Source: an uncultured Acidobacteriota bacterium (lineage in GTDB: Bacteria > Acidobacteriota > Polarisedimenticolia > Polarisedimenticolales > Polarisedimenticolaceae). From it: a stretch of DNA of 56,223 nucleotides. Below are positions 1 to 56,223 of this stretch, one piece after another. Position 1 is the stretch's first letter. Every line of letters begins with the position of its first letter. The stretch is from NCBI GenBank assembly GCA_945787955.1, contig CALZKF010000002.1:1-56223 (forward strand). Reading direction: 5' to 3'. A program made the translations under genes and the position numbers. The notes under the pieces were generated by a model. The model had not been told where the DNA came from, ran no database searches, and saw nothing but the letters and a program-made list of their open reading frames with translations.

Positions 1-466
1 CTCGGAGATCAACCAGTTCAGGCCACATGGCGGAGGGGAAATACGCCGGAATTCCAATTGTTTTTTCGTATTCGCAGGCCGCCGCCCGCCCTGGTTCGCG
101 CTGGGCCGCGGCAACTAGACGGTCGAGAACTCCAGCCGTGAGAAACGGTTGGTCACACCCGGCCAGGACCAGACCGTCCGCCGGTGCGTCCCGCAGCCCG
201 GCGTCCCGGGCCGCCTTCGCCACGCTGGACGCCAAGCCGTCCCTGTAGCCCTCGTTCCAGACCGTAAAGGCGCCAAGATCCGAGGCCAGCGCCTCGATTT
301 CCCGTCGTGACGAGCCGGTCACAACATTCACCGAACGGACCGACGACCGATGGCCTGCCCGGACCGAGCGCTCCAGCAGACTTGTACCGCCGATCTCAGC
401 CAGCGGCTTGGGCCGGCCCATCCTCACGGACAGGCCGGCGGCAAGGATGTAGAGATCGGCGGTCAT
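1..466 (-). CDS. MobA/MocA-like nucleotidyltransferase (partial, runs off left edge)
   Basis: About 155 codons are visible, reading MTADLYILAAGLSVRMGRPK from the start codon at 464-466. The LAAG-x-S-x-RMG-x-x-K glycine-rich loop near residues 8-20 and the later GCDQPFL segment are typical of the NTP_transf_3 family, which transfers CMP or GMP to molybdopterin or acts on small phospho-alcohols. The gene begins 6 bp after the hflC stop codon, so it is probably the last member of the hflK-hflC operon. The C-terminus lies outside the window. The exact substrate (molybdopterin cytidylyl- or guanylyl-transfer, or another) cannot be decided from this fragment. Confidence 0.75.
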   Translation of the reverse strand, partial: MTADLYILAAGLSVRMGRPKPLAEIGGTSLLERSVRAGHRSSVRSVNVVTGSSRREIEALASDLGAFTVWNEGYRDGLASSVAKAARDAGLRDAPADGLVLAGCDQPFLTAGVLDRLVAAAQREPGRAAACEYEKTIGIPAYFPSAMWPELVDLR

Positions 467-472
467 GGGATC

Positions 473-1414
473 TTACTTGGACTGCTCGACGTACCTGAGG
501 AACTCCCCATCGGTCCCCAGCACCAGCACCGTGTCCTTGTCCAGGGTCTCCTTGAGGGTGGTCATCGACTTGGTGAAACGGTAGAAGTCCGCGTCGCGGT
601 TGTACGCCCGGGCGTAGATGTCCGCCGCCTGGGCGTCGGCCTTGCCCTTGGTTTCTTCCGCCGTGCGGTACGCCACCGACGTGATCTCCTGGAGCAGCTT
701 CTCCTGCTCACCACCGATGTTGGCCGCCTCGCCCTCGCCCTCGGACCGGAACTGCTCGGCGATCCGCTTCCGTTCGGAGATCATGCGCTGGTAGACCTCG
801 CGACGAACCTCCTCCACGTAGTTGATCCGCTTGAACCGGAAATCCAGGATGCTTATCCCCAGGTCGGTAACCCGGCCCTGAGAGTTTTTGAGAACCTCCC
901 TGGCGATCTCCGCCCTTCCGATCTTGATGGCGGCGAACTCGCTGTCGCTTTTGGTGTCCGTGTCGTCCTCGGATACCTCGAATTCCCGTGTCGTGGTCCG
1001 CACAACTTCCAGCAGGTCGTGGTTGGCGATGGCGTTCCGGGTTTCCCCGTCCAGGATATCGTCCAGACGGGATTGGGCTCCCCGTTCGTCGCGGAGGCGC
1101 TGGAAGTATTTCAGAGGGTCGGTGATCTGCCAGCGGGCATATGTGTCCACATAGATGAACCGTTTGTCCCGGGTCGGGATCTGGTTGCGCTCGCCGTCCC
1201 ACTCCAGGAACCGCTTCTCGAAGAAGTTCGCCTTCTGGATGAACGGTGTTTTGACCTTGAGTCCGGGATTGACCACCGGCTCTCCGACCGGATCCCCGAA
1301 CTGGGTGATAATCACCTGCTGGGTCTCGTCCACGATGTAGAACATCCCGCCGAACACGCTTAGCACCAGGAGAAGGATTATGAGACCGACCAGCATTCCT
1401 ATCCGTTTCATCAC
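473..1414 (-). CDS. hflC: HflC, membrane protease-modulating band 7 protein
   Basis: A 313-residue protein with one N-terminal membrane segment (about residues 5-27) followed by a band 7/SPFH domain beginning FYIVDETQQVIITQFGDP. Family members pair with HflK in the inner membrane, form a large periplasmic cage and modulate the FtsH protease. Length and order match the family (E. coli HflC is about 334 residues). The start ATG overlaps the hflK stop by four bases (ATGA), indicating translational coupling. The nucleotidyltransferase gene follows 6 bp downstream. No ftsH is visible in the window. Identification is secure from domain architecture and the hflK partner. Confidence 0.93.
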   Translation of the reverse strand: MMKRIGMLVGLIILLLVLSVFGGMFYIVDETQQVIITQFGDPVGEPVVNPGLKVKTPFIQKANFFEKRFLEWDGERNQIPTRDKRFIYVDTYARWQITDPLKYFQRLRDERGAQSRLDDILDGETRNAIANHDLLEVVRTTTREFEVSEDDTDTKSDSEFAAIKIGRAEIAREVLKNSQGRVTDLGISILDFRFKRINYVEEVRREVYQRMISERKRIAEQFRSEGEGEAANIGGEQEKLLQEITSVAYRTAEETKGKADAQAADIYARAYNRDADFYRFTKSMTTLKETLDKDTVLVLGTDGEFLRYVEQSK

Positions 1415-2394
1415 TTCACCTCCCCGTCCAGGTTGAGGAGCGGCAGAACGCCTTTGAGGTCCTTGTCCAGGATCACCTTCCGTTTCACGTTGGGATAGAT
1501 GGTGCCCATGGTTTCCAGATACATGCGCCGCCGGGTCACCTCCGGCGCCCTGCGGTACGCGTCCAGCAAGACGCTGAACGCCGCCACGTCGCCCTGAGCC
1601 CGGTTGACCCGGTCGGTGGCGTACCCCTCCGCCGCCTGCACCGTTCGTTTGGCCTCACCCTGGGCTTTGGGGATAACCTTGTTGAATGCGGAACGGGCCT
1701 CGTTGATCCGGCGCTCCTTCTCCTGCTGGGCCTGGTTGACCTCGTTGAACGACGGCTTGACCTCGTCCGGCGGGTTGACGTTCTGCAGCACGATCTGGTC
1801 CACACGGATCCCGGTCTCGTACTGGTCGCACAGTTCCTGCAGCAGCACCTCGGCCCGGTCGGCGATCTCCTGCCGGCCGATGGTCAGGACTTCGTTGACA
1901 CTGCGGTCCCCGATGACCTGGCGCATCACCGCCTCGTTCATGTCCCGGAAGGTTTCTTCCATGTTCCGGACCTTGAACAGGAACTTGTACGGGTCGGTAA
2001 TCCTGAACTGGGCGATCCACTCCACGTCGGCTACGTTCAGGTCGCCGGTCAGCATCAGCGACTCGTCTTCCAGATTGGCTGCGGAGTACCGGGTGCGAAC
2101 TCCGGCGCCTTCGGTCCGGAATCCGAATTCCGACTTCAACTGGCGCTGGACCGCCACCTTGAACACCTGGTCAACCGGGTACGGCAGCTTGAACTGCAGC
2201 CCCGGCTCCCGAACGCCGACGTACTTCCCGAAGCGCATGATCACTCCGACCTCTTCGGCGCCGACCTGGAACACAGTGCTGAAAGCCAGGGCGGCCAGGA
2301 TCAGTATCAGGACCCCGATGGCGATGCCCCGGATCGGGATGTTCGGGGGATGAAGGTTCCTGACGTCGATGACGCGAGGCCCTTTGGAATCCAT
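1411..2394 (-). CDS. hflK: HflK, membrane protease-modulating band 7 protein
   Basis: A 327-residue SPFH/band 7 protein. After a short cytoplasmic tail ending NLHPPNIPIRG there is one membrane helix (about residues 18-40), then VGAEEVGVIMRFGKYVG, the standard opening of the HflK band 7 domain, and a coiled-coil region near QAQQEKERRINEARSAF. It pairs with HflC to regulate FtsH. I chose the ATG at 2392-2394 because AGAGGAG lies about 8 bases upstream and the membrane segment then sits at the usual distance. A longer reading from 2484 would add residues that do not look like HflK. First gene of the hflK-hflC-nucleotidyltransferase operon. Confidence 0.93.
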   Translation of the reverse strand: MDSKGPRVIDVRNLHPPNIPIRGIAIGVLILILAALAFSTVFQVGAEEVGVIMRFGKYVGVREPGLQFKLPYPVDQVFKVAVQRQLKSEFGFRTEGAGVRTRYSAANLEDESLMLTGDLNVADVEWIAQFRITDPYKFLFKVRNMEETFRDMNEAVMRQVIGDRSVNEVLTIGRQEIADRAEVLLQELCDQYETGIRVDQIVLQNVNPPDEVKPSFNEVNQAQQEKERRINEARSAFNKVIPKAQGEAKRTVQAAEGYATDRVNRAQGDVAAFSVLLDAYRRAPEVTRRRMYLETMGTIYPNVKRKVILDKDLKGVLPLLNLDGEVK

Positions 2395-2430
2395 TCTGGT
2401 CTCCTCTATAAGGCAGGTTTGGAAAAGTCG

Positions 2431-2436
2431 ATTATA
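2431..2436 (-). promoter_or_regulatory. Possible -10 element for the hflK operon
   Basis: On the minus strand this hexamer reads TATAAT, about 37 bases before the hflK start codon. No convincing -35 hexamer is seen 16-18 bases upstream, so this is a weak call based mainly on a perfect -10 in an otherwise GC-rich genome. Confidence 0.3.
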
Positions 2437-2600
2437 TCGGGAGGAATATTCTCGTTCCACAAGGCGTGAAGAACCTACATACACCGGATCGATCCGATTT
2501 GTTCAGCCGATCTCTGGAATAAAAGTGAGAATTCAAACAATTCCGCAAAAAGAGCCTGATATCAGCCACCATTTTGAAATCCACAGAACGTAATCGTGCC

Positions 2601-2629
2601 CTGACTTCCTGAGTGCCGGGACCTATATT
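2601..2629 (+). promoter_or_regulatory. Sigma70-type promoter before the zinc-ribbon response regulator
   Basis: CTGACT (-35, 2601-2606) and TATATT (-10, 2624-2629) are separated by exactly 17 bp and lie about 50 bp upstream of the start codon at 2677. The -35 matches 4 of 6 and the -10 matches 5 of 6 consensus bases. Confidence 0.5.
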
Positions 2630-2676
2630 TCGAACTGGGCATATGGCTGTCACCCGGGAAGGATCGTGGCTGAAGC

Positions 2677-3330
2677 ATGAGCAAATTTGAAGTTCGCTGC
2701 CCGGCATGTGAAGAGCTTTACCTGCTGGACCAGGACATCGTCCCGACAGGCGGAGGCGAGGTGCCCTGTCTTAACTGCGGGGGCCTCATCCCGGTTGCAA
2801 TCCCCACACAGGAAACGGCCCCGCAGGAACAACCTGCAGTCGCGGCGACTGACGCCGCGGAAGAGATTGTCTGCCCGCGATGCCAATTGCATTTCATACC
2901 GCGGACGTCCCTGGACCAGGACCCTGTTTCGGACCGTCGAACGGTTCTGGTCGTCGAGGACATGGAGTACTTCCAGGAGATCGCCAAGGACGCCCTTCGG
3001 GAACTCTACGAGGTCAAGACCGCCGACTCCACAGCGGAGGCGCTTCGAATCCTGAAACAGGGCGGCATCGACCTGCTGGTGCTGGACCTGACGTTGGAAC
3101 ACACAGAAGACGGTCTCGGGCTGCTGACCCAACTCCACCCGAAGCCTTGCCCGATCCTGATCTTCACCGCCGAGGACGAGGCGGAAATGTACGGCGACCG
3201 CTGGGATGAGCTGCAGCGCCATGGCGCCGATGATCTGGTCATGAAAGGGATGAACGTCGGAGAGATGCTGTTCAAGAAGGTGGGAGATCTGCTCGGTGTT
3301 CGTTCCGAAGAAAGGTCCCACGGCGGCTAG
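2677..3330 (+). CDS. Zinc-ribbon response regulator (two CxxC zinc-finger motifs plus receiver domain)
   Basis: A 217-residue protein. The N-terminus carries CPAC (residues 8-11) and CLNC (31-34), spaced like an MJ0042/zinc-ribbon finger, and a further CPRC at 66-69. Residues about 88-207 form a receiver domain: acidic pair E94/D95, phospho-acceptor D137 in VLDLTLE, T164 and K190 are all at the expected positions, so it should be phosphorylatable. There is no DNA-binding or enzymatic output domain, so the finger region is either the output or a protein-interaction module. The gene stands alone between divergent and convergent neighbours and has its own promoter candidate. Such zinc-ribbon/receiver proteins are known in deltaproteobacteria and Acidobacteriota, but their role is not established to my knowledge. 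Confidence 0.8.
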   Translation: MSKFEVRCPACEELYLLDQDIVPTGGGEVPCLNCGGLIPVAIPTQETAPQEQPAVAATDAAEEIVCPRCQLHFIPRTSLDQDPVSDRRTVLVVEDMEYFQEIAKDALRELYEVKTADSTAEALRILKQGGIDLLVLDLTLEHTEDGLGLLTQLHPKPCPILIFTAEDEAEMYGDRWDELQRHGADDLVMKGMNVGEMLFKKVGDLLGVRSEERSHGG

Positions 3331-3339
3331 AGTCGGCAG

Positions 3340-3387
3340 TTTCGGGGACAGGCACCTTAACCGGGGTTAAGGTGCCTGTCCCCGAAA
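3340..3387. repeat. Near-perfect palindromic repeat, GGGGACAGGCACC family, copy 1
   Basis: Two 23-base arms (3340-3362 and 3365-3387) are exact reverse complements separated by 2 bases. The left arm begins TTTCGGGGACAGGCACC. It sits between two convergent genes, 9 bp after the upstream stop and 2 bp before the downstream one. A second copy is at 21899-21946, with degenerate traces at 7138-7160 and 56125-56180. The form and intergenic position resemble REP-type elements mobilised by RAYT (IS200-like) transposases. It could also serve as a bidirectional transcription barrier, although no T-run follows. Confidence 0.85.
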
Positions 3388-3389
3388 TA

Positions 3390-4121
3390 TCAGAAGGTGT
3401 AGGACAGGCCGACGGAGATTGAGGTCCCGCCCAAATCGAGGTCACCCAGTCCTGCGAAATCGGAACCGAGGTTTTCGTCGACCCAGGTGTATTTGCCTTC
3501 AATCAGCAAGCCCATGTTCGGCGAGACCGGCAACTCGATGCCGGCCAGGGCGTGAGCCGAGAAGGCGGCGCCGGTATCCTGGAAGCGGTCGAATACCACC
3601 TCATCCAGATCGAAGTCCACAAAGTCTCCGACCTCTTCATATTCGAAGAAGTTCACGCCGATCCCACCACCCAGGTAGAGCACCGGTCGCCGAACCATGA
3701 CCTGGCCCCGGCTGCCCCGGGCGCCGTAACGGCCTGCGGGCAAAAACCGAACGTCTACCGACAGCGGCACCATGGAGAGGTTGGTATCGTGAAAGATGCG
3801 GAAACCGTCGGCATCAGTGTAATCACGATACGCGCTGAACACCGTTTCATTGTAGAAGTCGATGTTCAAGCCGACCTCGAGGTTGTTGCTCACGCCGGTC
3901 AAATACGTGAAACCGACCTGCACGCCGTCAAAATCACCGGCGTCCAGTGTGAAGACATCCTCGGTCTCCGCCCAAAAATCACTCTCGCCCTCAGGAAAGA
4001 AGCCGCCGAACTTGAACTGGAAGGTCCGATCCGCCACCGGGCCGGACGCCATGACGGACCCGGACGCCGCAAGGGCAACCAGGATCGCCGGGATGATCAG
4101 GATTCGCGCTGGATTTCTCAT
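3390..4121 (-). CDS. Outer-membrane beta-barrel protein
   Basis: A 243-residue protein with a signal peptide (MRNPARILIIPAILVALAAS, cleaved near SVMASG). It then has alternating hydrophobic/polar strands and ends in SYTF, the C-terminal aromatic signature of beta-barrel proteins. The size fits a small OmpW/OmpX-like eight-to-ten-strand barrel. I chose the ATG at 4119-4121 because GGAGGCGGAA precedes it and the signal peptide starts there. A strong sigma54 promoter lies about 70 bp upstream (4188-4203). No specific family or ligand can be named. It stands alone between metH/metF-like and regulator genes. Confidence 0.8.
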   Translation of the reverse strand: MRNPARILIIPAILVALAASGSVMASGPVADRTFQFKFGGFFPEGESDFWAETEDVFTLDAGDFDGVQVGFTYLTGVSNNLEVGLNIDFYNETVFSAYRDYTDADGFRIFHDTNLSMVPLSVDVRFLPAGRYGARGSRGQVMVRRPVLYLGGGIGVNFFEYEEVGDFVDFDLDEVVFDRFQDTGAAFSAHALAGIELPVSPNMGLLIEGKYTWVDENLGSDFAGLGDLDLGGTSISVGLSYTF

Positions 4122-4187
4122 TTCCGCCTCCAAACCGGCCCGGGATCTGCCCCTTCCGACCGGGATTCTGTGTGGGGTATGGAAGAT

Positions 4188-4203
4188 TGCAAGGGCCGGG
4201 CCA
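4188..4203 (-). promoter_or_regulatory. Sigma54 (-24/-12) promoter for the outer-membrane barrel gene
   Basis: On the minus strand the site reads TGGCCCGGCCCTTGCA. It differs from the consensus YTGGCACGrNNNTTGCW at one base (A to C in the -24 block), with the invariant GG and GC exactly 10 bp apart. Predicted transcription would begin near 4177, about 56 nt before the start codon. An AT-rich stretch just upstream (about 4204-4240) could accommodate bending by IHF, which is inference. Confidence 0.7.
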
Positions 4204-4312
4204 GTGTTGTATTTTCTGATAAATGTACTTAAAATAGGCTTTTCTTCGCCAGGAACCGTTCCGGCCGCCGGCATCTGTCCGCCGGAGAGGACAGCCGGGA
4301 CCTCGTGACAGG

Positions 4313-6175
4313 TCAGTTTCCCCGGCGATCCTCAGGAACCGCCCGGGCCACTTCGACGGCGGTCCGGTAACGGCCGAACGGCGCAGCGATCTGGGCCCCC
4401 TGGATGTGGGGCAGCAGGGCAACCAACATCTCCCGGGCTATGGCGATCCCTTCATTCCGAGCCGAATCCCCGGACCCCGTTTTCCGCATCCGCTCCAGGA
4501 TCGGGTCAGGCACGTGGACCCCGGGAACCTCGTTATTCATGAACTCGGCGTTGTTGTAAGAGGCCAACGGCCAGATCCCGGCCAGGATCGGAACATCCAG
4601 GTGGGCGATTTTTTCTTTGAACGACAGAAACTGCTCCACGTCAAAAACGGGCTGGCTGATGGCGAACTCCGCACCAGCCTCCACCTTCCACTCCAGGCGT
4701 GAGATCTCCCGTTCCAGGTCCAGCATTCCAGGATTGACACCTACACCGAAACAGAACGAAGTCGTCTCACCGATCAGGTTGCCGCCTACATCCACTCCGT
4801 GGTTGAGACGTTGAACCATATTGGTGAGGCCGATGGAGTCCACATCGAACACTGCGGTGGCATCGGGATAATCCCCGAGCTTGGGCGGGTCACCTGTGAT
4901 GATCAACACGTTCCTGAGGCCGAGTATGTGGGCGCCCAGAAGATCAGACTGCATTCCCAGCAGATTGCGGTCGCGACAACAGTAATGGATCAACGTCTCT
5001 ATCCCCAGTTCCCGCTCCAACCTGACCGCCATGGCCATCGGACTGACCCGGGCCGAGGCGCGCGGCCCGTCGGGGATGTTGATGACGTCGATGCCGGCAT
5101 CTCTGAGGCGCGCTCCACCCTTGAAGCATTTTTCCAGTTCCACCCCTCTGGGCGGGAGCATTTCCACGCTGACGGGGAAACGGCCCTCCGCAAGCCGGGC
5201 GGCAAACCGGGACCGTTCCGCCATCGGTACCGCAGGGGTCTGTTTCCCGGCACGGTCTCCCGGTATCTCGATCCTGGGCGGGCGGGTCCGGGCCTGCATC
5301 GGTGCCGCTGCCCGCACCGCACGGCGGATGGCTGCCAGGTGGTCCGGCGTCGTTCCGCAGCAGCCACCGACTATCCTGGCGCCGGCGGCGATGAACCTTG
5401 CGGCAAACGTCGCCATGTACTCCGGGCTGCAGAGGTACAGGTTGCGGTTTTCCACCACCCTGGGCTTGCCTGCGTTCGGTTGGGCGATCACCGGCAGGTC
5501 AACCGCCACCACCAGTTTCTCAACCGCTTCCATCATCGCCGCAGGACCAACGGAACAGTTCACGCCGACGGCATCCACGGGGAGAGCCGCCAACTGGGGA
5601 CCGAACACTTCCGGCGAGACCCCTTCGAGACTGGTGCCGTCATCTTCCAGGGTGATCTGGGCCACAATCGGCAGCTTCGAAACGGACCGGACGCCGCGGA
5701 CGGCCGCCTCGATCTCCGGCATGTCGAAAAAGGTCTCTACCGAGAACAGGTCAACACCGCCCCGTTCAAGGGCGGCGGCCTGGGCCGCGAACATCTCTGC
5801 CGCCTCCTCGACGGCGGTCGGCCCCCATGGCTCGATCCTCACTCCCAGTGGTCCGATCGCACCGGCCACCAGCACCGACTCCCCTGCAGCCTCGCGGGCC
5901 AGAAGCGCCCCGGTTTCGTTGATCCGGTCCAGTTTGTCTCCCAAGCCATGCTTGCGGAGTTTGATCGCGTTGGCGCCGAAGGTGTTGGTCTCAATCACAT
6001 CCACACCGATATCGACATAGCTGCGGTGAACGTCCTCTACCAGGGACGACGCGGAAAGATTCAATTCGTCGAAACAGCGATTCAGGTAAACTCCCAGGTC
6101 GTAGAGCCGGGTGCCCATGGCGCCGTCGAACACCACCACCTGATCGCCGACCAGCTTGTTGAAGTCTCGCGCCAT
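4313..6175 (-). CDS. Bifunctional homocysteine S-methyltransferase / 5,10-methylenetetrahydrofolate reductase
   Basis: A 620-residue fusion. Residues about 1-290 are a Pfam S-methyl_trans domain: VVFDGAMGTRLYDLG near the start, the zinc-binding Cys in GVNCSVG and the Cys pair in GGCCGTTPDH. Residues about 325-600 are a MetF-like TIM barrel (FPVSVEMLPPRG, CCRDRN, ITGDPP, SQPVFD). The architecture matches Bacillus YitJ, which links one-carbon reduction to methionine formation. There is no cobalamin-binding or activation domain as in full MetH. Start ATG 6173-6175 is preceded by GGGAGG; an upstream ATG gives residues absent from the family. The gene ends 191 bp upstream of the barrel gene and is probably monocistronic. 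Confidence 0.9.
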   Translation of the reverse strand: MARDFNKLVGDQVVVFDGAMGTRLYDLGVYLNRCFDELNLSASSLVEDVHRSYVDIGVDVIETNTFGANAIKLRKHGLGDKLDRINETGALLAREAAGESVLVAGAIGPLGVRIEPWGPTAVEEAAEMFAAQAAALERGGVDLFSVETFFDMPEIEAAVRGVRSVSKLPIVAQITLEDDGTSLEGVSPEVFGPQLAALPVDAVGVNCSVGPAAMMEAVEKLVVAVDLPVIAQPNAGKPRVVENRNLYLCSPEYMATFAARFIAAGARIVGGCCGTTPDHLAAIRRAVRAAAPMQARTRPPRIEIPGDRAGKQTPAVPMAERSRFAARLAEGRFPVSVEMLPPRGVELEKCFKGGARLRDAGIDVINIPDGPRASARVSPMAMAVRLERELGIETLIHYCCRDRNLLGMQSDLLGAHILGLRNVLIITGDPPKLGDYPDATAVFDVDSIGLTNMVQRLNHGVDVGGNLIGETTSFCFGVGVNPGMLDLEREISRLEWKVEAGAEFAISQPVFDVEQFLSFKEKIAHLDVPILAGIWPLASYNNAEFMNNEVPGVHVPDPILERMRKTGSGDSARNEGIAIAREMLVALLPHIQGAQIAAPFGRYRTAVEVARAVPEDRRGN

Positions 6176-6229
6176 GTTCAGCCTCCCTGCTGTCCCGTGC
6201 ATTCTAGGCGCAATGATGGCCATCCCCAC

Positions 6230-6273
6230 AAAAAAAGGACGCGGGGTCCGACCAGAGGTCGATCCCCGCGTCC
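6230..6273 (-). terminator. Rho-independent terminator of the OmpA-type lipoprotein gene
   Basis: A 10-bp perfect stem, GGACGCGGGG / CCCCGCGTCC (6237-6246 with 6264-6273), has an inner GACC/GGTC pairing. On the minus strand it is followed by seven T residues (A7 at 6230-6236 on the plus strand). It lies 38 bp after the lipoprotein stop codon in the correct orientation. Confidence 0.85.
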
Positions 6274-6310
6274 TGTCAGAACCTCGGTACCCTCCAGAGA
6301 GGGCGTTGCG

Positions 6311-6967
6311 CTACTCGAGCACCCGGATCACTACCCGGCGGTTCAGGGACCGGCTCTCGGAGGTGCCGTTGTCCGCAACGGGCTTCGATTCGCCGAACGC
6401 GATCACGTTGATTGCATGCAGCGGGATTCCACCTTTTTCGTTCAGGTAACGACGGACCGCCTCGGCACGCTTGCCGGACAGCTCCATGTTGTAATCATCA
6501 CTGCCGATGTTGTCGGTGTGGCCTTCGATCTCAACGTAGACCGCTTTCCCGTAGGACTTGATTCTGGCGGCCATGTCGTCCAGGAGCGTTGCTGCCGAAG
6601 CCGGAATTTCGGTCTGGTCGAAGGAGAACTTCACCCGGTCGTCAGAGAGGGTCTCGCTCCAGATCAGCTTGCCGGCGGCAGCCCTGTTGGCGGCGGCGTT
6701 GGCCGCTTCGGCGGCGCTCATGGCGCTGGTTCCGATGGAAACCGCTTTCTCGGTCTTGCCGGACAGCTCGGACAGCCGGGTGTCGGTTTCTGTTTTCAGA
6801 TCGGCAACCCGTCGTTCATTCTCTTCGATGCCCGATTCCAGGGTCGAGACCTTCTGGTTGTTTTCTTCGAGGTCGGCACGATAGAGCTTCTTCGTGATGC
6901 AACCTGTGGAAGCCACCAGAGTCAGGGCGACGACCACGGCCAACAGGGCGATGGAGCGACTCTTCAT
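6311..6967 (-). CDS. OmpA/Pal-type peptidoglycan-binding lipoprotein
   Basis: A 218-residue protein. The N-terminal signal ends in LVASTGC, a plausible but non-ideal lipobox with Cys near residue 22. A coiled-coil stretch follows (about residues 30-75, heptad-like NNQKVSTLESGIEENE), then an Ala-rich linker, then an OmpA C-terminal domain (about 110-218) with VEIEGHTDNIGSDDYNMELS and the RSLNRRVVI motif that contacts diaminopimelate. The coiled coil plus OmpA layout resembles Lpp-like spacers fused to a Pal domain. ATG 6965-6967 is preceded by AAGGAGA. It is monocistronic with a clear terminator, and no tol genes are adjacent. Confidence 0.88.
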   Translation of the reverse strand: MKSRSIALLAVVVALTLVASTGCITKKLYRADLEENNQKVSTLESGIEENERRVADLKTETDTRLSELSGKTEKAVSIGTSAMSAAEAANAAANRAAAGKLIWSETLSDDRVKFSFDQTEIPASAATLLDDMAARIKSYGKAVYVEIEGHTDNIGSDDYNMELSGKRAEAVRRYLNEKGGIPLHAINVIAFGESKPVADNGTSESRSLNRRVVIRVLE

Positions 6968-7375
6968 GATCTGTATCTCCTTCCTGCCCCCGGAAACACA
7001 CCGGGAGGGTTCCAACATGGACAGGCGTACTCTATCCATAGGTCTGTAGTGTTGCAACCTGTCTAAACAAAAACAAAAACGGGCCTGTCCAGGCTCCCCC
7101 AACGGCCGCGGGGATCAAGGCGCGTCGACCGTCCGGGGGAAAGGGGGTGTCCCCGAAGGTCTAAGATAGATGCCCCGAGCCAAATCATGAGAGGAAACCG
7201 GACAGGCTCCTTCCACCTTGAAGCAATACAAAACCGATGCCATGATTTCGGGATCGTAAAGCGCTCAAAACAGTTTCATATAATAACTATTTAAGTTATT
7301 TTACGGAACAAGAGAAGGAATATCTACCCGATCCCGAGCCGGACCGTGTATTTGTTGCACACTTGGTCGGACGGC
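6968..7375. other. Intergenic region between two minus-strand genes, with repeat remnant and AT-rich palindrome
   Basis: About 408 bp with no supportable gene. It contains a remnant of the GGGGACAGGCACC-type repeat (GGTGTCCCCGAAGG at 7146-7159, with CCGGGGGAAAGGG just before it). There is also an AT-rich palindrome at 7282-7300 (AATAACT-5 nt-AGTTATT) and a GC-rich imperfect hairpin at 7336-7376 overlapping the stop codon of the VWA gene. The promoter of the OmpA-type gene should lie near 6980-7080, but I could not identify convincing -35/-10 hexamers. Confidence 0.5.
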
Positions 7376-8389
7376 TCAAGGTTCGGCGTAGTAGCCCCGC
7401 CGTGTACGGACCCTGTGGTCCGGGTCCCTGGTTATCAGCTTAACCCGGCGGAAATGACCGTCCCACTGCCGGCGGTTCGGGTAATATCCGATCACGTATT
7501 GGAGCCGCAATTCCCCTTCAATCTCCGCCACGGCCTCTTTCAATTCTGCCGGATCATGTACTCCGAACAGCATCCCGCCGGTCTCCCGGGCGAAGGTCGC
7601 CATGAGGCGGAGATTGACAGCCGTCGTGCCCTCAAGACGCAGCTCTTTGCGCAGTCCGGTGAACCCCAGGGCGTAAATCGGCACGTTGACCTGGCGTGCC
7701 AGCCGGAGTGCCTCCCAGTTTGAGAGTTCGCTGGCGTTGTCCACGCCATCGGAGATCATGACGATCGCCTTCTTGCCCTTGATCTTCTCATCCACCAGTT
7801 TCGGCGTAGCGGCCACAGCGTCGAATATCGCCGACTTGCCGTACCCCCGCTGCACATCCAGGCGGGCGAGGAATTTCTCTCGATCGGAGGTGAACTCGGT
7901 GACCCAGGCCACCTGATCATCGGCAAAGCAAATCAGGGCGAACCGGTCCTCCGGCCGCAACGTTTCGACAAAGTACCGGATAGCCTCCTTGGCCGCCTGG
8001 AGCTTGTCCATCTGCCGCATGCTGCCGGAGACGTCCAGGAGGAACGCGATGTGGATCGGCTCGGTGGTTTCGGAAGAGAAGAACTCGATCTTCTGGGGGA
8101 TTGTGTCTTCGGCGAGCTGGAATTTCTCCTGGGTCAGGCCCCGGATAGTTCGGCCCCGCTTGTTGGTGACCGCCGCCGGCAGGAGGATCATCCGGACATT
8201 GTCATTCTCCACCTGGTGCATCCGCAGGATCCTGTCCAGGGTCTCGTCATCGATGTCTTTGGGGATCCCCCCGGACCGGGTAAACCCGGGGACCAGCTCC
8301 TCGGCCGTTTGCGGTTCATCCGCGCCCGCCGGCAGGAACATGACCGCCGCCATCAGGACCCAGGGCAGGAAATGTCGGAACTTGTTCAT
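7376..8389 (-). CDS. Secreted von Willebrand factor A domain protein ('VWFA-related Acidobacterial' type)
   Basis: A 337-residue protein with a signal peptide (MNKFRHFLPWVLMAAVMFLP, cleaved near AGADE). An N-terminal beta-rich segment follows (VRMILLPAAVTNKRGRTIRG), then a VWA domain (about residues 115-290) with a complete MIDAS motif, DVSGSM, and the later SDGVDNAS. It ends in a segment typical of the family (LQYVIGYYPNRR). This architecture matches the VWFA-related family first defined in Acidobacteria, which is expanded there and of unknown function. ATG 8387-8389 follows GGGGA. A nearly perfect sigma54 promoter lies about 40 bp upstream, so expression is probably activator-dependent. Confidence 0.85.
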   Translation of the reverse strand: MNKFRHFLPWVLMAAVMFLPAGADEPQTAEELVPGFTRSGGIPKDIDDETLDRILRMHQVENDNVRMILLPAAVTNKRGRTIRGLTQEKFQLAEDTIPQKIEFFSSETTEPIHIAFLLDVSGSMRQMDKLQAAKEAIRYFVETLRPEDRFALICFADDQVAWVTEFTSDREKFLARLDVQRGYGKSAIFDAVAATPKLVDEKIKGKKAIVMISDGVDNASELSNWEALRLARQVNVPIYALGFTGLRKELRLEGTTAVNLRLMATFARETGGMLFGVHDPAELKEAVAEIEGELRLQYVIGYYPNRRQWDGHFRRVKLITRDPDHRVRTRRGYYAEP

Positions 8390-8426
8390 CGGTATCCCCA
8401 GTTTTTCCGAAACCACCCTATTAATT

Positions 8427-8442
8427 TGCAATCCCGGTGCCA
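8427..8442 (-). promoter_or_regulatory. Sigma54 (-24/-12) promoter for the VWA protein gene
   Basis: On the minus strand it reads TGGCACCGGGATTGCA, preceded by C. This matches YTGGCACGrNNNTTGCW at every informative base except one (G to C after TGGCAC). GG and GC are 10 bp apart. The predicted start of transcription is near 8416, about 27 nt before the ATG, which leaves the Shine-Dalgarno within the transcript. Confidence 0.78.
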
Positions 8443-8677
8443 GGGAGTCAACCGGCCGACGATCAGAACCTGCAGCTGAACTTCGTTCCCGCCTGATGGC
8501 CCAAGGTCTCGCAGGTGCCGGAAGGACGCCGGAGTTCATCATTTGAGCCCCAAAACCGGTTTCGGCTTGGATGTCCGAATAATAACATGATCAAATACCG
8601 TGATTTGCAACGACATCACCAGTCTGCATCGATGCAGCACAAACCGTGGAAATCGCTCCTTTTAGTGCCCAGCCACC

Positions 8678-8706
8678 TTGACTCAGCCGATCGGTTCCCC
8701 TATAAA
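8678..8706 (+). promoter_or_regulatory. Sigma70-type promoter of the beta-barrel-like gene
   Basis: TTGACT (8678-8683) and TATAAA (8701-8706) are separated by exactly 17 bp, matching 5 of 6 bases at each box. Transcription would begin near 8713, giving a leader of about 80 nt before the ATG at 8794. Confidence 0.75.
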
Positions 8707-8793
8707 AGTGTCCTCCTACAGTCTCGCAAGGGTCATTATCAGGTCGTACAGGGCGGGGTGCGTCGGTGCGGCAGGTCTAGGGGCGGTCGTTAT

Positions 8794-10011
8794 ATGAAAA
8801 CGAACAGATTACCGGTGTACGCTATCTTCCTGCTCTGTGTGCTGGCCGGATTCGCACCGTTCCTGATGGCGCAGGACCCTGTCGACGAAGCGGGTGGTGA
8901 GGAGGCGCAAGGCCAACCGGACACCAGGAAGTTCGCACTGTTCCTGGAAGCCGGAGGCGGCGCCATGTCGCTGGACAATATAGAAGCTTCAATCCGGAAC
9001 AGCGCCAACTTCAGCTCGACAACTGTGGTTTCGTTCTCCGACTTCGATTACGGCCAGGCCACGATCGGCTGGCAGTTGCCCCATGACAAGGGCCGTTTCG
9101 AGGCCGTCTACAACGGCCACAGGGAAGACAAATACTTCATGAGTGCTCGAGGGCTGTGGGCCCAGCTGGAACCGGATTCCGACGCCGGTGACGAACCCGA
9201 GCGGCTGCCCATGATCCCCTGGTGGACCATGGAAATCGGTAACGGCACTCTACGTTCGGAGATGTTCCTGCCGTCATGGTCCACCGACCGGGACACCGAC
9301 GGTGACGGTGTGGTGGATCTGAATGAGGTTTTCTTCCCCGAGATGCCGGCGGTAGCCATCGAAAAGCCGGCCCATACCGACATGCAGAATTCCGTGCAGA
9401 CCTACGACGTGCAGTACCGCCGGTGGTTCGGCGGCCGGCGCTACGGCGGTTCCTGGAGCGCCGGCCTGCGCTACCTCGAGTACGGCGGCAATATTCCGGC
9501 GACCTTCTGGATCCAAAACGAAGCTATCGCGGGGGTATGGACCAACGGCGGTTTCCAGAACCCCCTGATTTTCACCCAGGAAACAACCGGCTTCGGCCCT
9601 ACCACCTCGCTGGGATTCGAGATCAACTATTTTCGGGATCGGCTCCAGTTTTTCGGAGAGGGCCGGTTGGCGTTCCTGATCCAGACGATGAAAACCGACA
9701 GCGGCAACTTCTTCGCGCTCCTGCAGGCCGAGGGCAACGCTCTGCTGTCGATCCCTGCGAACGTATCTTCCGAGTTCGACAAAGACGTTTGGAATGTAGG
9801 TGCTGAAGTGGGCGCCCGCGTGCAGTTGTTGTCCGGCCTGTTCTTCGAGGTGGCGTACACCATCAACGCTTACCACGACACGGTGCTGCTGCCGACCCAG
9901 TTGACTATCCCCGATGTGCCCGCCCGCATCGGACAGCCGGTGGGCGGTGTGTTCCGCTCCCAGGATCTGGCCTACGACGGCTTGCGGTCCAGCCTGAGCT
10001 TCCAGTTCTGA
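8794..10011 (+). CDS. Predicted outer-membrane beta-barrel protein of unknown function
   Basis: A 405-residue protein with a signal peptide (MKTNRLPVYAIFLLCVLAGF, cleaved near LMAQD) and many amphipathic strand-like stretches. The final segment, LRSSLSFQF, is a typical barrel-insertion signature. A calcium-binding-like acidic loop, DTDGDGVVDLNE, is near residue 170 and resembles thrombospondin type 3 repeats. A cluster of Trp/Tyr/Phe-rich strands (YRRWFGGRRYGGS) follows. ATG 8794 begins the signal peptide, and GGGGCGG lies about 9 bases upstream; longer readings lack a signal. It has its own promoter and converges on aroA with 4 bp between the stops. No family could be named with confidence. 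Confidence 0.75.
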   Translation: MKTNRLPVYAIFLLCVLAGFAPFLMAQDPVDEAGGEEAQGQPDTRKFALFLEAGGGAMSLDNIEASIRNSANFSSTTVVSFSDFDYGQATIGWQLPHDKGRFEAVYNGHREDKYFMSARGLWAQLEPDSDAGDEPERLPMIPWWTMEIGNGTLRSEMFLPSWSTDRDTDGDGVVDLNEVFFPEMPAVAIEKPAHTDMQNSVQTYDVQYRRWFGGRRYGGSWSAGLRYLEYGGNIPATFWIQNEAIAGVWTNGGFQNPLIFTQETTGFGPTTSLGFEINYFRDRLQFFGEGRLAFLIQTMKTDSGNFFALLQAEGNALLSIPANVSSEFDKDVWNVGAEVGARVQLLSGLFFEVAYTINAYHDTVLLPTQLTIPDVPARIGQPVGGVFRSQDLAYDGLRSSLSFQF

Positions 10012-10015
10012 GTCC

Positions 10016-11308
10016 TCAGGAACCGGCTTCCAGCCGTTTGAGCTGATCCCAGAACCGGGGATTGGACTTGCCCACACAGTGGGCATCCTGGATGGATATG
10101 CCGGGAAGGGCCAGCCCAGCCACGGCAAACGCCATGGCGATGCGGTGATCGGCGCCGGTCCGGATCTCGCCGCCATGGAGTCGGACGCCGGGGCATTCGG
10201 GCAGAATCAGGTGGTCGCCGTGGATCTCCGCCGGTCGCCCCAGTAGAACCAGATTTTCGGCAATCAGCTCCAGCCGGTCCGATTCCTTGTACCGCAGGAT
10301 CGCGGCGGATCGGAGCTCGCAGCGCTCCCGGGAAAACAGCCCCAGAATCGCCAGAGTCGGGGCCAGATCGGGGCAGGATGAAACATCCGCCTCGAACCCG
10401 GCGGTCTGCCCTTTGCTTTCGACAATGACGTCACCCCCATCCACCGTCACCTGGTGGCCGCACCGGGCCAGCACCGGCAACAGGGCGGCGTCCGGTTGTT
10501 GCGAGTCTGTATCCAGGCCACGAACCCTGACAGAACCGCCGACAACCGCTGCCGAGGCCAACAGGTACGAGGCGGAAGACCAGTCGCCCTCCACCGTCCA
10601 GGTCATGCCGGCGTATCCGGCCTGCTGCACAATCCATCGCCGCAGGCCGGCCTGCTCCACCCTGGCCCCGAACCGGGCCAGGATCGCCGCCGTCAGCGCT
10701 ACATAGGGCAGCGAGACCGCATCCTCGGTGAGGCTCAGATCCAGGCCACCTTCCAGCCTCGAACCGATGAGCAGGAGGGCGCTGGCAAACTGGCTGCTCC
10801 GCCCCGAGCGGATCAGCACAGGCCCTCCCCGAACCGGACCGGGACCGGAGCAGACCGTCAACGGCAGCGCCGACCGATCCGCCGGCCGTGTGACCGTTGC
10901 ACCCTGAGCCTCCAGGACCGCAAGCAACTCCTCAAGCGGCCGGGACGGCAGGCGGCCCCTGCCCTCGAAATCGGTCGGTTCCCGGCACAGGCTTGCCAGG
11001 GCAGCCAGGAATCGCATGGAAGTCCCGGATTCTCCGAGGTTTACCGATCCACCTCCCGGCAGGGCACCCTCCTGAACCCCGTCCACCCACCAACCGGACC
11101 GGCCGGTGCCGCAGCGCACCCCCATCGCCTGGAGGCCGGCCAATGTAATCCTCGTATCTTCCGAATCCAGTGGGTTTATCAACAGGGACCGGCCCGCCGC
11201 CAACGCCGCAGCCACCAGCGCCCGGTGGGTCGCACTCTTCGACGGCGGCGCGTTGAAAGTACCGTTCAGTTCGGCCCCAGCCGGCTGGATTTGTCTGATC
11301 ACCATCAT
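10016..11308 (-). CDS. aroA: 3-phosphoshikimate 1-carboxyvinyltransferase (EPSP synthase)
   Basis: A 430-residue enzyme of the shikimate pathway that joins shikimate 3-phosphate and phosphoenolpyruvate. Recognisable blocks are PPSKSATHRAL (residues about 21-31, with the catalytic Lys), NLGESGTSMRFL (family GNSGTTMR variant), GDWSSASYLL, RYKESDRL and the C-terminal DHRIAMAFAVAGL. The length is normal. It starts at tandem ATG codons (11303-11308) and I used the upstream one. It is divergent from the TPR gene 93 bp away and convergent with the barrel-like gene. The NLGES variant is a mild departure from GNSGT but lies within the spread of the family. Confidence 0.95.
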   Translation of the reverse strand: MMVIRQIQPAGAELNGTFNAPPSKSATHRALVAAALAAGRSLLINPLDSEDTRITLAGLQAMGVRCGTGRSGWWVDGVQEGALPGGGSVNLGESGTSMRFLAALASLCREPTDFEGRGRLPSRPLEELLAVLEAQGATVTRPADRSALPLTVCSGPGPVRGGPVLIRSGRSSQFASALLLIGSRLEGGLDLSLTEDAVSLPYVALTAAILARFGARVEQAGLRRWIVQQAGYAGMTWTVEGDWSSASYLLASAAVVGGSVRVRGLDTDSQQPDAALLPVLARCGHQVTVDGGDVIVESKGQTAGFEADVSSCPDLAPTLAILGLFSRERCELRSAAILRYKESDRLELIAENLVLLGRPAEIHGDHLILPECPGVRLHGGEIRTGADHRIAMAFAVAGLALPGISIQDAHCVGKSNPRFWDQLKRLEAGS

Positions 11309-11401
11309 TCCGGAGTGTATTATGGAATGGAGGGGTGTGTCGTGGTTGTTCTAATAGCCGAAACAGGAGCTATGGAACGGTTGCTGCCGGATTGACGGAG
11401 T

Positions 11402-12424
11402 ATGAGGAATACAATTATTGCGCACCGGCTGGGAAGATCCAAGATCCTGACCGCTCTGGCGGTGATTCTCACCACCGGGCTCGTTCTGGGCAAGCCGCAC
11501 TCGGATCCTCTTCTGTTTGCGGCGGAGATGGCCCAGAAGGGTAACTGGCGTGAAGCGATGTTTCGCTGGCGCACTGCCGAGAAAGCGGCTCCGGACAACC
11601 CGTTGATCCTGAACAACCTCGCGGTGGCCATGGAAACACGGGGCCAGGTCGAGGAGGCCGGCGAGATGTACGCCCGCATCAGCGAGCTGTCCGCAGACAT
11701 TCCGGGGATTTCCTACAACATCCGCGGATTCAACCGCTTCTGGAAAAAACAGGTTGCCGTCAACACGGACGGCAGGAAAGAGCGCAGGAAGCCCGACACC
11801 TCCAAACGCTCGCTGGCGGTGGAGGTGCCCTTGCCGGTGCCACCGCAGCTGGACGTATCCGGGCTGGGCAACATCCTGGTGGCCAGCTTTCTGATCCAAG
11901 AAACCGACCTGCTGGACATCAATCGGGAAATCGTGCGGTTCCTGCGCAGTGAGTTCCGGCGCAACACGGCCCTGACCCCCCTGGACGTCACCCCGGCTCC
12001 CCCGATCCCCGAGCAGACTCTGGAAGCTCTGGCCGCCAACCGGAAGTTCTGGCAGCACCTGGGGAACCGTCACGGCGCCGACCTGATTGTTTCCGGCAGG
12101 GTGCACTACGACCGGCGTGAGAGTTCGGGTTACGAGGAGGTCGATATCATCAGCCCATCCACCGGACACAAGGTCCGCCAGACCCGATTCGTGGAAATGG
12201 AAGACTTCGACTTCAGCGTGGAACTCCTGTTCGTCAACGGCAGTTCCGGGGAACTGCTGTTCCGGGACTCCGTCAAGCGCAAGATGCGCTTTCAGGGACT
12301 GAACAACGACCCGATCACCGCATTCCACCAATTATCCGAAACGATCGTCGGGGATGTTCTCTCCATCGTCAGTCCAAGACGGAGGATCGAAACCCGGATC
12401 ATATACAAAGGCAAGCGCCCATGA
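11402..12424 (+). CDS. TPR protein with TolB-N/CsgG-like C-terminal domain
   Basis: A 340-residue protein with an N-terminal hydrophobic signal (ILTALAVILTTGLVLG). A short TPR region follows (about residues 38-100, MAQKGNWREAMFRWRTAEKA and LILNNLAVAMETRGQVEEA). The C-terminal domain (about 150-330) contains HGADLIVSGRVHYD, the type of segment seen in TolB-N, CsgG and LpoB-like domains. Its last codons overlap the start of the metalloprotease gene (ATGA at 12421-12424), so the two are coupled and probably cooperate at the envelope. ATG 11402 follows GGAG at 5 bases. The precise function is not known, and the domain assignment of the C-terminus is tentative. Confidence 0.65.
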   Translation: MRNTIIAHRLGRSKILTALAVILTTGLVLGKPHSDPLLFAAEMAQKGNWREAMFRWRTAEKAAPDNPLILNNLAVAMETRGQVEEAGEMYARISELSADIPGISYNIRGFNRFWKKQVAVNTDGRKERRKPDTSKRSLAVEVPLPVPPQLDVSGLGNILVASFLIQETDLLDINREIVRFLRSEFRRNTALTPLDVTPAPPIPEQTLEALAANRKFWQHLGNRHGADLIVSGRVHYDRRESSGYEEVDIISPSTGHKVRQTRFVEMEDFDFSVELLFVNGSSGELLFRDSVKRKMRFQGLNNDPITAFHQLSETIVGDVLSIVSPRRRIETRIIYKGKRP

Positions 12425-12861
12425 GCATTATCAATCGCCCGATCACCGCACTCCTCGCGGCCGTCTTCCTCCTCGCCGGTTCCCCGGTTGCCGCGCAGTA
12501 CTTCGGGAAGAACAAGATCGCTTACAACCAGTTCGATTGGGCGCTCTATGAATCGCCCCATTTCGATATCTATTACTACCCCGAGGAAGAAATAAGGACC
12601 ATCATGTTTGTAGATTTGGCAGGATCCACTTCTATTGCAGAAGAATTGGGAACCATCAGGTTTTCAAGTTTTCTCCAGGACTGGTTTTCTGATATATCTG
12701 AATCTATTTTTGCCTGGCATGGCTATGTGTATCAATATCTCGGTGACGGATTTATTCTGTCATGGCGTAAGAATCATGCTCGTCGCCACCTCCGGCCGAG
12801 TCGGCGCAGAACCGCATGGTCATGCCGATCGACCTGCCGCCGGACGAGTTGTACAACCTGA
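12421..12861 (+). CDS. Broken gene: metalloprotease N-terminus joined to a class III nucleotide cyclase fragment
   Basis: A 146-residue chimeric reading frame. Residues 1-57 are a signal peptide plus the conserved start of the PD40-propeller metalloprotease family (QYFGKNKIAYNQFDW, HFDIYYYPEEE). Residues about 58-117 abruptly become a class III adenylate/guanylate cyclase segment: RTIMFVDLAGSTS with metal-binding D65, and YQYLGDGFILSW with D109. From about residue 118 to the stop the frame is nonsense, reading across the peptidase in the wrong register. The peptidase resumes in another frame at about 12783-12816. As read, neither a working peptidase nor a working cyclase (it lacks its second half) would be made. 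The cause may be recombination or an assembly error. Confidence 0.8.
   Translation: MSIINRPITALLAAVFLLAGSPVAAQYFGKNKIAYNQFDWALYESPHFDIYYYPEEEIRTIMFVDLAGSTSIAEELGTIRFSSFLQDWFSDISESIFAWHGYVYQYLGDGFILSWRKNHARRHLRPSRRRTAWSCRSTCRRTSCTT
12592..12774 (+). other. AT-rich foreign-looking segment encoding part of a nucleotide cyclase
   Basis: By hand count, 12601-12780 has 71 G+C of 180 bases (39 %), against 37 of 60 (62 %) for 12421-12480. Codons are A/T-ending (ttt, gta, gat, ttg, gca, act, tct, att), unlike every gene around it. The encoded peptide is the central part of a class III cyclase domain. About 60 residues of the peptidase family between the YYYPEEE block and the AESAQNRMVMPIDLPP block are missing, so the segment replaces peptidase sequence rather than being added to it. 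No terminal inverted repeats or target duplications are visible. Confidence 0.75.
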
Positions 12862-15440
12862 TCGGCCACGAGCTGGTCCACATTTTCCAGTATTCGATTT
12901 TCTTCGAGGGCAGCCTGGGGCGGGCATTCCGCTCCAATGCGCCGACCTGGCTGATGGAAGGGATGGCCTCCTATCTGGCCGACGATGAGAACAACTTCGA
13001 CCGCATGGTCATCCGGGACGCCGTGGTCAACAACTTCCTGCCGCCGATCCAGGCATTTTCCACACAATCTTTCTACGCTTACCGATACGGACACGCCGCC
13101 TTCGACTTCATCGAACAGGAACACGGCAAGGAGGGCCTCCGCAACTTCATCTACGAATACCGCAAGGTTCTGCTGAGCAACGCCCTTGAGAAGGCGGTCA
13201 AGGACTCATTCGGGTACGACCTTGAAGAGTTTGACCGGCGGTTCAACCGCTACCTGAGGAAAAAGTACTTCCCGGTTCTTCTGGAGAAGAAATCGCCGGA
13301 CGACTATGGCACCGGTATCGGCCTCAAGAAGCGGGGCAAGTCCATCTCCACCCTCAGCCCGGCCCTGTCCCCCTCCGGGGAGCTGATCGCCGCATTCTCG
13401 TCCCCTAAGCCGGAAATGGACCTGGTGATCCTGTCCGCCTCCGACGGCAAGCTGATCCGGAATCTGACCAAGGGCTTCACCAACAAGTACGAACAGCTGG
13501 AAATCGACTCATTCAGCGGGCGCCGCTCCATCGCCTGGTCACCGGTGGGCGACGACGTCGCCGTGTTCGTTAAAAAAGAGGGGCGGCGGCGGTTGTACGT
13601 TTTCAACGCTCTGACCGGCAAGACGCTGCACAACATCTCCATGGGCGACATCTACCAGGCCGGCAGCCCGGCGTTCTCCCCGGACGGCGGGAAGATCGCC
13701 TTCCAGGGCAACCTCAAGGGTGTCGTCGATCTGTTTGAATACGATCTTGAAACGGGCGAATTCCGCAACCTGACCGTGGACGACTTCTTCGACGCCAACC
13801 CGTGGTACTCCTCCGACGGAACCAGCCTGCTGTACAACCGCCGGATCGGCGAGCACTGGAAGATCCTATCGGTGGATCTCAGCGATTCGTCCCGCAAGAC
13901 CCAGATCACTTTCGGCCCGTTCAGTGACCTGGCACCGTCCTACTCCGTGGACGGCCTGACGATCCACTTCTCCTCGGACCGGGATCCCAACGGGGTCTAC
14001 AACATCTATTCCATGGATCTCCAAACCGGACAGGTTCGGCAGCTCACCGATGTGGTCGGCGGCTGCCTGGAGCCGATCGAGCTGAAAGGCGAGGAAGACG
14101 AACCTTACCTGGTATTCAACGCATTTTTCGCCGGCGCGTTCCAGTTGTATCGCATGCCGGTTGAGCAACCGGAGGAAAACCTGATCCCGGTTCAGGCGGT
14201 TGAGGGCGAGGACGGCGGGGGCGAGGCGGAGCAGTTCGAACCACCGATGCGCCTGGGCATGGACCAGGAACGCAAAAAACCGTTCAAGACCAACTGGGAC
14301 ATCGAGATGCCGAGCGTCAGCGTCGGCGTAGCCGACGACGGCACTTTCCTTACCAATTCCTACATCCGGTTCTCCGATCTCCTGGGAGACCAGCGCGTGG
14401 CGATCTCACTGACGTCGATTTCCGATTTCGCCAACACCATGGTGCAGTACACCAACATCAAGCGGCGGTTCAACTGGGGTGCCGTCGCTTTTGATCAGAG
14501 GGACTACTTCCTGCTGGCGGACAACGCCGGCAACATCAACCGGGACCAGATCCAGCGCACCAGCGGCGCCAATACTTTCATTGAGTACCCGCTCAGCCGG
14601 TTCTACCGGGCTGAAGGTAGCGTCGGCATTCTGGACAGCACCCAGGACAACCTGGTGGGCGCCGGTTCGTCCGGCGCACCGGTGTTTTTCCGGACCGACA
14701 GCACGCACGCCACCGCAAGAATCGGCCTGGTGGGCGACACCACCCGATACATGCAGTACGGCCCGGTGCAGGGTAAACGGTTCTCCGTCTCAGCCTTCTA
14801 CGGCGCCCATATTTCGGGGAATACCGAGGGCGACATTCTGCAATACAACCTGGATTTCAGGACCTACAAGCAACTGACCCGGCGGTCGACCCTGGCCTGG
14901 CGTGTAGCCGGCATGTACAGCGCAGGCGACAGGCAATCCTACAGGGCGATCGGCGGCATCAATCAGCTACGCGGCTTCGATTACCGCGAATTCTTCGGCT
15001 CGAAGGTCGCCTGGAGCAACCTGGAACTCCGCTTCCCGGTGCTGGAGGCGTTGCCGTTCGCCTTTGGTAATCTCGGACCGGTTCGCGGGTTCCTGTTCTT
15101 CGACATCGGCGCCGCCGCACTGGAGGACGATTGGTTCTACGATCCGAACTACTTGGGAAACATCGGCGGATTCCGCATCGACCCGGCGACCGGGGAACAG
15201 GTGCCGTTCTCGTTCTGGGATTCCGATAACAACCGTCTGCAGGACGGCCGGGCATCCTACGGTTTCGGGTTCCAGGCGTTCATCCTGGGCCTGCAGCTGA
15301 ACTGGAGCTTCGCGCGGCAGATGGAATACACACAGTTCGAGCTGGATTTCGGTGGTGGCCCCGTTCCCATCGGCATCGTCAAGACCAAGGCGAATACCGG
15401 CGGCACCCGGATGGATTTCTACATCGTCTTCGATTTCTGA
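12816..15440 (+). CDS. Metalloprotease / PD40 beta-propeller / outer-membrane barrel protein, main part (true start lost)
   Basis: An 874-residue remainder of a larger secreted protein. It opens with MVMPIDLPPDELYNLIGHEL and contains HELVH, a zinc-metalloprotease HExxH motif (codons 12867-12881). WLMEGMASYLADDE follows, characteristic of peptidase-MA-like proteins. Residues about 170-450 are WD40-like (PD40/TolB-type) propeller repeats such as AGSPAFSPDGGKIAFQG. The last 350 residues resemble a BamA/TamA-like surface-antigen barrel (GGINQLRGFDYREFFG, final VFDF). The homologous frame is open back to 12771 (ESCSSPPPAESAQNR), so the ATG at 12816 is only an internal Met. It is coupled to the TPR gene through the broken N-terminal frame, and its end overlaps convergent ftsX by 22 bp. 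Confidence 0.8.
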   Translation: MVMPIDLPPDELYNLIGHELVHIFQYSIFFEGSLGRAFRSNAPTWLMEGMASYLADDENNFDRMVIRDAVVNNFLPPIQAFSTQSFYAYRYGHAAFDFIEQEHGKEGLRNFIYEYRKVLLSNALEKAVKDSFGYDLEEFDRRFNRYLRKKYFPVLLEKKSPDDYGTGIGLKKRGKSISTLSPALSPSGELIAAFSSPKPEMDLVILSASDGKLIRNLTKGFTNKYEQLEIDSFSGRRSIAWSPVGDDVAVFVKKEGRRRLYVFNALTGKTLHNISMGDIYQAGSPAFSPDGGKIAFQGNLKGVVDLFEYDLETGEFRNLTVDDFFDANPWYSSDGTSLLYNRRIGEHWKILSVDLSDSSRKTQITFGPFSDLAPSYSVDGLTIHFSSDRDPNGVYNIYSMDLQTGQVRQLTDVVGGCLEPIELKGEEDEPYLVFNAFFAGAFQLYRMPVEQPEENLIPVQAVEGEDGGGEAEQFEPPMRLGMDQERKKPFKTNWDIEMPSVSVGVADDGTFLTNSYIRFSDLLGDQRVAISLTSISDFANTMVQYTNIKRRFNWGAVAFDQRDYFLLADNAGNINRDQIQRTSGANTFIEYPLSRFYRAEGSVGILDSTQDNLVGAGSSGAPVFFRTDSTHATARIGLVGDTTRYMQYGPVQGKRFSVSAFYGAHISGNTEGDILQYNLDFRTYKQLTRRSTLAWRVAGMYSAGDRQSYRAIGGINQLRGFDYREFFGSKVAWSNLELRFPVLEALPFAFGNLGPVRGFLFFDIGAAALEDDWFYDPNYLGNIGGFRIDPATGEQVPFSFWDSDNNRLQDGRASYGFGFQAFILGLQLNWSFARQMEYTQFELDFGGGPVPIGIVKTKANTGGTRMDFYIVFDF

Positions 15441-16354
15441 CCGGCTGCTCTTGAACCCATGTCCTGACGCACGGCAACGAACGAAGCCAGCAGGCTGACC
15501 AGAACGCCGGTCACCAGCAGCAGGATCGCCTGCGCCGGACCGAGCCGGTTGCCGGCCAGCATGGAGACCAGTACCGCCCCCTGATCGCCGGCGTTTGCGA
15601 GAAACAACCGGCGCAGGAGTTCCACTACGACCAGCGCCGAGCACGCACTGACCAAACCCATGGCCAGGCCGGCCACCAGGAACGGCCCCCGGACAAAACC
15701 GGGGGTTGCCCCGACCAGGAGCATGATCTCGATCTCGTCCCGCCTGGCAAATACCGCCAGCCTCAGAACGCTGGCGACAACAAAAACCACTACCACCAGA
15801 ACCGCCGCCCCGACCAGGGTCCCCCCGGCCCGCACCAGGGTCAGCAATGCATCGACCCGGTCGAGCCAGGCCCTGTCGTAACGTACCTCTTCCACACCGG
15901 CCATACCGCCGACTTGGAGCGCCAGGTCGGCCGCCGCACCGGCAGCCTCCCGGCCCGGGTCCAGGAAAACCTGGAACGAAGCCGGTAACGGGTTGTCCGG
16001 CAGGCTGTCCGCCAGGTCCACGTTGGATCCGAACCATTCCTCGAACCGGGCCAGGGCCAGATCCTTATCCACGTAAGCAACCCGGGCCGCGCCCGGGGCC
16101 GAATCCAGCGCCGAGCGGATCGCGGCGCGCTCCGTGTCCGTGATCTCCTCATGGAGATAAACGTCCACCCGGACCTCGCTCCGGGCCGCCTCCAACCGGG
16201 TCCCGATATTGGAGATCAGAAGCAGCACGGCTCCGGAAACCACCAGCACCACCAGCAACGTTCCGAACGCCAGCAGGGTCACGGCGGGACTGAATCGGAC
16301 CGACTCCCAGGCGTCGCGGAAGTAATATCCCAGCCTGGCGGACATCCGGCTCAT
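15419..16354 (-). CDS. ftsX: FtsX, cell-division ABC transporter permease
   Basis: A 311-residue inner-membrane protein with the FtsX plan: a short cytoplasmic N-terminus, TM1 (about 25-47), a periplasmic domain beginning RSEVRVDVYLHEEITD, then three TM segments (about 185-205, 230-250, 280-300) with RRDEIEIMLLVGATPGFVRGPF after TM2. With FtsE it relays division-linked signals to periplasmic wall hydrolases. The ATG overlaps the ftsE stop by four bases (ATGA). Its 3' end overlaps the end of the convergent metalloprotease gene by 22 bp. It is the last gene of the long minus-strand array that includes the fad genes. Confidence 0.92.
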   Translation of the reverse strand: MSRMSARLGYYFRDAWESVRFSPAVTLLAFGTLLVVLVVSGAVLLLISNIGTRLEAARSEVRVDVYLHEEITDTERAAIRSALDSAPGAARVAYVDKDLALARFEEWFGSNVDLADSLPDNPLPASFQVFLDPGREAAGAAADLALQVGGMAGVEEVRYDRAWLDRVDALLTLVRAGGTLVGAAVLVVVVFVVASVLRLAVFARRDEIEIMLLVGATPGFVRGPFLVAGLAMGLVSACSALVVVELLRRLFLANAGDQGAVLVSMLAGNRLGPAQAILLLVTGVLVSLLASFVAVRQDMGSRAAGQKSKTM

Positions 16355-17022
16355 GACCCCGCCCCCGTTTCCACCACCCGGCCATGTTCCAGCCGAACGG
16401 TGCGTTTCTGCATCCGATGCACAAGCTCGCGGTCATGGGTGGCTACCACCACGGTGGTGCCACGGGAGTTGATTTCACGGAACAGCTTCATGATCTCGTA
16501 GGACAGATCCGGGTCCAGGTTGCCGGTCGGCTCATCCGCCAGCAGCAAGGCAGGCTCGCCGACGATCGCCCGGGCGATGGCGACGCGCTGCTGCTCGCCG
16601 CCGGAGAGCGCGTGGGGATAGGTCCCCAGGCGGTGGTGCAGACCGACCCCCCTGAGCGCCTCGTAAGCACGCTTCTTCTGCTCTCTGGGAGAATACCCGG
16701 CCACATTCAACACGTAGGCCACGTTTTCGAGGGCGGTCTTGCGCCGGATCAGCTTGAAATCCTGGAACACCACACCGATAGACCGGCGCAGGGCCGGTAT
16801 CTTGCCTGCTGGCAAGGCACCGACGTTGCGCCCGCCGACCAGGATCTCCCCTTCCGAAGGCAGCTCGTGGCGGAGCATCAGGCGCAGCAGAGTGGTCTTC
16901 CCCGCCCCGGACGGCCCCACCAGGAAAACGAATTCGCCGGCGGCCACCGAAAGGTCCACGTGGGCCAGGGCCAGGGTCCCTCCAGGGTACTTCATCCCGA
17001 CGTCGTAGAGGCGGATCATCAT
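16351..17022 (-). CDS. ftsE: FtsE, cell-division ABC transporter ATPase
   Basis: A 223-residue ABC ATPase with Walker A GPSGAGKT (about residues 36-43), Q-loop VVFQDFKLI, signature LSGGEQQR, Walker B LLLADEP and the switch His in [10 protein letters not shown]. The order with ftsX and the short single-domain length identify it as FtsE. Two tandem ATGs (17017-17022) are available. The upstream one overlaps the fadJ stop, which puts the gene in the same transcript as fadIJ. FtsEX being co-transcribed with beta-oxidation genes is uncommon; it often stands with rpoH or peptidase genes elsewhere. Confidence 0.93.
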
Positions 17023-19181
17023 GCCTCCCTGTAAAACCGCCGCTGCCGGGTCACCATCTCCCTCAGGAGACCGGCGGGCCGGAACCGCTCGCCATGGCCG
17101 TCTGCCAGCCGGGCAAGACGGTCCACGGTGACTGCAATGCCGATGCAGTCGGCATAGCGCAGCAACCCTCCCCGGAACGGAGGAAAGCCGGTGCCGGTGA
17201 CCATGGCGATATCCAGGTCCATCGGCCGCTCAACTACGCCGTCCTCAAGACAGACCGCCGCCTCGTTGACCATGGCCAGGACCAGGCGCTCCTGAATCGT
17301 TTCCGGCGGCAGATCCCGGGCTTGGCGGGCCTCGAATAGGTTATACGCTTCCGGATCGGGCAATGTCCTCTTCCCGCGGCGGTAGCGGTAAAACCCTCCT
17401 CCTCCCCGGGCTCCCCGCCGTTCCGAGACGATCAACGACTCCAGGGCGCGGGTCGAACCTTCCGCCCGCTTGCCGTAGGCCGCCTGCAGCACCCGGGCCA
17501 CATGCAACACCGTCTCCAGGCCGATCTCGTCCATGAGGGCGAATGGTCCCAGGGGCATGCCGAACCGGGTCATGGCGCTGTCCACCGCGTCGATGCGCAC
17601 CCCTTCTTCAAGGAGGCGGATCGCCTCACCCAGGTAGAACATCAGAATCCGGTTCACCAGGAATCCCGGGCTGTCCTTCACCACCACCGGCAGTTTTCCC
17701 AGCCGGAGGGCGAAGTCCCGGACGGTGGCAACCGCCGGCGGGGAACTGTCGGGGCCGGCGATCACCTCCACCAGCGGCATGCGGTGTACCGGGTTGAAGA
17801 AGTGCAGGCCGACCACCCGGTCCGGCCGTGTGGCGGCGGCGGCGATTTCCCCGATCGGGATGGAAGACGTGTTGGATGCGAACACCGCATGGTCGGCCAT
17901 CAGCGGCTCCAGCTCGGCCAGCACCTGCTGCTTCACTTCCAGGGACTCCACCACCGCCTCGACCACAAGGTCGCAGCGCGCAAACCCGGAGTTGTCCAGT
18001 GTCGGTGCGATCCGGGCCATCCGATCGTTACGCCTTCCAGGGTCCAGGCGCCCGCGCCGGATCGAGCGGTCCCAGCCTTCCCGCGCCGTCCGGAGGGCGG
18101 TGAGGATCGCATCATACCGGATGTCCTTGAGACGGACCGGCAGGTCCTGGTCCGCGATGAGGCCGGCGATACTGCCGCCCATGACGCCGGCGCCGATCAC
18201 GCCGGCCTTGCGGATCTCCCGCGACCGAGCCGCCTGTTCCCTCATCGGCTTGCGGAGAGCCGCCTGGCTCCGGAACAACCACATCAGGTTCCGGGCGGTA
18301 TCGCCGGGAATCAGTTCGCCGATGATCCTGGCCTCAAGGTCCAGGCCCTGTGGCAGCGGCATCGACACCGATGCGTCCAGGGCATCCAGGGCCTGAAACG
18401 GGGCCGGATAATGGGTCGGGTCGGCCCTGCGTGCGATTTTTCGCCGGGCTTCGTTCAGTATCCGGCGCCGTACCGGAGGAACGGTGGTCGCGGCCCAGTC
18501 CAGAAGCCGGGTTCCCGGAGCTCGCTTCCCCCGAATGCCGATCCGGGGCCGGCGTTTACCGTCCGCCGCCTGATGCAGCAGCGCTATCGCCCGGGCTTCC
18601 AGCCGGGCCGGCGGCACGATCTCATCCACCAGGCCGGCTCGCAACGCCTGTCCCGGCGTGAGTCGACGGCCGGCTGTGATCATCTCCACAGCCCGGGTGA
18701 AGCCGACCAGTCGCGGCAGCCTCTGGGTTCCTCCGAACCCGGGAATGATCCCGATCCGGACCTCCGGGAGGCCGATCAGGGTGGCCGGGTGCTCCCCCGC
18801 CAGGCGGATGTCGCACGCCAGGGCCAGTTCGGCGCCGCCTCCCATGCAACCACCCTGAATGGCGCAGGCCGTGGGGATCGAAAGGTCCGCCAGCTTCTGG
18901 AACACCGTCTGGCCGAATCGGGCGCCCTCGGACGCCCGGTAGGCGTCGTCGATGCCGGATAGCGCATCGATATCCATTCCAGCCAGGAAGTTGTCGGGCT
19001 TGGCGCTCCTGAACAGCAGCCCCTGCACCTGATTCTCGACCCTTACACGCTCCAGGATGCCCAACAACCTTTTCAGAACACCGCCGTCCAGCAGGTTCAC
19101 CGGCCGGTCGGGCTGGTCGAAAACGATGTGAAGGATCCCGTCCGCCTCAAGATGTTCGCGGAGGCCGCCGGTTGCACTCAT
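17019..19181 (-). CDS. fadJ: Fatty-acid oxidation complex alpha subunit (enoyl-CoA hydratase / 3-hydroxyacyl-CoA dehydrogenase)
   Basis: A 720-residue bifunctional enzyme. Residues about 1-190 form a crotonase domain with GGCMGGGAELALACD and the oxyanion-loop/acidic segment LPEVRIGIIPGFGGTQRLP. Residues about 330-510 form an NAD-binding 3-hydroxyacyl-CoA dehydrogenase domain with GAGVMGGSIA and ASNTSSIPIGE, and HFFNPVHRMPLVEV carries the catalytic His. A duplicated C-terminal HAD domain follows. It carries out steps 2 and 3 of beta-oxidation with the thiolase encoded just upstream. I chose ATG 19179-19181, which overlaps the thiolase stop (ATGA). The length agrees with FadJ/FadB (714-729 residues). 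Confidence 0.93.
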   Translation of the reverse strand: MSATGGLREHLEADGILHIVFDQPDRPVNLLDGGVLKRLLGILERVRVENQVQGLLFRSAKPDNFLAGMDIDALSGIDDAYRASEGARFGQTVFQKLADLSIPTACAIQGGCMGGGAELALACDIRLAGEHPATLIGLPEVRIGIIPGFGGTQRLPRLVGFTRAVEMITAGRRLTPGQALRAGLVDEIVPPARLEARAIALLHQAADGKRRPRIGIRGKRAPGTRLLDWAATTVPPVRRRILNEARRKIARRADPTHYPAPFQALDALDASVSMPLPQGLDLEARIIGELIPGDTARNLMWLFRSQAALRKPMREQAARSREIRKAGVIGAGVMGGSIAGLIADQDLPVRLKDIRYDAILTALRTAREGWDRSIRRGRLDPGRRNDRMARIAPTLDNSGFARCDLVVEAVVESLEVKQQVLAELEPLMADHAVFASNTSSIPIGEIAAAATRPDRVVGLHFFNPVHRMPLVEVIAGPDSSPPAVATVRDFALRLGKLPVVVKDSPGFLVNRILMFYLGEAIRLLEEGVRIDAVDSAMTRFGMPLGPFALMDEIGLETVLHVARVLQAAYGKRAEGSTRALESLIVSERRGARGGGGFYRYRRGKRTLPDPEAYNLFEARQARDLPPETIQERLVLAMVNEAAVCLEDGVVERPMDLDIAMVTGTGFPPFRGGLLRYADCIGIAVTVDRLARLADGHGERFRPAGLLREMVTRQRRFYREA

Positions 19182-20473
19182 GACCGCTCCAGGACCATGG
19201 CAGCACCCTGCCCGCCGCCGACGCACAGGGTCGCCAGGCCGAGGACCTGGTCCCGCCGCGCCATCTCATGGAGCAGGGTCAGAACCAGTCGAGCCCCGGA
19301 AGCGCCTACCGGATGGCCCAGGGCGATAGCTCCGCCGTTGACATTGAGCCGTGACGGGTCAATCTCGCCGGTCGGTTCACCTCCCAGGTGCCTGCGGCTG
19401 AACTCCCTGGAGCCGAACGCCTTGAGGCAGGCCAGAACCTGGGCGGCGAACGCCTCGTTGATTTCAACCAGTCCGATCCGGGAAAGTGGCACCTTGCCGG
19501 CCCGGGCCAGGGCACGGGGTGCAGCCAGCACCGGCCCCAGCCCCATCCTGGACGGATCGCACCCTGCGAACCCCCAGGACCGGATCGTACCCATATTGCC
19601 GAGCATCCTGTCTGCGGCGAACCGCCGCGATGCCAGCACCAGGGCGACGGCGCCGTCGGTGATCTGCGATGCGTTGCCGGCGGTGACCGTCCCGTAGCGG
19701 CGGTCGAATATCGGATTCAGTTTCGCCAGGGCTTCCAGGGTCTGGTTGTCCCGGATGCCGTTGTCACGTTCCGCCGCCCGGGTGTATTCCGGCGCCAGGG
19801 GCACCGGGAGAACCTCTTCGTTCATCTTCCCTTCCGCCCAGGCGGCGGCGGCCTGCTGATGGGAGCGCAGGGCGAAATGATCCTGCTCCTCCCGGCCGAT
19901 GCCGAACTCTCGGGCCAGCTTCTCGGCGGTTTCGCCCATGTTCAGGCCGGACACCGGATCGGTCAGGCCTTTGGGCAGCGCCGGCTCAGGCACCAGATGC
20001 CCGGGGCGGAGGCGGGTGAAGACGGCGGCGCGGCCCAAAGCGGACCGGGAGCGGCCGGCATCGACCCAGATCTTTTCGGCCTCCGGCTTGAGAAGAAGGG
20101 GCACCGCGGACATCGACTCCACCGCTACCGCCACGATCAGGTCGGCGTGTCCGGCCTGGATGCGGTACGCGGCATCCACCAGGCACTGCAACCCGGAGGC
20201 GCAGTTGCGGTTGACGGTGAAGGCCGGAACCTGTTCGGGGATGCCGGCTCGAAGCTGGATCACCCGGGCGATGTTGCTGGAGTCGGCCGGCGTGGCGATA
20301 TTGCCGGCAATAACTTCATCTACATCCGCCGGGTCGATCTCCGCCCGTTCCACCACCTCCCGGGCAACGATCCTCCCTAATTCGACCGGATGGATTTTCC
20401 GGAAGGAGGTCCAGGACTTTACGAACGGCGTCCTTACTCCTGCCACCACCACAACATCGGAGGGGACTGTCAC
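19178..20473 (-). CDS. fadI: Acetyl-CoA acyltransferase (thiolase), FadI-like
   Basis: A 431-residue thiolase with nucleophile C91 in NRNCASGLQ, the active-site His in NGGAIALGHPVGASGAR and the second Cys in LCVGGGQGAAM. The FadI-type segment RLRPGHLVPEPAL, the length and the downstream FadJ-like partner favour FadI over the shorter FadA. It performs the last, thiolytic step of beta-oxidation. Translation starts at a GTG (20471-20473) that overlaps the stop of the preceding NtrC-type regulator, which suggests coupling of a sigma54 activator to fatty-acid degradation genes. Confidence 0.92.
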   Translation of the reverse strand: MTVPSDVVVVAGVRTPFVKSWTSFRKIHPVELGRIVAREVVERAEIDPADVDEVIAGNIATPADSSNIARVIQLRAGIPEQVPAFTVNRNCASGLQCLVDAAYRIQAGHADLIVAVAVESMSAVPLLLKPEAEKIWVDAGRSRSALGRAAVFTRLRPGHLVPEPALPKGLTDPVSGLNMGETAEKLAREFGIGREEQDHFALRSHQQAAAAWAEGKMNEEVLPVPLAPEYTRAAERDNGIRDNQTLEALAKLNPIFDRRYGTVTAGNASQITDGAVALVLASRRFAADRMLGNMGTIRSWGFAGCDPSRMGLGPVLAAPRALARAGKVPLSRIGLVEINEAFAAQVLACLKAFGSREFSRRHLGGEPTGEIDPSRLNVNGGAIALGHPVGASGARLVLTLLHEMARRDQVLGLATLCVGGGQGAAMVLERS

Positions 20474-21873
20474 GCGCCGCCACCCCGGTTACGCTGCAGG
20501 CCATAGGTCTCCAGTTTTTTATAGAGGTTGGAGCGAGGTGTCTTGATCGCCTTCGCGGTAGCGGCGACATTGCCGTCGTTCTCCCGGAGCCGGGCTTCAA
20601 GGTACGCGCGCTCCGCGGACTCTTTGAACTCTTGCAGGCTCAAGCCTTCGCCCGGGACCAGCATGACTCCGGCCGGCGCCTCGGATCGTGTTCCAAGACC
20701 GGCCCCCAGACCGGCCGGTATATCCGAGTCTTCGATGGTCTCGCCGGGAGTCATGATCAGGAGGCGCTCCACTGCGTTGCGCAGTTCGCGAATGTTGCCC
20801 TGCCACGGCAGGTTCCGGAGCAGTTCCATCGCCTCGGGAGAAAACTGTTTGATGATGGCGTTGTTCTCACGGCAGAACGACTCCACGAACCAGTTGGTCA
20901 GCCCCTCGATATCTTCACGGCGCTCTCTGAGCGGGGGGATGGTGATCGGGATAACGTTGAGCCGGAAATACAGATCCTCCCGGAACCGGCTTGCACGGAT
21001 CTCCTCGGGCAGATCCTTGTTGGTGGCGGCAATTACCCGGACGTCCACGTTCAATGACTTTGCGGCGCCCACCGGCTCGACCTCACCGTCCTGCAGCACC
21101 CGCAGGACTTTGGATTGGGTTCTCAGGCTCATGTCGCCGATTTCGTCAAGGAAAATGGTGCCGGCGTCGGCTTGAACGAACTTTCCGATCTGGTCCTTCA
21201 CCGCTCCGGTGAACGATCCCTTGACATGCCCGAACAGCTCCGATTCGATCAGTTCCTCCGGGATGGCGGCGCAATTAACCCGGATGAACGGTTCATCACA
21301 CCGGGTGCTGCTGCGGTGTATCGCTCGGGCGGCCAGTTCCTTGCCGCTGCCGGACTCGCCGGTGATCAGAACCGCCACCTTGGTCGGAGCCGCACGGGAG
21401 ATGGCATCCTGAACCTGCTTCAGAGCCGGTGAATCACCGACCATGCGGAACCGCTCTTCGTGGACCTGGCGGTACTGCCTGTTCTCCTGCTGCAGCCGGC
21501 TGTGCTCAAGAGCATTCCGGATCACCAGCAGGACCCGATCCCGCTCCAGCGGCTTTTCCATGAAGTCGAATGCGCCCAGGCGAGTCGCCTCCACCGCCGT
21601 GCTGATGGTGCCGTGGCCGGAGATCATCACTACCGGGGCGCGGATCTCCCGTTCCACAAGAGCGGAAAGCACCTCCAGGCCGTCCATACGGGGCATCTTT
21701 ATATCCAGGAGGGCCACGTCGGGATCATAGGAGGCGGCCCTTTCCAGGGCCTCGGGGCCGGATGCGGCCTCCACCATCTCCATACCCTCGTACTCGAGGA
21801 TCATACGGAGTGAAGAGCGGATATCCTCCTCGTCATCGACGACAAGGATCAGAGGCTTGGGCCGGGTCATCAT
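20470..21873 (-). CDS. NtrC-family sigma54-dependent response regulator 1
   Basis: A 467-residue three-domain activator. The receiver (about 8-120) carries D57 in LLDIKMP, the acidic pair in VVDDEED and K107 in MEKP. The AAA+ domain (about 145-370) has Walker A GESGSGKE (172-179), a sigma54-contacting loop GSFTGA (219-224; most relatives have GAFTGA) and Walker B IFLDEIGDM. The C-terminal Fis-type helix-turn-helix (about 430-460) ends RSNLYKKLETYGLQ, resembling NtrX/AtoC-like regulators. No kinase gene is adjacent; the nearest is the histidine kinase at 27621-29018. It overlaps fadI downstream, and a palindromic repeat separates it from htrA upstream. ATG-ATG tandem start at 21868-21873. Confidence 0.9.
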   Translation of the reverse strand: MMTRPKPLILVVDDEEDIRSSLRMILEYEGMEMVEAASGPEALERAASYDPDVALLDIKMPRMDGLEVLSALVEREIRAPVVMISGHGTISTAVEATRLGAFDFMEKPLERDRVLLVIRNALEHSRLQQENRQYRQVHEERFRMVGDSPALKQVQDAISRAAPTKVAVLITGESGSGKELAARAIHRSSTRCDEPFIRVNCAAIPEELIESELFGHVKGSFTGAVKDQIGKFVQADAGTIFLDEIGDMSLRTQSKVLRVLQDGEVEPVGAAKSLNVDVRVIAATNKDLPEEIRASRFREDLYFRLNVIPITIPPLRERREDIEGLTNWFVESFCRENNAIIKQFSPEAMELLRNLPWQGNIRELRNAVERLLIMTPGETIEDSDIPAGLGAGLGTRSEAPAGVMLVPGEGLSLQEFKESAERAYLEARLRENDGNVAATAKAIKTPRSNLYKKLETYGLQRNRGGGA

Positions 21874-21898
21874 AGTCGGAGGATAGCACGCAGACCTG

Positions 21899-21946
21899 TT
21901 TCGGGGACAGGCACCCTAACCCGGGTTGAGGTGCCTGTCCCCGAAA
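21899..21946. repeat. Palindromic repeat, GGGGACAGGCACC family, copy 2
   Basis: Two 24-base arms (21899-21922 and 21923-21946) pair with two mismatches. The left arm again begins TTTCGGGGACAGGCACC and the right arm ends GGTGCCTGTCCCCGAAA. It lies between htrA and the downstream NtrC-type regulator, 10 bp after the htrA stop codon. It may attenuate read-through or stabilise the 3' end of htrA mRNA. Confidence 0.85.
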
Positions 21947-21956
21947 TTCCGCAACT

Positions 21957-23540
21957 CTATTCGGCGTCGAGGAAGATATATTCGCTGCCTGTGGCTGTGG
22001 GGCCGGTGATCTCCAGCATCACCGGCCGGTTCCGGTCCAAGTCTCGCATCGCACGGCGCCAGTCGCCCACGTCCCGGATGCTGCGGCCATCCACGGCGAT
22101 AACCACTTCACCGGGCCGCAGTCCCTTGTCGGCCGCCTGGCTGCCGAACTCCACGTTGATGATCGTTACCCCCCGCAGTTCCGTCGAAACCCGGCGTCCG
22201 AAACGTCGGCGGGCGTCTGCGGCATTGTAGGTCTCTACCGTGATCCCCAGGCTGGTCGCCTCGCCCTCCTCCAGATCTCCGTCGTCCTCCCCGAACTCGA
22301 GCGGCGGCGATTCGAGCCTGGATCGGATTGCATCGCCCCGATCCACCAGTTTTGCTTTCTTGATCATCGTTTTGCCGTCCCGTATGATCTCGAGCTGCAC
22401 TGTTTCACCCGGCATCCGGGACGCGATGAGACCCACCAGCCCGTTGTTGTTCCGGATCGGCTTGCCGTCCACCGAGCGGATGATATCGCCCTTGATCAGG
22501 CCGGCCAGGTCGGCAGGGCCACCTGGAGTGACCACATCCAGCAGGACGCCGTAGCGGTCCGGCAGGTTGTAATATTCCTGGACCTCCGAGTCGACGGCCC
22601 GGGCGTTCATGGTCACTCCCAGGAATCCGCGGTGGACCTCGCCTCGCGCCATCAACTGTTCCATGGCACTCCTGGCCTGGTCGATCTGGAGTGCGAAACC
22701 GATGCCCTCGGAGCCGTTGCCGCGACTGATGGCGGTATTGATTCCAACCACCTGACCGTTCATGCCCAGGAGCGGCCCTCCGGAATTACCGAAGTTGATC
22801 GCCGCATCGGTCTGGATGAAGGCCGCCACCAGGAAATCGGTGGCCGGCAACTGTACCCGGCGGTCCAGGCCCGAGACCACACCGACGGTGACGGTTCGGT
22901 CGAACTCCTGGGGGTTGCCGATGGCAATGACCCACTCGCCGACACGAAGGTCGGAGGATACGCCCAGGTCCAGGTACGGCAGTTCCAGATCACCGGCATC
23001 GATCTTCAGCACAGCAAGGTCGATGGCCGGATCGGTACCGACCACTTCGGCAGAGTACAGGCTGCCGTCGTCCAGTCGGATGGTCAGTTTGTCCGCGTCG
23101 GCCACCACGTGGTTGTTGCTCAAAATGTAACCGTCATCGGATATCAGGAAACCGGAACCGGAGGTGGCTCTTCCGGGATTGAACCGCGGCTGCGGGTCCT
23201 CATCATCTTCCGGGCTCTCCCCTTCTCCGCCCTTGGGATTGCCGAACCACCATTCCATCCAGCCCGAAGCGGTATCGGATGCACTATTCTGCTTCCGGAT
23301 GTTGGTGACATTGACTACCGCCAGGGATGCCGCCTCGGCGATGTCTGCGAAATCGACGCCATTCGCACCACCCCGGGCGGAGACCTGTGCCGTCACCGGC
23401 TCCGATCCGCTCTTGAGCGTATGGTCGCCGGCGGCGTACATCACCCGAGGCCGGTTCAGGAAGCCACCTGCGATCATCCCGAAGATGATGCTGATGCCGA
23501 TGACCGCCAACAGGGTCAAAAAGCTGTATGTCCGTCTCAT
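21957..23540 (-). CDS. HtrA/DegP-family periplasmic serine protease with two PDZ domains
   Basis: A 527-residue protease. An uncleaved-looking N-terminal hydrophobic segment (residues 7-28) suggests a membrane-anchored or exported form. The trypsin-like domain (about 60-310) has the catalytic triad H144 (SNNHVV), D174 (DLAVLK) and S253 (GNSGGPL). PDZ1 (about 315-405) contains RGFLGVTMN and GLIKGDIIRSVDG; an acidic linker and PDZ2 (about 430-525, GLRPGEVVIAVDGRSI) follow. ATG 23538-23540 follows GGGAGG. The leader holds a small hairpin (CCACCT-5 nt-AGGTGG, 23564-23580). Between regulator genes, it probably belongs to an envelope-stress module. Confidence 0.92.
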   Translation of the reverse strand: MRRTYSFLTLLAVIGISIIFGMIAGGFLNRPRVMYAAGDHTLKSGSEPVTAQVSARGGANGVDFADIAEAASLAVVNVTNIRKQNSASDTASGWMEWWFGNPKGGEGESPEDDEDPQPRFNPGRATSGSGFLISDDGYILSNNHVVADADKLTIRLDDGSLYSAEVVGTDPAIDLAVLKIDAGDLELPYLDLGVSSDLRVGEWVIAIGNPQEFDRTVTVGVVSGLDRRVQLPATDFLVAAFIQTDAAINFGNSGGPLLGMNGQVVGINTAISRGNGSEGIGFALQIDQARSAMEQLMARGEVHRGFLGVTMNARAVDSEVQEYYNLPDRYGVLLDVVTPGGPADLAGLIKGDIIRSVDGKPIRNNNGLVGLIASRMPGETVQLEIIRDGKTMIKKAKLVDRGDAIRSRLESPPLEFGEDDGDLEEGEATSLGITVETYNAADARRRFGRRVSTELRGVTIINVEFGSQAADKGLRPGEVVIAVDGRSIRDVGDWRRAMRDLDRNRPVMLEITGPTATGSEYIFLDAE

Positions 23541-23620
23541 CTCCCGTAGACCTCCCAGCCGCACCACCTCGTGAAGGTGGGGCATACGTAGTCTTGTTAA
23601 GTGTAAGGCGAGAATGCGGT

Positions 23621-24034
23621 TCAGGCACCCAGGCCGGCGGGTCTGGCTCCTGCAAGGGGCAGGAGATCGGTCAATGCCCCACGTAAACGACGGATATCTA
23701 CAGGTTTTTCCAGAACCAGGTTGACCCCCAGGTGGCTGGCCTGAGTACGGATTTCCTCGTTGAGATAGGCGGAAATCAGGATGCAGCGGCCCCGGTACTC
23801 CCGGCGGCGCAGTTCCGCCAGCAGTGTGATTCCGTCGATGCCCGGCATGCGGTAGTCCAGAAGCAGCAAGTCCGCTCCCTCGTAAAGGCCACCATCGGCC
23901 AGCACCGCCCTGGGATCGTCTACGGTGACGGTGGAATAACCGGCGCGACCCAGCAGCCTGCGATAGGTAGCCAGCACCGATGGATCGTCATCCACCACCA
24001 ATACTTTGTAGTTTCCGTTGGAGAGAGGAGTCAT
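23621..24034 (-). CDS. Stand-alone receiver-domain response regulator
   Basis: A 137-residue protein that is a receiver domain and little else. It shows VLVVDDDPS with the acidic pair, D60 in LLLDYRMPG as phospho-acceptor, the Ser of LISAYL at the switch position and K in LEKPVD. With no output domain it could act as a phosphate relay or bind a partner directly. The ATG at 24032-24034 has no Shine-Dalgarno. A sigma54-like element at 24051-24065 would start transcription only about 5 nt upstream, which would fit a near-leaderless message. It lies 80 bp before htrA in the same direction. Confidence 0.8.
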   Translation of the reverse strand: MTPLSNGNYKVLVVDDDPSVLATYRRLLGRAGYSTVTVDDPRAVLADGGLYEGADLLLLDYRMPGIDGITLLAELRRREYRGRCILISAYLNEEIRTQASHLGVNLVLEKPVDIRRLRGALTDLLPLAGARPAGLGA

Positions 24035-24050
24035 AACACATGCGTATTAC

Positions 24051-24065
24051 GCAAACGCTGTGCCT
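24051..24065 (-). promoter_or_regulatory. Sigma54-like promoter before the stand-alone receiver gene
   Basis: On the minus strand it reads AGGCACAGCGTTTGC. GGCAC and TTTGC are present with GG and GC exactly 10 bp apart; the T before GG and the G after CAC are replaced. It is weaker than the three other sites in this window and unusually close to the start codon (predicted leader about 5 nt). Confidence 0.45.
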
Positions 24066-24178
24066 GCCGGACTGCTGTAAATGCCCCGCAAAACACAAGC
24101 TATTTGAAGAATTGAACCCGAAACTCAGGCGCCGGCGACAATCTGACGCGTCAAATCGGCCCATCTCCGATCTGAAGC

Positions 24179-29018
<4,840 letters not shown>

Positions 29019-29169
29019 GATCCGCTGCCTCCAGCCGGTATTCTACAGGGAGCGGGGCCGGTATGTCCTGCGGACCAGGAGCCGCTGTATTGGAACCGCA
29101 ACGCCTCAGGCCAGGGTAACTCGCTTGTTGACTCGACGTCTAGATCGTTGTACTTAAAAGACTTGAGGG

Positions 29170-29198
29170 AGACGCCGCGGCTGCAAATCAGGTATAAT
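29170..29198 (+). promoter_or_regulatory. Possible promoter of the HTH-TPR gene
   Basis: A perfect TATAAT (29193-29198) is preceded by GG, about 100 bp upstream of the start codon. The -35 region 17 bp further up (agacgc, 29170-29175) is poor, so recognition might rely on an activator. The rest of the 282-bp divergent gap 29019-29300 shows nothing else recognisable. Confidence 0.35.
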
Positions 29199-29300
29199 CG
29201 AGAGGAACTCAAGCTCGCTGACCGATTTGCTGATGATCCGGAACAGGGCGTATAGCAAAGCAGCAGGATAACTGGCCGGAGACAAGACAGGGGGTTCAGG

Positions 29301-30494
29301 ATGGGGTCCAGAACACTTGCACAGCCGCAAAAGGGAAGCCCGAGACTCGGCAGCTACCTGAAGCAGTTGCGATCCGGCTATGGGTACTCCCTCCGCCGGG
29401 TCGAGGAAAAGGCAAGGGACGAAGGTGGAGAGATAGACAACTCCCAACTCAGCCGCTATGAAAAAGGTGTCTGCTACCCGTCTTTCGACAAGCTTCGCGT
29501 TCTGGCCGGCGTGTTCAACGTCTCCATCCAGTCCTTTTCCGACGTAGTGGACCTGGAAGCATTCGAGGATCTGAAACCTGCCACCGGTGAGCCGGACGAC
29601 CTGATCAAAGACGGTCTCTCCGCTCTCGAATCCGGTGATTCCGGCCTCGCGTTCGGCCTCTTTGAACGGGCCGTGGAACTGCTCGAAGACGATGTCGAAT
29701 CTCAGTCGAGCGTTGAGCGGATCGCCCAGGCCAGGATCAACCTTGCGGCAGCCCTCGCCCGGCTCGGAAAAATCACCCTGGCCGAAACCGAGTTGCGGCG
29801 GGTTCTGAAGGCCGGGTCTGACCTGTGTCCAACGCTCCAGGCCCGGGCGCTGCTGGCCCTGTCCAACGTCCACGCCGAGCAGGAAGACATTTTCCTGGCG
29901 GAGATCGAAGCGGAACGAGCCTACAGCCTGGCCCAGACCAGGAGCGATGACCTGCTGGCGGCGAGGGCGGTCCACAACCTGGGGTTCATCCTGGCCCAAA
30001 ACCGGAACTGGAACAACGCTATCTCCCGTTACCGTGAGGCTTTGGAGCGATACGAACAACTCGGCGTAATCCTGGAGCCGCTCAGGATCCGCATCAACAT
30101 CGGCACCTGCTACGTCGCTCTCGGCAAGCACCGGGAAGGGATCCGCATCCTGCGGGCCGCCTTGCAGGAATGTCAGAATGAAGGGAATATTCGCCTCAGA
30201 GCCAGGGCATGGACCAACCTGGGCGAGGCCTACCACAACATCGGCAGCGTCATCCGGGCCCGGCACTGCTTCCGTGAGTCGGAGGCGATCTGCAACACAC
30301 CGGACCGGCAGTACTCGGACCTGCTGTTCGTCAATGCATGGTACGAGTGGCAAATGGCACGGGCGGACCGCAATCCGACCCGAGTCCGGATCGCCTTCGG
30401 ACGACTCAAGTCCCTGCGATCAACCATCGAGAAGAAATTCCCCGAGGTTGTCGAGTTCGACAACTTCATCGAGAGGGGGAAAAGTGATGCGTAA
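29301..30494 (+). CDS. XRE-type helix-turn-helix protein with TPR repeats
   Basis: A 397-residue protein. Residues about 14-80 form a Cro/C1-type HTH: LGSYLKQLRSGYGYSLRRVE, then DNSQLSRYEKGVCYPSFDKL and LAGVFNVS. The remainder is a string of tetratricopeptide units (for example DLLAARAVHNLGFILAQNRN and ARAWTNLGEAYHNIGSVIRA) reaching the C-terminus. This plan is like peptide-sensing RRNPP regulators or generic TPR-HTH proteins; no cognate peptide gene is evident. ATG 29301 follows AGGGGG. The downstream secreted protein gene overlaps it by 8 bp. It lies directly before the dcw cluster, but separate promoter elements stand in front of mraZ. Confidence 0.82.
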   Translation: MGSRTLAQPQKGSPRLGSYLKQLRSGYGYSLRRVEEKARDEGGEIDNSQLSRYEKGVCYPSFDKLRVLAGVFNVSIQSFSDVVDLEAFEDLKPATGEPDDLIKDGLSALESGDSGLAFGLFERAVELLEDDVESQSSVERIAQARINLAAALARLGKITLAETELRRVLKAGSDLCPTLQARALLALSNVHAEQEDIFLAEIEAERAYSLAQTRSDDLLAARAVHNLGFILAQNRNWNNAISRYREALERYEQLGVILEPLRIRINIGTCYVALGKHREGIRILRAALQECQNEGNIRLRARAWTNLGEAYHNIGSVIRARHCFRESEAICNTPDRQYSDLLFVNAWYEWQMARADRNPTRVRIAFGRLKSLRSTIEKKFPEVVEFDNFIERGKSDA

Positions 30495-31185
30495 TGCTGG
30501 AAAATGGCTCACCTTGACGCTGTGTTTGACCCTGGCCGCAACCGTCGGCCTGAGTATGGCTGGCCCCAGGGGAGCTCGCCAGCCCCACCGGTACGCACCT
30601 TTGAGCCTGGATCAGGCACCGGTCCTGACTGTGAATCCGGTAGATGGTTCGGTCCTTGCAGCCTGGGGATACCGGGAAGGTGGGGAATACTCCATCGCGC
30701 TGGCGGTCAAAATCGGCGATACCTGGAGCGAGCCGGTGTTCATCGGCCGCGACGACGGGCTGGACCAGCTCGACCCTGCACTGGCGTTCGACAGCCAGGG
30801 CATCGCATACCTCGCTTTCACCGTGTGGCCGTTGCAGGAGATCCGGCTTACCGCCATCGCCGGGGAACCTGGCGAGGCGCTGGCGCCGCGGGTCGTTTCG
30901 CGTCCCGGCGAGCCCTCCCGGACCCCCCAACTCCGCGTGATCGCCGACCGGCTGGTGGTGGGATTCGCTGCAGGCGGCAGCGTCATGATCCGTGACGTGC
31001 CCCTGTTCAGACCGGGCGGATCAGCCTCTGCACTTGGCATCCAGGAAGGACCGGACGCCGTGGATCCCCTGGGCTGGACCTGGACCGGTAACGGCAAGGA
31101 CTCGGACGAGGATCGATCCGGAGATCGCTGGCAGAGCGGCAACGGCGAAGATCCTGCCGCCACCCTGCCGCTGGCACAGCGCTGA
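30487..31185 (+). CDS. Secreted protein of unknown function (BNR/propeller-like repeats)
   Basis: A 232-residue protein with a signal peptide (MRNAGKWLTLTLCLTLAATV, cleavage near SMAGP). The mature part has two blocks resembling BNR/sialidase-type propeller strands (LTVNPVDGSVLAAWGYREGG and DPALAFDSQGIAYLAF) and a polar, Asp/Gly-rich tail (GNGKDSDEDRSGDRW). It is too short for a full propeller, so it may be a fragment or may oligomerise. ATG 30487 overlaps the end of the HTH-TPR gene by 8 bp, so both share a transcript. I do not recognise a specific family; secretion is the firm part of this call. Confidence 0.6.
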   Translation: MRNAGKWLTLTLCLTLAATVGLSMAGPRGARQPHRYAPLSLDQAPVLTVNPVDGSVLAAWGYREGGEYSIALAVKIGDTWSEPVFIGRDDGLDQLDPALAFDSQGIAYLAFTVWPLQEIRLTAIAGEPGEALAPRVVSRPGEPSRTPQLRVIADRLVVGFAAGGSVMIRDVPLFRPGGSASALGIQEGPDAVDPLGWTWTGNGKDSDEDRSGDRWQSGNGEDPAATLPLAQR

Positions 31186-31304
31186 AGCAGACGAAAACGG
31201 AGCGCAAGTCCACACCGGCCCGAGGCCGATATAGAAACCCTGCTTTCGGTTTATATTCGCCTTATCGACACTTGATTATTGCCCGGAACTAAAAACAATT
31301 TACC

Positions 31305-31333
31305 TTGACAGCTTTCTGACGCCTCCTTATTAT
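31305..31333 (+). promoter_or_regulatory. Sigma70-type promoter of the dcw cluster (mraZ promoter)
   Basis: A perfect TTGACA (31305-31310), a 17-bp spacer and TATTAT (31328-31333, 5 of 6) form the best sigma70 promoter in the window. It lies in the 303-bp gap 31186-31488 before mraZ. The predicted start is near 31340, leaving a leader of about 150 nt. Confidence 0.82.
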
Positions 31334-31340
31334 TCCAAGG

Positions 31341-31375
31341 TGGTCGAAAATGGAGTGAAGTGGACCCAACGGGAA
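31341..31375 (+). promoter_or_regulatory. Predicted MraZ operator: four TGG-type boxes at 10-bp spacing
   Basis: Boxes TGGTC (31341), TGGAG (31351), TGGAC (31361) and GGGAA (31371) are each separated by exactly 5 bases. In E. coli MraZ binds repeats of TGGGN with 5-nt spacers in its own leader. The position immediately downstream of the -10 element, at the predicted transcription start, fits an autorepressor site for the mraZ product encoded here. The boxes keep TGG but not the third G, so this is a family-based prediction. Confidence 0.6.
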
Positions 31376-31488
31376 TCTTCAACCTCCAATTACGGGCGGC
31401 GACAGGGCACGGGAACCGGCAGGCTCAGGCCTCCGATCATAACCGGTTTCAAATCCCCTGCCGGCTCCCATCGGACCGGGCGGGCGGA

Positions 31489-31929
31489 ATGCTTCGAGGG
31501 AATTTTCTAGCCAAGGTGGATGACAAGGGCAGGCTCAAGCTCCCTTCCAAGTTCCGGTCGATCATCGAACCGAGATTTGGCCGGGAATTCTTCGTGACCA
31601 GCCTCACCGGCGAATCGATCCGGATCTATCCCATGGAGATCTGGGTCGACATCGAACAGAACCTCTCCGCTTCCTCGGGGTTCAAACCGGCTATTGTCCG
31701 GTTCAAGAACAGGGTGAACTACTTCGGCCAGGTGGCGAACATGGATTCCCAGGGTCGAGTCCTGCTGCACCCCCTGGTGCGGGACAAAGCCGATGTTTGC
31801 GGCGAGGTCGCCGTCCTGGGCCAGCAGAATTTCCTCGAGGTCTGGAACCACAGCCAACTGGAAAAGAAGCTGGAAGCCGAGCCGCTCACCGAAACCGACT
31901 TCGACAATCTGGCCGATCTCGGCATTTAG
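31489..31929 (+). CDS. mraZ: MraZ, transcriptional regulator of the dcw cluster
   Basis: A 146-residue protein made of two AbrB/SpoVT-like beta folds carrying the family motif DxxxR twice: VDDKGRLKLP near residue 10 and MDSQGRVLLHP near 87. MraZ forms ring-shaped oligomers that bind tandem boxes in its own promoter region; such boxes are present at 31341-31375. I chose ATG 31489 because LRGNFLAKVDDKGRLKLPSK is the conserved beginning. An upstream GTG at 31360 would add 43 residues foreign to the family. It is the first gene of the dcw operon, 15 bp before rsmH. Confidence 0.95.
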   Translation: MLRGNFLAKVDDKGRLKLPSKFRSIIEPRFGREFFVTSLTGESIRIYPMEIWVDIEQNLSASSGFKPAIVRFKNRVNYFGQVANMDSQGRVLLHPLVRDKADVCGEVAVLGQQNFLEVWNHSQLEKKLEAEPLTETDFDNLADLGI

Positions 31930-31944
31930 GAGTCGATTCGAATC

Positions 31945-32934
31945 GTGTCGGTATCGATTCTTTACAGCGGAGGCGCTGAGACTATCTTGACGCCCAAAGT
32001 GAATCCGCATCGTCCTGTCCTCCTGAAGGAGGTCGTGGAATTCCTGCGGCCGAAACCGGGCGACACAATTGTGGACGCCACTCTGGGCGCCGGCGGCCAC
32101 GCCGAAGCCCTTCTGGACCGTTTGGGAGAAGACGGCCGGCTGATCGGCATCGACCGGGACCGGTCGGCGCTGGAGATCGCAACAGAAAGACTCAGTGACT
32201 TCGGGCAACGCTTCGTCCCCGTTCACGGCGCCTACGAGGATCTCACCGAAATCCTCAGGGCTCAGGACGCATTTGCCGTAGACGGCATCCTGGCCGACCT
32301 GGGCGTCTCTTCCATTCAGCTCGATTCGGCTGAACGCGGTTTCTCCTTCCGTTTTGACGGTCCCCTGGACATGCGTATGGACCGCTCCCGCGGCATCACC
32401 GCCGCCGAGCTGCTGGAGACGATCTCGCTGAACGAGCTCACACGGGATCTGAGGGTATATGGCGAGGAACGGCTGGCGCGCCGTATCGCACGGGCGATCA
32501 TCGAACGGCGGGAGAAGCGCCCGATCCGGACGACCCTGGAGCTGGCCGGCCTGGTGGTGGAGGCTGCCGGTCCCCGGGCCCGGCAGTATCGCATCCACCC
32601 TGCCACCCGAACCTTCCAGGCCCTGCGCATCCGGGTCAACGGGGAACTCGAAGGGATCGAACGGTTCATCACAGACGCCGTTTCCATGTTGCGCAAAGGA
32701 GCCCGGATCGCGGTGATCTCGTTCCACTCGCTTGAAGACCGGGCGGTAAAACTGGCGTTCAGATCTCTGGCCAACCGCTGTACCTGTCCAAGAGATCTCC
32801 CGGTCTGCGCCTGCGGCAGGGAAAACTTCCTGAAAGTGATCACCGGCAGGCCCCGGACTCCTCTGGATGAAGAGATCCATGCCAATCCCCGGGCACGGAG
32901 CGCCAAACTGCGCGTTGGGGAGAAGATCGGATGA
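31945..32934 (+). CDS. rsmH: 16S rRNA (cytosine-1402 N4)-methyltransferase RsmH (MraW)
   Basis: A 329-residue SAM-dependent methyltransferase. NPHRPVLLKEVVEFL opens the family, the SAM loop is DATLGAGGHAEALL, and GILADLGVSSIQLD, RGFSFRFDGPLDMRMD and VISFHSLEDRAVK are all conserved. It methylates C1402 of 16S rRNA and stands second in most dcw clusters. The GTG at 31945 is preceded by AGGAG at a rather long 12 bases. A TTG at 31987 (after GGAGG) is an alternative that would remove 14 poorly conserved residues. ftsL overlaps its end by four bases. Confidence 0.95.
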   Translation: MSVSILYSGGAETILTPKVNPHRPVLLKEVVEFLRPKPGDTIVDATLGAGGHAEALLDRLGEDGRLIGIDRDRSALEIATERLSDFGQRFVPVHGAYEDLTEILRAQDAFAVDGILADLGVSSIQLDSAERGFSFRFDGPLDMRMDRSRGITAAELLETISLNELTRDLRVYGEERLARRIARAIIERREKRPIRTTLELAGLVVEAAGPRARQYRIHPATRTFQALRIRVNGELEGIERFITDAVSMLRKGARIAVISFHSLEDRAVKLAFRSLANRCTCPRDLPVCACGRENFLKVITGRPRTPLDEEIHANPRARSAKLRVGEKIG

Positions 32935-33308
32935 GCAGGCATGAACCTACCACCCGGAGGTGGAAAAACGTCGATCTGCGTTTAGAACGGGACCCCCGGC
33001 GGAATCTGAAACTGGTCCTGGTGCTGCTGGCGATCACCGCAGCACTGGCGCCACTGGTGACGTACGTCGTGCAGCAGAATCGCTACGTCAAAACCAGGTA
33101 CGAGATCCAGGCGGCCCAGAATGAATTCGATCGACTGGTGGAGGAAGAAAACCGCTACCTGATCGAAAAGGCCAAGATGCAAAATTTCCAGCGGGTGGAG
33201 AAAGCCGCGCCACGGATCGGACTGCGACAGACCGAAACCGACCAGGTCGTCTGGACACGGACGGGGCCGGAACAGAAAGGCGAGCATGTCGCCCGGGCGG
33301 ACCAATGA
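32931..33308 (+). CDS. ftsL: FtsL-like cell-division protein
   Basis: A 125-residue bitopic membrane protein with a basic cytoplasmic tail (TTRRWKNVDLRLERDPRRN), one TM helix (about residues 27-46) and a periplasmic coiled coil (about 50-88, AAQNEFDRLVEEENRYLIEK). Sequence conservation in FtsL is low, so the call relies on size, topology and position between rsmH and ftsI. It helps assemble the FtsQLB complex that activates septal wall synthesis. The start overlaps rsmH (ATGA), and the 3' end overlaps the predicted ftsI start by 23 bp. GGGGAG lies upstream of the ATG. Confidence 0.85.
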   Translation: MSRHEPTTRRWKNVDLRLERDPRRNLKLVLVLLAITAALAPLVTYVVQQNRYVKTRYEIQAAQNEFDRLVEEENRYLIEKAKMQNFQRVEKAAPRIGLRQTETDQVVWTRTGPEQKGEHVARADQ

Positions 33309-35100
33309 GCGGAGCGGAAGAAACAGGTCCGCAATGCAGAGCGTAACCCGCAAGCGAGCGATCCTGATTGCCATGATGTTCGTGGCCCTTGCCTCGGGAG
33401 TGCTGTACAAGCTCTACAGCATCCAGATCGTCCGGAGCGAAGCCTACAAAATCCGCGCCGAGGAGCAGCAGCGCAAGACTACCGTGGAGGCAGGGCGACG
33501 CGGTTCGATTTACGACCGCAACGGGCACGAGCTCGCCCTGAATATCGAGCAGCACCTCCTGTTCGTTTATCCGACCCGGATAACGGATATCGAAGAGACC
33601 GCCCGAAAACTGTCACCGATCCTGGGGTGCACTCCGGGGGAAATCGTCCGGCGCATACGGCGGGCCGGCCGCCGCTCGGTGATAGCCCGGGAACTGAGTT
33701 CGGTGCAGGCCGAACAGATCCGCAATCTGGGTGTTATCGGTCTGGGCGCACCGGCATTTGAGCTGGAGAAACTGTCCCGCCGGTCCTACCCCGGCGGCGA
33801 GTTGGCCGCCCACGTTGTCGGATTCGCCGGATGGGAGCACGACAAGCAGATCGGCCGGGAAGGGATCGAACTCCAGCTCGACGGCAAACTTCAGGGTGAG
33901 CCGATCACCCTGTATGAGAAACGGGACGCCTTCGGAAACGGTTTCGTCCTCCAAACCGCCCCGCTGAGCGACCCTCACCAGGACGTCTACCTCACTATCG
34001 ACGCCGTGCTGCAGCACATCGTCGAGCGAGAACTGGAACGGGTGGTTCGGATGCACCGGGCCGACGCAGCTTCCGCTGTCCTGATGGAGCCGGCCAGCGG
34101 CAAGATTCTGGCCATGGCCAATCGGCCGACGGCGAATCTGGAGAATTTCGGCAAATCCCGGGTTGCATTCCGCCGCAACAGGACGGTGGTGGACCGCTAC
34201 GAACCGGGTTCCACTTTCAAGATCTTCACCGCAGCAGCCTTGCTGGACCAGGGCAAGGTTCAGCCGGGCCAGCGCTACTTCTGCGAGAACGGCAGCTACC
34301 AGGTTCGGAACCGGCTGTACAAAGACCACAAACCATTCGGCACACTGACTTTCCGGGAGATACTGGAAAACTCAAGCAACATCGGCACGATCAAGGCGTC
34401 GGCGGCACTGGACGGCGATCGGTTTCTGAACTACTTGAAAAGCCTTGGTTTCGGCCGAAAAACCGGCATCCTGTTTCCGGGTGAAATCGAGGGCACCCTG
34501 CCTGACATGGGCCTGGCCCCGGAGGTGCACAAGGCATCGCTTGCCATCGGGTACAGCATCAACGTTACCCCGCTGCAGTTGACCGCCGCCGTGGCCGCCG
34601 TGGCGAACCAGGGGGTCCTGGTACCTCCCACTCTGGTGGAAGGGAGCCGCACCCCCGACGGCCGCTGGCATCCCAGAGCCGCCACCGATCCGCGACGGGT
34701 GATGAAAACCGAAACGGCCCGCGCCCTGACCAACCTGTTGGAAGGAGTCGTCCTGCGAGGGACCGGCCGCGGCGCCCGGGTAACCGGATACCGCATCGCC
34801 GGTAAAACAGGAACAACCCGGAAACATATCGAGGGCGAAGGCTACGACAATCCGGGAGGCAAGAAGTACCTCTCTTCCTTCGCCGGGTTCGGGCCGGTGC
34901 GCGACCCGCAACTGGCCCTCCTGGTGGTGGTGGACAGCCCGAAGAGCGGCAGTATCTATGGCGGCGAGATCGCGGCACCCGCTTTCGGGCGGATCATGTC
35001 CGAGGCGTTCCGGCACCTGCGCATCCCGCCGGATCAGGAATCGATGGTCATGCTCGCCACCGGCCCCGCCGCCGTCCAAGGCGCAGAGGCCCGGCGGTGA
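33286..35100 (+). CDS. ftsI: Septal peptidoglycan transpeptidase FtsI (PBP3, class B)
   Basis: A 604-residue class B penicillin-binding protein: TM segment about 24-42, dimerisation domain starting GRRGSIYDRNGHELA, and a transpeptidase domain with SxxK at S309-K312 (EPGSTFK), SxN at 363-365 (NSSN) and KTGT at 507-510. No PASTA domains follow. It cross-links septal wall with FtsW. ATG 33286 has AAGGCGAG at good spacing and overlaps ftsL. ATG 33334 is an alternative with a weaker site that would shorten the cytoplasmic tail by 16 residues. murE overlaps its stop. Confidence 0.95.
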   Translation: MSPGRTNERSGRNRSAMQSVTRKRAILIAMMFVALASGVLYKLYSIQIVRSEAYKIRAEEQQRKTTVEAGRRGSIYDRNGHELALNIEQHLLFVYPTRITDIEETARKLSPILGCTPGEIVRRIRRAGRRSVIARELSSVQAEQIRNLGVIGLGAPAFELEKLSRRSYPGGELAAHVVGFAGWEHDKQIGREGIELQLDGKLQGEPITLYEKRDAFGNGFVLQTAPLSDPHQDVYLTIDAVLQHIVERELERVVRMHRADAASAVLMEPASGKILAMANRPTANLENFGKSRVAFRRNRTVVDRYEPGSTFKIFTAAALLDQGKVQPGQRYFCENGSYQVRNRLYKDHKPFGTLTFREILENSSNIGTIKASAALDGDRFLNYLKSLGFGRKTGILFPGEIEGTLPDMGLAPEVHKASLAIGYSINVTPLQLTAAVAAVANQGVLVPPTLVEGSRTPDGRWHPRAATDPRRVMKTETARALTNLLEGVVLRGTGRGARVTGYRIAGKTGTTRKHIEGEGYDNPGGKKYLSSFAGFGPVRDPQLALLVVVDSPKSGSIYGGEIAAPAFGRIMSEAFRHLRIPPDQESMVMLATGPAAVQGAEARR

Positions 35101-36617
35101 TGCCGGCGCCGGCCATGCGGCTCTCGCACCTGTTGCGCGGAGCCGGCGTGCAGCCGTTGACACCTCCCGAAAGCGACCCTGTGATCCGGCAAATCGGCCT
35201 GGACTCCCGCGCCGTCAAACGGGGCGGCCTGTTCTGCGCCCTGAAAGGGCTGCAGTCCGACGGCGAGCTGTTCGTGCATCAGGCGGTGCAACAGGGCGCC
35301 GCCGCGGTGTTGGCAGGCTCCACACGGCCGGCGGACCTGGATCGATCCGTGGCCTGGCTGCAGGTGCCCAACCCCCGCATGCAGGTCGCGCCACTTTCCA
35401 GGGAGTTGTATGGCCGACCCGACGAGGCGCTGAAGCTGGTCGGCATCACCGGCACCAATGGCAAGACCACCACCACCTATATGGTGGACGCCATCGTTCG
35501 GTCCGCCGGTCTGAAATCGGGAAGGATCGGCACCATCGACTACGCCTGGAACGGCCGGCAGCGGCCGGCGCCTCACACGACGCCGGAGGGCCCGGATCTG
35601 TTCGCCCTCTTCGCCGAGATGCGGGACGCCGGAGTGGCATGGATCACCATGGAGGTCTCCTCCCACGCCCTGAGCATGGGGCGGGTGCGGTCCGCCCGAT
35701 TCGACGTAGCCGCTTTCCTGAACCTGCGCCGCGACCATCTGGACTTCCACCGGGACATGGACTCCTACCTGGATGCGAAATCACTGTTGTTCCAATCCCT
35801 CGGCCCGGACGACACGGCGATCCTCAACGCCGACGACCCGGCCGTCACCGCCGTGGCCCGTAAAACCGGTGCCAAGGTTCTGACATTCGGAAGGAACCGG
35901 TTGGCCGATGTTCAGATCCGGTCCGATTCCTCCACAGTCAGCGGATCCCGGGCGGTTCTGGCAACCCCCTGGGGTGAGCTGCAGGTCTACACACCTCTGG
36001 CCGGCCCATTCAACCTGGAGAACGCAGCCGCGGCGGCGGCCTGCAGTCTGGCAGGCGGCCTGAGTTGCGATGCGGTCCGGCAAGGGATCGCAACGCTCTC
36101 CGCCGTACCCGGCAGGATGGAACGGGTGGACGGCGGCGGCGAATTCGCCGTGTTTGTGGATTACGCCCACACCGACGACGCCCTTTCGGCTTTGCTGGCG
36201 GCTGCCAGGAACCTGGCAACCGGCCGGGTCCTGGTGGTATTCGGTTGTGGCGGCGACCGGGACCGGGGCAAGCGCACCGCCATGGGCGCCACCGCCGCCC
36301 GGATGGCCGACCTGCTGTTTCCCACGTCGGACAACCCGAGGAACGAGGCGCCTGAAGCGATCCTGGCAGAGGTGGAGGAAGGGATCGGCACCGTGCCCGG
36401 CGGCCTGACCCGCAGCTTCATGTCCGTGGACCGGGAAGAAGCGATCCGACTGGCGATCGCAGCGGCCAGACCCGGCGACGTGCTGGTGATCGCCGGCAAG
36501 GGACACGAAACAACCCAGTCCGCCGGCGGCCGCATCCTGCAGTTCGACGACCGGGATGTCGCCCGACGGATCCTGGACGAGGCCCGCCACACAGGGAGGG
36601 ATCATGCCGAGGCTTAG
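35097..36617 (+). CDS. murE: UDP-MurNAc-tripeptide synthetase MurE (meso-diaminopimelate-adding)
   Basis: A 506-residue Mur ligase. The N-terminal UDP-binding domain has IGLDSRAVKRGGLFCAL. The ATP loop is GITGTNGKTTTTYM, followed by MEVSSHAL and a NLRRDHLDFH segment. DNPRNE in the C-terminal domain is the motif that selects meso-diaminopimelate, so the wall is of the usual Gram-negative type. It adds the third residue of the stem peptide. Start GTG-ATG: the GTG at 35097 gives a four-base overlap with ftsI and better spacing from AGAGG, and ATG 35100 is equally possible. murF overlaps its end by 14 bp. Confidence 0.96.
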   Translation: MMPAPAMRLSHLLRGAGVQPLTPPESDPVIRQIGLDSRAVKRGGLFCALKGLQSDGELFVHQAVQQGAAAVLAGSTRPADLDRSVAWLQVPNPRMQVAPLSRELYGRPDEALKLVGITGTNGKTTTTYMVDAIVRSAGLKSGRIGTIDYAWNGRQRPAPHTTPEGPDLFALFAEMRDAGVAWITMEVSSHALSMGRVRSARFDVAAFLNLRRDHLDFHRDMDSYLDAKSLLFQSLGPDDTAILNADDPAVTAVARKTGAKVLTFGRNRLADVQIRSDSSTVSGSRAVLATPWGELQVYTPLAGPFNLENAAAAAACSLAGGLSCDAVRQGIATLSAVPGRMERVDGGGEFAVFVDYAHTDDALSALLAAARNLATGRVLVVFGCGGDRDRGKRTAMGATAARMADLLFPTSDNPRNEAPEAILAEVEEGIGTVPGGLTRSFMSVDREEAIRLAIAAARPGDVLVIAGKGHETTQSAGGRILQFDDRDVARRILDEARHTGRDHAEA

Positions 36618-38001
36618 CATCGGACGGATCCTGGAAGCGACCGGCGGGACCCTGTTGCGTGGCGATCCGGAAACCACGGTCGATTCATTCGAGATCGATA
36701 CACGGCGGGTTCGGAAAGGCGGCCTGTTCGTTGCTCTGAAGGGCGAAAAAACCGACGGTCACAAATTTCTGGACCAGGCCGCGGGCCGGGGTGCTCGCGC
36801 CGCCATTGTCACCCGGGAACTCTCGGAACACGAGAACGCGCCACCGGTCCTGGTCCGGGTGGAGGATGGTTACGCGGCGCTTACCGGTTGCGGCCGGGCG
36901 GCCCGGGACACGATGAAGCGGACAACCGTAATCGCCGTGACCGGCAGCACCGGCAAGACCACCACCAAGGACCTGATCGCCGCCGGACTGGCGGAAAGCC
37001 GCAAGGTCCACAAGACCGGCGGCAATTTCAACAACCACCTGGGCGTTCCGCTAACCCTCCTGGCCTGCCCCGACGATGCCGAGGTCGCCGTCGTGGAACT
37101 GGCCATGAGCGCTCCCGGGGAAATCGCCGCCCTGACCCGGCTCAGCAGGCCGGACTTCGCCCTGGTCACCAACATCTGTCCGGTGCACCTGGCCTCTTTC
37201 GAGAATCTGGACCACCTGGCGGCCGCCAAAGGCGAACTGTTCGCCGTTCTTCCCAGTGATCGGACCTCGGTAGTCAACCTGGACGACACTCATGTCCGGG
37301 TGCAGTCCATGCGCCACTCCGGGCCCCGGCTTACTTACGGCCGGACCGAAGGTGCGGAGGTGCGGCTGGAGCAAGTGCAGGACCGCTTCCTTCCCGGTGT
37401 CGGCTTCACCATCCGCCACGGCGACAATTCCCACCGCTTCAACCTCAGGCTGGGCGGTGGGCACTCGGCCCTGAACGCCGTTGCTGCTCTGGCCGCTATT
37501 TGCGCCGCAGGCGGAGAAATCGACGCCGCCGGGCAGGCGATGGAACGGTTCGAAGCAGGCCCTGGCCGGGGACAGCGCATCGAACTGCCCAGCGGCGCCG
37601 TGGTTATCGACGACAGCTACAACAGCAACCCGACCGCCCTGTCATCCCTCCTGGTAACGTTGAAAGCGACAACGACCGCAGGGCGGAAGATCCTGGTGCT
37701 CGGCGACATGCTGGAGCTTGGACGGGATGAGGAGCGCTTCCATGCGGAGGCCGGGCGCGAAGCCGCGTCCGCCGGGGTCGACGTTCTGATCGGGGTCGGC
37801 CCCCTGGCCCGACACAGCCTGGAAACGGCCCGGAGGTCCGGGGTGGGGGAGACCCACCTGGCTTCCGACGCCGGGTCCGCCGCAGACTACCTGTCGGGCA
37901 AGCTGCACTCCGGCGACCTTGTGCTGGTAAAAGGGTCCCGGGGCATCCGGCTGGACCGCCTGGTTCAGCGGCTGGCCGAGCAACGCCAGGAGGCCGGCTG
38001 A
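36604..38001 (+). CDS. murF: UDP-MurNAc-tripeptide:D-Ala-D-Ala ligase MurF
   Basis: A 465-residue Mur ligase that adds D-Ala-D-Ala to the precursor. Motifs seen: FEIDTRRVRKGGLFVALKGE, ATP loop VTGSTGKTTTKD, TGGNFNNHLGVPLTLL (typical MurF), ELAMSAPGEIA, and DDSYNSNPTAL in the C-terminal half. ATG 36604 follows GGGAGG; the longer frame upstream is read inside murE and lacks family similarity. It overlaps murE by 14 bp, and mraY begins on its stop codon. No ddl for D-Ala-D-Ala supply is in this cluster. Confidence 0.96.
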   Translation: MPRLSIGRILEATGGTLLRGDPETTVDSFEIDTRRVRKGGLFVALKGEKTDGHKFLDQAAGRGARAAIVTRELSEHENAPPVLVRVEDGYAALTGCGRAARDTMKRTTVIAVTGSTGKTTTKDLIAAGLAESRKVHKTGGNFNNHLGVPLTLLACPDDAEVAVVELAMSAPGEIAALTRLSRPDFALVTNICPVHLASFENLDHLAAAKGELFAVLPSDRTSVVNLDDTHVRVQSMRHSGPRLTYGRTEGAEVRLEQVQDRFLPGVGFTIRHGDNSHRFNLRLGGGHSALNAVAALAAICAAGGEIDAAGQAMERFEAGPGRGQRIELPSGAVVIDDSYNSNPTALSSLLVTLKATTTAGRKILVLGDMLELGRDEERFHAEAGREAASAGVDVLIGVGPLARHSLETARRSGVGETHLASDAGSAADYLSGKLHSGDLVLVKGSRGIRLDRLVQRLAEQRQEAG

Positions 38002-39086
38002 TGTTCTATCACCTGCTGGTGCCTCTGACCGATTACCTGCACGCGTTCAACGTGTTCCGGTACATAACATTCCGTGCCTCCATGGCAACCCTGACCGCCC
38101 TCCTGGTCTCCCTGGTTCTGGGTCCGAAGCTGATCCGCCGGCTGCAGCAGTTCGAGGTCGGCCAGGAGATCCGGGAGGAGGGCCCCAGTTCCCACCACGC
38201 CAAGAAAGGCACTCCGACCATGGGCGGTCTCCTGATCGTTACTGCGGTGGTCCTGCCCACGGTGTTGTGGGCCGACCTTCGGAATCCGTACGTCTGGATC
38301 GCCGTCGCCTCCATGTTCACATTCGGCGCCATCGGGTTCCTGGACGACTGGCTCAAGGTCGCCCGGAAGCAGAACCTCGGCTTCACCGCAAGGCGCAAGT
38401 TCCTCTTGCAGGTGCTGGTCGGCGCGGTGTTCGGGCTGCTGCTGCTCTGGATGGAATCCCGCGGACTGTACGACACAGGCCTGACCCTGCCGTTCATCAA
38501 GGGCATATCCCCACATCTGGGCTGGGGCTACGTCTTGTTCACCATCCTGGTACTCACCGGCTCGGCAAACGCGGTGAACCTGACCGATGGCCTGGACGGC
38601 CTGGCAATCGGGGCCTCCCTCATGGTGGCCGCCACCTTCACCGTCATCGCCTACGCCGCCGGCCATGCCCTGGTTGCCGATTACCTGGGGATCCCCAATG
38701 TCAAGGCGGCCGGCGAGCTGACCATCTTCTGCGGCTCCATGGTCGGGGCCTGTCTCGGCTTTCTGTGGTTCAACTCCCATCCGGCGGAAATGTTCATGGG
38801 CGATACCGGATCCATGGCATTGGGCGGCTCCCTGGGAGCCGTGGCAATTCTTGTGAAGCAGGAATTCCTCCTGGTGATCGCCGGCGGCCTGTTCGTACTG
38901 GAGGCGATGTCGGTCATCCTGCAGGTCGGGTCGTTCAAGCTTCGCAAGCGTCGCATTTTCAAAATGTCCCCCCTGCACCACCACTTCGAACTGGCCGGGT
39001 GGAGTGAAACAAAAGTGGTGATCCGTTTCTGGATCATCTCCATAATCTTCGGCCTGCTGGCCCTTGCTTCGCTGAAACTGAGATGA
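38001..39086 (+). CDS. mraY: Phospho-N-acetylmuramoyl-pentapeptide transferase MraY
   Basis: A 361-residue polytopic membrane enzyme (about ten TM segments) that transfers phospho-MurNAc-pentapeptide to undecaprenyl phosphate, producing lipid I. Diagnostic segments are EGPSSHHAKKGTPTMGGLLI, DDWLKVARKQNLGF with the catalytic Asp pair, NLTDGLDGLA, and MSPLHHHFELAGWSE near the C-terminus. The length equals that of E. coli MraY. The ATG shares its first base with the last base of the murF stop (TGATG), and murD overlaps the end by ATGA. Confidence 0.97.
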   Translation: MFYHLLVPLTDYLHAFNVFRYITFRASMATLTALLVSLVLGPKLIRRLQQFEVGQEIREEGPSSHHAKKGTPTMGGLLIVTAVVLPTVLWADLRNPYVWIAVASMFTFGAIGFLDDWLKVARKQNLGFTARRKFLLQVLVGAVFGLLLLWMESRGLYDTGLTLPFIKGISPHLGWGYVLFTILVLTGSANAVNLTDGLDGLAIGASLMVAATFTVIAYAAGHALVADYLGIPNVKAAGELTIFCGSMVGACLGFLWFNSHPAEMFMGDTGSMALGGSLGAVAILVKQEFLLVIAGGLFVLEAMSVILQVGSFKLRKRRIFKMSPLHHHFELAGWSETKVVIRFWIISIIFGLLALASLKLR

Positions 39087-40498
39087 GGACGGTGATGACG
39101 CCTGCCGGCTTCGCAGCCACGAACCCGGATCTGGCCGGAAGGTCGGTGCTGGTGATCGGTCTCGGGCGCAGCGGAAGGGCCGCCGCCAGGCTGGCCGCCT
39201 CCCGGTCCGCCCTGGTGACCTGCGCCGACAGCCGCAAACAGCTGCCGGCGGAGGCCCTGGAACTGCAACAGTCCGGGATCCGGGTTCTGGCCGGCGGACA
39301 CACGGCGGAGCTCCTCTCCGAGACCGGCGCGGAGTTGGTGGTGGTCAGTCCCGGCGTCCGGTTGGACATCGACCTCGTGCAGGTTGCACGGGAACGGGGT
39401 ATCCCGGTCTGGGGCGAGATTGAACTGGCCGCCCGCTACACCAGGGGGCGGATCATCGGAATCACCGGGTCCAACGGTAAAAGCACCGTCACCACCATGG
39501 TCGGGAACATATTACGCACCGCCGGCATCCCAGGCGGGACCGGGGGCAACCTGGAAATACCCCTGGCGGAACTGCTGGAGCAGGATGGCGAGGATGCGAT
39601 CCATGCCGTGGAGCTCTCTTCGTTCCAGCTGGAATCGGTGGAGGCGCTGGTCCCGGTGGTTGCCGTGATAGTCAACCTGACGCCGGACCATCTGGATCGC
39701 TACGACTCTTTCGACTCATACCGCCGGGCCAAGGCCAGGCTTCTGGAGGTCCAGTCCGGCACCCGCTTCAGCGTACTCAATGCCGATGACCCGGAATCAC
39801 AACGTTTTCTTCCGTCGGTGCGGGGCCGCCTGCACTTGTTCTCCCTGGAATCGGAACCGCAGGCCGGTGCGTTCGTGCGTGACGGCATGATCATGCTCCG
39901 AACCGCATACGGCGAGGAAACCGTCCTGGCGGCGGACCGGCTGCCGCTGCCCGGCCACCACAATCTGGCCAACGGACTGGCCGCCGCGCTGGCCTGCCGC
40001 CTGGCCGGGTGCGGTATCGAATCGATCGCCGGGGGCCTGGAAAGCTACCGGCCGCTGGCCCACCGATTGCAGAAGGTGGCGACCGTGGACGGCATCGATT
40101 TTTACAATGACTCCAAGGCGACCAACCTGGACGCGGTAGTGCAGGCGATCCGGTCTTTCCGGGCCGGATCGGTGCACCTGATCCTGGGCGGCAAGGACAA
40201 GGGGGGCGATTGGTCCGCTCTGCTCCCGCTGCTGCAGGAACGGGTCCGGTCGGTGTTGCTGGTGGGCCAGGCGGCGGATCGGATCTCCCGGGTTCTTGAG
40301 GGTACCGTGGCCCACCGGAACTGCGTTACCGTGCAGGCCGCCGTCCGGTCCGGGTTCCAGGACGCCCGCCCCGGGGATGTCGTGCTGCTCTCACCAGGTT
40401 GCGCCTCCTTCGACCAGTACTCCGGTTTCGAGGCCCGTGGCGACGATTTCATCGCTGCGGTGGGCGCGCTCGCCGGGCGAGGACGCGGCCATGCCTAG
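39083..40498 (+). CDS. murD: UDP-MurNAc-L-alanine:D-glutamate ligase MurD
   Basis: A 471-residue Mur ligase adding D-Glu to UDP-MurNAc-L-Ala. The N-terminal Rossmann-like domain carries VLVIGLGRSGRAAARL, the ATP loop is GITGSNGKSTVTTM, and AVELSSFQLE, NLTPDHLDRY and FYNDSKATN are family motifs. Length is normal. An internal alternative start (the second Met, residue 5) exists, but the first gives the ATGA overlap with mraY seen throughout this operon. ftsW starts 8 bp inside its end. Confidence 0.96.
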   Translation: MRTVMTPAGFAATNPDLAGRSVLVIGLGRSGRAAARLAASRSALVTCADSRKQLPAEALELQQSGIRVLAGGHTAELLSETGAELVVVSPGVRLDIDLVQVARERGIPVWGEIELAARYTRGRIIGITGSNGKSTVTTMVGNILRTAGIPGGTGGNLEIPLAELLEQDGEDAIHAVELSSFQLESVEALVPVVAVIVNLTPDHLDRYDSFDSYRRAKARLLEVQSGTRFSVLNADDPESQRFLPSVRGRLHLFSLESEPQAGAFVRDGMIMLRTAYGEETVLAADRLPLPGHHNLANGLAAALACRLAGCGIESIAGGLESYRPLAHRLQKVATVDGIDFYNDSKATNLDAVVQAIRSFRAGSVHLILGGKDKGGDWSALLPLLQERVRSVLLVGQAADRISRVLEGTVAHRNCVTVQAAVRSGFQDARPGDVVLLSPGCASFDQYSGFEARGDDFIAAVGALAGRGRGHA

Positions 40499-41570
40499 AA
40501 AGATGAGCTACGACCGCTGGCTGTTCGTCACCCCCTGCCTCCTGCTGCTGGGCGGCATGGCGATACTGGGCAGTGCCTCCCTGTTCGTGGCGATGAAATA
40601 CGAATTCAGCTCCTCGAATTACTACCTTTACCGGCAGATCGGGCACGCCATCGTCGGCATCGGCCTCATGTTCGGAGCGATGATGCTGCCGTACCGCCGG
40701 CTGGCGGAACAGAAATTCGTCATTCCGATCCTGCTGTGCTCGATCCTGAGCCTGGTGGCAGTATTGTTCTTCGAGGATGTCAACGGGTCCAAGCGCTGGA
40801 TCGACTTCGGTTTCTTCCGGTTACAGCCGTCGGAGTTCGTGAAAATCGGAGTGATCATTGTGATCGCCAGCATCCTGTCCCGGAAAGAAGACAGCATCAA
40901 CGATCTCTCCGCGGTTCCGATCCCGGTAGCGATCCTGGTGGCGCCGATCGCGATCCTGGTTTTCGTGGAACCGGACCTGGGAACCGCACTGATCATCCTG
41001 GGGACCAGTGCCCTGTTGCTGTTCTCCGCCGGCCTGAAATACCGCTACATCATCGCGGCTGCGGTGGTGGGCGCCGTCCCTCTGACCGCCGCCATCCTGC
41101 TGAAGCCATACCGGCTTCAGCGGGTGGTGGAGTACCTGTCCGGTACGGTGGCCGGTCAGGCGCTGCAGTCCCAGATCGCCATCGGGAGCGGCGGGCTCCA
41201 CGGCGTCGGACTGGGCCGTGGCCACCAACAGGCATTTTTCCTTCCGGAAGCACACACCGACTTCATCTTCGCGGTCATAGGCGAACAACTCGGTCTCCTG
41301 GGGACTCTGGCTGTCCTCGCTTCGTTCCTCATCCTGCTGTGGCGGGGGTTGCGCACCACCCTGCGGGCCCCGGACCGCTTCGGCTTTTATCTCGCCCTGG
41401 GGATCACCTGCCTGCTGTCACTGCAGGGGTTCACCAACATGGCGGTCTGTGTCGGCCTGGTGCCGACCACCGGCCTGGCGCTTCCTTTTGTTAGTTACGG
41501 AGGATCCTCCCTGCTGGCATCGCTGACGGCACTGGGTCTCCTGATCAACGTTTCGCAACATTCGAACTGA
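40491..41570 (+). CDS. ftsW: Septal peptidoglycan glycosyltransferase FtsW
   Basis: A 359-residue SEDS-family membrane protein with about ten TM segments. Conserved parts are NGSKRWIDFGFFRLQPSEF, VEPDLGTALIIL, the catalytic-Asp loop FLPEAHTDFIFAVIGEQLG, and GLALPFVSYGGSSLLASL at the C-terminus. It polymerises lipid II at the septum together with FtsI. ATG 40491 lies 8 bp inside murD with GAGGA upstream. A longer frame starting within murD lacks similarity. The cluster position between murD and murG separates it from RodA. Confidence 0.95.
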   Translation: MPRKMSYDRWLFVTPCLLLLGGMAILGSASLFVAMKYEFSSSNYYLYRQIGHAIVGIGLMFGAMMLPYRRLAEQKFVIPILLCSILSLVAVLFFEDVNGSKRWIDFGFFRLQPSEFVKIGVIIVIASILSRKEDSINDLSAVPIPVAILVAPIAILVFVEPDLGTALIILGTSALLLFSAGLKYRYIIAAAVVGAVPLTAAILLKPYRLQRVVEYLSGTVAGQALQSQIAIGSGGLHGVGLGRGHQQAFFLPEAHTDFIFAVIGEQLGLLGTLAVLASFLILLWRGLRTTLRAPDRFGFYLALGITCLLSLQGFTNMAVCVGLVPTTGLALPFVSYGGSSLLASLTALGLLINVSQHSN

Positions 41571-42682
41571 TGAAGCACTCGAACTACAGCATCCTGTTTG
41601 CAGGCGGTGGCACCGGCGGTCACCTGTACCCGGCTTTGGCGGTGGCGGATGAACTGAAGAGCAGGCACGCCTCCGCATCGATCCGGTTCGTCGGCGCCGA
41701 ACGTGGGATCGAGACCCGCCTGGTTCCGGAAGCCGGGTACGCTCTGAAGACATTGCCGCTGCACGGAATGAAAGGGGCCGGCCTGGCAGGGAAATTGAAA
41801 GCGATTTTCGCCGCCGCCCTGGCGGTGCTGTCCTGCAGCGCCTCCATGATCGGTTCCCGGCCCGACCTGGTGATCGGCGTCGGTGGTTACGCATCCGGCC
41901 CGGCGGTGTTGGCGGCCCGCCTGTTGCAGATCCGAACCATGATCCTGGAGCAGAATCATTTTCCCGGCGCCACCAACCGTTGGCTCGCCGGCTGGGTCAA
42001 CCGGATCTGCGTAGTGTCGGAGGCGGCCCGGGTGCGCTTCGGCAACCGTGGCGAAATCACCGGCAACCCGGTCCGGGCCGACTTTACCCGTATCGGGGAG
42101 CCGCCCCTGGCCCAGCGGTTGTCGATCCTGGTGTTCGGCGGCAGTCGCGGCGCTCGTTCCATCAACACCGCCATGGCGGCAGCCGCCGGTGGCCTGGCCG
42201 CCCTGCCTGCACCGCCTGCCATCGTGCACCAGACCGGGGAGGCCGACCTGGAGGCGGTACGGGAAGCTTATCGCAGCGCTTATCCCAACGGTCTGGCGGA
42301 GACGTTGCCGTACCTGGACGACATGCCGTCCCGGCTGGAACGGGCCGACTTCGTCATCAGCCGCGCCGGGGCCACTACCCTCTCGGAGCTTGCAGCCGCC
42401 GGCCGGGGCGCCCTGCTGGTGCCGTACCCTCATGCCACCGACGATCACCAGCGCCTCAATGCCCAGTCGGTTGTGGAGGCCGGCGGCGCCCGGATGATAG
42501 CCGATGCGGACCTCACCGGTGACCGCATCACAAGCCTGATCGCCGAGTTGGACTCCGACCGGCCGGCACTGGTCCGTATGGGCCATGCCGCCCGGGCGAT
42601 GGCGATTCCCGGCGCTGCCGGCCGGATTGCTTCCGTGGCGGAAGAACTTCTGGAAATCCGGGGAGGCGCCGATGTTTCGTAG
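41570..42682 (+). CDS. murG: UDP-GlcNAc:lipid I N-acetylglucosaminyltransferase MurG
   Basis: A 370-residue GT28 glycosyltransferase that turns lipid I into lipid II on the cytoplasmic face. Motifs: FAGGGTGGHLYPALAVADEL at the N-terminus, DLVIGVGGYASGPAVL, LEQNHFPGATNR, VFGGSRGARSIN and ISRAGATTLSELAA. The ATG sits on the ftsW stop (TGATG) without a strong Shine-Dalgarno, which suggests re-initiation by translational coupling. murC begins 11 bp inside its end. Confidence 0.96.
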   Translation: MKHSNYSILFAGGGTGGHLYPALAVADELKSRHASASIRFVGAERGIETRLVPEAGYALKTLPLHGMKGAGLAGKLKAIFAAALAVLSCSASMIGSRPDLVIGVGGYASGPAVLAARLLQIRTMILEQNHFPGATNRWLAGWVNRICVVSEAARVRFGNRGEITGNPVRADFTRIGEPPLAQRLSILVFGGSRGARSINTAMAAAAGGLAALPAPPAIVHQTGEADLEAVREAYRSAYPNGLAETLPYLDDMPSRLERADFVISRAGATTLSELAAAGRGALLVPYPHATDDHQRLNAQSVVEAGGARMIADADLTGDRITSLIAELDSDRPALVRMGHAARAMAIPGAAGRIASVAEELLEIRGGADVS

Positions 42683-44060
42683 GGCGCGACATCTGCACTT
42701 CGTCGGCATCGGCGGCACCGGTATGAGCGGAATCGCCGAAGTCCTCGTCAACCTGGGGTACCCGGTATCCGGCTCGGACCTGTCATCGAACCCGGCCACC
42801 CGCAGGCTGAAGAAGATGGGCGCGCGGATCCACAAGGGCCACCGGCTGTCGAATCTCAGGGCAGCGGACGTGGTGGTGATCTCCTCGGCGGTCCGGCCGG
42901 ACAACCCGGAAGTGGTGGAAGCGCGGCGGCTGAAGATCCCGGTCATCCCCAGGGCGGAGATGCTGGCCGAGCTGATGCGCCTCAAAACCGGCATCGCCGT
43001 GGCGGGAGCCCACGGAAAAACCACCACTACCGCCATGATCGCCGAGGTGCTGGACAAGGGCCGGTTGGACCCGACGGTGGTGATCGGCGGCCGGGTCGGC
43101 AATCTGCGGTCCGGCGCCAAGCTGGGAAAAGGGGACCTGATGGTGGCCGAGGCGGACGAATCCGACGGTTCGTTCCTCAAGATGAAGCCGACCATAGCCG
43201 TGGTCACCAACATCGACCGGGAGCACCTGGACCACTACGACGACCTGACGGAGATCCAGGACACCTTCGTGGAGTTCCTGTCCCGCCTTCCATTTTACGG
43301 CGTCGCTGTGGTCTGCCTGGACGATCCGAACGTTCGGTCGATCCTGCCCCGGGTGGACCGCAAGGTGATCACATACGGACTGTCAAGCGAAGCCGACATC
43401 TCGGCCACGGACGTTTCCGTTCACCAGTTCGAATCGAGTTACACGGTCTCGGCCTTCGGTGAACAGCCGGGCCGGATCACCGTCGCCCTGCCCGGACGGC
43501 ACAGCGTGTACAACAGCCTGGCCGCTGTCGCAGTCGCCATGGAGCTGGAAATCCCGTTCAAGACCATCGCCCGCGCCCTGAAATCGTTCCGCGGCGTGGA
43601 TCGCAGGTTCCAGCTCCGCGGACGGTACAACGACGCTCTGGTGGTGGACGACTACGGCCACCACCCGACGGAGATCGAAGCGGTCCTGAACGGCGTGCGC
43701 GAAGGGTTCGGCTCACGGACCATCGCCGTGTTCCAGCCGCACCGCTTCTCCCGGACCCGGGCTTTGCTGGAGGAGTTCGGCGGGGCGTTCCACCTGGCGG
43801 ACATCGTATTCGTCACCGACATCTACCCGGCCGGCGAAGAGCCGGTACCTGGATTCGACGGCTCAGTGGTTCAGGATGCCCTGGTCCGGCACGGCCACCC
43901 GGACGTGCGTTACGAGAAGGATCACGGCCGGATCGTAAAACAGCTTCGGGAACTGCTGCAGCCTGGAGACATAGCGCTGACCCTTGGGGCCGGCGACGTC
44001 TGGAAGATCGGCGACAACCTGGTCAAGAGCGGCAGAAAGAGTAGAGGGCGCAAGCCATGA
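42672..44060 (+). CDS. murC: UDP-N-acetylmuramate:L-alanine ligase MurC
   Basis: A 462-residue Mur ligase that adds the first stem-peptide residue. HFVGIGGTGMSGIAEVL binds the UDP moiety, AGAHGKTTTTAMIAEVL is the ATP loop, and EADESDGSFL, TNIDREHLDHY and DDYGHHPTEIEAVL are typical MurC blocks. ATG 42672 follows GGGGAGG and overlaps murG by 11 bp. In many dcw clusters murB and ddl come next; here ftsQ follows directly with an ATGA overlap. Confidence 0.96.
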   Translation: MFRRARHLHFVGIGGTGMSGIAEVLVNLGYPVSGSDLSSNPATRRLKKMGARIHKGHRLSNLRAADVVVISSAVRPDNPEVVEARRLKIPVIPRAEMLAELMRLKTGIAVAGAHGKTTTTAMIAEVLDKGRLDPTVVIGGRVGNLRSGAKLGKGDLMVAEADESDGSFLKMKPTIAVVTNIDREHLDHYDDLTEIQDTFVEFLSRLPFYGVAVVCLDDPNVRSILPRVDRKVITYGLSSEADISATDVSVHQFESSYTVSAFGEQPGRITVALPGRHSVYNSLAAVAVAMELEIPFKTIARALKSFRGVDRRFQLRGRYNDALVVDDYGHHPTEIEAVLNGVREGFGSRTIAVFQPHRFSRTRALLEEFGGAFHLADIVFVTDIYPAGEEPVPGFDGSVVQDALVRHGHPDVRYEKDHGRIVKQLRELLQPGDIALTLGAGDVWKIGDNLVKSGRKSRGRKP

Positions 44061-44893
44061 AAGGCAAAAACTTCCGCCATGTGGAACAGGACCGCCGCTA
44101 CTGGCGGCGGCAGGGCAACCTGAAGGTCCGCAAGGCCCGGCTGACCCGCAAGTCGTTCCGCTGGACCGGCCTGCTGCTGTTCAACGGCCTCCTGATCTGG
44201 GCGGGCTGGATTGCTTGCAGCCGGACGGTCGAGATGGCGTGCGCCGCACCGGAATTCCGCCTTGCGAATTTCGCGGTGGAGGGGGTCCACCAGACTCCCA
44301 GGGAATTGCTGGCCCGGGAACTTCTGCCGTTCAGGAACGCAAGCCTGCTGACCCTGAACCTGACGGAGGTGGCGGCGGCGGCGGAAAGCCATCCCTGGGT
44401 GGAACAGGCGGCAGTGAAGCGCATCCTGCCCGGCGGCATCCGCATCCGTCTCAAGGAACGGGTGCCCGCAGCGTTGTTCCGTGAAGGCGACCGAACCATG
44501 GTGGTGGACAGCACCGGCTTCGCCCACGACACCGCCGATCTGAGCTACCCGGGAGAGTTCCGAGGACTCCCGGTGATCACCGGTATCGAAGGCACCACAG
44601 ATGAAGAGCGCGCCCGCCGGCTGCGACGCGGGCTCGGCACCCTGCTGGCGCTGCAGAACCGGTATCCGGAATGGTCATCACGTCTGGCCACCATTGATCT
44701 GGCGAAGACGGACCGGATCACGGTTACCGACGGCAACTCCGGCGTCCGGTTGTTCCTGGATCCGGATAACGCGTTAATGAATTTTGAACATTTTCTGGCG
44801 CTTCGGGAACAAATTCACAGCCGGATCGGCCCGGTGGATTACTTCGACCTGAGGTGGAAGGATCGCATCGCCCTGATGCCCAGGCAATCATGA
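44057..44893 (+). CDS. ftsQ: Cell-division protein FtsQ (POTRA domain)
   Basis: A 278-residue bitopic protein. The cytoplasmic N-terminus is very basic (FRHVEQDRRYWRRQGNLKVR), with one TM near residues 35-55. A POTRA domain (about 72-140) follows: FRLANFAVEGVHQTPRELL and ESHPWVEQAAVKRILPGGIR. The FtsQ beta-domain then ends in VDYFDLRWKDRIALMP. It connects FtsL/FtsB to the early divisome. Start ATG 44057 overlaps murC by four bases. No ftsB was found in the window. Confidence 0.92.
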   Translation: MKGKNFRHVEQDRRYWRRQGNLKVRKARLTRKSFRWTGLLLFNGLLIWAGWIACSRTVEMACAAPEFRLANFAVEGVHQTPRELLARELLPFRNASLLTLNLTEVAAAAESHPWVEQAAVKRILPGGIRIRLKERVPAALFREGDRTMVVDSTGFAHDTADLSYPGEFRGLPVITGIEGTTDEERARRLRRGLGTLLALQNRYPEWSSRLATIDLAKTDRITVTDGNSGVRLFLDPDNALMNFEHFLALREQIHSRIGPVDYFDLRWKDRIALMPRQS

Positions 44894-44912
44894 GGAAACG
44901 GGAGATAGATCG

Positions 44913-46157
44913 GTGAAGGCAAAAAACGGGCAGCACGTTGTAGGACTTGATATCGGAACAACGAAGATCTCCTGCGTCGTAGCCGACGTGATGGACGACG
45001 GGAGGATCCACATCATCGGCCTTGGGGAGACACCCTCCCGTGGGTTGCGGAAGGGTGTGGTGGTCAACCTCAACGCCACGGTGGAGGCGGTTAAAAACTG
45101 CCTGCAGCAGGCGGAGCTCATGGCCGGCATCGATATAGAGACCGCCGTCGTCGGAATCGCCGGCGGTCATATCCGTTCTTTCAACAGCCGGGGCGTTGTG
45201 GCGGTCTCCGGTAGGGATCGCACCGTAACCCAGGAAGATATCGACCGGGTCATGGAAGCGGCCAGGGCGGTGAACATCCCCAACGACCGGGAAATCCTGC
45301 ACGTACTGCCCCAGGAATACGTGCTGGACGATCAGGGCAGCATCAGCAGTCCGATGGGGATGACCGGTTCACGCCTGGAGGCCAACGTCCACATCATCAC
45401 CGCGGCAAGCACGTCGGTGCAGAACCTGGTGACCTGCGTCAACCGGGCCGGAGTGGAAGTTCAGGATACGGTGCTGGAGCAACTGGCCTCATCCGAGTCG
45501 GTGCTCACCGACGATGAGCGGGAGCTGGGAGTGGCGCTCATCGATATCGGCGGCGGCACCACCGATCTGGCGATCTTCGAGCGGGGCTCCAAGTGGCACA
45601 CTTCGGTACTTCCGGTTGGCGGCGACCACTTCTCCAACGACCTGGCAGTCGGACTGCGGACCCCGGTACCGGAAGCTGAAAAGCTGAAGATCCGATTCGG
45701 CTGCGCCCTGTCCAGCCAGGTCCGGGAGGACGAAACCATTGAGGTCCCGACGGTGGGCGGGCGCAAGCCCCGGCTGCTGTCCCGACAGGTCATGGCGGAG
45801 ATCCTTCAGCCCCGCGCCGAGGAGATCTTCAACCTGCTTCTGAAAGAGATTACTACCGCGGGGTTTGAAAGGGTTCTGAATGCCGGTATCGTGTTGACCG
45901 GAGGCGGGAGCCTGCTGCCCGGCATGGTGGAGGTGGCGGAACAGGTATTCGACCTGCCGGTCCGCCACGGCCTGCCCACCGGGGCGGACGGTCTGGTGGA
46001 ACCGGCTTCCGGTCCTGAGTTTGCTACCGTGATCGGGCTCGCCTTGTACGGCGCTCATCACGCATCCTCCACGACGGGAGCAAGGCTGCGGTTGCGGCCG
46101 GGGTTCGTGGGCGCGTTCAACGACCGGTTGCGGTCGTGGTTTTCGGAGGTATTTTGA
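44913..46157 (+). CDS. ftsA: Cell-division actin-like ATPase FtsA
   Basis: A 414-residue actin-fold protein anchoring FtsZ to the membrane. Phosphate-binding loop [18 protein letters not shown] is at the N-terminus, the SHS2-inserted 1C domain follows, then [14 protein letters not shown] and [18 protein letters not shown]. The C-terminus, [15 protein letters not shown], is an amphipathic membrane-targeting helix. It starts with GTG at 44913 after GGGAG, 19 bp downstream of ftsQ. ftsZ begins on its stop codon. Confidence 0.96.
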
Positions 46158-47440
46158 TGGCCGGAAGAAAAAAGACTGTCCGCAAAAGACCACAGGGGGC
46201 ACCGATGATCACGTTCGACGACAACCCGGGCAAGCGCAGCTCGGTCGAGCTGTCATTCGAGGATGCTTCCAAGACCGGTGCCACAATCAAGGTCATCGGT
46301 GTCGGCGGAGGAGGAGGCAACGCCGTCAACCGCATGATCCACGCCGACCTCAGAGGGGTGCAGTTCCTGGCCTCCAACACCGACTGCCAGGCGCTGGCGA
46401 GCAACGAGGCGCCGGTGAAGATCCAGCTCGGGGCAAAACTGACCCGGGGGCTGGGCGCCGGGGCGAACCCGGAAATCGGGCGCAACGCCGCCCTGGAGGA
46501 CACCGAGAAGGTGGTGGAGGCGCTGGTAGGCGCCGACATGGTGTTCGTCACAACGGGACTGGGCGGCGGCACCGGCACCGGTGCGGCGCCGATTATCGCC
46601 AACCTGGCCCGGGAAGCCGGCGCCCTGGTTGTGGCGGTAGTGACCCTGCCGTTCGGATTCGAGGGCAAACGGCGGCGCGCCCAGGCGGACGAGGGTCTGG
46701 CGGCCCTGCGGCAGGTGGTGGACACCGTCATCACCATCCCCAACGACAAACTGCTCCACACCGTGGAGAAAGGAACGCCGATCTCGGAAGCGTTCATCAT
46801 GGCTGACGACATCCTGCGCCAGGCGGTGCAGGGCATTTCCGACCTGATCACCGTCTCCGGCGAGATCAACCTCGACTTCGCCGACGTCAAGGCAGTGATG
46901 GCCGGAATGGGTATGGCGCTCATGGGAACCGGTATCGCCGACGGCGAGCACCGCGCGGTAGACGCCGCCCAGAGGGCGATCTCGTCGCCACTCCTGGAAG
47001 ACGCCTCCATCCACGGCGCCCGGGGCGTGCTCATCAATATATGCGGCGGTGAGGACATGAGCCTGCATGAGGTGTCCGAGGCGGCGGAAATCATCCAGGA
47101 GGCGGCGGATCCCAACGCCAACATCATCTTCGGCACCGTCATCGACCGCAGCCTGCAGGGCACGATCAAGGTCACGGTGATCGCCACCGGTTTCCACCAG
47201 TCCGACGCCCAGCGCCTGGAACACGCCTTGCCGGTTGAACAGGCTGCCCCGCAGGAACATAATGTCCGTGGAGTGAGCGGGTTCGAACGGCCGGCGAACC
47301 GGGACCGGGAACTGTTTATGCGCCCGGAGACCCGTGAGACACCGGAGCTGGACCCGTCTGAGGACGGTCACATGCCGAACTTCGCCGACATGAAGGACGA
47401 CTTGGACGTACCTTCATTCCTCAGGAAGCAGATGGACTGA
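46157..47440 (+). CDS. ftsZ: Cell-division tubulin-like GTPase FtsZ
   Basis: A 427-residue GTPase forming the Z ring. [17 protein letters not shown] begins at residue 44, the tubulin signature is [10 protein letters not shown], and the conserved C-terminal peptide is [13 protein letters not shown] after a short variable linker. The N-terminal extension before IKVIG is about 30 residues longer than in E. coli and basic ([13 protein letters not shown]). ATG 46157 has GGAGG 7 bases upstream and overlaps the ftsA stop. ATG 46205, preceded by AGGGGG, is a credible internal start giving a conventional length. It is the last gene of the dcw core. Confidence 0.96.
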
Positions 47441-47450
47441 GGAGGATCAG

Positions 47451-48479
47451 ATGCCGGTTCGGAAGATCCTGGTCATTGACGACGATCCGGAAACCTGCCG
47501 CATGCTGCGTGCCAACTTCGCCGGGAAACCGATGGAGTTCCACGGGGCGCTGAGCGGCGAAGACGGCATCCGCAAGGCGGTGGAGATCCAGCCTGACGTC
47601 ATCCTCCTGGACCTGATTATGCCGGGTATCGACGGCATCGAAGCGGCCGACCGGCTCAAGGGTGATTCCCGCACCGCCCTGACGCCTGTGATATTCCTGA
47701 CTTCCTGTCGATCCACGGAGCACAAGGTCAAGGCTTTCAGCGCCGGCGCGGACGATTTCATGACCAAGCCGTTCGACTTCGACGAGGTCGAGGCACGGAT
47801 CGGTTCCCAACTCACCCGCAGAGACCTGCTTCTGGGTTTGAACTTGAAGATCGACCACCTCACCGGCAACAAACTGGAGCTGGAGCATCGCCTGACCCTG
47901 GACGATAAGACCGGACTCTGCAATTTCAGGGAGTTCCGCCGCAAACTGCGGGAAGAATGGATGCGGTCCGAACGCTACGGAGCGCCGCTGTCCCTGGTGA
48001 TGTTCGATCTGGACGACTTCAAGAGATTCAACGACACATACGGTCACCCGGCAGGGGACGTCGCCCTCCAGGAATTTGCCACCCTGCTGAACGGCGGCGC
48101 CAGGGCGACCGACATGGTCGCCAGGTACGGAGGCGAGGAGTTCGCCATGATCCTCCCCCATACCGATATCATCATGGCGACCCGTGTGGCCGAACGTATC
48201 CGGGCTGCAGTGGCTGATTTTCAGTTCAACTCCGGTGTTGCTCCGGCGAAAATGACCGTCTCCGGCGGTGTGGCCGCTTATCCGACCACCGGTGCGGTAG
48301 ATTCGGTAGACAGCCTGGTGGAGCATGCCGACCGGGCGTTGTACCGGGCCAAGGAGCTGGGCAAGAACCGGGTGGAAAGCGCCGAAGACGGTGGTGGGGA
48401 CAAGATCAACAGGGACCACAGCCGCAAGTACGGCAGCCGCACCTCATCGACCCTGACCGGAAAACCGTCGACGGACTAA
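47451..48479 (+). CDS. PleD-like response regulator with GGDEF diguanylate cyclase domain
   Basis: A 342-residue protein. The receiver domain (about 5-120) carries D54 in LLDLIMPG and K106 in MTKPFD. A GGDEF domain (about 150-315) follows, with the active-site motif GGEEF at 227-231 and the product-inhibition I-site RxxD at R218-D221. Phosphorylation should therefore stimulate c-di-GMP synthesis with feedback control. It starts 10 bp after ftsZ with GGAGG and may be co-transcribed with the dcw cluster, potentially linking division to c-di-GMP. The stop codon interlocks with the convergent lnt stop. Confidence 0.92.
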   Translation: MPVRKILVIDDDPETCRMLRANFAGKPMEFHGALSGEDGIRKAVEIQPDVILLDLIMPGIDGIEAADRLKGDSRTALTPVIFLTSCRSTEHKVKAFSAGADDFMTKPFDFDEVEARIGSQLTRRDLLLGLNLKIDHLTGNKLELEHRLTLDDKTGLCNFREFRRKLREEWMRSERYGAPLSLVMFDLDDFKRFNDTYGHPAGDVALQEFATLLNGGARATDMVARYGGEEFAMILPHTDIIMATRVAERIRAAVADFQFNSGVAPAKMTVSGGVAAYPTTGAVDSVDSLVEHADRALYRAKELGKNRVESAEDGGGDKINRDHSRKYGSRTSSTLTGKPSTD

Positions 48480-50026
48480 GGCGTTCTACTCCTGGCCCGG
48501 AACGCCAGCACCACCAGCCCCGCCATCGCCAGCCAGACCGGCCAGTCCCCCACCCGGTTGTAGATCGTCCTTCCGTCCGAGAGCGGGATTTCGCCGACGA
48601 TGACCCGGGCCTCGAACAGGCCGGTCAACTGCTCCGCGCCACCACGACGATCGAAAAACCCCGAGATGCCGGTGTTGGCGGCACGGACGTAGCCGGTCCG
48701 GTTTTCGATGCACCGCATCCGCAGGGCGTCGACCTGGTAACGCTGAAACTGGCTGCGGCCGAACCAGGCGTCGTTGGTGATAACGACCTGGAAATCGGCG
48801 CCGGCGTTCTGCAGGTCCCGGGACAGGCTGGGGAACAGCTGTTCATAGCATACGACCACACCGGCGTTCCATTCCGCGAACGGCAGTACTGTCGCACCCG
48901 GTCCAGGCGTGAACCCCCCGGACACCCAGCGCCATTCACCGGACCTGTTGTCCACGAACCGGCCGAACAGGGACCGGAACGGTGTCTGTTCGGTGAACGG
49001 GACCAGGAAGGTCTTGGCGGTCCAGACCGGACTCAGGCTGCCGTCGGCCTGGACCGCCATGGCTGCGTTGTAAATGTCGTACTTATCAGCATCGGTGACG
49101 CGGTAATACTCCACCCCGACCAACATCGGCGTTTCCAGGTAGCGAGCCAGGAGTTGAACTTCCGGCATGGTGTAAGTGGATGGATCTTCCACGCGGTGCA
49201 ACAACCGGAACGGCCTGCCGGTTTCCGGCCAGACGATCAGGTCGGCACCTTGTTCCGCCGCCGCCAGGGTCTGGAGTCGCAGGGTCTCCCACTGCAGCCC
49301 GTTACTCCCCGGATCCCACTTGACCGGCAGCGGGATGTTCGGCTGCGCGATGCCGACCCGGATCGTTCTTTCACCACCGGCGTAATGCAGCCATGCCCAG
49401 CTGTCGTACGCTCCCACCACCAGAACCAAAGCTGTCAGGGCGAAAGCAACGTTCTTCCTCGGCCGGGCCGGATCGGCCAGAATCAGGTCGTAGAGCAGTC
49501 CGTTCACGGCCAATACGAATGCCCCGACCCCGTACAGGCCGGCGAAGTCGGCGAACTGCACCACAAACGGGAACGAAGACAGGGAATGACCCACATGATC
49601 GGCGGTCATCCGCAGATCACCGAAGGTCCGGACCCATTCGAGGGGCAGCCATGCTGCGGGCAGTATCAGTCCCCAGGTCAAGCCGGTTCGCTCGCGGATC
49701 CAGCAGGCGATAGCCAGCGCCAGTGCCATCATCGCCCCGAAGTAGAGCGACATGGCTACGTACAGCAGCCAGGCAAGCCAGGAGATCTGGGCCATGGTGT
49801 ACATCCAGTGCATGGCTGCCATGGAACCGAGGAATCCAAACGCCAGACCGACTTTGAGCCGCTCCCGGACGGTGGTTTCTCCGTCCGGTTCCAGGCGGTA
49901 CAGCACCGGCAGCAGGAACATAAAATTAGGCGTCAAAAGAGGGGTCAGAAAGGCCAGGTAGTAAAGCAGTGCCGACGCCACCGGGTACTTCCATTGCACC
50001 CTGTCGTCCGCACCGTTACCGTTCAA
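48476..50026 (-). CDS. lnt: Apolipoprotein N-acyltransferase
   Basis: A 516-residue enzyme that acylates the N-terminal Cys of lipoproteins. About six to eight TM segments precede a nitrilase-like periplasmic domain, and a last TM closes the protein. The catalytic triad is visible: E268 in VWPETG, K338 in AKTFLVPF and C393 in VVCYEQL, almost exactly the E. coli spacing (267/335/387). That spacing and a GGAGG seven bases upstream support the TTG start at 50024-50026. An ATG at 50077 has no Shine-Dalgarno. The gene converges on the GGDEF gene, with stop codons sharing CTAA (48476-48479), and diverges from the nucleotidyltransferase. Confidence 0.92.
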   Translation of the reverse strand: MNGNGADDRVQWKYPVASALLYYLAFLTPLLTPNFMFLLPVLYRLEPDGETTVRERLKVGLAFGFLGSMAAMHWMYTMAQISWLAWLLYVAMSLYFGAMMALALAIACWIRERTGLTWGLILPAAWLPLEWVRTFGDLRMTADHVGHSLSSFPFVVQFADFAGLYGVGAFVLAVNGLLYDLILADPARPRKNVAFALTALVLVVGAYDSWAWLHYAGGERTIRVGIAQPNIPLPVKWDPGSNGLQWETLRLQTLAAAEQGADLIVWPETGRPFRLLHRVEDPSTYTMPEVQLLARYLETPMLVGVEYYRVTDADKYDIYNAAMAVQADGSLSPVWTAKTFLVPFTEQTPFRSLFGRFVDNRSGEWRWVSGGFTPGPGATVLPFAEWNAGVVVCYEQLFPSLSRDLQNAGADFQVVITNDAWFGRSQFQRYQVDALRMRCIENRTGYVRAANTGISGFFDRRGGAEQLTGLFEARVIVGEIPLSDGRTIYNRVGDWPVWLAMAGLVVLAFRARSRTP

Positions 50027-50105
50027 TGCCACTCCTCCATGATGCGCCTCGTGGAGGCTCGGGTTGAATGCTACCATGTGGCTTACAATGGGAACGGATA
50101 GTGTC

Positions 50106-51176
50106 ATGAAAGCGATGATACTGGCTGCCGGATACGGCCGACGGATGCAGCCTTTGACATTCCAGATGCCGAAGCCGGCAATTCCGGTTTTGGGCCGCCC
50201 GCTGATCCAGCAGGTGCTGGCCGGCCTCGGCGCCCAGGGTTGCCGCGAAGTGACGGTGAACCTGCACCACCTCACCGACTCCCTGGAAGCACTGCTCGGC
50301 GAAATGCCGGCCTACGGGCTGGAACGGCTGCACCTCTCTCTGGAGGAGGACCGCATCCTAGGAACCGGAGGCGGGATTCGGAACGCCGCCGACTACCTGA
50401 GGGGTGACGGTACCCTCCTGGTGCGCAACTCCGATTTCCTTCTGGACATCGACCTCGACGAAGCGCTGGAGTTCCATCGGCGCTCCGGCCGGCCGGTAAC
50501 CCTGGTGCTCTCCGGCCCGAGGCACGGGTACACGCCGGTGCCGGTGGGCCGGGACAATCAGATTCTCTCCTTCGGCGACCTGAAGGAATACGACCGGGGA
50601 GAAACAATGGCGGAAGGCTTGTTCACCGGCCTGCACATCATGGAGGAGGAGATTCTGGACCGCATACCGGGCCCGGAACCATGTGACATCGTCCGGGACG
50701 TCTACCTCCCGATGCTCTCGGATGGGACGGTAGGGGCCTACCGCACCGACCGGTTCTGGTGGGAATTCGGCACGCCGGAACAGTACCTGGAAGGCTCTCT
50801 GCAAATGATCGATCTGCCGCCGTCCGATGCCAGGCGGTTCAGTTGCACCGACCCGGTGCGGGAACACCAGGGCAGCCTGGTCGCCCTGGGGCCGGGTGCG
50901 ATCATCGCCCCTGATGCGATCCTGAGCGGACGCGTTGCCGTCGGCTTTTCGGCAGCTCTGGCCGATCGCTGCCGGGTGGAGGACAGCCTGATCCTGCCGG
51001 AGGCCTGGATCGGACCCGGGGCATGCCTGACCCGGTGCATCATCGGACCGAAGGCCGAGGTGCCGGCGGGAACCGGTTTGGACAGGAAAATGATCTGTAC
51101 CTGGAGCGGTGATCACCCGCTTTCCCCGGGCTGGGAACTTTCCGGTGATTTGGTGCTTCGGCCCCTGGATGTATGA
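50106..51176 (+). CDS. murU: Sugar-1-phosphate nucleotidyltransferase, MurU-like with C-terminal hexapeptide-type extension
   Basis: A 356-residue protein. The nucleotidyltransferase domain (about 1-235) starts MKAMILAAGYGRRMQPLT, with MPKPAIPVLGRPLI and the metal-binding NSDFLLDIDL. Residues about 265-345 look like a left-handed beta-helix (ALGPGAIIAPDAILSG, SLILPEAWIGPGA). The coupled downstream kinase resembles AmgK, and in Pseudomonas the AmgK-MurU pair converts recycled MurNAc to UDP-MurNAc. Classical MurU lacks the extension, so a mannose- or glucose-1-phosphate enzyme remains possible. The gene symbol is provisional. ATG 50106 is weakly preceded by GGA. Confidence 0.7.
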   Translation: MKAMILAAGYGRRMQPLTFQMPKPAIPVLGRPLIQQVLAGLGAQGCREVTVNLHHLTDSLEALLGEMPAYGLERLHLSLEEDRILGTGGGIRNAADYLRGDGTLLVRNSDFLLDIDLDEALEFHRRSGRPVTLVLSGPRHGYTPVPVGRDNQILSFGDLKEYDRGETMAEGLFTGLHIMEEEILDRIPGPEPCDIVRDVYLPMLSDGTVGAYRTDRFWWEFGTPEQYLEGSLQMIDLPPSDARRFSCTDPVREHQGSLVALGPGAIIAPDAILSGRVAVGFSAALADRCRVEDSLILPEAWIGPGACLTRCIIGPKAEVPAGTGLDRKMICTWSGDHPLSPGWELSGDLVLRPLDV

Positions 51177-52156
51177 ATATCTTAATGAACATTAATTCCG
51201 GCAATAAATACCTCGCTCAATATATCGAAAAACACCATGCCGGCCAGGAGCTGATACCGATCGCAGGTGACGCCTCTGGCCGCCGGTTCTTCCGTGTGGG
51301 GCAAGCACCCGGAAGCTCGGCAGTGATCATGGATTACGGCCAACCATTCCAGGATCCGACCGACGACATCATCCTGACCCGGATATTCCATGATGCCGGC
51401 CTGCCGGTGGCCGGAATTGTCCATACCAGTTACGAGGGCGGGTTCCTGGTGCTGGAAGATCTGGGGGAACACACCCTGGAGGACCGGTTGGCTGAAGTGC
51501 CCGGGGCTGCAGCGGAGCTATACACCGAAGCGGTGGAACTGGCGATCCAGGTGGCGGATGCCGGTACCACCGCCCTGGAGCGGTCCGAACGCAGCCGGTC
51601 TCCAGCACTGGACAGGGGACGATTCCGGTTTGAAATGGAGTATTTCCTGGAACATTATTATTTTGGGTTGGTCGGCAATCCGCCGGATGATACCCAAACC
51701 CAACCATTGAAGCGGTTCCTCCTGGATCTGGCCGACCAGGCTGCAGCCGTGGAACCGAAAGTTCTCTGTCACCGTGACTTCCACTCCAGAAACCTGATCG
51801 TCTCCCGGTCGGGCCGGCTGGCGATGGTCGATATCCAGGATGGCCGGCGAGGGCCCCTGGGGTACGACCTGGCATCCCTGCTATGGGACGCCTATGTCGA
51901 TATTGACGCCGATCTGCGGTTGAAAATGGTTCAGCTGTTCCGGAAAACATCCGATTTGGGCGAAGAATTTGAATCATCGCTCCATATTCTGGCACTTCAG
52001 CGTATGGTCAAGGCGCTGGGGACGTTCGGATACCAGATCTCGGTCATGGGCAGGGAACGATACCGATCAGCCATCCCGCGAACTTTGAAAAACATCCGCG
52101 GTTTAGCCGGTGACATAGGCCCCTTGGGCCGGATCATGGACACTTCAACCCGATAG
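51173..52156 (+). CDS. amgK: AmgK-like sugar kinase (aminoglycoside phosphotransferase fold)
   Basis: A 327-residue APH-family kinase. An N-terminal lobe with PIAGDASGRRFFRV is followed by the catalytic loop CHRDFHSRNLIV and the metal-binding DIQDGRRGPLGYDLASLLWD, the form seen in AmgK anomeric MurNAc/GlcNAc kinases rather than in antibiotic phosphotransferases. It overlaps the nucleotidyltransferase by four bases (ATGA), as expected for two steps of one pathway: kinase to sugar-1-phosphate, then UDP transfer. In this pathway the pair bypasses MurA, the fosfomycin target. Substrate identity is inferred from pairing and motifs. A second in-frame ATG lies at residue 5. Confidence 0.75.
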   Translation: MNILMNINSGNKYLAQYIEKHHAGQELIPIAGDASGRRFFRVGQAPGSSAVIMDYGQPFQDPTDDIILTRIFHDAGLPVAGIVHTSYEGGFLVLEDLGEHTLEDRLAEVPGAAAELYTEAVELAIQVADAGTTALERSERSRSPALDRGRFRFEMEYFLEHYYFGLVGNPPDDTQTQPLKRFLLDLADQAAAVEPKVLCHRDFHSRNLIVSRSGRLAMVDIQDGRRGPLGYDLASLLWDAYVDIDADLRLKMVQLFRKTSDLGEEFESSLHILALQRMVKALGTFGYQISVMGRERYRSAIPRTLKNIRGLAGDIGPLGRIMDTSTR

Positions 52157-52177
52157 ATCCAGGATAAGAGGCCGAAC

Positions 52178-53488
52178 TCACTCGATCAGGATACAGTCTC
52201 CCGGTTCCAGAACCAGTTCCGGCGTGGATATCCCGAGAGCTGTATTCCGTGAAGGCCCGCAGGTGCCACGGATCATCGCCGGGATCCTCAGAGGATTGAA
52301 GGTGAAGCGGATCCTGCCCCCATCCGCCGCGGCAGCGCCGTCTTCCAGCCGATTGCCGTAAGCTACCGCCAGGAACCGTTTTCCGGCAAGCCGCAGGATT
52401 CTGAGCTCAGAAACCAGGAAACCGCGGTCCGGTCTCGGCTCTCCCGACGCATGCACGACAATATTCGAAAAGGCCCGCTCAGGTTGGTCCCGGAATGATC
52501 GGCGCCAGCCGTGGCCCTCCTCCCCCAGGGTTGCCACGGAATGGATGCCGTCCGCCAGCTCCAGGATTCCGGTGCCCCGGCCGGTATCGTCGAACCGACC
52601 GCCGAACGGCATCCAGGTCCTATGGGGGTCGTCCAGGAGCCGCCAGCCTTGACCTACCGGTTCCCCGATACCGGCACCGAAACCGTGGAACAGGGTGGCA
52701 ACAGCCTGGATCAGGATGGCGGCGGCTTCAGGCAGGAATACCAGAGCCGCTCCCGGCTCCAGGCGAGCTTCACGGTGGAAAAAAGGGAATGCCTGCAACC
52801 TTTCCAGGACCGGCCCGATGTTCGGAAGGGAACCCTCCTTCTCTCCCACCAGAAGCTGCGGCCGGTGGAACAATTCACCTCCCGCCTCCGTAACCACCTG
52901 GAGCGCCGCCCAGGTTCGGGACCGGGACCGTCCCGCCCGGAGCCCTCGGGAGTTCAGGATCGCCTCCGCCGTTCTCCCGGCTTCCACCCAACCGTGCTGC
53001 ACCCGGATCGGAGCGATCCTCGCCGACGCAGTTTTAACCTGATCCACCGCCTGCACCAGCCACCGGGATAAATCTGCCTCTTGCGGTACCTTTCGGCCTT
53101 CAAGATCCAACCCGGGCTCCGAACCTGACTGACTCGGGAGCGGCCCGGCCGGTTCCAGACCGGAACCGACCGGTACCAGATCCTGGTCCGTGCCGCGAAG
53201 CGCTCTCAGGAAATGTTCGGTGTTGCACAGGTTCACCGTGGCAAATCCAGCTTTGCGGTCCCGGTCCAGGTACCGTCGGACCGCCAACCCGATTTCCGAG
53301 CTGCGGGCCAGTCCCTCTCCGCTGTCCGATCCGGGTAACGCCACACGGACCCTTTGTGCGCTGCGCAGAAACAGCTCAAGGGTCTGTCCCACCATCGTTC
53401 CGGGACCTGATTCCAGGAACTCCTGCAACTTCTCAAGGAGCGATTCAGGGTGATCGAAGGACAGGGTTGATCCGGAAGGCGGATTCAT
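52178..53488 (-). CDS. TldE/PmbA-like modulator of a TldD-type protease
   Basis: A 436-residue protein of the PmbA/TldD superfamily, recognised mainly from its partner, its length and the C-terminal half (ILELADGIHSVATLGE, AFSNIVVHASGEP, FLVSELRILRLAGKRFLAV, FTFNPLRIPAMIRG), which resembles the U62 fold. It has no HExxxH metal motif, as expected for the TldE-type subunit. In characterised systems TldD and TldE form a heterodimeric metalloprotease that processes modified peptides. ATG 53488 has GGAGGG upstream. It lies 77 bp after tldD in the same direction. Divergence is high, so the subfamily assignment is moderate. Confidence 0.65.
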   Translation of the reverse strand: MNPPSGSTLSFDHPESLLEKLQEFLESGPGTMVGQTLELFLRSAQRVRVALPGSDSGEGLARSSEIGLAVRRYLDRDRKAGFATVNLCNTEHFLRALRGTDQDLVPVGSGLEPAGPLPSQSGSEPGLDLEGRKVPQEADLSRWLVQAVDQVKTASARIAPIRVQHGWVEAGRTAEAILNSRGLRAGRSRSRTWAALQVVTEAGGELFHRPQLLVGEKEGSLPNIGPVLERLQAFPFFHREARLEPGAALVFLPEAAAILIQAVATLFHGFGAGIGEPVGQGWRLLDDPHRTWMPFGGRFDDTGRGTGILELADGIHSVATLGEEGHGWRRSFRDQPERAFSNIVVHASGEPRPDRGFLVSELRILRLAGKRFLAVAYGNRLEDGAAAADGGRIRFTFNPLRIPAMIRGTCGPSRNTALGISTPELVLEPGDCILIE

Positions 53489-53565
53489 CGGTCAAACCCT
53501 CCGGTAGCACTGGTCACGCATCGAACCGACCATAGTCATCGACCTGTTTATTTGAATTTTTTTCA

Positions 53566-54909
53566 TTATAAAACCGTCGTAACCCCTAGTCTTACTGTCG
53601 GCGCGCCGACGCTCACGGCCAGGGGTTGGAGTTCCTTAAGACAGGTACCGAGACAGGTATCGAACTGAAGGTCGTTTCCCGGCTGGCCAAGGGTGGCAAG
53701 GGTTTCGGCCAAGGTGACGAACAGGATGAACGGCTCCAGCGGGACTGTGATGCGGCCCCCTTCGATCCGATCGGCATCCGACACCCGGAACATCGCTTCG
53801 CCGGAAGACAGATCAATGGAGGCTGCCGCCATACGACGGATATAGAGACCTTCGCCGGTATCTTCGATCAAGGCATCCGGTGCATGGCTTCCTGCAGCGA
53901 TAAAGGTGCATCCCATCCTGGGAAGCGCCGGTACCAGGTAGGACGAGCGCCTGGCATGTCCGGTCCTGATTCCGCCTGCAGACCTGGCGGTGGCTCGGTT
54001 GTGCAGTCTGCCGGCCAGCCTGCCGTCAGCCACCAGGGCTATCGCACCGGTTCGCTCACCTTCATCGTCCCGACGCCATGGAATGCGCCCCCTCCTGGGG
54101 TCGTCAATGATCCGGATCTCCCGGGACCGGGGGCCGGCGCCATGCCGCACCAGGGCGCTGCCGTCGGCGGGGGTCCCCCGGGCTTCCAGGGCATGACCGA
54201 CCATCTCGTGAACCAGGATTCCGCCGACTCCGGGAGCCAGCACAACCGGGAAACGGCCCCTCGGCGCCGGCCTGGCGTCCAGCCTGGCTTCCGCTCGGAA
54301 AAGAGCCCTGGATACCAGGCCGGCAGGTTCCAAATCCCGTCCTGGGCGCCACACCCAGTCCACCGTTCCAACAGCTTCCCGGCCGTTGCGGTGCAGCTCC
54401 ACCTCCAGGCGCACCCGCCGGCCCTCACGAGCCTCGACAACCTGGTCGGTGGTGGCGGAGGCGATACGAACATACTGGGAATACTGGACATAGCGGCCCC
54501 GAACCAGGACCCTGGCACCGTCGTGTCCTAGAGGCACCCGGGCCAGGATGCTGTCCACCAACCGGCCGGCACCCTCAGTTTCCGGCGTATCCCGGATCGG
54601 ACAAGTGCTGGCGGAGGAAACTGCAGGATACTCGCCGCGGATCAGGGATCGCACTGCATCACCGACCTGATCCGGCGAGGGACCGGAGAGGTGGATCGTG
54701 GTCCCAGATTCTCCCCCGGTTTCCAGAGCAATCCCCCGGCTCTCCGAAACGGCGGCGCGGACCAGCCCCCGGCGACCGAACTCCACCCTGCGATCGTGAA
54801 CCTCCTCCAGGAAAAGCAACGGATCCGGATAACGTTGAGCCAGGGCCTCCGCACCCCGTTCCATGGGATCGGCGAACGGTTGCAGGAGTTCGGTGAGCGA
54901 ATGAGGCAA
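53566..54909 (-). CDS. tldD: TldD-like metalloprotease
   Basis: A 447-residue TldD/PmbA family protein. The zinc-binding motif is intact: VHEMVGHALEARGTPADGS (HExxxH). The downstream segments EIRIIDDPRRGRIPWRRDDE and FIAAGSHAPDALIEDTGEGL match the family, in which a metal-binding Cys is often contributed later. With the TldE-like partner it would form a cytoplasmic peptide-processing protease. Start is uncertain: TTG at 54907-54909 has no Shine-Dalgarno, the frame is open back to a TAG at 54988, and a Met codon at 54862-54864 is the next option. It is divergent from the receiver gene at 55042. Confidence 0.75.
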   Translation of the reverse strand: MPHSLTELLQPFADPMERGAEALAQRYPDPLLFLEEVHDRRVEFGRRGLVRAAVSESRGIALETGGESGTTIHLSGPSPDQVGDAVRSLIRGEYPAVSSASTCPIRDTPETEGAGRLVDSILARVPLGHDGARVLVRGRYVQYSQYVRIASATTDQVVEAREGRRVRLEVELHRNGREAVGTVDWVWRPGRDLEPAGLVSRALFRAEARLDARPAPRGRFPVVLAPGVGGILVHEMVGHALEARGTPADGSALVRHGAGPRSREIRIIDDPRRGRIPWRRDDEGERTGAIALVADGRLAGRLHNRATARSAGGIRTGHARRSSYLVPALPRMGCTFIAAGSHAPDALIEDTGEGLYIRRMAAASIDLSSGEAMFRVSDADRIEGGRITVPLEPFILFVTLAETLATLGQPGNDLQFDTCLGTCLKELQPLAVSVGAPTVRLGVTTVL

Positions 54910-54964
54910 GGCACTGGGCTTTCCGGGTCGTCGCTTGCAACCGACCCCGCGATGGCTTATCTTC

Positions 54965-54981
54965 TTGGCACGGGCTTGGCA
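54965..54981 (+). promoter_or_regulatory. Sigma54 (-24/-12) promoter for the degenerate receiver / cobalamin adenosyltransferase pair
   Basis: The sequence TTGGCACGGGCTTGGCA matches YTGGCACGrNNNTTGCW with one mismatch (T to G in the -12 block). GG (54967-54968) and GC (54979-54980) are exactly 10 bp apart. Transcription would begin near 54992, about 50 nt before the ATG at 55042. It overlaps the divergent leader of tldD. Confidence 0.72.
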
Positions 54982-55041
54982 CGGTCCCTAAACCCGCTCA
55001 AGGCGGGCGACGGATTTCGATAAAAACTGCAGGAACAACTG

Positions 55042-55548
55042 ATGTCGGATTATACGATACTCCTCGTTGACTACGAACCACGCAGTATCCAACAACTCCA
55101 GGGTTGTCTGCTGGGCGCCGGGTTCCATGTCGTGGTCGTGAACGATGGACTGGCCGCCCTCGAGAAATTCAAAGAGATCCGACCGAGTATGGTGCTCCTG
55201 GAAGCGATGCTGCCCAAGAAGCACGGTTTCGAAGTCTGCCAGGAGATAAAGGCGTCCCCCGAGGGCAAGAACATACCGGTTGCGATTATTACCGGCGTCT
55301 ACAAGGGCAGGCGCTACCGCACACAGGCCACCTACCTTTATCATTGCGACGAGTTCATTGAAAAGCCGGTGGAAGACACAACCCTGGTGGAGATCTGCCG
55401 CCGCCTGATGAAGGTGGAAGACAAGATGGCAGCGTCAACCGAGGCTGCGCCTGTTGATCCGATCGCCGGCATCACCGAAGAGGAGATCGATCAAAGACTG
55501 GAAGGTCTTGCACTCGGCGACTCCGGCAAGAATACAGCTATCGGCTGA
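55042..55548 (+). CDS. Degenerate receiver-domain protein (pseudo-receiver, Asp to Glu)
   Basis: A 168-residue protein. Residues 3-120 have the receiver fold (TILLVDYEPRS, VLLEAMLPKKHGFEVC, FIEKPVED). The phospho-acceptor position is Glu54 instead of Asp and the second acidic-pocket residue is Tyr11, while Thr84 and Lys108 are kept. Glu often mimics phospho-Asp, so the domain may be locked or regulated without phosphorylation. A short acidic C-terminal tail follows (about 125-168, DPIAGITEEEIDQRLEGLAL). AGGAA precedes the ATG. A sigma54 promoter lies about 60 bp upstream. The cobalamin adenosyltransferase gene follows 12 bp later. Confidence 0.82.
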   Translation: MSDYTILLVDYEPRSIQQLQGCLLGAGFHVVVVNDGLAALEKFKEIRPSMVLLEAMLPKKHGFEVCQEIKASPEGKNIPVAIITGVYKGRRYRTQATYLYHCDEFIEKPVEDTTLVEICRRLMKVEDKMAASTEAAPVDPIAGITEEEIDQRLEGLALGDSGKNTAIG

Positions 55549-55560
55549 CGACACCACGCC

Positions 55561-56124
55561 ATGCCGAAAATCACGAAGATCTACACGAAAACCGGTGACG
55601 ATGGGACCACCCGTCTGGGCGGAGGCCAACAGATCGGCAAGGACGACTTGCGGATCGAAACCTACGGCACGGTGGACGAGTTGAACTCCTGCCTGGGCCT
55701 GGCCATAGCAGCAGGCCTCGAGTCCGGTCTGGCTTCGAGTATCACCCGGATCCAGAACGAGCTGTTCAATCTGGGATCGGATCTTTGCATCCTTGAAGCA
55801 GACAAGGCCGGGATGCCGGTTCCGGTAATCGAGCCGCGGCACGTGGAAACACTGGAGCAGGAGATCGACCGCTGTTCCGCTGAAACCGGGCCGCTCACCA
55901 ACTTCATTCTGCCGGGTGGCACCCCTGCCGCCGCACATCTCCACGTTGCCCGAACCGTCTGCCGCCGGACTGAGAGGCTTCTGGTCGCCCTTCAAAAAAC
56001 CGAGAAGGTCAACCCGAACACGCTACACTACCTCAACCGGCTGTCGGACCTGCTGTTCGCCATGGCGCGAAGCGAAAATTTCCGAAAAGGCGTCACCGAC
56101 CCCCTCTGGAACAGCCGCGCCTAA
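55561..56124 (+). CDS. ATP:cob(I)alamin adenosyltransferase, PduO/MMAB type
   Basis: A 187-residue enzyme that transfers the adenosyl group of ATP to cob(I)alamin. Family signatures are [15 protein letters not shown] at the N-terminus (ATP binding), [29 protein letters not shown] and [14 protein letters not shown]. Length is typical for trimeric PduO-type proteins (about 185-190). It begins 12 bp after the receiver gene with no clear Shine-Dalgarno, so coupling is likely. The role is probably general coenzyme B12 supply or service to a B12 mutase elsewhere; no B12-dependent enzyme gene is adjacent. Confidence 0.92.
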
Positions 56125-56180
56125 TTCGGGGTCAGGCACCTTTAATCGGGTTTCGGGGACACCCTTAAAAGCGTGGGACC
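56125..56180. repeat. Degenerate GGGGACAGGCACC-family repeat after the adenosyltransferase gene
   Basis: TTCGGGGTCAGGCACCTTTAA (56125-56145) and GTTTCGGGGACACC (56150-56163) are in the same orientation and recall the left arms of the palindromes at 3340 and 21899, with substitutions. They start immediately after the stop codon. The remaining bases to 56223 hold nothing recognisable. Confidence 0.55.
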
Positions 56181-56223
56181 TGTATCGCCCGGCCTGAATT
56201 CATACTCATAGCCCCATGCAACA

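Follow-up and report, generated by a model that had tools for sequence, protein, structure and literature searches.

The window analysed here is a stretch of 56,223 nucleotides from an acidobacterial draft genome; a relative from the same genus, Candidatus Polarisedimenticola svalbardensis, has an MraZ that is 94% identical. On its forward strand an mraZ gene is located at 31489..31929, encoding a predicted autorepressor of 146 aa. The ORF that follows (31945..32934, forward strand) is presumably rsmH (mraW), with which the dcw cluster would continue, and further ORFs beyond it are taken to be of the dcw type; these names were derived from sequence and gene order. In annotated records, rsmH comes after mraZ. 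Upstream of mraZ lies a near-consensus promoter, TTGACA-17-TATTAT (31305-31333, 11/12 matches), whose -35 element is found at 31305..31310 and whose -10 element is found at 31328..31333, both on the forward strand. TTGAC of the -35 element is kept in 10/10 aligned order-level leaders including that of the window. Two promoter-like sites were found in the 1.3-kb region, compared to a mean of 0.2 in shuffles; the second promoter-like match (9/12) is at 31961-31988, near the start of the rsmH frame. The mraZ frame is open in 5' direction up to a GTG at 31360 (189 aa), which lies within the third of the boxes described below, and the family match begins at 31489. The mraZ leader also contains an inverted repeat of 13 nt (92% complementary, arms 31411-31423 and 31457-31469), which was rejected as an element because its leader sequence cannot be aligned across the order. 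A leader RNA element was rejected as well, since Rfam gave no match up to E 5 for 31200-32000 and the folding z-score was +0.80. tRNA genes were not found in the window.

An array of repeats starts 6 nt past the -10 element and reads GTGGTCGAAA, ATGGAGTGAA and GTGGACCCAA, then CGGGAATCTT. The first three are (G/A)TGG boxes in exact 10-bp spacing on the forward strand, with GTGG in boxes 1 and 3 and ATGG in box 2. We predict them to be MraZ boxes, with box 1 (31340..31349) at the predicted transcription start, followed by box 2 (31350..31359) and box 3 (31360..31369). A possible degenerate fourth box at 31370..31379 (forward strand) lacks the T. The sequence-only reading had placed TGGTC, TGGAG, TGGAC and GGGAA at 31341, 31351, 31361 and 31371, in 10-nt phase behind the TTGACA-17-TATTAT promoter, and these letters as well as the promoter were confirmed. 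When both strands of the 56 kb were scanned for TGG-N7-TGG-N7-TGG-N7-GGG, this site was the single match; the shuffle mean was 0.04, and 4/100 shuffles had a match. Direct repeats with a TG(G) core, three or more in number, are thus present in the window at 10-bp period, positioned after the -10 element and over the start of the mraZ promoter as predicted from the promoter consensus, and they are conserved in the mraZ leaders of relatives. MraZ operators of the E. coli type have TGGG in every repeat, as is also seen in the E. coli leader here; boxes 1-3 of the window read TGGT, TGGA and TGGA and do not share this feature. A wider regulon was considered and rejected: three exact matches to three RTGGH units at period 10 were found in the genome of the window (87% complete), compared to one match to the reversed control pattern, and the two matches outside the array are located inside ORFs (262 aa; 316 aa plus 218 aa on the opposite strand). 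Therefore, we claim no further MraZ target, which fits a local autoregulation of the cluster.

The presence of phased TGG boxes in relatives, which the sequence-only reading had named as a check, was examined and the boxes proved to be strongly conserved in order-level, class-level and wider sets of leaders. Three exact [GA]TGG units were present in 10/10 order-level leaders and, at period 10, in 34/38 class-level leaders, the window being included in both counts. The four class-level leaders outside this count are L030, which has just 55 nt upstream, and L022, L028 and L039 with one altered unit each. In the alignment of the ten order-level leaders only the -35 element, the -10 element and the three boxes were conserved, and the next ~ 100–125 nt were unalignable. 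Among 153 leaders with at least 200 nt, arrays with a score of at least 12 were detected in 111 at period 10 and in none at periods 7, 8, 9 and 11–14, on the reverse strand or in shuffles. The spacing from GTGG to GTGG in 319 mraZ leaders amounted to 10 nt in 373 cases, to 9 nt in one, to 11 nt in three and to 20 nt in 42 cases. With an anchored finder, arrays were found in 164 of 213 leaders, compared to 7.6 expected from shuffles, and a promoter-like pair was located upstream of 122 of the 164 arrays. The gap between the -10 element and box 1 was most often 4 or 6 nt (4–7 nt in 76 of the 122), and the distance from the array to the start codon ranged from about 30 to more than 180 nt. Since the first distance is narrow and the second variable, the array is tied to the promoter and not to the start codon.

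The same leaders bear on the number of boxes. Among 171 exact three-box arrays, 166 could be scored in the next downstream register, which contained GG in 62/166 (3–28 of 159–171 at neighbouring downstream offsets) and TGG in 41/166 (0–5 at neighbouring downstream offsets); the register upstream of the array was not enriched (14/171). A fourth box is thus an optional part of the operator in the family of MraZ leaders, and the view that it is a chance match was rejected on these counts. It is doubtful that the operator consists of four equivalent boxes reaching to 31375, as had been proposed from the letters. It would agree with the enrichment of the fourth register in the family, with a 4-box complex of M. 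genitalium MraZ that is known by the title of the structure, and with the four repeats of B. cenocepacia given in the accessible part of PMC7761207, but the fourth copy in the window has neither T2 nor G1, and among order-level leaders the fourth register has GG in 5/10 and TGG in only 1/10 (L007). This one leader, from the sister genome, has ATGGGA where the window has CGGGAA, with a 1-nt indel between them at this place. The fourth copy of the window may be a decayed or weak box, and of the four boxes originally proposed the three solid ones stand, being beyond chance and conserved.

MraZ is a ring-forming protein. Support for ring formation is also found in the accessible part of PMC7761207. 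The MraZ of the window matched PF02381 twice over the cut-off, with one match in each half (32.9 and 27.2 bits), and both halves of this MraZ/SpoVT-AbrB protein have a D-x-x-G-R motif (D11-R15 and D86-R90). The pseudo-repeat reads G4...D11-x-K13-G-R15 in the first and G80...D86-x-Q88-G-R90 in the second half; Lys13 of the first loop (DDKGR) is encoded by AAG at 31525..31527 and Gln88 of the second loop (DSQGR) by CAG at 31750..31752, both on the forward strand. The AlphaFold model had a mean pLDDT of 89.8 and matched solved MraZ structures, including MraZ-promoter complexes, with Z 17.5–19.4, and together with the PF02381 matches this fold match confirmed the assignment of the gene as mraZ made from the letters. 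In the model, residues 13 and 88 lie in matching loops, between the strands 2–10/15–17 and 81–85/90–92. MraZ has likely been lost in nine genomes of genus g62 (family f30) and three of genus g92 (family f40), which are 97–100% complete and gave neither a PF02381 match nor a match to an MraZ protein.

The MraZ operator of E. coli was reportedly described by Eraso et al. in 2014. In the E. coli leader analysed here, GTGGGAAATT GTGGGGCAAA GTGGGAATAA follow straight after the -10 element, and like the window this mraZ leader has three 10-bp-phased GTGG boxes at this place and is followed by mraZ and then rsmH, so that the comparison with E. coli drawn in the sequence-only reading is borne out in phase and place. 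Unlike the window, which has GTGGTC/ATGGAG/GTGGAC together with Lys13 and Gln88, E. coli has GTGGGA/GTGGGG/GTGGGA together with Lys13 and Ala88, and box 1 lies 44 nt before the start codon compared to 149 nt in the window. The MraZ site of the Mollicutes is given as (AAAGTGKN3)3 in the accessible part of PMC5282649, which cites Fisunov et al. 2016, and, as described there, resembles the window in having three 10-bp repeats, a GTG core and A's ahead of the core, but its fourth core letter is G or T, and the loops in the aligned PDB sequences are DNKNR and DSANR. For B. cenocepacia, the accessible part of PMC7761207 describes four repeats of 7 nt, separated by 3-nt spacers and hence of the same period, that cover the start site, and a gel shift by MraZ of a fragment containing them; like the boxes of the window, the repeats of PmraBc are located past the -10 element and overlap the start site (a predicted one in the window), but they are four in number, and the relative B. 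stagnalis (L208) has GTGG, then GTGT. The MraZ-promoter complexes of M. genitalium, 9r4j and 9sz7 (known by title), align with the window MraZ over 138 residues (Z 17.5 and 18.5, rmsd 3.1 and 2.8), but the identity is 23%.

A sorting of the leaders according to the letters of their boxes drew attention to the residue that precedes GR in each DxXGR loop. The arrays were located by a finder that is letter-agnostic apart from GG, required at positions 3–4 of a 10-nt period, with the first G of a run preferred at position 3. Leaders were sampled from 179 genomes with MraZ, of which the crowded genera g55, g60 and g89 were thinned, and 20 loci of a plasmid collection were taken from overlapping match sets of 31 and 37 records, without the entries for E. 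coli and Klebsiella, repeat copies of a species and further Sinorhizobium records. From 216 genes, three with less than 100 nt upstream and 49 without an array at score 10 were set aside; the 164 arrays kept (153 acidobacterial, 11 from other phyla) fall into 92 clusters when grouped at 70% identity. Fragments that lack a start, three in all, were excluded, and residue 88 of L210 gave no reliable reading. By cluster, G at box position 1 (G1) was found in 73/77 with Lys13 and in 0/15 with another residue 13, and G at box position 5 (G5) in 4/75 with Gln88 and in 12/12 with Ala, Ser or Lys at residue 88. All four combinations exist. With Lys13 and Gln88, G1 was present in 64/68 and G5 absent in 64/68; with Lys13 and Ala/Ser/Lys88 both letters were present in 4/4; without Lys13, Gln88 went with neither letter in 7/7 and Ala/Ser/Lys88 with G5 only in 8/8. 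After mixed clusters were split, other residues at 13 had G1 in 1/16 and Ala/Ser/Lys88 had G5 in 13/13. The picture was the same at 50% identity (23 clusters; Lys13 with G1 17/18, other residues with G1 0/7, Gln88 with G5 1/15, Ala/Ser/Lys88 with G5 7/7) and by gene (136/141, 1/23, 4/138 and 21/21, respectively).

In an unbiased scan of 146 protein columns, residue 13 ranked first for box position 1 (0.294 bits, next column 0.078) and residue 88 for position 5 (0.165 bits, next 0.080); with one gene per cluster, residue 13 gave 0.298 (next 0.080) and residue 88 gave 0.162 (next 0.098). The all-column maximum over 200 shuffles was 0.089. Residue 88 was also top for A at position 6 (0.126 bits, next 0.061), whereas G at position 6 was tied to other columns, G80 being first (0.077). 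A Pagel-type test of correlated evolution, run with our own script on a quick protein tree, linked residue 88 with G5 (LR 40.4, p 3.5e-8) and residue 13 with G1 (LR 34.1, p 7.1e-7), and the crossed pairs gave p 0.023 and 0.12. The stricter comparison of independent pairs on well-supported branches only, whose contrasts are too few for adequate power, agreed in 3.4/5 and 3.7/6 and opposed in 0 cases (p at least 0.125). In a control for GC content the pattern at position 5 held in AT-rich, middle and GC-rich leaders, and that at position 1 in the AT-rich and middle strata, the GC-rich stratum being without clusters that lack Lys13. For GGG boxes, the register rule of the finder (first G at position 3) underlies part of the signal at position 5. 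A code by the single residue at protein position 5 (MLRG-X) was rejected because His5 was found with both box types.

We fixed the rule in writing ahead of retrieving the held-out genomes, the finder was left unchanged, and no held-out gene came from a genome used previously. The held-out genomes were found by searches with two proteins of rare type and are, therefore, enriched in rare types. Among 103 new genes, 75 had arrays and 28 had none. Lys13 went with G1 in 60/62 and other residues lacked G1 in 13/13; Gln88 lacked G5 in 59/61 and Ala/Ser/Lys88 had G5 in 8/11. The misses in the last group comprise L235 and L237, whose GGGA boxes look like one-base slips of the finder, and L309 (Lys13, Ser88), a plain counterexample. 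L280 combines Lys13 with Lys88, a combination that the first set lacked, and has GTGGGA three times, as predicted by the rule. Both letters were as predicted in 33 of the 36 new arrays that are less than 70% identical to earlier genes; the other three comprise one Lys13/Gln88 gene with G5, one gene with Lys13 and Ala/Ser/Lys88 without G5 and one with a residue 88 outside the rule. Some of the 28 genes without an array (two-box GGGA; TAGG-type with Gln13) fit the rule by eye and were not counted. The covariation and the held-out test support the suggestion, made from the letters of the window, of a lineage-specific recognition code. The relaxed TGG(A/T) core on which this suggestion was built is present, but the core is GTGG and includes the letter before TGG, and TGG(A/T) is no trait of this genome but the usual form in acidobacterial leaders with a Gln88 MraZ.

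Together, the sequence comparisons suggest a code in which Lys at residue 13 specifies G at position 1, Gln, Ser, Ala, Thr and Gly specify A/T/C and Arg mostly A, and in which Gln at residue 88 specifies mostly A/T/C at position 5 and Ala, Ser and Lys specify G. Lys13 plus Gln88 in the window then leads to GTGG(A/T), and Lys13 plus Ala88 in E. coli to GTGGG. The code is probably factorised, with the residue of the first loop setting position 1 and that of the second loop position 5, so that the two ends could be re-specified separately and tandem paralogues may use separate spellings. Exceptions to G1 with Lys13 are L039, L050 (where the finder slipped by one base), L088, L111 and L218 and, in the held-out set, L269 and L343; with Arg13, L087 has G1 and the other genes mostly have A1. 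Gln88 is found together with G5 in L048, L052, L194, L196, L259 and L329 and, by eye, in L050 and in the MFKG paralogues of L053 and L054, which shows that other residues matter too. Among the exceptions from f6 (L048, L050 and L052), W79 and E82 are seen repeatedly, and residues besides 13 and 88, perhaps 79–82, may contribute to the spelling of the boxes.

The set from outside the Acidobacteriota comprised 21 records including E. coli, of which 11 had arrays at threshold and 10 had none. With Ala88, E. coli has the boxes given above and Proteus has GTGGGG/GTGGGA/GTGGTG; below threshold, GTGGGG is present twice in Neisseria, and in Burkholderia a GTGG box is followed by GTGT. With Asn88, Aeromonas has GTGGAG/GTGGAT/GTGGTT and Bacteroides GTGGAA/GTGGGG/GTGGGG; below threshold, Phocaeicola has two GTGGGG boxes and Legionella is mixed. 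In six arrays of Bacillota and Actinomycetota with Gln88 the fifth letters are mixed and position 6 is often G, L194 and L196 counting as G5, which demonstrates that Gln88 is not sufficient everywhere. Upstream of the alphaproteobacterial Glu88 genes L205, L206, L207 and L213 no recognisable 10-bp array was found; if these genes have an operator, it differs in form.

Most likely, the repeats past the promoter are where the repressor encoded in the cluster itself docks, and we read 31340-31369, perhaps extending to 31379, as an operator of the autorepressor MraZ whose ends are read by the loop residues 13 and 88, with a probability of about 85%. By homology, we infer that MraZ would bind here and repress its own promoter. 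In the proposed mechanism, successive subunits of the ring protein, each made of two pseudo-repeated SpoVT/AbrB-like halves, would line up on one face of the DNA, each on the next 10-bp box. Lys13, at the tip of the first DxXGR loop of a subunit, would read the 5' end of the box (G1), and Gln88, at the tip of the second loop, the 3' end at position 5 and, more weakly, at position 6, and the central TGG would be read by parts common to all MraZ proteins; one subunit per box and direct base contacts are predictions of this model. Lineages that change residue 13 or 88 would then tend to change the matching letter of the box. Since the boxes lie over the predicted transcription start, bound MraZ would bar RNA polymerase from the mraZ promoter and tune the whole division and cell-wall cluster.

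A real MraZ operator could also have acquired its link between residue and letter by shared ancestry, with spelling and loop residues drifting by lineage. Indeed, box type clusters on the protein tree (7 changes compared to 26.6 in shuffles), many columns differ between box types, and only 2–6 independent contrasts are available on well-supported branches. Ancestry as the sole cause of the link is, nevertheless, unlikely: at the box position that it is matched with, residue 13 exceeds the next column by a factor of 3.8 and residue 88 by a factor of 2.1 (1.7 when each cluster is represented by one gene); the Pagel-type test, which takes the tree into account, found the matched pairs far stronger than the crossed ones; both residues are located at the tips of matching loops in the model, and the new combination in L280 obeys the rule.

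Two further explanations would dispense with MraZ altogether. A G-rich motif downstream of the mraZ promoter of S. aureus forms a parallel quadruplex according to the accessible part of PMC11796246, and with this precedent the four GG runs within 33 nt of the window could be taken as a G-quadruplex in promoter or leader. We consider this very improbable because a quadruplex needs G runs only and neither a 10-nt period nor T before GG nor a spelling that tracks MraZ, whereas a spacing of 10 nt (373 compared to 1 at 9 and 3 at 11 nt) points to helical phase as the selected trait; the loops would, moreover, be 7–8 nt long and the tracts would have two G's each. Still more remote is a bend of the start region caused by phased A-rich DNA that has no cognate protein: the units do end with AAA, GAA and CAA one helical turn apart, but the conserved letters are GTGG, and the other two three-box matches of the genome sit inside ORFs.

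With MraZ as its probable reader, the feature in the window is most likely an MraZ operator of the ordinary kind, here in a new lineage, and it is the recognition code that seems to be new; no statement of a two-residue code was found in the open-licence literature searched, including the accessible parts of PMC8475190, PMC7761207, PMC5138195, PMC5282649, PMC11796246 and PMC5089854. If the code holds, the operator spelling of the division cluster would be largely predictable from two mraZ codons. In very many bacteria MraZ stands first in the division and cell-wall cluster, and its sites have so far been described per species (TGGG, GTGK, here GTGG(A/T)). With a two-residue rule, many of these consensus differences would fall under one scheme, operators could be read from genomes without experiments, and clean swaps would address base choice by the double AbrB-like fold. 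Reading by MraZ would also offer an alternative for G-rich mraZ leaders taken as G-quadruplexes. Tandem mraZ paralogues, two each, were observed in L053, L054, L055, L257, L259 and L290, with own leaders and GTGG-type repeats. In L053 and L054 the upstream copy (MFKGKYIY) has GTGGGG/GTGGGA and the downstream copy (MLTGNFP) has GTGGAC twice, and these paralogues may be separately controlled.
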